Shown in pieces: positions 1-29,177 of a DNA stretch of 29,177 nucleotides (its first letter is position 1; every line of letters starts with the position of its first letter). The notes under the pieces were generated by a model. That model searched no databases, had not been told where the DNA came from, and saw only the letters and a program-made list of their open reading frames with translations. This DNA is from a virus, in IMG/VR virus record IMGVR_UViG_3300020392_000769, positions 1 to 29,177 of that record, one strand, 5' to 3'. The position numbers were made by a program, and so were the translations under genes.

Positions 1-2
1 GA

Positions 3-446
3 GATGGAAATACTTTAAAACTTGCTCAAGGATATCAAATAGGAACTAATGGAAACTTTAGTATTGATAATTCAGAATATGGAAACACCTTTGCTCATAT
101 AAACATTACAGGCGATAATAACGAAGTTTTAATGACACAAAGAACAAACAGCTCTTCTTCAGGACATCAATATTGGTTGCATGTTGAAGGAGATTATAAT
201 GACATATATACAGTACAAAGAGAAGGTGGAAGTCAATATATAAATTTAGATATCTACAATGATTATAATGAAGTTGACCTTCGTCAAACAAATAGTGGTG
301 ACCATTATATGAGTGTTATATTACGAGGAACAGAACCAACTGACATTACTGTATATCAAAATGGTTGGAATAATAAATCTTATAGTATAACAAATTATTG
401 CTACACCTCTGGTGGTTGTAATATATCAGTGTCACAAGGTAATTAA
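3..446 (+). CDS. Curlin-repeat-like fibre protein, C-terminal part (5' end outside window)
   Basis: The reading frame is open from the left edge to TAA at 444-446, so only the last 147 residues are visible. They form about four imperfect repeats of roughly 22 residues, each with an N-x(4-5)-Q core spaced by Gly, Asn and aromatic residues (for example GDNNEVLMTQ, GDYNDIYTVQ, NDYNEVDLRQ, and a last unit ending SVSQGN). This resembles the curlin (CsgA/CsgB) repeat of amyloid-forming curli subunits. Two Cys sit ten positions from each other or closer near the C-terminus (NYCYTSGGCN) and could form a disulfide. From memory, curli-like genes have been reported in phages of SAR11. A surface adhesin or virion fibre role is inference. 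The stop overlaps the iscU start as TAATG, so the two are co-transcribed. Confidence 0.6.
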   Translation, partial: DGNTLKLAQGYQIGTNGNFSIDNSEYGNTFAHINITGDNNEVLMTQRTNSSSSGHQYWLHVEGDYNDIYTVQREGGSQYINLDIYNDYNEVDLRQTNSGDHYMSVILRGTEPTDITVYQNGWNNKSYSITNYCYTSGGCNISVSQGN

Positions 447-868
447 TGGCTTATAGTAAAGAAGTAGTAGATAGATTTGAAGCTGTATTAGCAAATCCTG
501 AAAAACATTCTGTTGGAAGATTTGACCCTAATGATAAAACAGTAATTACAGGTATGGTTGGTGCTCCAGCTTGTGGTGATGTAATGAAACTAGATTTAAA
601 AATGAATGGTGATATTATAGAAGATGTAAAGTTTAAAACTTATGGATGCGGTTCAGCTATAGCTTCAAGTACTATGTTTGTAGAAATGTTAAAAGGTAAA
701 ACTATTGAAGAAGCAAAACAAATAAAAGATAAAGATATAGCTGAAGCATTACAATTACCACCAATCAAATTACATTGTTCTGTTTTAGCTGAAGAAGCAA
801 TTACTATGGCTATAAAAAATTGGAAGCCAGAAGATACAATGATGGGTCATAACAATCCACCTGAATGA
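446..868 (+). CDS. iscU: IscU-type iron-sulfur cluster scaffold protein
   Basis: The 140-residue product is a full-length IscU/NifU-N domain. The three cluster-ligand cysteines are present: C43 in GAPACGD with the conserved D45, C68 in YGCGSA, and C111 in LHCSVLAEEA with H110 before it. LPPIK at 104-108 matches the LPPVK motif by which the chaperone HscA recognises IscU, so the protein may work with the host Isc system (IscS donor, HscA/HscB transfer). In the family, IscU assembles [2Fe-2S] clusters from IscS-derived sulfur. The C-terminus is unusual: after the family domain it adds a tail ending GHNNPPE. It starts on the stop of the curlin-like gene and its own stop overlaps the cyclase ATG (ATGA), so it is the middle gene of an operon. 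A role in restoring Fe-S enzymes during infection is inference. Confidence 0.92.
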   Translation: MAYSKEVVDRFEAVLANPEKHSVGRFDPNDKTVITGMVGAPACGDVMKLDLKMNGDIIEDVKFKTYGCGSAIASSTMFVEMLKGKTIEEAKQIKDKDIAEALQLPPIKLHCSVLAEEAITMAIKNWKPEDTMMGHNNPPE

Positions 869-2700
869 AATACTTAACATCAATATGGACTACGGTCTTT
901 TTAGGTCTTTTACTTATAGGAGTAAGAGTATCTGACCCACAAATCTTAGAACAATTTAGACTCAGTATATTTGACCAATATATACAATCAATCCCAGTAG
1001 AAAAATCAAACGATGTAGTATTAATTAATATAGGTGAATCCTCTTTAGAAACTTATGGTCAATATCCATGGCCTAGACAAAATTACGCTCAAATGATATC
1101 TGATTTACGTAATGCAAATGCGGGTATGATAGGATTTACTATTATGTTTCCAGAACCCGATAGGTTTGGTGGTGATGAAATATTTGCATCATGGGTTAAA
1201 GATAATGGTATAATATTATCTCAAGATGCAGATTCAGAAGGTAGGTCAACAAAAGCTCCATACGTAGGTTATGCAACCTTTGGATATTCAGGTGATGTAT
1301 TAGATTTAACTTATCGTTATGGTGGATTAATTACTAATATTGATATATTAGAAACAAATGCTTGGGGAGCTGGATTATTAAATGGAGCTCCGGAAGTTGA
1401 TAATCTTACAAGACGTATACCATTATTATCTCAAGTCAATAATGATTTATATCCATCATTTGCATTAGAAACTGTAAGAGCATTACAAAATAAAAAATCA
1501 TATACAGTTAAATTAAATGAATCAGGAATAGAAAGTATTGTATTAAGACCTTTTATAATACCAACAGATGAAAGAGGAAGTATATGGTTAAAATGGAATA
1601 CTGAATTTGATTCATATAACTTTGGAGAACCATTACCAGATTTACAAGGAAAGACAGCTATAATAGGAGTCACAGCAAAAGGTATAGTACCACAAGTTTC
1701 TACACCCGGAGGATTATTATATCCACATCAATTACAAGCAAATGCTTTACAAACTATAATATCAGATAATCCTATATCACGTCCTCAATGGACTTTTATG
1801 GCTGAACTTGGTATGATTATATTGGGTTCTCTTCTGATTGTTTTATCAGTTTACTATTTACCGATTTGGTGTGGGCTTGCATTCTTCGTCGGCTCCGCTG
1901 CTGCCGTAGGCTACGCTTCTTATTTCGCCTGGTACGAATTTTCTATACTCCTCGATTTATCAGCTGCTCTAATAATATATATACTTTTACTCACCTCAGC
2001 GAGTTTTAATAATTTTTATATACAATTTAAATTAAGGCAACAAATTAAGAAACAATTTGGTACTTATGTATCTCCCGATTTAGTTAAACAATTACAAAAA
2101 GACCCATCACTCTTAAAGCTTGGTGGTGAAAGAAAAGAAATGACATTTATGTTTATGGACATATGTGGATTTACTCCAATATCAGAACATTATAAAAACA
2201 ACGATGACCCAGAAGGATTAGTAAACCTTATAAATAATTATTTAGATACTATGACTAAAATTGTTCTAAAGAACGGCGGAACAATTGATAAATTCATGGG
2301 TGATTGTATCATGGCATTTTGGAACGCTCCATTACCATGTAAAAACCACGCGGATAAAGCCGTTCAAACATCATTAGAAATATGTGAGGCAGCAGATGAA
2401 CTTATACAACAACTTGAAGAACAAGGTTTACCTAGGATTGATATTGGTATTGGCATCAATACCGGTACATGCATCGTTGGAAACATGGGCAGCGAATCTA
2501 GATTTGACTATTCCGTCATTGGAGACGCAGTCAATCTCGGTGCTAGACTCGAAGGCCAAACGAGAAATTATGATGGGATTCGAGTGTTGTTGGGACCAGA
2601 AACATATAGAAGCTGTACAGAAAGAGCATTCACAGAAGTTGATAGAATCTTGGTTAAAGGAAAATCCGAGAAAGTTACGATTTATAGTCCCCTCACCTGA
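865..2700 (+). CDS. CHASE2-domain transmembrane adenylate cyclase (class III)
   Basis: The 611-residue protein has an N-terminal signal anchor (about 3-22), an extracytoplasmic CHASE2 sensor domain (about 28-300), three membrane helices (about 312-380) and a C-terminal class III nucleotide cyclase domain (about 400-611). Catalytic residues are intact: metal-binding D432 (FMDICGFT) and D480 (KFMGDCIM), and transition-state N557 and R561 (VNLGARLEG). K476 and S550 occupy the adenine-specifying positions; Lys with Thr/Ser suggests the class IIIb adenylate cyclase type rather than guanylate cyclase. The expected reaction is ATP to cAMP, controlled by a periplasmic signal. It overlaps iscU by 4 bases. 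Codon use is uneven: about 1860-1960 and 2450-2560 are richer in C-ending codons than the rest. A complete sensor cyclase is unexpected on a T4-like phage; its ligand and host target cannot be told. Confidence 0.9.
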   Translation: MKYLTSIWTTVFLGLLLIGVRVSDPQILEQFRLSIFDQYIQSIPVEKSNDVVLINIGESSLETYGQYPWPRQNYAQMISDLRNANAGMIGFTIMFPEPDRFGGDEIFASWVKDNGIILSQDADSEGRSTKAPYVGYATFGYSGDVLDLTYRYGGLITNIDILETNAWGAGLLNGAPEVDNLTRRIPLLSQVNNDLYPSFALETVRALQNKKSYTVKLNESGIESIVLRPFIIPTDERGSIWLKWNTEFDSYNFGEPLPDLQGKTAIIGVTAKGIVPQVSTPGGLLYPHQLQANALQTIISDNPISRPQWTFMAELGMIILGSLLIVLSVYYLPIWCGLAFFVGSAAAVGYASYFAWYEFSILLDLSAALIIYILLLTSASFNNFYIQFKLRQQIKKQFGTYVSPDLVKQLQKDPSLLKLGGERKEMTFMFMDICGFTPISEHYKNNDDPEGLVNLINNYLDTMTKIVLKNGGTIDKFMGDCIMAFWNAPLPCKNHADKAVQTSLEICEAADELIQQLEEQGLPRIDIGIGINTGTCIVGNMGSESRFDYSVIGDAVNLGARLEGQTRNYDGIRVLLGPETYRSCTERAFTEVDRILVKGKSEKVTIYSPLT

Positions 2701-2974
2701 ACCATCATATAACCAAAGGAAACATTTTTACATACTTAATACTGTTGACGTATTAATGACTATGTATGCCTTAGACCAGTCTCCTAATATAAAAGAAGGT
2801 AATTTTTTGTTAAATGATAGACCAAGCAATTCAGCATTAATAACTCATAAATTAATTGTATCTCCTTTAGTAGAACAAAATATGAATTACTATCAATTAG
2901 AGTTTGTTAATCTTATGTTAGAACTTGCCATATTACGCAACTTATATATTATGGATAAATACGGCGCATTATAA
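2570..2974 (+). CDS. Small conserved phage membrane-type protein overlapping the cyclase 3' end
   Basis: The frame ending at 2974 encodes, after the cyclase stop, about 90 residues with the pattern LNTVDVLMTMYALDQ and later NYYQLEFVNLMLELAILRN, which recalls DUF5658-like small phage proteins with two hydrophobic helices. Its 5' end lies inside the cyclase gene in another frame. The nearest ATG pair is at 2570/2573 (134 aa). A more distant ATG at 2384 would add a segment that looks like a signal peptide (basic start, hydrophobic core, cleavage-like VHA), but that part lies wholly inside cyclase coding sequence and may be chance. No ATG or GTG start exists near 2700. Either the gene truly overlaps the cyclase by 130-320 bases, or the cyclase arrived by recombination and truncated it. 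The start is uncertain; the C-terminal part is credible. Confidence 0.5.
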   Translation: MMGFECCWDQKHIEAVQKEHSQKLIESWLKENPRKLRFIVPSPEPSYNQRKHFYILNTVDVLMTMYALDQSPNIKEGNFLLNDRPSNSALITHKLIVSPLVEQNMNYYQLEFVNLMLELAILRNLYIMDKYGAL

Positions 2975-3045
2975 CCTGAAAGGCGGTTAAAGCTGCTGAC
3001 ATAGTGTATGTTGTGTAATTATTTTCACTTTTTTCCCAAAAACCG

Positions 3046-3073
3046 TTTACTTTTACAGAGATTATGATATAAT
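3046..3073 (+). promoter_or_regulatory. Phage sigma70-like promoter P1
   Basis: TTTACT and TATAAT are separated by 16 bases with an extended -10 (TATGATATAAT), followed by ATACATATATT and AAGGAG before the ATG at 3102. The block closely matches the promoters at 4014, 6094 and 9563. An ATTATTTTCAC stretch 16 bases upstream is shared with P2. It lies in the 127-base gap after the cyclase cassette. Confidence 0.85.
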
Positions 3074-3101
3074 ATACATATATTAAGGATAAGGAGAAAG
3101 G

Positions 3102-3404
3102 ATGAAATTACAAGAATTATTAAACCCAGAAAGATACGACGCTATTTCATATGACCATAGTGGAAAAACATATGATGGATATGTCACTGAAGTAAATGAT
3201 GACCATATCGTAGCAAGAGTTTCTTTGCAATCAATGTATAGAAAAAATGTACATGATGAACCAGTATGGAATACTGTTATTTTATACAAACAAGTATTCA
3301 GAGGACTTAACGTAAAATTTTGGTTTGATGGTCAAGGATGTGATAACAGCGCAATAGGTATTTCAGGATATTGGGAGCCATTAGCTGATTTTATAGGAGC
3401 TTAA
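3102..3404 (+). CDS. Hypothetical phage protein, 100 aa
   Basis: This is the first gene behind promoter P1, with a good ribosome binding site (AAGGAG about 8 bases before ATG). The product has no motif I recognise. It starts with a charged segment, has a probable beta-rich middle (DGYVTEVNDDHIVARVSL) and a Trp/Gly-rich end; no signal peptide, membrane helix or metal motif is visible. Two bases separate its stop from the next ATG, so it is co-transcribed with the phosphatase gene. Size and promoter context are typical of early/middle accessory genes. Function unknown. Confidence 0.75.
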   Translation: MKLQELLNPERYDAISYDHSGKTYDGYVTEVNDDHIVARVSLQSMYRKNVHDEPVWNTVILYKQVFRGLNVKFWFDGQGCDNSAIGISGYWEPLADFIGA

Positions 3405-3406
3405 TT

Positions 3407-3841
3407 ATGAAAATTATATTTGATGTAGATGGAACTTTAATGGATGTCGAGCACAGAAGACACTTTGTTGAAAACAATAATGACTGGGCTTCATTTGAAG
3501 CTGAAACAGTTAATGACACTAGAAATGAGCATATATTTGAAATAGCAGAATGTATGAAAGACTGTGGTCACTCAATAGTTGTTGTATCAGCTAGAAAAGA
3601 AAGACAAAGAGCAATAACTGAAAAACAATTAGCTGCAACATGTGGTCAATTCTGGGATATGTTATTCATGAGACCAGATGATAGCTTTGAGCCAGACCAT
3701 CAGTTTAAACAAAGAGTCTTAGATGAGCTTATAAAAGCTGACTGGAAACCTGACATGGTATTTGATGACAGAAATCAAGTTGTCGATATGTGGAGAGCAA
3801 ACGGCATTCCATGCTTACAAGTTGCACCAGGAGATTTTTAA
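3407..3841 (+). CDS. Stand-alone HAD-type 3'-phosphatase, like the T4 Pnkp C-terminal domain
   Basis: The 144-residue protein starts with the HAD motif I FDVDGTL (nucleophile D6, acid/base D8). It continues with a motif II region VVVSARKER, an MRPDD segment and a motif IV-like FDDRNQVVDMWR followed by IPCLQVAPGDF. The run from the MR segment to QVAPGDF matches the 3'-phosphatase domain of T4 polynucleotide kinase/phosphatase (PseT). The N-terminal kinase domain with its P-loop is absent, so only 3'-phosphate removal from nucleic acid ends is predicted. In T4 the full enzyme helps repair cleaved host tRNA; whether this single domain does so is inference. The stop overlaps a possible ATG at 3841, which I do not treat as a gene start. 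Confidence 0.85.
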   Translation: MKIIFDVDGTLMDVEHRRHFVENNNDWASFEAETVNDTRNEHIFEIAECMKDCGHSIVVVSARKERQRAITEKQLAATCGQFWDMLFMRPDDSFEPDHQFKQRVLDELIKADWKPDMVFDDRNQVVDMWRANGIPCLQVAPGDF

Positions 3842-3844
3842 TGA

Positions 3845-3974
3845 TAGTAAGACCGGGACTAGTATATCCCTCCGGTATACCGGCCACAAGAACAGATTAC
3901 GACTGTGAGGTGGGAAGCTTACTAACTAGAGAGAGCAGGGAACTGCTGAAGAGCAATGAATCGAATGCTCTCTC
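3845..3974 (+). ncRNA. Candidate structured RNA (GC-rich, unknown family)
   Basis: This 130-base stretch between two genes is visibly GC-richer than its surroundings and folds by eye. A closing stem TAGTAAG (3845-3851) / CTTACTA (3918-3924) encloses three elements: GGGA/TCCC (3855-3858/3867-3870), CCGG-TATA-CCGG (3872-3883), and CCAC/GTGG (3884-3887/3910-3913) over ACAG/CTGT (3892-3895/3903-3906). The second half has AGCAG-GGAA-CTGCT with a GNRA-type loop (3934-3947) and GAGCA/TGCTC (3951-3955/3966-3970) under GAGA/TCTC. Alternatively a 9-bp stem GAGAGAGCA/TGCTCTCTC (3929-3937/3966-3974) forms, followed by GCCTTTT, like an attenuator or terminator. A 66-codon frame from ATG 3841 also crosses it, but that frame has unusual codons and runs through promoter P2. 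Family and function unknown. Confidence 0.45.
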
Positions 3975-4013
3975 GCCTTTTGTAAAAAAGAGGGATTATT
4001 TTCACAAAAGTCC

Positions 4014-4042
4014 TTTACATTTGCAAAAAAGTATGTTATAAT
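4014..4042 (+). promoter_or_regulatory. Phage sigma70-like promoter P2
   Basis: TTTACA, 17-base spacer, TATAAT, with extended -10 TATGTTATAAT and downstream ATACATATATT, nearly identical to P1 and P3. ATTATTTTCAC lies just upstream as at P1. It drives the run of small genes from 4077, where AAGGAG precedes the ATG. Confidence 0.88.
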
Positions 4043-4076
4043 ATACATATATTCAAAATTGATAAGGAGTTAAAAA

Positions 4077-4619
4077 ATGAATAAATTAGTAATAAATACC
4101 CAGTTCATGGAAAACTATGGAGACGCTGAGTCACCTTACATGAAGTTCAAGGGTGGTTCAACATATGTAATGTTTAATTGTGGTGACCTCACTGAAAATG
4201 AGATTGCATCAATTACAGCTCAAGTGAGACCGTACATCACTACTACTATGTTAGAAACAAATGGCGGTTCTGAGGAATATATCATTGGTAGAGCTGAAAT
4301 GATTGACCATAACCAACCTCATGCTGAGTCTTGGGAAACTACAACTCAGTTCAATATCACACCTAGTGGTCAGGTTAACTTTATGAAAGTCACTGACAAC
4401 CGTGATGAAGATGGTTGGATGAAAAAAGAAATCTTAGAAAAAACTGAGTCATGGGTTGGCGATATGTCAGACACAAAACGTGGAAACTATAAGGCTGAGT
4501 TCCTTATGGAAGATGGTGACATTGTCTTAGAAAAAGACCTAAGAGAATGGTTTGAGTTGAATAGTCCAGAGCCAGAAGTAGTACTTCCAGACTTTGACAC
4601 TTATGGAGAAATAAAATAA
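4077..4619 (+). CDS. Hypothetical phage protein, 180 aa
   Basis: This is the first gene behind promoter P2, with AAGGAG about 8 bases before ATG. The product is acidic and soluble-looking, with Trp and Glu-rich stretches in the C-terminal half (ESWVGDMSD, DLREWFELN) and no signal peptide or membrane helix. I recognise no domain. The N-terminal segment NTQFMENYGDAESPYMKFKG looks like the start of a compact alpha/beta fold, but this is only an impression. The stop shares an A with the next ATG (TAATG), so it leads a translationally coupled operon of small proteins. Function unknown. Confidence 0.75.
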   Translation: MNKLVINTQFMENYGDAESPYMKFKGGSTYVMFNCGDLTENEIASITAQVRPYITTTMLETNGGSEEYIIGRAEMIDHNQPHAESWETTTQFNITPSGQVNFMKVTDNRDEDGWMKKEILEKTESWVGDMSDTKRGNYKAEFLMEDGDIVLEKDLREWFELNSPEPEVVLPDFDTYGEIK

Positions 4620-4813
4620 TGGATAGATATGTAATAACAACTTCGTATTATATTTATGCTGATGATGATAAAAAAGCAAAGTCATTAGCTAAGTATATCG
4701 GCGAAAAGCAAAGACGTGATTATGACAATAGATGTGAGGTCACAGATTTGAGAAGAGCTGATTTTGGTAGATTAACTTCAGATACTAATTTAGTAGAAGG
4801 AGAATACTATTAA
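4619..4813 (+). CDS. Hypothetical phage protein, 64 aa
   Basis: Small, charged product starting on the stop codon of the previous gene and ending on the start codon of the next (both TAATG). A beta-strand-like start (YVITTSYYIYADDD) is followed by a basic helix (KKAKSLAKYIGEKQRRDYD). No known motif is visible. The tight overlaps and normal codon use support it as a real gene of the P2 operon. Function unknown. Confidence 0.65.
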   Translation: MDRYVITTSYYIYADDDKKAKSLAKYIGEKQRRDYDNRCEVTDLRRADFGRLTSDTNLVEGEYY

Positions 4814-4899
4814 TGATAGAAGCATTAATATGGGTAGGACTCATATTTACAGCAATGTTAACAGTTGCTGTAATGTGGTACCAAATGAGGATTAAATAA
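4813..4899 (+). CDS. Very short single-span membrane protein, 28 aa
   Basis: A 28-codon frame fills the gap between two genes, sharing one base with each neighbour (TAATG on both sides). The peptide is one hydrophobic helix (IEALIWVGLIFTAMLTVAVMW) ending in QMRIK, the basic end expected to stay in the cytoplasm. An AGAAGGAG stretch lies 5' of the ATG. The exact overlaps make it more likely a real gene than a spacer. Role unknown; small phage membrane peptides can modulate host membranes or lysis, but nothing here shows that. Confidence 0.6.
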   Translation: MIEALIWVGLIFTAMLTVAVMWYQMRIK

Positions 4900-5171
4900 T
4901 GAACAAATACTTAGTAGAAAAACTTGACACACATGGCGGTATTCAAAAAATATATAAGTTTGAAAATGGCTATGGTGCAAGTGTTATTTGTCATGATGGC
5001 TCTTATGGTGGACCATATAAAAAGAATGGACCTAACAAATGGGAGATTGCTCCTTGGGACGAAGATAAAGACTTTATTGGTGTCACTATGTTAGAATGGA
5101 ATGATGATGTAAGAGGTCATTTAAATGACCCTGAAGTTGATAGAATATTAAGGAGGATTCAACAGCTATGA
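4899..5171 (+). CDS. Hypothetical phage protein, 90 aa
   Basis: Soluble small protein with many Gly, Tyr and Trp residues in the middle (GYGASVICHDGSYGGPY, KWEIAPWDEDKD), suggesting a compact beta fold. The C-terminus is a charged helix (DPEVDRILRRIQQL). It starts on the stop of the 28-aa membrane peptide and its stop overlaps the next ATG by 4 bases. No catalytic or metal motif is visible. Part of the P2 operon; function unknown. Confidence 0.7.
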   Translation: MNKYLVEKLDTHGGIQKIYKFENGYGASVICHDGSYGGPYKKNGPNKWEIAPWDEDKDFIGVTMLEWNDDVRGHLNDPEVDRILRRIQQL

Positions 5172-5464
5172 GTAAAACATTTGATGAACTAAAAGCAGAA
5201 TTGCTACAAATTAAAGAAGAGATTGAAATGAAAGAAATCATTAAAAATCTCGATGAACGTAAAAAACAAGTCAAGGAGGAATTGAAATTGCATAAAAAGC
5301 TGACCAAGTCAGTTAAGAAAGCTGGTAAACAAATGCCAGGCTCTCTCGATTTTAATTCACCTGAAAATATGTATCATTCAGATAAAGATGTATCTCGATA
5401 TCTGGAAGATACTTCATACATGGATGCATATGCAGCATCAAAATTAGATGAGGAGTGGAACTAA
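5168..5464 (+). CDS. Hypothetical coiled-coil protein, 98 aa
   Basis: The first 55 residues are a Lys/Glu-rich heptad-like helix with Leu and Ile at regular spacing, so a coiled coil is likely. The C-terminal half is loop-rich (PGSLDFNSPENMYHSDKDVS) and ends in an acidic helix. It overlaps the previous gene by 4 bases (ATGA) and shares its last base with the next ATG. No known family recognised. A dimeric accessory protein of the P2 operon is all that can be said. Confidence 0.68.
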   Translation: MSKTFDELKAELLQIKEEIEMKEIIKNLDERKKQVKEELKLHKKLTKSVKKAGKQMPGSLDFNSPENMYHSDKDVSRYLEDTSYMDAYAASKLDEEWN

Positions 5465-5640
5465 TGAAAGCAACATTAAATAGAGATGAGTATAGAGAAT
5501 TTACAAGTAAAGTTGCTATACTCGAAAGTAAAGGATATGATTTACCTCACATGGTAGAACATAGTAAAAATAGCGATACATTTACAGTTACGATTCAAGG
5601 CAATCATGACCCAGATGTTTTAGATGAGATGACGTCATGA
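5464..5640 (+). CDS. Hypothetical phage protein, 58 aa
   Basis: I place the start at ATG 5464, which overlaps the preceding TAA (TAATG) and has GAGGAG upstream; an ATG at 5455 in the same frame lacks a better site. The peptide has a helix-strand character (NRDEYREFTSKVAILESKG, then DTFTVTIQGN) and no motif I recognise. It ends in an ATGA overlap with the next gene. Function unknown. Confidence 0.62.
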   Translation: MKATLNRDEYREFTSKVAILESKGYDLPHMVEHSKNSDTFTVTIQGNHDPDVLDEMTS

Positions 5641-5828
5641 GGAGTAGTACAAATATAGTAAGTTCTCTTGTAGCAGCAAGAGATAGAGCTCAAGACCCAG
5701 ACTTTAAAATATTATGGGAACAAAAAAGAATTCAATACTTAAAAAGTATTACGCCTAACGTACCAGCCGGCGGTGACTTATTAAATGGCTGGCCTGAAGA
5801 TGGAGAACCTGATTATGACACAGTATGA
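5637..5828 (+). CDS. Hypothetical phage protein, 63 aa
   Basis: Starts in an ATGA overlap and ends 14 bases inside the next gene. The N-terminal half is helical (IVSSLVAARDRAQDPDFKI); the C-terminal part is Gly/Pro/Asp-rich (VPAGGDLLNGWPEDGEPDYD) and looks unstructured. No known domain. The position in a chain of coupled genes supports it. Confidence 0.6.
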   Translation: MRSSTNIVSSLVAARDRAQDPDFKILWEQKRIQYLKSITPNVPAGGDLLNGWPEDGEPDYDTV

Positions 5829-6090
5829 AGATAAAGTCGAAAGACAAAGATTGCTTTTAAAAGCAGAAGAATGGTCAAAAAGTATTAAGGCTTTACACAA
5901 TCACAGCCTTGACTCAATGTGGTACGATTCTAGACCACAAGATACAGAAGATGGTAAAAGAGTCACTGATATAGAATATAACAGTGGATTGATACAAAGA
6001 AAATTATCAGAAGGTGGATTAGTTTATTTTGGTACAGAATTAAAAGGCGACGCGCTTATTGATTCTTATGTACAAAATAATCAAAATTAA
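5815..6090 (+). CDS. Hypothetical phage protein, 91 aa
   Basis: I choose ATG 5815 over the upstream in-frame ATG 5785 because it gives a 14-base overlap instead of a long one and begins a normal polar helix (TQYEDKVERQRLLLKAEEW). The protein is charged, mostly helical, with an aromatic patch (DSMWYDSRP). No motif recognised. It is the last gene before promoter P3, and no terminator is visible after it, so transcription from P2 may run on. Confidence 0.65.
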   Translation: MTQYEDKVERQRLLLKAEEWSKSIKALHNHSLDSMWYDSRPQDTEDGKRVTDIEYNSGLIQRKLSEGGLVYFGTELKGDALIDSYVQNNQN

Positions 6091-6093
6091 TCC

Positions 6094-6122
6094 TTTACAT
6101 TTACAGAAAAGTATGATATAAT
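6094..6122 (+). promoter_or_regulatory. Phage sigma70-like promoter P3, placed for leaderless start
   Basis: TTTACA, 17-base spacer, TATAAT with extended -10 TATGATATAAT, matching P1, P2 and P4. The -10 box ends at 6122 and the next ATG is at 6130, so a start site 7 bases after the -10 would begin the mRNA at or next to the ATG. Confidence 0.85.
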
Positions 6123-6129
6123 ATACATT

Positions 6130-6261
6130 ATGAAGAAAACAATTAAAAGTCCTGTGAGTACTTTAACTCATACAACAAGAGAAGTAGCAATACATTTTTT
6201 AGCATGGCGTGAAAAGCAAAAACAAAAATCGCTTATTGGCCATAATGGAGGTCCTAAGTAA
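6130..6261 (+). CDS. Small basic protein ending in a GHNGGP motif, 43 aa
   Basis: ATG 6130 follows the P3 -10 box directly and has no ribosome binding site, so the message is probably leaderless. The 43-residue peptide is basic, with one helix (TTREVAIHFLAWREKQKQK) and the C-terminal end SLIGHNGGPK. GHNxPP/GHNGGP endings occur on assorted phage proteins, and the IscU in this window ends in the similar GHNNPPE. The stop shares a base with the next ATG (TAATG). A short regulatory or host-interaction protein is possible, but the function is unknown. Confidence 0.6.
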   Translation: MKKTIKSPVSTLTHTTREVAIHFLAWREKQKQKSLIGHNGGPK

Positions 6262-6617
6262 TGGCAACAACAAGTTTTTATATGGGTTCATTAAGGTATT
6301 CTCCTTGTGGTAGAAAAAGAAAAAATCACTACGCAAATCGTGTAAAAAGAAAGCCTGTTCAATTTAAATCAGCTCAAACTAGCCAAACACAACTTAAAAA
6401 AATACGTGCTAGGCAAGCTGTACAATACAAATCCATTATGGAAGAGTATATGAAAAATGGTACATATCACGAAATAAAAGGCGATTGTACTAAAAAAGAA
6501 CCAATGAAGTATACTGGCACTTTAGTAAAAGGTATTGCCACTATGCATAAATCAAATGCTGTTCCTGTTATATCGCAGGAAGAAGCAACTGATATAGCAA
6601 ACATGAGAAGAAACTAA
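6261..6617 (+). CDS. Hypothetical basic protein, 118 aa
   Basis: Strongly basic in the first 60 residues (clusters such as GRKRKNHYANRVKRKPVQ and KKIRARQ), so nucleic acid binding is possible. The rest is mixed, ending EEATDIANMRRN. No zinc site or helix-turn-helix that I can recognise. It shares one base with each neighbour (TAATG). Part of the P3 operon; function unknown. Confidence 0.65.
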   Translation: MATTSFYMGSLRYSPCGRKRKNHYANRVKRKPVQFKSAQTSQTQLKKIRARQAVQYKSIMEEYMKNGTYHEIKGDCTKKEPMKYTGTLVKGIATMHKSNAVPVISQEEATDIANMRRN

Positions 6618-6802
6618 TGGAAATAATAAATCATATATTCGGTGGATTCCTTTTAGTTATTATGGGATTTTTCTGTTATATGTCAGCGCACTGTGCTGAA
6701 GAATCAAAAAAAGGTAAAACAATAAGACTACCTTGGGAAAGAAATAAAAGAAAGATTTTTGATAAATCAGATATTGAGTATAGGGATGGAGATAATACTT
6801 AA
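6617..6802 (+). CDS. Small single-span membrane protein, 61 aa
   Basis: An N-terminal hydrophobic helix (HIFGGFLLVIMGFFCYMSAH) is followed by a charged tail (KKGKTIRLPWERNKRKIFDK), the arrangement of an inner-membrane protein with its basic tail in the cytoplasm. It starts on the stop of the previous gene. It is the last gene before the GC-rich leader at 6809. No family recognised. Confidence 0.65.
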   Translation: MEIINHIFGGFLLVIMGFFCYMSAHCAEESKKGKTIRLPWERNKRKIFDKSDIEYRDGDNT

Positions 6803-6808
6803 ATTTTC

Positions 6809-6869
6809 GGTCGGGCTGCATCAATGCAACTCCTTATCACCCGCAGCGGCCTGGCCAACTTATAAGGAG
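6809..6869 (+). promoter_or_regulatory. GC-rich RNA leader with a possible pseudoknot hiding the ribosome binding site
   Basis: In the 71-base gap before the ATG at 6874, CTCCTTAT (6830-6837) is the exact complement of ATAAGGAG (6862-6869), which holds the ribosome binding site. A second helix pairs GGTC and GCTGC (6809-6812, 6815-6819) with GCAGC and GGCC (6843-6847, 6848-6851), one pair being G-U. The second helix's 3' strand lies within the loop of the first, so together they make an H-type pseudoknot. The region is much GC-richer than the genome. The design is that of an RBS-sequestering riboswitch or protein operator; no known class is recognised. Confidence 0.5.
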
Positions 6870-6873
6870 AAAT

Positions 6874-8025
6874 ATGGCAACTAAAAGAAGATTAAAAAAT
6901 GCTGATGAAGCAATGATGGGACCAAAGCCAAGCTTTGGAGTACATAATCCAATACCAGAGGATTTAAAAGAAAGAGAAAAACTTTTTAGAAATGGTTGTC
7001 ATTGGTTCTATTATTTTGAAAATAAAAAGAAAGCAGCAGAAACAGTACAAACTTATTGTAGAAGAATTCTTAAATTTGATAATAAGAAAATAGCTAATCT
7101 TAAAAAACTGCCTGATTGGAAATATAGAATGAAGACCTATAAAATTATTTCTATGATTAATAATGGTTGGGAAGGTTATCCTTTAACAGAAGACATGGTA
7201 AATGAAATGCATGACTTCTTAAAAGATTGCGAAAAAGAAGGTAAAAAAATTAAAAAGGCTGCTGATGCAAAACCTAAAGTTGTACCTATATCACCAGCTG
7301 TTAGAATGAAAAGAAAAGTTTTAGATACTATATATCATGATTTTGATACAATGGTTGTTGATAAATGGATGGAAGGTTTATTCGATAAAAAAGAAATCTT
7401 ATTTCCTACATACAGTTTATTACAATTACATAAAATAAAAGGTGCAGGTCTTAATATGTTTAGAGATTTAGTACAAGCAGAATATGATGTAGTATCTGAT
7501 GCTTATCATAAAAGATGCGACCAGGCAGTAGAAGCTTATTCACATATTACAAAAGGTAATAAAAAGAAAATGTTAGAACTTATGGATAAAATATTTGAAG
7601 ACATTGAAAGAATGAGAACCAATTCTAAGGCTACACGTACTAGAATAAAAAGACCTAAAGCTTCAGATAAACAAGTTGAAAAACTTAATTATATGACTGA
7701 AAATGTTGATGCTAAATTAATATCAATTAATCCGGTATTAATACCAGGTAAGCATAAACTTTACATATATAATTGTAAGAATAAAAAGTTGCAAGAGTAT
7801 ATAACTACAGCAACAAGTGGATTTGAAATAGGTGGTACATCAATTAAAAACTTTGATAAGGAAAGCTCTAAACAAGCTACCCTAAGAAAGCCAGAGGATA
7901 TATTACCAATGATTTTAGGTAAAACAGAAAAACAAATCGAAAAGGTTTGGAATACATTAACAACAAAAATAGATAACCCTACAGGAAGAATTAACGCTGA
8001 CTGTATTTTATTAAGAGTATTTTAG
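6874..8025 (+). CDS. Conserved T4-like marine phage protein of unknown function, 383 aa
   Basis: The 383-residue protein is Lys-rich and mostly helical. The N-terminal part has an aromatic/Cys stretch (FRNGCHWFYYFENKKKA), a long charged helical middle follows, and the C-terminal part (about 285-383) looks beta-rich, with SINPVLIPGKHKLYIYNCKN and later FDKESSKQATLRKPED. A similar C-terminal pattern is familiar to me from uncharacterised cyanophage proteins, but I know no function. Its ribosome binding site sits inside the candidate pseudoknot at 6809-6869, so translation is likely controlled. Eight bases separate it from the peroxiredoxin gene; the replication/transcription genes 33, 59 and 32 follow. 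A role in DNA metabolism is suggested only by context. Confidence 0.72.
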   Translation: MATKRRLKNADEAMMGPKPSFGVHNPIPEDLKEREKLFRNGCHWFYYFENKKKAAETVQTYCRRILKFDNKKIANLKKLPDWKYRMKTYKIISMINNGWEGYPLTEDMVNEMHDFLKDCEKEGKKIKKAADAKPKVVPISPAVRMKRKVLDTIYHDFDTMVVDKWMEGLFDKKEILFPTYSLLQLHKIKGAGLNMFRDLVQAEYDVVSDAYHKRCDQAVEAYSHITKGNKKKMLELMDKIFEDIERMRTNSKATRTRIKRPKASDKQVEKLNYMTENVDAKLISINPVLIPGKHKLYIYNCKNKKLQEYITTATSGFEIGGTSIKNFDKESSKQATLRKPEDILPMILGKTEKQIEKVWNTLTTKIDNPTGRINADCILLRVF

Positions 8026-8033
8026 GAGGATAT

Positions 8034-8555
8034 ATGTTATCAGTAGGAGATAAGTTCCCTGCATTCTCACTGCAAGGAATCGATGAAAAAAATGAATTTG
8101 TGAGAGTTGAAGTAAACGAAGGATTTACACCACATAAAAAAAGTTGGTCAGTAGTTTATTTTTATCCAAAAGACTTTACATTTATTTGTCCAACAGAAAT
8201 AGCTGGTATGGATATTTTAACAGAGCATGCTAATGTAATTGGAATAAGTGGTGACAATGAATTTTGTAAGTTAGCTTGGAAACAAGATAATTTAACTATT
8301 GGAAATATAAACCATACTTTAGCTGCTGATTGTGGATTAGGTTTATCACATAAGCTTGGTATTGTAAATGAAGAAGAAGGTGTTCCATATAGAGCAACCT
8401 TTATATTCGATAAAAATAGAACTGTACAACACGTATCAGTTAACGCATTAGATACTGGAAGAAATGCTAATGAAGTATTAAGGACTTTAAAAGCTTTACA
8501 AGCAGGTGGTCTTACAGGGTGTGAATGGAATGAAGGTGATGAGTTTGTCGGCTAA
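8034..8555 (+). CDS. Peroxiredoxin (AhpC/2-Cys type)
   Basis: The 173-residue product has the peroxiredoxin active site YPKDFTFICPTE, with peroxidatic C52, T49 and P45. R132 or a nearby Arg in PYRATFIFD completes the site. A C-terminal C163 (LTGCEWNEGDEF) sits where typical 2-Cys AhpC proteins carry the resolving Cys in a VCPAxW motif, here reduced to GCEW. The family reduces H2O2 and organic peroxides with electrons from thioredoxin or AhpF; which host donor serves it is unknown. A GGAGG site precedes the ATG. Its last 17 bases overlap the start of gp33, so antioxidant and late-transcription functions are translationally linked. It probably protects the infected cell from oxidative damage; that role is inference. 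Confidence 0.92.
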   Translation: MLSVGDKFPAFSLQGIDEKNEFVRVEVNEGFTPHKKSWSVVYFYPKDFTFICPTEIAGMDILTEHANVIGISGDNEFCKLAWKQDNLTIGNINHTLAADCGLGLSHKLGIVNEEEGVPYRATFIFDKNRTVQHVSVNALDTGRNANEVLRTLKALQAGGLTGCEWNEGDEFVG

Positions 8556-8796
8556 AGAAAATCCATTAGAACATAAAATCATGACTAAGAAAAGATTTTC
8601 TGCTGCGGTAGAACATCTTGTAGCAAATAATAATATGTCATATATAGATGCTGCATCTTATGTTATTGAAACACGGTCAATGGACTATAAGAATTTAAAA
8701 AAATTATTAACTGATTCTTTAAAACAAAAGATAGAAGAAGAAGCTTCAAGCTTACATTTAATTAAAACAAAACGAGGTAATAAATTACCGGTATGA
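8539..8796 (+). CDS. 33: gp33-like late transcription coactivator
   Basis: I take ATG 8539, which has GAAGG just upstream and lies inside the 3' end of the peroxiredoxin gene; ATG 8581 would begin the conserved core directly. The core has the pattern KKRFSAAVEHLVANNNMSYI-DAASYVIE and a C-terminus ending GNKLPV, as in the phage gp33 family (late-transcription coactivator). In T4, gp33 binds host RNA polymerase and joins it to the gp45 sliding clamp so that gp55-RNA polymerase fires late TATAAATA promoters. Such promoters occur later in this window. The order 33, small gene, 59, 32 is the T4 order, which supports the call. Length (85 aa) is a little short of T4 gp33 (112). Confidence 0.78.
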   Translation: MSLSAKENPLEHKIMTKKRFSAAVEHLVANNNMSYIDAASYVIETRSMDYKNLKKLLTDSLKQKIEEEASSLHLIKTKRGNKLPV

Positions 8797-8987
8797 AACA
8801 ATTATGGCATGACTATATGAATAACTCTAAAAGGTGGGAAAAGAATTCTGATGAATGGGTTAAAACAATGCATGAGTCTAGAAAAGAAAAAGAAAGAAAA
8901 AGAGAAGCTATATGTGACCATGGAGATTTAGAGTGGTGCGAAAATTGTTTAACAACTGAAGATGGCGAAGAGCTTGAACCAGTATGA
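8793..8987 (+). CDS. Small protein with a possible Cys/His metal site, 64 aa
   Basis: The first 40 residues are a charged Trp- and Lys-rich helix; the last part contains CDHGDLEWCENC, giving C41, H43, C49 and C52 as possible zinc ligands. The gene overlaps gp33 and gp59 by 4 bases each (ATGA), so it is embedded in the replication/late transcription operon. I do not recognise the family. Nucleic-acid or protein contacts are possible; function unknown. Confidence 0.6.
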   Translation: MKQLWHDYMNNSKRWEKNSDEWVKTMHESRKEKERKREAICDHGDLEWCENCLTTEDGEELEPV

Positions 8988-9577
8988 ATGACCCATTTGA
9001 ATCTTACAAATTATATAACGCACTTAAATTACATTTTGAAACAGATGGATATGATGCGATTAAATATCATTTTAAAACTTCAATAAAACCTACATCATTT
9101 TTTAAAAGAAAAGATAAGTTCTTTTTTGCCAAGTTAGCAAAAACATATGAGGATGAACTAAAAGAATTCTATATTGCTAACTTTAAAAACGACGTTAAGT
9201 ATGTCGGTGATATGCTTAATGAAGGTGGCGAAAGATATTATAGAGACCATAAAAAAATTATGGAATCTTTAACATATCAGTTTCAAACTGATATAAATAA
9301 ACTATATGATATGGATATACCATTTGATTCTCTTTTAGAAGCAGAAGAAAATAATCATCCATTGATTATAAAACTTTGGATGCAAGAAGAAATACTATTA
9401 GAAACAGTAGTCATCTTGGATTCATTACTTGGATTTGTAGAACGCGAAAATAAAAAGATTACGGACACTATTATTTGGCCGGACATCTATAGAAAGATTA
9501 TGAAATACAAACCATTTGTAAAGTTTGACAGAGATAAATGTTTAAATTTATTAAAAGATACCTTTACAAAAGCATAG
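8984..9577 (+). CDS. 59: gp59-like loader of the replicative helicase
   Basis: The 197-residue protein aligns by eye with T4 gp59 (217 aa): YDAIKYHF near residue 23, the basic segment KRKDKFFFAKLAKTYEDEL, and a C-terminal half with ETVVILDSLLGFVERENKK matching the T4 FETFILLDSFLNI region. In T4, gp59 binds fork DNA and gp32 and loads the gp41 helicase during recombination-dependent replication. It lies directly upstream of gp32, as in T4. Its 3' end carries the -35 box of promoter P4, so gp32 can be expressed separately. No truncation is evident. Confidence 0.88.
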   Translation: MNDPFESYKLYNALKLHFETDGYDAIKYHFKTSIKPTSFFKRKDKFFFAKLAKTYEDELKEFYIANFKNDVKYVGDMLNEGGERYYRDHKKIMESLTYQFQTDINKLYDMDIPFDSLLEAEENNHPLIIKLWMQEEILLETVVILDSLLGFVERENKKITDTIIWPDIYRKIMKYKPFVKFDRDKCLNLLKDTFTKA

Positions 9578-9591
9578 AAATATGTTATAAT
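9563..9591 (+). promoter_or_regulatory. Phage sigma70-like promoter P4 for gp32
   Basis: TTTACA, 17-base spacer and TATAAT with extended -10 TATGTTATAAT; the -35 box lies inside the end of gp59. The leader from about 9598 to 9654 contains an ATG at 9605 opening a 19-codon frame that ends at 9664, past the gp32 start, and a GGAG site before ATG 9655. Confidence 0.83.
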
Positions 9592-9654
9592 AATATATTA
9601 TATTATGGATAAAGTGGATAATTCAGTAATACATTGTAAATACGGAGAAATAAA

Positions 9655-10557
9655 ATGTCACTAGAAAATCTAAAGAGCATGCGAGGCTCATCAATCGATA
9701 AACTCGTAAAAGCAGCAGAAGCTGTATCTTCAGCAAAACCAGAAACTAACAACTATACAGATGATAGATTTTGGAAACCAACGAGAGATAAAGCAGGAAA
9801 CGGTTATGCCGTAGTCAGATTCTTACCAGCAAGAGAAGGTGAGGACTTACCTTGGGTAAGATATTGGGACCATGGATTCAAAGGCCCAACAGGCTTATGG
9901 TATATCGAAAACTCTTTAACATCCATTGGACAGCAGGACCCAGTATCGGAGCATAACTCTGTACTTTGGAACTCTGGAAGGGATGAAGATAAAGCAACCG
10001 CCAGGGATAGAAAAAGAAGATTACATTATGTAAGTAATGTGCTTGTTGTTTCTGACCCAGCAAATCCACAAAATGAAGGTAAAGTATTCCTTTATAAGTT
10101 TGGTAAAAAAATCTTTGATAAAGTCATGGATGTTATGCAACCACAATTTGCCGATGAAGAACCAGTAAATCCTTATGATTTCTGGGAAGGCGCTGATTTT
10201 AAAATTAAAATTAGAAAAGTAGAAGGTTGGGTAAACTATGATAAGTCAGAATTTAGTGCTCCATCAGCTTTATATGAAGGTGATGAAACTAGACTGACTG
10301 AAGTTTATGAAAAACTTTATTCTTTACAAGATTTCTTAAAACCAGAAAACTATAAAACTTATGATGAGTTATCAATGAAACTTAATAAAGTATTAGGTAT
10401 TGATGCAGGCCACGCTCCAGCAGCGGCGCCAACAATGACAACTGCAGAAGCAGAATCATTTGGCCAACCTGCAGTGGAGTCAACTCCAGTAGTTGAAGAA
10501 ACAACTGAAGAAGATGACACACTATCTTATTTTGCTAAGTTAGCTAAAGAAAGTTAA
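9655..10557 (+). CDS. 32: gp32-like single-stranded DNA-binding protein, cysteine-free
   Basis: The 300-residue protein has the T4 gp32 layout: a basic N-terminal region (LENLKSMRGSSIDKLVKAAE), a core with aromatic and basic patches (YAVVRFLPAREGEDLPWVRY; RKRRLHYVSNVLVVSDP), a DFWEGADFKIKIRKVEGW segment, and an acidic C-terminal tail ending in DDTLSYFAKLAKES. gp32 coats ssDNA cooperatively and recruits replication and recombination proteins. Unlike T4 gp32, which holds zinc with one His and three Cys, this protein has no Cys at all; the zinc loop is replaced by GQQDPVSEHNSVLW. It has its own promoter (P4) and a strong terminator right after the stop, fitting high separate expression. T4 gp32 controls its own translation; whether that happens here is not shown. 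Confidence 0.93.
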   Translation: MSLENLKSMRGSSIDKLVKAAEAVSSAKPETNNYTDDRFWKPTRDKAGNGYAVVRFLPAREGEDLPWVRYWDHGFKGPTGLWYIENSLTSIGQQDPVSEHNSVLWNSGRDEDKATARDRKRRLHYVSNVLVVSDPANPQNEGKVFLYKFGKKIFDKVMDVMQPQFADEEPVNPYDFWEGADFKIKIRKVEGWVNYDKSEFSAPSALYEGDETRLTEVYEKLYSLQDFLKPENYKTYDELSMKLNKVLGIDAGHAPAAAPTMTTAEAESFGQPAVESTPVVEETTEEDDTLSYFAKLAKES

Positions 10558-10572
10558 TTTAAATTAGTTTTG

Positions 10573-10601
10573 AAAGGGACTCGAATGGGTCCCTTTTTTT
10601 T
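10573..10601 (+). terminator. Rho-independent terminator after gp32
   Basis: AAAGGGAC (10573-10580) pairs over an 8-base loop with GTCCCTTT (10589-10596), followed by a T run to 10601. It ends transcription of the 33-59-32 operon and separates it from the converging minus-strand gene, whose stop codon lies at 10600-10602. The minus strand lacks a comparable T run, so it works mainly rightward. Confidence 0.9.
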
Positions 10602-12486
10602 AATCACCAGTACTTGTTTGGAATCCGCCGCCTCCGCCGGATAATATAAGCATTCTCATTGCTGTAGCAGTATTACTTCCTAACATTGAACCGCCACCTA
10701 AATTAAAAGTATCACCGCCAGTAATGTTGTTTTGTGTTGATGCATCTATACCACCTCTTCCAAAGTTATCAGTTGCTGTTTTAATTGCTTGCAATTCTCT
10801 TGATTTAAAGTCTATTTCATTACCCTCAGAATCAAGACCGTCCATTTTTGTTTTCTTAGCTTCAAGTGCACCAGTTAATCCATTTGACATGTGTTCTCGG
10901 AATGCTTCACTAAATGCTTCCATACGTTCTTTAGGACCAGCTCTAAATCTAGTAGTTAATGCAGCAAATGCGCCTTTAGCAATTGCTATTGGGAAATCTG
11001 CTATCTTAGTAAATATTTGTCCTATAGATATTAACATATTTTTTATTATTCCACCAAAACCTATATCATCTAAAGTATCTCTTATTAAATTAAGACCATT
11101 TACTAAAAAGTCTGCAACTGCAAAATACATATTATCAAAGAATTCTGCAAATGAAAAACCGTCACTCATAGCTTCTGCAGTTTCTGTAAATCCGAGCTTT
11201 TTCAATATAAATGCTGGTATAGTAATTAATAATAAATCTAAAAATTCTCCTACTAATATTCTAACAGCACCTCTTGCAAAACCAACAACGCCTCTTATAA
11301 TTCTTTCACCTCTATCTGTTATGCCTTGAATATCTTTAAACGCTCCCATAAGACCGCCTATCGCACCAAATAAAGGAAAGAGTAGTTTAGAACCTATCAC
11401 TGACCCTATCCTAACAAATACAGCTTGTAATTTTTGAAAGAAGCCAAAAAATCTACTTAGTGGACCTGATTTAGCAAAGAAAGCACGAATCTTATCTCCA
11501 AGTTGAGAAAACTTTGTTCCATCTACGCCACCAAAAAATTTTAATGCTTTATCAAATACTCCACCGATTGAATTAATCATACCTACAAAGAAAGTTTTGA
11601 TATTATTACCTATCTTTATAAATGGACCTTTAAATGTAGTAATTAAAGCTCCAAGCCCTGCAAAAAATTTAGAGTTAGAAGTAATTGCAAGCCTCATATC
11701 TTTTAAACCAGCAAATGCAACAGGTGCGCCAGTAAATACGCCTATAATTGCTCTTCCTATTTGTTTTAGATTAAAGAATAGATTTTTTACTATTTGTGTT
11801 AAATCTTTAAATATCATCCTTACTTCAGTAAAGACTTGACCCATTAAACTACCTTTGCCGGCACCTTGGAAAAATTTTGCTAATTTTGTATTTTTAAAGA
11901 AATTAAGAACATTAACTTTTATATTGTTTAAACCTTGTTTCATGGCAGCAAAGAGTTCAGGGAATTTCATTATTCTTACAAAGTCTTTTGTGACAGTTTT
12001 TATACCAGTAGCTACTTTTTTAATTGCAGCTATATATGGCGAAAGAAATCCTTGTACTACGCCAATTACTAATCCAACAACTGCAGTTCTAAAAATCATT
12101 CCTAAAATAGATGACTTATCATCTTTAAACATTTTTAACAATAACTTGTATTGTTTCTTTAATTGTTTTAAATTATCTTTTAGAAAATCATTTCTTTTTT
12201 CATCTCTTTTTTCTTCAGCTCTTTGTCTTACAAGCTCTTCTCTTGAGGCTTCAATATCATCTAATCTTCCTTCTCTTAAAGCAAGAATCATTTCTTGCAT
12301 TGTTATTATTTGTTGATTAGTTAATTGATGACCTTCATTTTGTACGTAATCTTGTAATTCATTGGCATATATAATAGATTCTTTTTGCAAAGCAGTTTGG
12401 TCATCATTCATTTCTTTCAGTTTGTCAACTACACTATCAAGTGTACTCTTAACTGGCCCTGTAGATTCTTTTGTTATTCTTGCCAT
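10600..12486 (-). CDS. Tape-measure-like tail protein
   Basis: The 628-residue protein has a charged coiled-coil N-terminus (about 1-120, many Glu/Lys with QKESIIYANELQDYVQ), then a long run of amphipathic and hydrophobic helices rich in Phe, Gly and Ile (for example IFRTAVVGLVIGVVQGFL, GSKLLFPLFGAIGGLMGAF), and a Gly-rich end (GGGGGFQTSTGD). This is the usual composition of tail tape-measure proteins, which set tail length and enter the host envelope. T4 gp29 holds the same place after gp26. Genes upstream on the same strand are a tail-tube-fold protein and the gp26 chaperone-like pair, supporting the call. No enzymatic domain is visible. It converges on the gp32 terminator. Confidence 0.68.
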   Translation of the reverse strand: MARITKESTGPVKSTLDSVVDKLKEMNDDQTALQKESIIYANELQDYVQNEGHQLTNQQIITMQEMILALREGRLDDIEASREELVRQRAEEKRDEKRNDFLKDNLKQLKKQYKLLLKMFKDDKSSILGMIFRTAVVGLVIGVVQGFLSPYIAAIKKVATGIKTVTKDFVRIMKFPELFAAMKQGLNNIKVNVLNFFKNTKLAKFFQGAGKGSLMGQVFTEVRMIFKDLTQIVKNLFFNLKQIGRAIIGVFTGAPVAFAGLKDMRLAITSNSKFFAGLGALITTFKGPFIKIGNNIKTFFVGMINSIGGVFDKALKFFGGVDGTKFSQLGDKIRAFFAKSGPLSRFFGFFQKLQAVFVRIGSVIGSKLLFPLFGAIGGLMGAFKDIQGITDRGERIIRGVVGFARGAVRILVGEFLDLLLITIPAFILKKLGFTETAEAMSDGFSFAEFFDNMYFAVADFLVNGLNLIRDTLDDIGFGGIIKNMLISIGQIFTKIADFPIAIAKGAFAALTTRFRAGPKERMEAFSEAFREHMSNGLTGALEAKKTKMDGLDSEGNEIDFKSRELQAIKTATDNFGRGGIDASTQNNITGGDTFNLGGGSMLGSNTATAMRMLILSGGGGGFQTSTGD

Positions 12487-12496
12487 TTAATGTTCT

Positions 12497-12874
12497 CTAT
12501 TTTCCAAAAGCTTTACCAGCTTCTGAAATACCAAATGAACCTAGTGTGACTACTACAAATGATGTATATATTGTTTCAGATACTTTTAAGTCTATATCCC
12601 ATACTAGTGCTGTCACTAAGTCTGTAATTCCAAAACACATCATTAAAAAGAAAGATATAAATCCTATGATTGCTTTTTCATTTAAATCATTATCATCTAA
12701 AAACAAGTCGATAAATTTTCTTTTACGTGGTCCAAGTCGCTCTGCAGCTAACCTGGCTTCCTCTTTCATTTCTTTTATCTGGTCTTCTTGTTCATCAAGC
12801 TTCTCAATCATAGCCATATACTTATCTAAGTCTATTTCTACTTCATTTCTGCTGTTATCTTGTACTTCAGCCAT
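12497..12874 (-). CDS. Two-span membrane protein, holin-like topology
   Basis: The 125-residue product has an acidic coiled-coil start (YMAMIEKLDEQEDQIKEMKE), a basic RLGPRKRKF stretch and two hydrophobic helices (AIIGFISFFLMMCFGITDLV and TIYTSFVVVTLGSFGISEAG). Two membrane helices in a small phage protein suggest a holin, but an N-terminal coiled coil and a place between tail-assembly genes also fit a tail-associated membrane protein. Its ATG overlaps the stop of the short frame downstream of gp26 (TAATG on the minus strand), and the tape-measure gene follows after 10 bases. Confidence 0.6.
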   Translation of the reverse strand: MAEVQDNSRNEVEIDLDKYMAMIEKLDEQEDQIKEMKEEARLAAERLGPRKRKFIDLFLDDNDLNEKAIIGFISFFLMMCFGITDLVTALVWDIDLKVSETIYTSFVVVTLGSFGISEAGKAFGK

Positions 12875-13014
12875 TATCTCATTCTCCTTTCTTCGGCTTT
12901 TATCCGTTCGTTTTCTTTATCTATATGTTCCTTGAGAAGAGCTATGTATATCTCCCTTTCCCACGGCACCATATTATCTAATTCTGTCAAAGAATATTGA
13001 TGATGCTGCATCAT
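12874..13014 (-). CDS. Short frame downstream of gp26 (T-like segment of a tail-assembly chaperone)
   Basis: From ATG 13014 the frame encodes 46 residues with the pattern HHQYSLTELDNMVPWEREIY followed by a charged helix. Such sequences follow gp26 in related marine phages, as I recall, and resemble the C-terminal part of GT-type tail-assembly chaperones. There is no ribosome binding site before the ATG. The same frame is open upstream without a stop to the end of gp26, so it is more likely made as a frameshift extension of gp26 than as a free protein. Confidence 0.6.
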   Translation of the reverse strand: MMQHHQYSLTELDNMVPWEREIYIALLKEHIDKENERIKAEERRMR

Positions 13015-13772
13015 TGCAAAGTTTGTCTTATAATGGTTTACAAGACTATCGTGCGAAAGGCCTACGTAAAAAAACTAGTAAGTCCTCTTAATTCTTGTTT
13101 TTGTTCCTTTCCACAAGTACATTTAAACTCTACATCATGTTTTAAACTAGGCATATCTCTAAAAAAGTCTGATAATCTCATAAATTGTACAGTGCTTAAA
13201 GAATCTATAAACTTTTGCAAGTTTTCTTTAGTTTCATCTTCTACAGGATATACTTCATCCTTATCAAAGATTACATCTATACTAGACATTATCATATTCA
13301 TTGCCTGTTCAGCATCAGTATCTCCGACTTCAGTTAATTTTTCCATATATTTCATAGATGGATATTTCATTACAACACCTACTTCATCAGTAATCATAAT
13401 TTTGTTAATTTCATCAGTCATTACTGGTCTTTCAATATCATCAAAATTTATAACTATGTCATTGACAACGTCACATTCTTCATCTTCACATTTTATTTTT
13501 AAATCAACTGTTTCACCAACTGATTTAGACCTTAATTCTAGAAATATTGTTTCAATGTCAAACATTGCTAACTCATCTATATTAAGTTCATCATTAACAC
13601 AAGATTTAATAACATCTGCTGTAGCCTTCATAATAACTTTATTATCATTAGACTCCATAGCCATCATTAATATCTTTTCTTCTTTAACTAGATATGGTCT
13701 GAAAGAAATAGTATCTCCAGTTGATGGTATTACCATCTCATACCTAGCTGTATTTAGCTCTGGTAAAGCCAT
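12874..13772 (-). CDS. Predicted gp26 -1 frameshift fusion (G-GT-like tail-assembly chaperone)
   Basis: The gp26 frame reads AGT TTT TTT ACG TAG at its end. A -1 slip on T TTT TTT continues TAC GTA GGC and stays open for 64 codons through the short frame to TAA at 12876-12874. The fused protein would have 299 residues against 236 for gp26 alone. AAGAGGA lies about 8 bases before the slippery run and could act as a stimulatory internal Shine-Dalgarno site. In most tailed phages a -1 shift between the major tail protein and the tape-measure gene makes two tail-assembly chaperones (lambda gpG and gpGT), and the gene order here is the same. The frameshift itself is a prediction from sequence. Confidence 0.65.
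13062..13772 (-). CDS. 26: gp26-like baseplate hub protein / tail-assembly chaperone
   Basis: The 236-residue protein begins ALPELNTARYEMVIPSTGDT and has FRPYLVKEEKILMMAMES, the characteristic gp26 start. Two Cys pairs, in CEDEECD (mid protein) and KCTCGKEQ (C-terminal), could bind zinc. T4 gp26 is annotated as a baseplate hub component needed for hub assembly. An AGGAG site precedes the ATG, and the tail-tube-fold gene lies 17 bases upstream. The last codons contain a seven-T run immediately before the stop, and the -1 frame continues beyond it (see the fusion entry). The acidic composition is usual for tail-assembly chaperones. Confidence 0.82.
   Translation of the reverse strand: MALPELNTARYEMVIPSTGDTISFRPYLVKEEKILMMAMESNDNKVIMKATADVIKSCVNDELNIDELAMFDIETIFLELRSKSVGETVDLKIKCEDEECDVVNDIVINFDDIERPVMTDEINKIMITDEVGVVMKYPSMKYMEKLTEVGDTDAEQAMNMIMSSIDVIFDKDEVYPVEDETKENLQKFIDSLSTVQFMRLSDFFRDMPSLKHDVEFKCTCGKEQKQELRGLTSFFT
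13068..13074 (-). promoter_or_regulatory. T7 slippery heptamer for -1 ribosomal frameshifting
   Basis: Seven T in phase as T TTT TTT (the X XXY YYZ form), two codons before the gp26 TAG. The -1 frame is open on both sides of the site and joins the downstream frame. A possible stimulatory AAGAGGA lies 8 bases 5'. No strong downstream hairpin is obvious by eye. Confidence 0.68.
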
Positions 13773-13789
13773 AATATTCTCCTATATTA

Positions 13790-14425
13790 TTATCCAAATA
13801 TGGATAGCACACTTTTAATTAAGCTACCCGTACTGCTTAACGGTCCTTGCGGTACCGCTTTATCATAAGTAAAATTCACATTCAATTTTTGAATTTGCGA
13901 AACGCTTTCATTTGATAGCGTGATTTCACTCATCGATGTTGGATATGCATTCTCCAACATAACCCCGTATATTGGCGTATCTTGTTCATCTAACTGCTGT
14001 ATTACTACATCACAAGTTATATCATCTTTATACGCAACACAATATTTTTCTGGGTCTACTATAGTATTTATCCATTTATCAAAGATAGTTTTCATATAGT
14101 AATCGTTTGTTAATAAAAAACCTAATGATACTTCAGCTTCTACATATCCATAAGGTATTTTAACTGTTTCTTTATGTGCCTGGTATTCAAGTGTGGTAAT
14201 TTGTTTACCTGGTATAATAACTGAATCACATAGTAATGAAATATCTCTTGGGTCATTAACAAAATTTTTGGCACTAAAATTTCCTGATACTGCAGCACTT
14301 ATGGCAGTTTGAAAATTTAAATTTAAAAGAGATTGAGTTGGTGGTGTAAACATAACATTGAATCTATTAGCTTTTGCTAATCCACCTTTTTGACTTACTA
14401 ATGATTTTAATCTTTCTATGCTCAT
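13790..14425 (-). CDS. Tail-tube-fold baseplate/tail protein (gp19/gp54-like)
   Basis: The 211-residue protein contains GGLAKANRFNVMF near the start, LLCDSVIIPGKQITTLEYQ, VKIPYGYVEAEVSLGFLLTNDYYMKTIFDKW and an ENAYPTSMSEITLSN stretch leading to a beta-rich end. This is the pattern of T4-type tail tube proteins (gp19) and related tube-initiating baseplate proteins (gp54). The place directly upstream of gp26 and the tape-measure gene suits a tube protein; it could be the tube subunit or an initiator ring, and the sequence alone does not decide. It overlaps the previous gene by 4 bases (ATGA) and no late promoter is seen directly before it, so it is expressed with the upstream gene. Confidence 0.72.
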   Translation of the reverse strand: MSIERLKSLVSQKGGLAKANRFNVMFTPPTQSLLNLNFQTAISAAVSGNFSAKNFVNDPRDISLLCDSVIIPGKQITTLEYQAHKETVKIPYGYVEAEVSLGFLLTNDYYMKTIFDKWINTIVDPEKYCVAYKDDITCDVVIQQLDEQDTPIYGVMLENAYPTSMSEITLSNESVSQIQKLNVNFTYDKAVPQGPLSSTGSLIKSVLSIFG

Positions 14426-15066
14426 TTTTTCTTCATGTTCCTTGTGTAATAAGCTTTAGTATTTTTAGCACTGAAACCAGGACTATTTGCTTGTCTAAGA
14501 CTATCTTGCCAAATTGCTTGTTTACCACTTTTCTTAAATTGTTCAACTGGTAAAAATATAGCTATTTCCCAATCAGTCATTGGCACTCTTGATAACTGTG
14601 ATTTTACATTACTTCCTAAATAATGTTTAAAACATGGTCTGAATTCTTTAAATTTTCTTACACCACTTATTAAGTTATATCTTAATCCTGTAAGACGTGA
14701 ACTTTCAGTAGCGTTTGGTGGACCAAATGCCATTAAATCATCTAAAAATTTTGCCCTAGTGCCGTATGGTAAGTAATGTAAATTTAATCCATAAAATCCA
14801 CCAGGTGCACCATCAACTAATACTGTCAATGGAAATCTATCATAATATGGTAATGTTGCTTTGAACTTAGGGTCATAAAAATACATATACATACTACCAC
14901 GAACTGGCACATTAGTTGTTTTTAATGCTGTATCTCTTAAAAGAGCTGACCTTGATACCTGTAAATTTTTAACATTAGTTGAGAACCATTTACGTGATGC
15001 TCGTGTACGCGCTTTAATTCCAGCTCTAAATGCATTTGCTTGTAATGTATCAAATAAACTTGCCAT
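14422..15066 (-). CDS. Conserved T4-like marine phage virion-associated protein
   Basis: The 214-residue basic protein has a core I recognise as conserved in marine T4-like phages: MYMYFYDPKFKATLPYYD, FPLTVLVDGAPGGFYGLNLHYLPYGTRAK, then FRPCFKHYLGSNVKS and TDWEIAIFLPVEQF. The DNA-end protector gp2 is one possible identity, because T4 gene 2 lies beside gene 4, but I cannot confirm it. No catalytic motif is visible. A T4-type late promoter on the minus strand at 15073-15080 ends 7 bases before its ATG. Gp4 lies directly upstream. Confidence 0.6.
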   Translation of the reverse strand: MASLFDTLQANAFRAGIKARTRASRKWFSTNVKNLQVSRSALLRDTALKTTNVPVRGSMYMYFYDPKFKATLPYYDRFPLTVLVDGAPGGFYGLNLHYLPYGTRAKFLDDLMAFGPPNATESSRLTGLRYNLISGVRKFKEFRPCFKHYLGSNVKSQLSRVPMTDWEIAIFLPVEQFKKSGKQAIWQDSLRQANSPGFSAKNTKAYYTRNMKKK

Positions 15067-15072
15067 ATAATC

Positions 15073-15080
15073 TATTTATA
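15073..15080 (-). promoter_or_regulatory. T4-type late promoter (minus strand) before the 14422-15066 gene
   Basis: TATAAATA on the minus strand lies in the 19-base gap between gp4 and the next gene. With the usual spacing, transcription would start about one base before the ATG at 15066, giving an essentially leaderless mRNA. Confidence 0.7.
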
Positions 15081-15085
15081 CAGAT

Positions 15086-15526
15086 TTATAGTATCTTTAT
15101 ACCTAAATTTTTTAAAGTTTCTTCAGTCCATACCTGAAACTTCCAACCTTTATGTTCAGCAAATTCTGCTGCAGCCTCCCATTTATCTTGATTCTTAATA
15201 AATGTAAGTTGTTCATTGATATATCTTTTAGTTTGTCTTTTAGGCTTTTTAGGTGGCTTTGTTTCTTTTTTTGGTTTAATCTCAACTAGATAAGTTGATT
15301 TATCGTTCATTTGTATTAATAAGTCTACAAAATATCTATGTAGTTTTTTATCTACAGTAGATTTATATGGTACAACTACTTCTTCTGAATTCCACATTTT
15401 AACATTTGGATTATTTTCGCACCATTTAAATGCTTGTCTTTCCCATAAAGAACGATATACTACTTTTTTAGCGTCACCTGCATACTTTTCTGGATGTTTT
15501 AATGTGTATCTACCTTTATAACTCAT
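15086..15526 (-). CDS. 4: gp4-like head completion protein, TnsA-like nuclease fold
   Basis: The 146-residue product contains YRSLWERQAFKWCENN, VVVPYKS, RYFVDLLIQM and YLVEIKPKKET. Residues E29, D68 and E82-x-K84 form the E...D...ExK nuclease core shared by TnsA-type endonucleases and the T4 gp4 (gp50) head-completion family. In T4 the protein is needed to finish DNA-filled heads for tail joining; nuclease activity in this family has been suggested from the motif. Two tandem late promoters lie upstream on the minus strand (15551-15568). A basic, Lys/Pro-rich linker follows the active-site strand. The ribosome binding site is weak. Confidence 0.8.
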   Translation of the reverse strand: MSYKGRYTLKHPEKYAGDAKKVVYRSLWERQAFKWCENNPNVKMWNSEEVVVPYKSTVDKKLHRYFVDLLIQMNDKSTYLVEIKPKKETKPPKKPKRQTKRYINEQLTFIKNQDKWEAAAEFAEHKGWKFQVWTEETLKNLGIKIL

Positions 15527-15533
15527 ATAAATA
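15526..15533 (+). promoter_or_regulatory. T4-type late promoter for the rightward baseplate operon
   Basis: TATAAATA on the plus strand, 48 bases before the gp48-like ATG at 15581, next to the gp4 start codon. The leader carries AGGA 10 bases before the ATG. In T4-like phages this box is read by gp55 with gp33 and gp45. Confidence 0.82.
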
Positions 15534-15550
15534 ACTCTATAGTAAAAAAA

Positions 15551-15568
15551 TATTTATATTTATTTATA
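15551..15568 (-). promoter_or_regulatory. Two tandem T4-type late promoters for gp4 (minus strand)
   Basis: Two exact TATAAATA boxes lie on the minus strand at 15561-15568 and 15551-15558, ten bases apart, facing gp4. Together with the plus-strand box at 15526 they make a 43-base divergent late promoter hub. Confidence 0.82.
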
Positions 15569-15580
15569 TAGGAAAAACGT

Positions 15581-16585
15581 ATGGGTAAAAGATTTGATGA
15601 CTGGTTAGCCGAACAAAAAGCAGCCCAAGCAGAAAGAAAAGCAGCAAGACAAGCAAGACGTGAAAAACGTGCACAAGAGAGAGCTGACAAAGAAAATGCT
15701 GAAGGATTTATTGAAAATTTAAAGAATCTTGATTTAACTCAAGAAAGAGTTGATATAAATGATAAACAACATTTTTACTTTCCAGAAGATTTACAAGCTG
15801 GAGCTAATCAAGGATATCCTTTTATAAGATTTGGCATAAAAAATAATAACGGCGACGATAAAGTAGCAATATATTTATACCACCCACCTGGCTTATCAGT
15901 GACAGACGGTGCGAACTATTCTGGATTTAATGCTGGTGTTTTAAAGGCTGGCTTAATTGGAGCTCAAAAAATGTTTGCTAACCAAGACGGTTCAATTAGT
16001 GAAGCAGACCTTTTTGCTACAGCTTTAATAGCAAGAGATAAAAGGGCAACACCTGGTAGTACAATAGAAAAAATAACAAGTTCAGCTGCTTTAAAGGCGG
16101 GAGTTGCTACAAATCCTTATACTAGAACAGCATTTGAAACTACAAATATAAGAGGATATCAATTTGCTTTTAAATTAGTAGCAAGCAATGCTGAAGAATC
16201 AGCCAAAATTGTGGCTATAGAAAGAACTTTTAGAAAGTTTTTATACCCAAAAAGAATGGGGTCTATTGCTTTAGTATATCCACCTTTATTTCATATTTCA
16301 TTTTATGCAGAAGGCAGAATAAATAATTATTTACCAAAAATAAAGCCATGTTATTTAACTACTTTAGATTCTGTATTTAATGCAACATCTAATACTTTTC
16401 ACCAAGATACTGGAGCTCCAGTAGAAGTTGATTTAACTCTTACATTCCAAGAAGAAAGAGTTCTTGTTCGTCAAGATTTATATCCAGCAGATTCAGATAT
16501 AGATGAAGCAGATGGATATTATCAAGAAGCAAGTACTGGAGGAGATGATTCAGCAGCTAGTAAAACTAAAACAAATGGAGATTAA
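15581..16585 (+). CDS. 48: gp48-like baseplate tail tube cap protein
   Basis: The 334-residue protein has a basic coiled-coil start (about 1-40, KAAQAERKAARQARREKR). A central segment NPYTRTAFETTNIRGYQFAF then FKLVASNAEESAKIVAIERTF RKFLYP matches the T4 gp48/gp54 family core, where an Asn-Pro-anchored strand and a residue run ending in FxxxxxP recur. The C-terminal part has a beta-rich VEVDLTLTFQEERVLV typical of tail-tube-fold proteins. In T4, gp48 (364 aa) caps the hub and starts the tail tube with gp54. It leads the late operon behind the promoter at 15526, and gp53 follows after 5 bases. gp54 is the alternative. Confidence 0.75.
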   Translation: MGKRFDDWLAEQKAAQAERKAARQARREKRAQERADKENAEGFIENLKNLDLTQERVDINDKQHFYFPEDLQAGANQGYPFIRFGIKNNNGDDKVAIYLYHPPGLSVTDGANYSGFNAGVLKAGLIGAQKMFANQDGSISEADLFATALIARDKRATPGSTIEKITSSAALKAGVATNPYTRTAFETTNIRGYQFAFKLVASNAEESAKIVAIERTFRKFLYPKRMGSIALVYPPLFHISFYAEGRINNYLPKIKPCYLTTLDSVFNATSNTFHQDTGAPVEVDLTLTFQEERVLVRQDLYPADSDIDEADGYYQEASTGGDDSAASKTKTNGD

Positions 16586-16590
16586 CAATA

Positions 16591-17367
16591 ATGTATTTTA
16601 AACAATTTCCAAAAGTTGATTATGATTTTAATCGTACAGGCGTTGTACAAAGAATGGTTGATTTATACAGAAGTGTAAGACCATTACCTAGTTTTTTAGA
16701 TACATATTCTGCTTATGGATTCTATAATGTAAAAAATGGTGAAAGGCCAGACATAGTATCAGGCAGATTATATGGAACCTCTAGATATTATTGGACATTT
16801 TTTGTAATTAATGACCATTTACATGATGGTTATAGAGCATGGCCTTTAAGTCAAGAGTCTTTATTAGATTATATGTTAAAAGAATATCGTGGATTTGCGA
16901 TAGAAACTAGTCCCAAAGTCACAAGTGGACCTGATGGCGATTTTGAAAATAGTTTATCTGGCAGATTTACTTTAGGCGAAACAGTAATTGGTTCAACATC
17001 TAATGCATCTGGTACAGTCACTAAAAAAATTGCTGACTTAAGTCAATTAATTGTACAAGATACTACAGGAACTTTTACAGCTCCTGAATTAATAGTAGGT
17101 CAAACTTCAACTAATTCAGTTTCATCAAATAGAGTATACAAATATATTGATGCTCCATATTATTACTATAAAGCTGGCGACGCGTTAAAAAGACCAGTGA
17201 CAAGTAATGACTTTATTACTGGTGGAGTTAATCATAGTCAATTAGAGTTTGTTAGTAATCGTGCTTATTTAGAAGACCAAAATGATTCTAATGCAACTAT
17301 AAGATATGTAGACCCAGCTTTTATTAATAAATTTTCAAAAGCATTCAAAGATTTAATCAATAGATAA
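16591..17367 (+). CDS. 53: gp53-like baseplate wedge protein with an inserted beta module
   Basis: The N-terminal 100 residues match T4 gp53: VDLYRSVRPLPSFLDTYSAY, then RPDIVSGRLYGTSRYYWTFF followed by VINDHLHDGYRAWPLSQESL. T4 gp53 (196 aa) joins the wedge to the hub as a LysM-like component. This protein is longer (258 aa); the extra part, about residues 108-185, includes RFTLGETVIGSTSNASGTVT and EL-IVGQTSTNSV, a short Gly/Thr-rich beta module also seen in the gp8 and final genes of this window. It lies between the gp48-like and gp27-like genes with gaps of 5 bases, so all are one late transcript. Confidence 0.87.
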   Translation: MYFKQFPKVDYDFNRTGVVQRMVDLYRSVRPLPSFLDTYSAYGFYNVKNGERPDIVSGRLYGTSRYYWTFFVINDHLHDGYRAWPLSQESLLDYMLKEYRGFAIETSPKVTSGPDGDFENSLSGRFTLGETVIGSTSNASGTVTKKIADLSQLIVQDTTGTFTAPELIVGQTSTNSVSSNRVYKYIDAPYYYYKAGDALKRPVTSNDFITGGVNHSQLEFVSNRAYLEDQNDSNATIRYVDPAFINKFSKAFKDLINR

Positions 17368-17372
17368 TTATT

Positions 17373-18710
17373 ATGTTTGGTAATTTTACAACTAAAGATG
17401 AAGAAAGTATAAGTCCTATAGGATTTTCTGTAAATGCTATTGAAATGATAAGTAATAGTGGTCATACTTTTTCATTTACAGATTTAGTGCATCAAATAAA
17501 AATAATTGAAAATTTAAATATGAAAAGTATTATAGTACTTGTATTTATTGAAGATTCAATTAATTTAGGTTCTGAAATAAAATTAGCTGGTAATGAAAAT
17601 ATTAGAATTTCTATAGGCAGAGTAGAACCTGGCGGTGAAGAAAAAGTTTTAAATTTAAATTTACAAGTCTCTGATATTACTAATTATTCAGAACCAACTC
17701 CATCAAGCCAAGCATATACATTAGTATGTGTATCAAAGCATGCTTATTTAAATAATAAAAAGCTTTTAAATAAACCTTTTAATGGACCAGCAAAAGATTT
17801 AATTGAAGATATTGTAAAATCTCATTTACAATCAGAAATTGATATTCAAGTTTCAAGTAAAGGTTTAATGAAAGGTATATATCCTAATTTAAAACCTTAT
17901 GATGCAATTCAATGGTTAATGAGAAATGCAACTATTAATAACTCTCCAATGTTTTTTTATGAAACAGCTAAAGATGGACTAATATTTACATCTTATTATC
18001 ATTTATTAAAAAATAAAGATACTCCTTTTAATGTTTATAATAAAAATCCATTTTTTAGTGGAACTTTAGATGGTAAGAAACCTGATGAAATATTCATGGA
18101 AGAAAAACTTAAAATACGAAAGTTTAATTCTTCTATGGAGCTTTCAAAGCTTACTCCAGCTGAAATTGGTATGTTTGGTTCAACATTAAATACTATAGAT
18201 ATATCAACTAAAACTATTAATAAACATGAATTTGATTGGAATGAAGAACCACTTCAAGAATATTTAAATGCGTTTCCAGCTGTAGCTCCAGAAATGAAAA
18301 TTACAGATACTGATTCAACTCTTTTTGATTTAAAATATAAACAATATTATCAATCACTTAATAAACATGCATTTGATGAAGGAGTAAATTATCATGCTAA
18401 TACAGATGGTAATGGTTTATTAAAAGCTTTTACTGCTGGAAAATTACTTCATAATTTTGCTATTGAAATAGACCTTGCTGGAGATTTTGAAATGACTCCT
18501 GGCAATATTATTGAATTAGAAACATTAAAATACGCAGATATACAAAAAGATGTAGATAATGAAGAAGACTTTATGGATGAATTTACTGGTGGAAATTATT
18601 TAGTGCAAGGAGTTGAACATACCTTTAACAAAAATGGATATTTAATGAAAGTTAAAGCTATAAAAGATTCTTTATTGACATATCCAGTAGATTTTATTGG
18701 AGATGTATAA
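17373..18710 (+). CDS. gp27-like baseplate central hub protein
   Basis: The 445-residue protein has the mixed beta layout of phage hub proteins: an N-terminal strand-rich tube-like domain (SIIVLVFIEDSINLGSEIKL), an LIEDIVKSHL helical segment with PYDAIQWLMRNATINNSPMF, and a C-terminal segment AIEIDLAGDFEMTPGNIIEL that is the usual hub second tube domain (polar strand, PGxxI/VEL). These features match the T4 gp27/gpD family, which sits at the centre of the baseplate and holds the gp5 spike. The next gene is the gp5-like spike and overlaps it by one base, which strongly supports the role. Sequence identity to T4 gp27 (391 aa) is not apparent by eye. Confidence 0.78.
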   Translation: MFGNFTTKDEESISPIGFSVNAIEMISNSGHTFSFTDLVHQIKIIENLNMKSIIVLVFIEDSINLGSEIKLAGNENIRISIGRVEPGGEEKVLNLNLQVSDITNYSEPTPSSQAYTLVCVSKHAYLNNKKLLNKPFNGPAKDLIEDIVKSHLQSEIDIQVSSKGLMKGIYPNLKPYDAIQWLMRNATINNSPMFFYETAKDGLIFTSYYHLLKNKDTPFNVYNKNPFFSGTLDGKKPDEIFMEEKLKIRKFNSSMELSKLTPAEIGMFGSTLNTIDISTKTINKHEFDWNEEPLQEYLNAFPAVAPEMKITDTDSTLFDLKYKQYYQSLNKHAFDEGVNYHANTDGNGLLKAFTAGKLLHNFAIEIDLAGDFEMTPGNIIELETLKYADIQKDVDNEEDFMDEFTGGNYLVQGVEHTFNKNGYLMKVKAIKDSLLTYPVDFIGDV

Positions 18711-19303
18711 TGAAAAGAAAAGATGACCAATATAAAAATGGACTATTTACTTGGTTCTTAGGAAGTATAGAAGAAATAGATGACCCTCTAAATTTAAATA
18801 GAGTTAAAGTAAGAGCTTATGGTTATTATGATAGTGAAGAAATAAAAACAACTGATTTACCTTGGGCTACTGTTATGATGCCAGTTACGTCAGCATCTAT
18901 AAAAGGCAATGGCGGTAATCATCATTTAGAAAAAGGTTCATGGGTTGTAGGATTTTTTAGAGATGGTCCATCAGCTCAAGACCCTATGGTTATAGGTTCA
19001 ATTGCAACTCAATCACCTGACGAAACTTTTGAATTCAGCAAGAATAAAAAAATCGATATTTTTAAACAAGATATACCATCAACTGCGTCAACAACAAATA
19101 AAGTACATCATACAAAAGCTGGCCATAAAATAGAATTTGAAAATAAAGAAGGCGATGAAAAAATTACTGTTCAACATGCTAATGGAGCCACAATTACTAT
19201 TGATAAAGATAATAATGTTTCAATAGCTAATGGAGGAACTACAAGTATTACATCTTCTGGAGCTATTACAATTACATCAGCTGAAAAAACAACAATTATA
19301 TAA
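18710..19303 (+). CDS. gp5-like baseplate spike without lysozyme domain
   Basis: The 197-residue product begins with an OB-fold domain (GLFTWFLGSIEEIDDPLNLN, VKVRAYGYYD, LPWATVMMPVTS, GSWVVGFFRDGP-SAQDPMVIGSI), as in the N-terminal domain of T4 gp5/VgrG. The C-terminal part (about 130-197) is a repeat of short beta-strands (KITVQHANGATITIDKDNN, VSIANGGTTSITSSGAITIT) typical of the membrane-piercing beta-helix. T4 gp5 (575 aa) carries a lysozyme domain between these parts; here the OB fold runs straight into the helix. It follows the gp27-like hub and precedes an unknown coiled-coil gene, both with one-base overlaps. It would form the central spike; peptidoglycan digestion must come from elsewhere or be unnecessary. 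Confidence 0.82.
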   Translation: MKRKDDQYKNGLFTWFLGSIEEIDDPLNLNRVKVRAYGYYDSEEIKTTDLPWATVMMPVTSASIKGNGGNHHLEKGSWVVGFFRDGPSAQDPMVIGSIATQSPDETFEFSKNKKIDIFKQDIPSTASTTNKVHHTKAGHKIEFENKEGDEKITVQHANGATITIDKDNNVSIANGGTTSITSSGAITITSAEKTTII

Positions 19304-20571
19304 TGGCCGAACTTCCAAAAATAACCTTACCTGAGCTAGAATGCGCAGAAGTTATACTACCACAACCAGTTAATTTATCTAACTTTTTTAGTGGTTTAGC
19401 TACTCTTCCAGGTAAATTAAAAGCTTTAGCACAAAATTTAATTGAAGAAGAAAAAGCTGAGTTTGAAAAACAAGCAGATGAAATACAAAAAATTATTGAT
19501 GATATAAGAAAACTATTTGGTCCTTATGACCCTAAGTTTAAAAAATTAGAAATACCAGAAAAAGAATGGGAAATTATAATACAAAGGTTAATTGAAGAAT
19601 ATCCTATGTATATACAAACTCAAATAATGAATTTAATTACAACATTATTTCCAATAGAGTTTACTGTACCAATTCTTGGTATACAAATAGATGTTTTAAA
19701 GTTAGTCACTGACCGAGCATATTTAGATTCTATAGCTGCAGATATATCTGGGTTTGGCGCTGACATAGAAGCTAAAATTGCGCAGTTAGGCGATGATTTA
19801 TCAGCTGAAGAATTACAAAAAGAAATTGATAAATTACGTAATGATAAAATAGATTCATTGTATGCATTATTACCTGATGAATACAAATATTTTGACGGTG
19901 AATTTGGTTTAGAAAATCAAGAACTTAAAGCAAAACAAATTATGGACTTTATAAAAAATGAAGCAACTAAGTTTATGAATGGTCAACTATTTAGTGGATT
20001 TGGTGGTTTAATAGATAAGTTTGATGAAATATGGAGTGCATTAGGTTTACCAGAATTACCTATACCTTTAACAGGACCCGATGTAGGAGCATTAATTAAA
20101 GCAATTATTGAAGAAGAAAAAGCTAACTTTCAAGCAGAGTTAGATAAATTAGGCGATATAAAAGATGATTTAACTAAAGAAAAGTTATTACGAAAAATGC
20201 ATGAAGGTATATTAGATAAATTAGAAAATTTAGAAATTCTTGGATTTAAAGTAGGTGCTTTATTTGGTGGTGACTTTGAAGATAAGTTTGAAAATCTAGA
20301 TTTTAAAATTGCTAGAATATCTGCTAAATTAAAAGAGTTTAGAGAAAATTGGCAAACTTATTTATTAAGAAAGTGGATGGAAACTGTAGATAAGTTTTTT
20401 AAACAAATTGGTTTAGGTGACTTGACTCAATGGGCTACATTTACATTCTGCGATTTTTTAAAACTTATAGGTATACCAACAACATTAGATTTAAGTGGAT
20501 TTGGTAATATTACTACAGTAAGTAATACATTACAAGGAATTGAATCACAAGTACCCGAAGGAGCAACATAA
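19303..20571 (+). CDS. Coiled-coil baseplate-region protein of unknown function, 422 aa
   Basis: The 422-residue acidic protein is mostly helical with heptad-like stretches (about 25-70 and 255-345). Two segments look like duplicates: KALAQNLIEEEKAEFEKQAD near residue 40 and KAIIEEEKANFQAELDKLGD near 265. Proline-rich hinges separate the helices (IPLTGPDVGAL). No enzyme motif is visible. It starts on the stop of the spike gene (TAATG) and ends 17 bases before gp25, inside the late baseplate operon, so a structural or assembly role is likely. I recognise no T4 counterpart. Confidence 0.7.
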   Translation: MAELPKITLPELECAEVILPQPVNLSNFFSGLATLPGKLKALAQNLIEEEKAEFEKQADEIQKIIDDIRKLFGPYDPKFKKLEIPEKEWEIIIQRLIEEYPMYIQTQIMNLITTLFPIEFTVPILGIQIDVLKLVTDRAYLDSIAADISGFGADIEAKIAQLGDDLSAEELQKEIDKLRNDKIDSLYALLPDEYKYFDGEFGLENQELKAKQIMDFIKNEATKFMNGQLFSGFGGLIDKFDEIWSALGLPELPIPLTGPDVGALIKAIIEEEKANFQAELDKLGDIKDDLTKEKLLRKMHEGILDKLENLEILGFKVGALFGGDFEDKFENLDFKIARISAKLKEFRENWQTYLLRKWMETVDKFFKQIGLGDLTQWATFTFCDFLKLIGIPTTLDLSGFGNITTVSNTLQGIESQVPEGAT

Positions 20572-20575
20572 AGAG

Positions 20576-20583
20576 TATAAATA
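20576..20583 (+). promoter_or_regulatory. T4-type late promoter before gp25
   Basis: TATAAATA lies in the 17-base gap before gp25. With usual spacing the start site falls at about 20589, the first base of the gp25 ATG, so transcripts from here would be leaderless. The only AAGGAG nearby (20559-20564) lies upstream of the promoter. Confidence 0.75.
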
Positions 20584-20588
20584 GTATT

Positions 20589-21035
20589 ATGGCATTATAT
20601 TCAGGAGATAAACAAATATCAGGTAATCTAGAACAAGCTAAGATTGTTTCTAGAAAAAAGCCTCATCGTGATTTAGATTTGTCTTTAAATATACATCCAA
20701 TACGTAAAGATATAATACCTTTAAAGGATGATGCTGCTGTAAAAAACGCAGTAAAAAATTTACTAATAAGTAATTTTTATGAAAGACCATTCCAAGATGA
20801 TTTAGGAGCTAATTTAAGAGGATTACTCTTTGAACCGGTTGGTGTTATAACAAATATAGAATTAAGAGATAACATAAGATTTGTATTAGAAAAATATGAA
20901 CCAAGAATAGAAGTATTAGGTATAGACATTTTTGATGTATTTGATACAAATTCATATCGTATAAAAGTAAATTTTAGAATAAAACAAAACAATCAATCTG
21001 ATGCAGTTGAAATAGTATTAAGAAGGTTAAGATAA
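20589..21035 (+). CDS. 25: gp25 baseplate wedge protein
   Basis: The 148-residue protein has the gp25 pattern: DLDLSLNIHPIRKDIIPLKD, then AVKNAVKNLLISNFYERPFQ and LGANLRGLLFEP, and near the C-terminus the EPR motif in LEKYEPRIEVLGIDIF. In T4 and in T6SS (TssE), gp25 links the wedge core to the first sheath ring, nucleating sheath assembly. It has its own late promoter upstream and is followed by gp6 after 2 bases. Length is close to T4 gp25 (132 aa). Confidence 0.95.
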   Translation: MALYSGDKQISGNLEQAKIVSRKKPHRDLDLSLNIHPIRKDIIPLKDDAAVKNAVKNLLISNFYERPFQDDLGANLRGLLFEPVGVITNIELRDNIRFVLEKYEPRIEVLGIDIFDVFDTNSYRIKVNFRIKQNNQSDAVEIVLRRLR

Positions 21036-21036
21036 A

Positions 21037-22881
21037 ATGGCAACAAATTTAAACGTAACGGAACTAGATTTTTTAGATATTAAAAATAATCTAAAAAACT
21101 TTTTAAAACAACAAACAGAATTTAATGATTATGACTTTGAAGGTTCAGGTCTTAATGTATTATTAGATGTATTAGCGTATAATACACATTATAATGCTAT
21201 GAATGCGCATTTTAGTTTAAATGAAGCATTTTTAGATTCTGCTCAACTTAGAGGTAATGTAGTCACTAGAGCTAAATTACTTGGTTATACACCAAGGTCA
21301 GTTTTATCACCAAGAGCTCAAGTTGATATAGTTGTAAATATTGCAGGAGAAACTGGAACGATACCTACTACACTTACATTACCAAGAGGTACAAAATTAA
21401 ATACATCTGTAAGTGGAGAAGAGTTTCAATTTGTTGTATTAAATACACAAACAGCTAATTTAGTTGGAACAACTTATACATTTAGTGATGTTTCAATTGT
21501 AGAAGGCGACTTAAGAGAAATAAAATATAGAGTTGATAATGATATAGAAAATCAAAAATTTCAACTTTCAGATTTTGATGCTGACACGAGCACGCTACGC
21601 GTACGTGTACAGGCAAACCAAGAATCAACAGCATTTGATGTATATACTAAATTTGAAACATTAAGAGGAGTTGATTCTACATCAAAGGTTTATTTTTTAC
21701 AAGAGAATGCTGCTGGATATTATGAAGTACATTTTGGAGATGGCGTAACTGGATTTAAACCATCAAATAATAACATCGTTACTATAGATTATATGACAAC
21801 ACAAGGTAAAGAAAGTAATGGTGCTAATAGTTTTACCATGGTAGATTCAATTGGAGGATTTTCTAGTATTACACTTACATTAGATAGTGCTGCTGCAGGT
21901 GGAGCTGAAGCTGAAACATCTGAATCAATAAGATTTAATGCACCACTTACTTTTATAGCTCAAAACAGAGCTGTGACGGCTGATGATTATGCATCTATTA
22001 TTAAAAAAGAATTTTCTAATATAGATTCAATATCAACATGGGGTGGTGAAGATAACGACCCACCAGATTTTGGTAGAGTTTATATTGCTATAAAACCTTT
22101 ATTAGCTGATACACTTACAGAATCAGAAAAAACAGATATTATTGGTTCAATATTGAAAGGTAAAAATGTTGTTTCAATTACACCTGAAATTGTTGACCCC
22201 AACTTTACTCATTTAGAATTAGATGTTAATTTTAAATTTAATCCTAATTTAACTGATAGAAGTTCAGTTGAGTTATCATCTGTTGTAAGAGATACAATAA
22301 CAGATTATAATTTTAATAATTTAAATAAGTTTGACGGTGTATTTAGACACTCACAATTAACAAGAGCAATAGATAATAGTGACCCATCTATTTTAAATAC
22401 AATAATACGTCCAAGAATGTTTCAAAATATTACACCAGTAAATAATGCAGATAATAATTTTAATTTATCTTTTTCATCACCATTTTTTCAGTCAGGAGAT
22501 TCAACAAAGTTTTTACTTAATTCAACTGCATTTAAAATAAATAATATTGACCATTTCTTTGGTGATGAACCAATTGTTGGTTCTACAAAAAGAAATGTTA
22601 TTGTATACAAAGTTGTCAATCAACAAAATATAACAGTTATATCTGATGCTGGAGAGATAGATGTCGAAAATGGTAAAATAACTTTAAATAAATTTAGACC
22701 TGATACTACTGATGCTATTAAAATTACTGTAATACCTAATTCATTAGATTTAGCTCCTAAAAGAGACCAGTTAATTTCTATAGATAATAGTTTTGTAGTA
22801 ATAACACCAGAAGTAGATACTATAGCAACTGCAGGTTCAGCTGGTTCTATTAATTATAAAACAACTTCAAGATTTAAATAA
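21037..22881 (+). CDS. 6: gp6 baseplate wedge protein (J-like)
   Basis: The 614-residue protein starts with NLNVTELDFLDIKNNLKNFL followed by a GSGLNVLLDVLAYNTHYNA stretch, diagnostic of gp6 in T4-like phages. It has RGNVVTRAKLLGYTPRSVLS, FGDGVTGFKPSNNN, and a middle part NRAVTADDYASIIKKEF typical of the Baseplate_J family. In T4, gp6 (660 aa) dimers form the ring that links the wedges of the baseplate. It is directly followed by the next wedge gene with a one-base overlap, which is the T4 order 6-7-8. A small GC-rich patch occurs at 21586-21613. Confidence 0.94.
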   Translation: MATNLNVTELDFLDIKNNLKNFLKQQTEFNDYDFEGSGLNVLLDVLAYNTHYNAMNAHFSLNEAFLDSAQLRGNVVTRAKLLGYTPRSVLSPRAQVDIVVNIAGETGTIPTTLTLPRGTKLNTSVSGEEFQFVVLNTQTANLVGTTYTFSDVSIVEGDLREIKYRVDNDIENQKFQLSDFDADTSTLRVRVQANQESTAFDVYTKFETLRGVDSTSKVYFLQENAAGYYEVHFGDGVTGFKPSNNNIVTIDYMTTQGKESNGANSFTMVDSIGGFSSITLTLDSAAAGGAEAETSESIRFNAPLTFIAQNRAVTADDYASIIKKEFSNIDSISTWGGEDNDPPDFGRVYIAIKPLLADTLTESEKTDIIGSILKGKNVVSITPEIVDPNFTHLELDVNFKFNPNLTDRSSVELSSVVRDTITDYNFNNLNKFDGVFRHSQLTRAIDNSDPSILNTIIRPRMFQNITPVNNADNNFNLSFSSPFFQSGDSTKFLLNSTAFKINNIDHFFGDEPIVGSTKRNVIVYKVVNQQNITVISDAGEIDVENGKITLNKFRPDTTDAIKITVIPNSLDLAPKRDQLISIDNSFVVITPEVDTIATAGSAGSINYKTTSRFK

Positions 22882-25508
22882 TGGGTTATAAAAAGACATT
22901 AACACCTGGTGCGATTGAAGTCGAACAAGGTACTTTGTCTGCAACAAGAGAAGATGTACGTCTTAATCAATTAGTACCTTCTGAAATATTAGAAAATAAA
23001 GATAAATTAGATAAGTTTTTAAAAGCTTACTATACATTTATGAATATGGATGAGTTCATATTTCAAGAAACTAATACATTTACTGATGTTGTACTTAATG
23101 GCCAAGCTCAATTTAGAATACCAGACCCTAATAATGAAAACAATAAATTTTTTACAGATGAGTCAGGAGCTGATTCCACACTAGTACTTACATCACCTAC
23201 AGGAACTACTAATAATATAACTTTAAATGCAATTAATGTTGCTATAACAAATGGTAATGAATTACCTGGTACACTTGCAACATCTACATCTGAAATAGGT
23301 AAAACATTTACTGTCACTGGATTAGAATCTTTTAATAATCATACAGCTAAATTAACTACAATACAAAAAAATTGGGTTGGTCCAGGTCCATCATATGTAA
23401 TGAATACTATTGAAGAAGCTATGGATATCGATACTAATGATGAGGGTTATCTTGAATTAATGCAAAAAGAAATTGCTGCTACAATTCCAAGAGGAGTCAC
23501 AGTAAATAAAAGAACTTTATATAAACAAATAATAGATTTTTATAGATTAAGAGGTACAACAGATTCTATTGAAATATTTTTCCAAATATTATTTAATGAT
23601 TTTGCTGAAATAGAATTTCCTTTTGATAAAGTATTAATACCATCATCTGGTAATTGGGATGTTAATCCATCATTATCAAGAGGTGGACAATATTTAGATA
23701 ATAAAGGATTTTTATCTGATAGTATTAAAATACAGGATAGTAAAAAGTTTCAAAAGTTTTCTTATTTAATTAAAACTGGTAAAAATTTAAGTGACTGGGA
23801 TTTATCTTATAATAAATTAGTACACCCAGCTGGCTTTATTTATTTTGCTGAAATATTAATATTTTTACAATTGACAAAAGCAGTACTAGGTGAAGATGAA
23901 ATTAAACAAGATGTTATAAGAAACGATGGTTTACCATTAGGTGTAAGAAAAGTTTTATCAGCAATTCCGACAAGACAACCTGGTATAGTAGGACCTGAAG
24001 ATATTCCATTACTCATAGAAATGTTCGTATCAACATTTTTACCAAACCCAATTACTAAAATTCATAAATCAGGAACTGTTTCACTTACACTTAAAAATGG
24101 AGTAATAAATGCTATTACCATAACAAATGGTGGAACAGGTTATACAGCTGTTCCAACAATAACTACATCTGATGCTGCAGTTGCTAGTGGATTTACAACT
24201 GCTTCATTGACACCAGTTATAACAAACGGTTCAGTTGCTTCAGTTACGATAACAGATGGTGGAAGAGATTATGGTATACCACAAATAGCATTTTCTGCTC
24301 CAACAGCTCAGACATTTAATGGTTCAAGTGCATCAATTGTAAGTACATCAAATAATACTATAACATTAAGTGCTACACAAAGAGCTTCATGGCAGGTTGA
24401 TGACCAATTAGTGTATTCAACTACTGGAACAGCTATTGGTGGATTACAGGCAGGCGGTACTTATTATATAAAAACAATTACCGGTAATGCGATATCTCTA
24501 TATCAAAATACTACTACAAAAGCTGAAATTAATATATCAGGCCTTGGTGTAGGTTCAACACATACATTAACAGGTATAACAGCTACTGGAACAGCAACTT
24601 CCTTAAATGGTCAATTAAAAGCTTTAACAGTAGAAGAACCTGGATTTGGATATACTGGTTCTTCAGTATCAATAAGTTTTAATGGTGTAGCCATTGATGG
24701 ACTTACAGGTGTTGCACCAGTTGTATCAATAGCTTTAGATTCAGAAGGTAAATTAAATGGTGAAGCAATTACAATTACTAGTAGAGGTAGTAATTGGTCT
24801 AACTTATTTGGTTCAGTTCCAGCAAATCCAAATGCAAGTAAAATAGCTTCAATATCTCTTGTTGGATTATCAAATAAATTATATTCAACAGCTCCTACTA
24901 TAATATTCCCTGAACCAACTGCAGTTGATGCTGAAGGTAATTTACTAAGTACAAACGTAAAAGCAGTAGCTAATTTTACTTTAGATTCAGAAGGAGAAAT
25001 AACAGGAGTAAATATATCAAATGCAGGTAATGGATATGTATTTGACCCGATTATATCTTTTGGTAGTGGACCTAATAATGAAACAAGAGTAAAAGATGTA
25101 GCTGAAGTATTAGAAATTAATTGTAATCATAATGAAGTGACACCAATAGATAGTGTTGTAGTAAATCCAAGACAAGCCTCTGGTTCACAAGATGGCAGAA
25201 CATTATTTAATGGTGGATTACTAAAAATTGGTGCATTATCAAGTGGAGCAAATTGGACAATAACTCAGTCATCAAGTTCAGCAGATAAATTTTTACCAGA
25301 ACATAGAGTAAAAGTCAAAAATGATAATTTTAGAACTATAATAAATAATAATTATATACAAAGAAAAGGTACGGACAATTTTTTTACAAGTCCAAGGCTT
25401 TATAATACTAACAGAACAATTGAGTCTTTAGGTAATAAAACGTTGCAAACTATCGACTCAAGTGATATAAATAATAATAACACTAGTACATTTGTACACA
25501 TTGAATAA
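22881..25508 (+). CDS. Large wedge/virion structural protein in the gp7 position
   Basis: The 875-residue protein lies between gp6 and gp8, where T4 has gp7 (1032 aa). Its first 380 residues have features of marine T4-like baseplate proteins (NQLVPSEILENKDKLDKFLK, IPRGVTVNKRTLYKQIIDFY then RLRGTTDSIEIFFQILF). The C-terminal half is beta-rich with repeats of the form ITNGGTGYTAVPTI, ITDGGRDYGIPQI, VEEPGFGYTGSS and ISNAGNGYVFDPI, a Gly-Gly-x-Gly-Tyr repeat found in phage structural proteins. Homology to T4 gp7 is not visible by eye; the assignment rests on position. It begins on the gp6 stop (TAATG). Confidence 0.75.
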   Translation: MGYKKTLTPGAIEVEQGTLSATREDVRLNQLVPSEILENKDKLDKFLKAYYTFMNMDEFIFQETNTFTDVVLNGQAQFRIPDPNNENNKFFTDESGADSTLVLTSPTGTTNNITLNAINVAITNGNELPGTLATSTSEIGKTFTVTGLESFNNHTAKLTTIQKNWVGPGPSYVMNTIEEAMDIDTNDEGYLELMQKEIAATIPRGVTVNKRTLYKQIIDFYRLRGTTDSIEIFFQILFNDFAEIEFPFDKVLIPSSGNWDVNPSLSRGGQYLDNKGFLSDSIKIQDSKKFQKFSYLIKTGKNLSDWDLSYNKLVHPAGFIYFAEILIFLQLTKAVLGEDEIKQDVIRNDGLPLGVRKVLSAIPTRQPGIVGPEDIPLLIEMFVSTFLPNPITKIHKSGTVSLTLKNGVINAITITNGGTGYTAVPTITTSDAAVASGFTTASLTPVITNGSVASVTITDGGRDYGIPQIAFSAPTAQTFNGSSASIVSTSNNTITLSATQRASWQVDDQLVYSTTGTAIGGLQAGGTYYIKTITGNAISLYQNTTTKAEINISGLGVGSTHTLTGITATGTATSLNGQLKALTVEEPGFGYTGSSVSISFNGVAIDGLTGVAPVVSIALDSEGKLNGEAITITSRGSNWSNLFGSVPANPNASKIASISLVGLSNKLYSTAPTIIFPEPTAVDAEGNLLSTNVKAVANFTLDSEGEITGVNISNAGNGYVFDPIISFGSGPNNETRVKDVAEVLEINCNHNEVTPIDSVVVNPRQASGSQDGRTLFNGGLLKIGALSSGANWTITQSSSSADKFLPEHRVKVKNDNFRTIINNNYIQRKGTDNFFTSPRLYNTNRTIESLGNKTLQTIDSSDINNNNTSTFVHIE

Positions 25509-25521
25509 TTAGGACAGGAAA

Positions 25522-27162
25522 ATGCCAGCAATAATAACATCAAATTTTAGAACTTTAAACGCACAACATTTTAAAGAGCAAATATCAGGTTCTAGTGTAT
25601 ACGTAGGTATAGGTAAATCAGACCCATGGTCATTGACTACTTCAGATACTACTGACACTACTCCATTTACACCAAGTGATAGATTGGACGATTTAGGAGA
25701 AGCAAGAGCTAATTTAATAGGATTGAAAAAAATCGTAGCAGCAGATATTGCACATGTAGTACCAAGACATACATGGACTTCCGGAAGGTCATATGTAGCA
25801 TGGGACTCAGACGACCCAGATATTTTTGATAAAGCGTTTTACATAGTCACATCTGAGTTTAAAGTATATAAATGCATCATAGCTGGTGGAGGTGCTTCAA
25901 GTATACAACCAACTCAAACATTAACTGACCCAACAGCAGAATCAGATGGATATACATGGAAGTTTATGTATACAATATCAGTCACAGATGCTGAAAAGTT
26001 TTTAACTAATAGTTATATGCCAGTAAAAACTGTGTCATTAGGCGCAACTGCTACAGTAGCAGTAGCTTCATCTACAACTACAATAGTATTAACTGAAACT
26101 GTACCAGAAATAGTTGTGGGTATGACAGTATCAGGAACTAATGTAGGTTCTGGTAAAACTGTTTCAGCAATTAATGGTTCAGTATTAACATTAAGTGGTA
26201 CACCAAGTGGTTCAGTATCAGGTATACTTACATTTGCATACGCAAATGATGCAGCTGCCGAAGCTAGTCTTTCAGAGGCTGACTTTGCTCAATACTTAAA
26301 CCAAAAAGCTTCAAGAGATTCATCAACAGCTGCTGGTATTGAAAGAATTGAAGTCACAGCTGCTGGTTCATCTTTTAGTAGTAAACCTAATGTGGTAATA
26401 ACTGGTGATGGAACAGGAGCCACAGTAGCTGCAGGCAATATTACAATGGCTGGTTCTGGTTCAAGCCAAACAGTTTCGAGTATCACTATACAAAATAAAG
26501 GTAGTGATTATAGATTTGCAGATATTTCTATAACTGGTGGTGGAGGTTCAGATGCCACTGCAAGAGCAGTTATAGCTCCAAAAGCTGGTCACGGTGTTGA
26601 CCCAGTTGCAGAATTAGGCGGATTTTTTATATCACTTAATTCTAAATTAGATGGTAATGATGGTGGTGATTTAACAGTAGGTAATGATTTTAGACAAATT
26701 ACTTTATTTAATGAGCCAAGAGTATTTAACTCAACTCCATTAGCTGGTTTACTAGCTACAGCAGATACTTTAAAAGGTACTAAAGCTTTAGATTTTAATT
26801 CATCTGCAAATGTATCAAATTATGTAATTGATGAATTACTTGTAGGTGGTACATCAGGAGCTCAAGCATATGTAGTTGAAATTGATACATCAAATGGATT
26901 TGTAAGATACCATCAAAATTCTAAAACCGGTTATAAGTCTTTTACAACTGGAGAAGTAGTCACTGGTCAAACTTCTAGTAATGCAGGAACATTAGAAGCT
27001 AATGCATCAAATCAAGTAAGTGGTATAACTTATATAGCTGATGCAGTAGTAGCTCCAGAAGTAGATAGACATAGTGGTGATATACTATTTTTAGAAAATA
27101 GAAACCCAATTAATAGAACAACATCACAGATTGAAGATATTAAAGTTATTATAGAATTCTAA
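25522..27162 (+). CDS. 8: gp8-like baseplate wedge protein with large insertion
   Basis: Both ends match T4 gp8 (334 aa). The start IITSNFRTLNAQHFKEQI then SVYVGIGKSDPWS matches its IVTSKFRT and FGRSEPWS; VVPRHTW and DGYTWKFMYTI match its VIPRRDW and DGYVWEYLFEI; and the end VDRHSGDILFLENRNPI matches MRHSGEMIYMENRPPI. At 546 residues it is far longer because of Gly/Ser/Thr-rich insertions (about residues 173-420) with TVSAINGSVLTLSGTPSGSV, GSSFSSKPNVVITGDGTGA and later EVVTGQTSSNAGTLEA. gp8 forms part of the wedge and contacts tail-fibre components in T4. The insertions probably add surface domains. Confidence 0.85.
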   Translation: MPAIITSNFRTLNAQHFKEQISGSSVYVGIGKSDPWSLTTSDTTDTTPFTPSDRLDDLGEARANLIGLKKIVAADIAHVVPRHTWTSGRSYVAWDSDDPDIFDKAFYIVTSEFKVYKCIIAGGGASSIQPTQTLTDPTAESDGYTWKFMYTISVTDAEKFLTNSYMPVKTVSLGATATVAVASSTTTIVLTETVPEIVVGMTVSGTNVGSGKTVSAINGSVLTLSGTPSGSVSGILTFAYANDAAAEASLSEADFAQYLNQKASRDSSTAAGIERIEVTAAGSSFSSKPNVVITGDGTGATVAAGNITMAGSGSSQTVSSITIQNKGSDYRFADISITGGGGSDATARAVIAPKAGHGVDPVAELGGFFISLNSKLDGNDGGDLTVGNDFRQITLFNEPRVFNSTPLAGLLATADTLKGTKALDFNSSANVSNYVIDELLVGGTSGAQAYVVEIDTSNGFVRYHQNSKTGYKSFTTGEVVTGQTSSNAGTLEANASNQVSGITYIADAVVAPEVDRHSGDILFLENRNPINRTTSQIEDIKVIIEF

Positions 27163-27187
27163 TAGATAATATTAGGAAGAGAGATTT

Positions 27188-29177
27188 ATGGCAACAACAG
27201 TAGTAAAAAGTTTTTTAGAAGCACCACATTTTGATGATTTTGACGAAACTAAAAATTATCATAGAGTTCTTTTTAGGCCTGGACATGCGGTTCAAGCAAG
27301 AGAATTAACTCAATTACAAACAGCATTACAAGCTCAAATTGATAGATATGGTCAATTTGCATTTAAAGACGGTTCAAGAGTTGTTAATGGTAAAGCTACA
27401 CTTAATGTAAATTATGATTTTGTAAAAGTTGAATCATCATTTACTCATTCATCACAGGGGCCTTTAAATACTGATAATTATTTAGATGAATTTGTAGGTT
27501 CAACTATTACTGGTACGACAACAGGAGTCACAGCTATTGTAAAACAAGCAGTTGCTGCTGTATCTGGTGGAGACCCAGCAACTTTATATTTACAATATAC
27601 AGCTGCTGGTACTGAAGCAACTGTAGCTAGTGCTGTAAGTAATAGTACTTCAGTCACTTTATCTGCAGCAAATACATTAATTAAAGTTGGACAAAAAGTC
27701 ACAGGAACTGGTATAAGTGGTACAGTGACAGTTTCTGCAATTAGTGGTACCACACTTACATTATCAAGTAATCAAACAATAGCAAATTCAACTGTATTAA
27801 CTTTTACTGGTACTAGTCAAACATTTGCAAATGGTGAAGAATTAACATCTGATACAAGTACAACAAGTGGTATAGTTAGGCATGCTAAATCATTAGCTTC
27901 ATCTTCTACAGGACTGGGTTCATCAATTAATATTGAAGAAGGAGTATACTTTATAGCAGGTACTTTTGTTTTTGTACCAGCAGGTTCTTTATTATTAGAC
28001 AAATATACAAATACACCAAGTTATATTGTAGGTTTAAAAGTCACAGAATCTAAAATTGATTCAAGTACAGATACTACATTACTTGATAACGCACAAGGTG
28101 TTCCAAATGCAGCTGCACCAGGAGCATTAAGATATCAAATTAGTACAACTCTTATTAAAGAGCCTTTATCATTAGCATCAAGAACAGAAGATAATTATAT
28201 TACTTTATTGGTAATTGAAAATGGTTTAACAGCTGTAGATAAAACAGATAAAAATACAGAAACTGAATTAACTGAAAGATTAGCAAGAAGAACATTTGAA
28301 GAATCCGGCGACTATGTTGTAGAGCCATTTCAAATTAATTTAAAAGAATATTTAAAAACTGGTGATAATTTTGGATTTAAAACAGTAAGTGAAATTGAAG
28401 CAGAAGAATCTTTAAGTACAGCTGATGCTACAACATTCGGTGATAATAGATTTCAAGTTGGTATTGACCCATCAGTTGCTTATGTAAAAGGATTTAGAGT
28501 TGCTAATGGTATTACAAAACAATTAACAGTAGAAAAGCCAAGAGGCGCAAGTTCTACTAATACAGTTAATGTTTCAACAACTTCAGTTTTAGTTGGAAAC
28601 TTTGTTAAATTAACAGCAGCAACAGTAAAAGGTATGCCAGATGTAAATGAATTTAGTACAATAGATTTACATAGTGTTAATATAGCAGGCACTCAGTCAA
28701 ATAGTAATAAAATCGGTACTGCAAGAGCAAGAGCTTTAGAATTTGTAAACAATGAACTAAGACTTTATTTATTTGATATTAATATGACTGGTTCTAATGT
28801 ATTTAGTTCAGTAAAATCTGTAAATCAAACTGGTAATACACAAAACTTTATAGGTGATTTAGCAAGTATAGGTAATTTATTTGATGTAGGTAATAATGGT
28901 TTAATATTTAAATTACCACAAACAGCTGTTAAAACATTAAGAACTGGAGCAACTACTACAGATACAGTTTATATTGTTAAACAATTATTTGATGTTAACT
29001 CAAATACAATCAGTGTGTCTAATGCAACATTTGTAAATACATCTAGTATTGTAGCTTCATTAGGTAATGGTGTAATTGATACATCACCTACTATATCAAG
29101 TGGTTCTGATGGTTCTACATCATTAACATTTAGTGATATAAGTGGAGCAACTCCAAATACTGCTAGAATGAAAGTAA
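27188..29177 (+). CDS. DUF4815-type virion structural protein (3' end outside window)
   Basis: ATG 27188 has AGGAAGAGAG upstream. The frame is open to the right edge, giving at least 663 residues. The start VLFRPGHAVQARELTQLQTA and FAFKDGSRVVNGKATL match the DUF4815 virion protein family of marine T4-like phages, placed after gp8. A beta module near residues 140-200 (VTLSAANTLIKVGQKVTGTG, then TLTLSSNQTIANSTVLTF) resembles one in the gp8-like protein. The family is annotated only as structural; a peripheral baseplate or fibre-linked role (the T4 gp9/gp10 place) is inferred from gene order. Confidence 0.82.
   Translation, partial: MATTVVKSFLEAPHFDDFDETKNYHRVLFRPGHAVQARELTQLQTALQAQIDRYGQFAFKDGSRVVNGKATLNVNYDFVKVESSFTHSSQGPLNTDNYLDEFVGSTITGTTTGVTAIVKQAVAAVSGGDPATLYLQYTAAGTEATVASAVSNSTSVTLSAANTLIKVGQKVTGTGISGTVTVSAISGTTLTLSSNQTIANSTVLTFTGTSQTFANGEELTSDTSTTSGIVRHAKSLASSSTGLGSSINIEEGVYFIAGTFVFVPAGSLLLDKYTNTPSYIVGLKVTESKIDSSTDTTLLDNAQGVPNAAAPGALRYQISTTLIKEPLSLASRTEDNYITLLVIENGLTAVDKTDKNTETELTERLARRTFEESGDYVVEPFQINLKEYLKTGDNFGFKTVSEIEAEESLSTADATTFGDNRFQVGIDPSVAYVKGFRVANGITKQLTVEKPRGASSTNTVNVSTTSVLVGNFVKLTAATVKGMPDVNEFSTIDLHSVNIAGTQSNSNKIGTARARALEFVNNELRLYLFDINMTGSNVFSSVKSVNQTGNTQNFIGDLASIGNLFDVGNNGLIFKLPQTAVKTLRTGATTTDTVYIVKQLFDVNSNTISVSNATFVNTSSIVASLGNGVIDTSPTISSGSDGSTSLTFSDISGATPNTARMKV

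Follow-up and report, generated by a model that had tools for sequence, protein, structure and literature searches.

A conserved phage hairpin with an anti-Shine-Dalgarno loop, predicted to repress promoter-proximal genes of its own early cluster in marine T4-like phages

Just upstream of a 383-aa phage gene lies a noncoding segment that had been proposed, in the initial annotation, to form a pseudoknot masking the ribosome-binding site (RBS) of that gene. Is this segment a genuine RNA element, and does it concern the neighboring RBS or another one? The window, which is the whole stretch of DNA analyzed (29,177 nucleotides), is a 29-kb piece of a T4-like marine phage genome, with homologues of gp33, gp59, and gp32 downstream of the 383-aa gene. 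By gp32 and gene content, Melnitz and HTVC008M fall within its closest cultured group. Relatives were sampled by a protein scan of viral contigs, which yielded 80 loci, and the overall comparison covered 80+ relatives. A peroxiredoxin (AhpC-TSA) gene lies between the 383-aa gene and gp33 (8034-8555), and a peroxiredoxin gene also adjoins gp33 in HTVC008M. Positions 3-2700 hold a curlin-repeat-like protein, an IscU-like protein, and an adenylate/guanylate cyclase-like frame, in an order resembling the annotated arrangement of HTVC008M and Melnitz, as judged by eye and from the annotation of those genomes. Between two promoter-driven genes, a G+C-rich noncoding segment (3841-3965) has several possible helices and a terminator-like end (GAGAGAGC...GCUCUCUC-GCCUUUU); against Rfam, it gave chance-level matches only (best E value, 0.14), far below gathering.

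The reported 8-bp complementarity at the locus was borne out: CTCCTTAT (6830-6837) and ATAAGGAG (6862-6869) are exact reverse complements, the latter being the RBS of the 383-aa gene that begins at 6874. A second helix had been placed at 6809-6819 with 6843-6851. This helix exists, but its register was wrong, because the minimum-energy fold pairs 6809-6819 with 6846-6856 (11 bp, with G-U) and 6825-6827 with 6843-6845, leaving the anti-Shine-Dalgarno (anti-SD) sequence in a 15-nt loop (6828-6842). The elements at this locus are as follows.

6809 to 6819, + strand: main stem, 5' strand GGUCGGGCUGC, from the fold and covariation.
6825 to 6827, + strand: inner 3-bp helix, 5' strand UGC, paired with 6843 to 6845, from the fold and covariation.
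6828 to 6839, + strand: conserved anti-SD loop AACUCCUUAUCA, near-invariant in 47 distinct hairpins.
6843 to 6845, + strand: inner 3-bp helix, 3' strand GCA, from the fold and covariation.
6846 to 6856, + strand: main stem, 3' strand GCGGCCUGGCC, from the fold and covariation.
6862 to 6869, + strand: local SD AUAAGGAG of the 383-aa gene, an exact 8-nt complement of the loop (-10.3 kcal/mol).
6874 to 8025, + strand: 383-aa gene, phrog_11903, function not assigned; the hairpin is always directly 5' of this gene.

The folding energy of 6806-6876 was mildly better than that of shuffled sequences (z = -2.1; 8 of 200 shuffles), and the effect was weaker over wider stretches. Unlike the energy alone, stem pairing and covariation across relatives place the hairpin far beyond chance. 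In the window's subfamily (14 distinct sequences), 100% of the cells of the 11-bp helix were paired, and 7 of the 11 main-stem pairs were changed on both sides, so that the compensatory changes in relatives suggested as a check were found. The main-stem covariation score was 0.544 versus 0.287 in shuffles (0 of 500 as high), and slid registers reached at most 0.144. In the inner helix, UGC/GCA swaps with CGC/GCG among relatives. Nearly all relatives carry a hairpin 5' of the 383-aa gene, with unrelated stems and the common loop AACUCCUUAUCA or a near variant. Across 47 distinct hairpins, the stems vary freely with compensation, the loop is nearly invariant and is an anti-SD sequence, and 24 have a U-rich tail (at least five T in the first nine bases past the stem). 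Judged by this pairing and covariation, the hairpin is a real, conserved phage RNA element.

In two scans by DNA pattern alone, 62 of 63 hairpins were directly upstream of phrog_11903, and the 63rd was a weak GC-rich chance fold; an element independent of the 383-aa gene was therefore rejected. A multi-copy element was also rejected, as there was a single hairpin per contig region. No hairpin was found in the whole genome of HTVC008M or in a 15-kb stretch of Melnitz-2. The AlphaFold model of the 383-aa protein (23 sequences) was mainly helical (pLDDT, 83; pTM, 0.41) and had no match in the PDB at an E value of <0.001, and the viral matches of the protein were uncharacterised homologues only. 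Rfam covariance models gave no match in the window, with chance matches only around the hairpin (E values up to 10). A riboswitch or other Rfam family was rejected because the gathering threshold was missed and the hairpins have no conserved aptamer-like core beyond the anti-SD loop; the earlier idea of a metabolite-type switch thus found no sign in its favor. Literature searches found no description of the element. In L032 and L039 (also L150 and L153), the hairpin and its loop fall within the beginning of a short open frame that resembles a lipoprotein signal peptide (MFK...LVALTGCA), so that the RNA element overlaps coding sequence.

Since the loop is an anti-SD sequence, both strands of the 29-kb window were scanned for complements. 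The best one was at 4060-4071, in the leader of a transcription unit that begins far upstream of the hairpin, and a shorter complement lies at another promoter-proximal SD.

3046 to 3073, + strand: promoter of the secondary target, TTTACT-N16-TATAAT.
3088 to 3096, + strand: secondary target GAUAAGGAG, SD of the 100-aa gene at 3102, 9 bp with the loop.
4014 to 4042, + strand: strong promoter of the target leader, TTTACA-N17-TATAAT.
4060 to 4071, + strand: distal target UGAUAAGGAGUU, the SD of the unit's first gene, a perfect 12-nt complement of the loop (-17.2 kcal/mol).
4077 to 4619, + strand: first gene of the unit, 180 aa, no assigned function, the predicted target.

The 180-aa gene had no PHROG match and no relative among phage records. 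In the window, 2.8 kb separate its SD from the hairpin downstream; across relatives, the distance is about 2-4 kb. In the window and four contigs, with both strands considered, the loop has its best non-self complement in a same-strand promoter-proximal SD 2.6-3.6 kb upstream; the match length is 12 nt in the window, 14 nt in G002 (in 100 kb), 13 nt in G006 and G010, and 15 nt in G011, and in G003 it was tied best. The distal SD was not the best complement in G001, whose loop is altered, or in G012, and the G014 sequence is incomplete. Promoters lie 15-25 nt 5' of the target sites. In L119, L120, and L135, the 180-aa family is internal and lacks the motif, whereas the 90-aa family, which is promoter-first there, carries it. 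The leader motif thus follows promoter position, not gene family. In seven contigs (G002, G003, G004, G006, G010, G011, and the window), 24 AAGGAG-type SDs fell within 4 kb 5' of the hairpin and 29 in the rest. Sites of this type are scarce in these phages, with roughly half of them in that 4-kb stretch. The enrichment of GATAAGGAG near the hairpin was only marginal (P = 0.05).

Next, we considered whether loop and leader change together. Their matching runs beyond the core read by 16S rRNA, and the flanks differ by clade in both partners (loop/leader CAUUA/UAAUG, CAUCAA/UUGAUG, UUAACUCC/GGAGUUAA, and CUCCUUAUUUU/AAAAUAAGGAG). Matches by clade were 14 nt in G002/L118, 15 nt in L127, 13-14 nt in L126, and 13 nt in L122; in L138, the loop CUCCUUUUCAUCAA matches the leader UUGAUGAAAAAGGAG with one bulged A. 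The pairing of each loop with its own upstream region exceeded re-assigned pairings (permutation P = 1.8e-4, 15 representatives), as it did in an energy-based version (P = 1.6e-4 with 18 representatives and 2.4e-3 with 13 after removal of near-duplicates), all of these values ignoring the shared ancestry of clades. The first test is the cleaner one because the energy version used leaders chosen for being the best matches. For the loops of L126, L237, L131, and L218, another clade's leader pairs better, and the own match is weak in L128, L131, L218, and L219. Across clades, the flank changes of loop and leader therefore appear partly matched. The hairpin-less L223-L225 and L230-L231 still carry part of the motif, UUGAUAAGGAAAC (UGAUAAGGA), in the leader of the 90-aa gene; the motif is thus not strictly hairpin-dependent, and strict co-loss of hairpin and target motif was rejected. 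L232 has no hairpin either, and its homologous leader reads AAUUAAGGAGUGA, without the motif.

From the observed hairpin, its constant loop, its complementarity to a promoter-proximal SD, and the partial co-variation, we infer that loop and SD pair in vivo and that the pairing represses translation. We consider it probable that this 3'-end anti-SD hairpin represses the promoter-proximal gene or genes of its own early cluster, either in cis or as a released RNA. The hairpin would close a group of small, early-type genes, and it also resembles their transcription terminator in many relatives. The loop AACUCCUUAUCA would base-pair with the SD at 4060-4071 (12 bp) and secondarily with that at 3088-3096 (9 bp), which would block 30S binding at the leading gene and limit its translation once the transcript end, or a stable terminator-derived fragment, exists. 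Because the loop is the exact complement of this upstream RBS, the hairpin probably lowers translation at the head of the message. The predicted pairing energies were -17.2 kcal/mol for the loop with the distal SD, -10.3 kcal/mol with the local SD, and about -8.8 kcal/mol for pairing with the 16S tail (calculated with assumed 16S tails); with the distal pairing stronger than the 16S pairing, blocked initiation would be a natural consequence. Against this stands the ribosome-filled 2.8-kb polycistron between loop and target, which has further promoters inside. More tentatively, the hairpin may be an off-timer of this marine T4-like lineage, by which the completed transcript would switch off translation of the leading gene, and which would be kept by co-evolution of loop and leader.

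The same loop could instead belong to a small trans-acting RNA, released as a terminator hairpin, whose general anti-SD loop would repress many phage or host messages with UAAGGAG-type SDs. The loop does fit the consensus of strong SDs, several cluster leaders and often also the 383-aa SD match it over 8-13 nt, and many hairpins have terminator-like tails. However, strong UAAGGAG-type SDs are few elsewhere in the phage contigs, and the clade-specific flank matches indicate particular leaders, which makes such broad action unlikely.

A local cis switch, in which the loop pairs with the 383-aa RBS as an H-type pseudoknot and shuts the gene on transcripts from upstream, appears slightly less likely again. 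The exact 8-bp complement in the window, similar local matches of 7-8 nt in the L045/L056/L068/L072 group and L016, and the constant position of the hairpin immediately 5' of the gene speak for it. However, L020-L023, L025-L027, L033, and L078 have no complementary local SD although the hairpin abuts the gene there, so that the relatives do not share masking of the 383-aa start as a function, and the local pseudoknot was rejected as a conserved feature. Many relatives have a TTTACA-N17-TATAAT promoter between the hairpin and the 383-aa gene, driving that gene; the hairpin there is thus the 3' end of the preceding unit, and the main 383-aa mRNA would be without it. In L035, L037, L041, L054, and L057, the promoter spacer after the hairpin has TGATAAGGA, a 9-nt complement of the loop. 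The 8-bp local pairing is also weaker than the distal pairing, and with only 5 nt (6857-6861) to bridge a stem of 11-14 bp, a pseudoknot is doubtful. Of the translational switch originally proposed, a structured, conserved anti-SD RNA that probably acts on translation is retained, and masking of the 383-aa RBS as its main job is not; the hairpin most likely concerns chiefly an RBS other than that of the 383-aa gene. In the window, the tail (AACUUAUAA) has no U-run, and a generic terminator scan made no call there. Lacking that run and lying directly against the 383-aa RBS, the window hairpin, with two possible loop partners, may be a derived form. With neither a terminator tail nor an intervening promoter, its loop may in addition pair with the 383-aa RBS (8 bp) when transcripts read through.

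Least probable is an intrinsic terminator and/or protein-binding hairpin (e.g., for a phage translational repressor) with incidental SD complementarity, which would suit the U-rich tails of 24 of 47 hairpins and, as a loop-binding protein would likewise select a constant loop on unrelated stems, the invariant loop, but leaves unexplained both the same-genome match of clade-specific loop and leader flanks and the perfect same-strand complements of 12-15 nt near a promoter.

To our knowledge, few cases of 5'-3' pairing inside bacterial messages are known, and repression of a leading gene by the 3'-end hairpin, the reading that we favor, can be compared with several systems. In the icaR mRNA of Staphylococcus aureus, a 3' C/U-rich anti-SD motif complements the SD in its own 5' UTR, with a predicted block of initiation; RNase III cleavage and repression were shown, and within-transcript versus separate-RNA pairing was also discussed as uncertain (PMC3868564). 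The phage hairpin is similarly a 3' element with a 12-15-nt complement to a promoter-proximal SD, presumably on one shared transcript. Whereas icaR concerns a single gene whose 3' UTR is long, the phage anti-SD forms the loop of a compact, terminator-type hairpin that ends a multi-gene cluster and exists in 47 distinct, covarying versions, and its repression is predicted from sequence. In phages P1 and P7, the loops of the c4 antisense RNA complement the ribosome-binding region of a phage message from the same region (PMC12197685). The loop of the phage hairpin also complements the RBS region of a phage mRNA encoded nearby; c4, however, is upstream of its target, and the hairpin lies 2-3.6 kb downstream, at the 3' end. 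The c4 RNA is processed from the leader of its target's own transcript, and homology to it found no support in Rfam, where the phage hairpin had no match. The 5'-3' fold-back of hok mRNA has been cited as an icaR analogue (PMC3868564). As proposed for the phage hairpin, the 3' end of that message acts on 5' translation signals. The hok message belongs to a toxin-antitoxin system, folds metastably, and is processed at its 3' end, which closes these signals; no toxin-antitoxin arrangement was recognised at the phage locus. Small RNAs of the Cuckoo/CcsR type in alphaproteobacteria are hairpins with CCUCCUCCC anti-SD loops, encoded by cellular genes and with many trans targets. The phage hairpin also exposes an anti-SD loop but differs in loop sequence and has no Rfam match.

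Few regulatory elements have been recognised in the closest isolates: for Melnitz, 46 promoters and 6 terminators were predicted (PMC9004378). The phage hairpin lies outside every family of the RNA library used. Its many natural stem, loop, and leader variants would permit direct compensatory-mutation tests. If the proposed repression is true, the hairpin would provide cheap, protein-free timing of early genes in streamlined marine phages.
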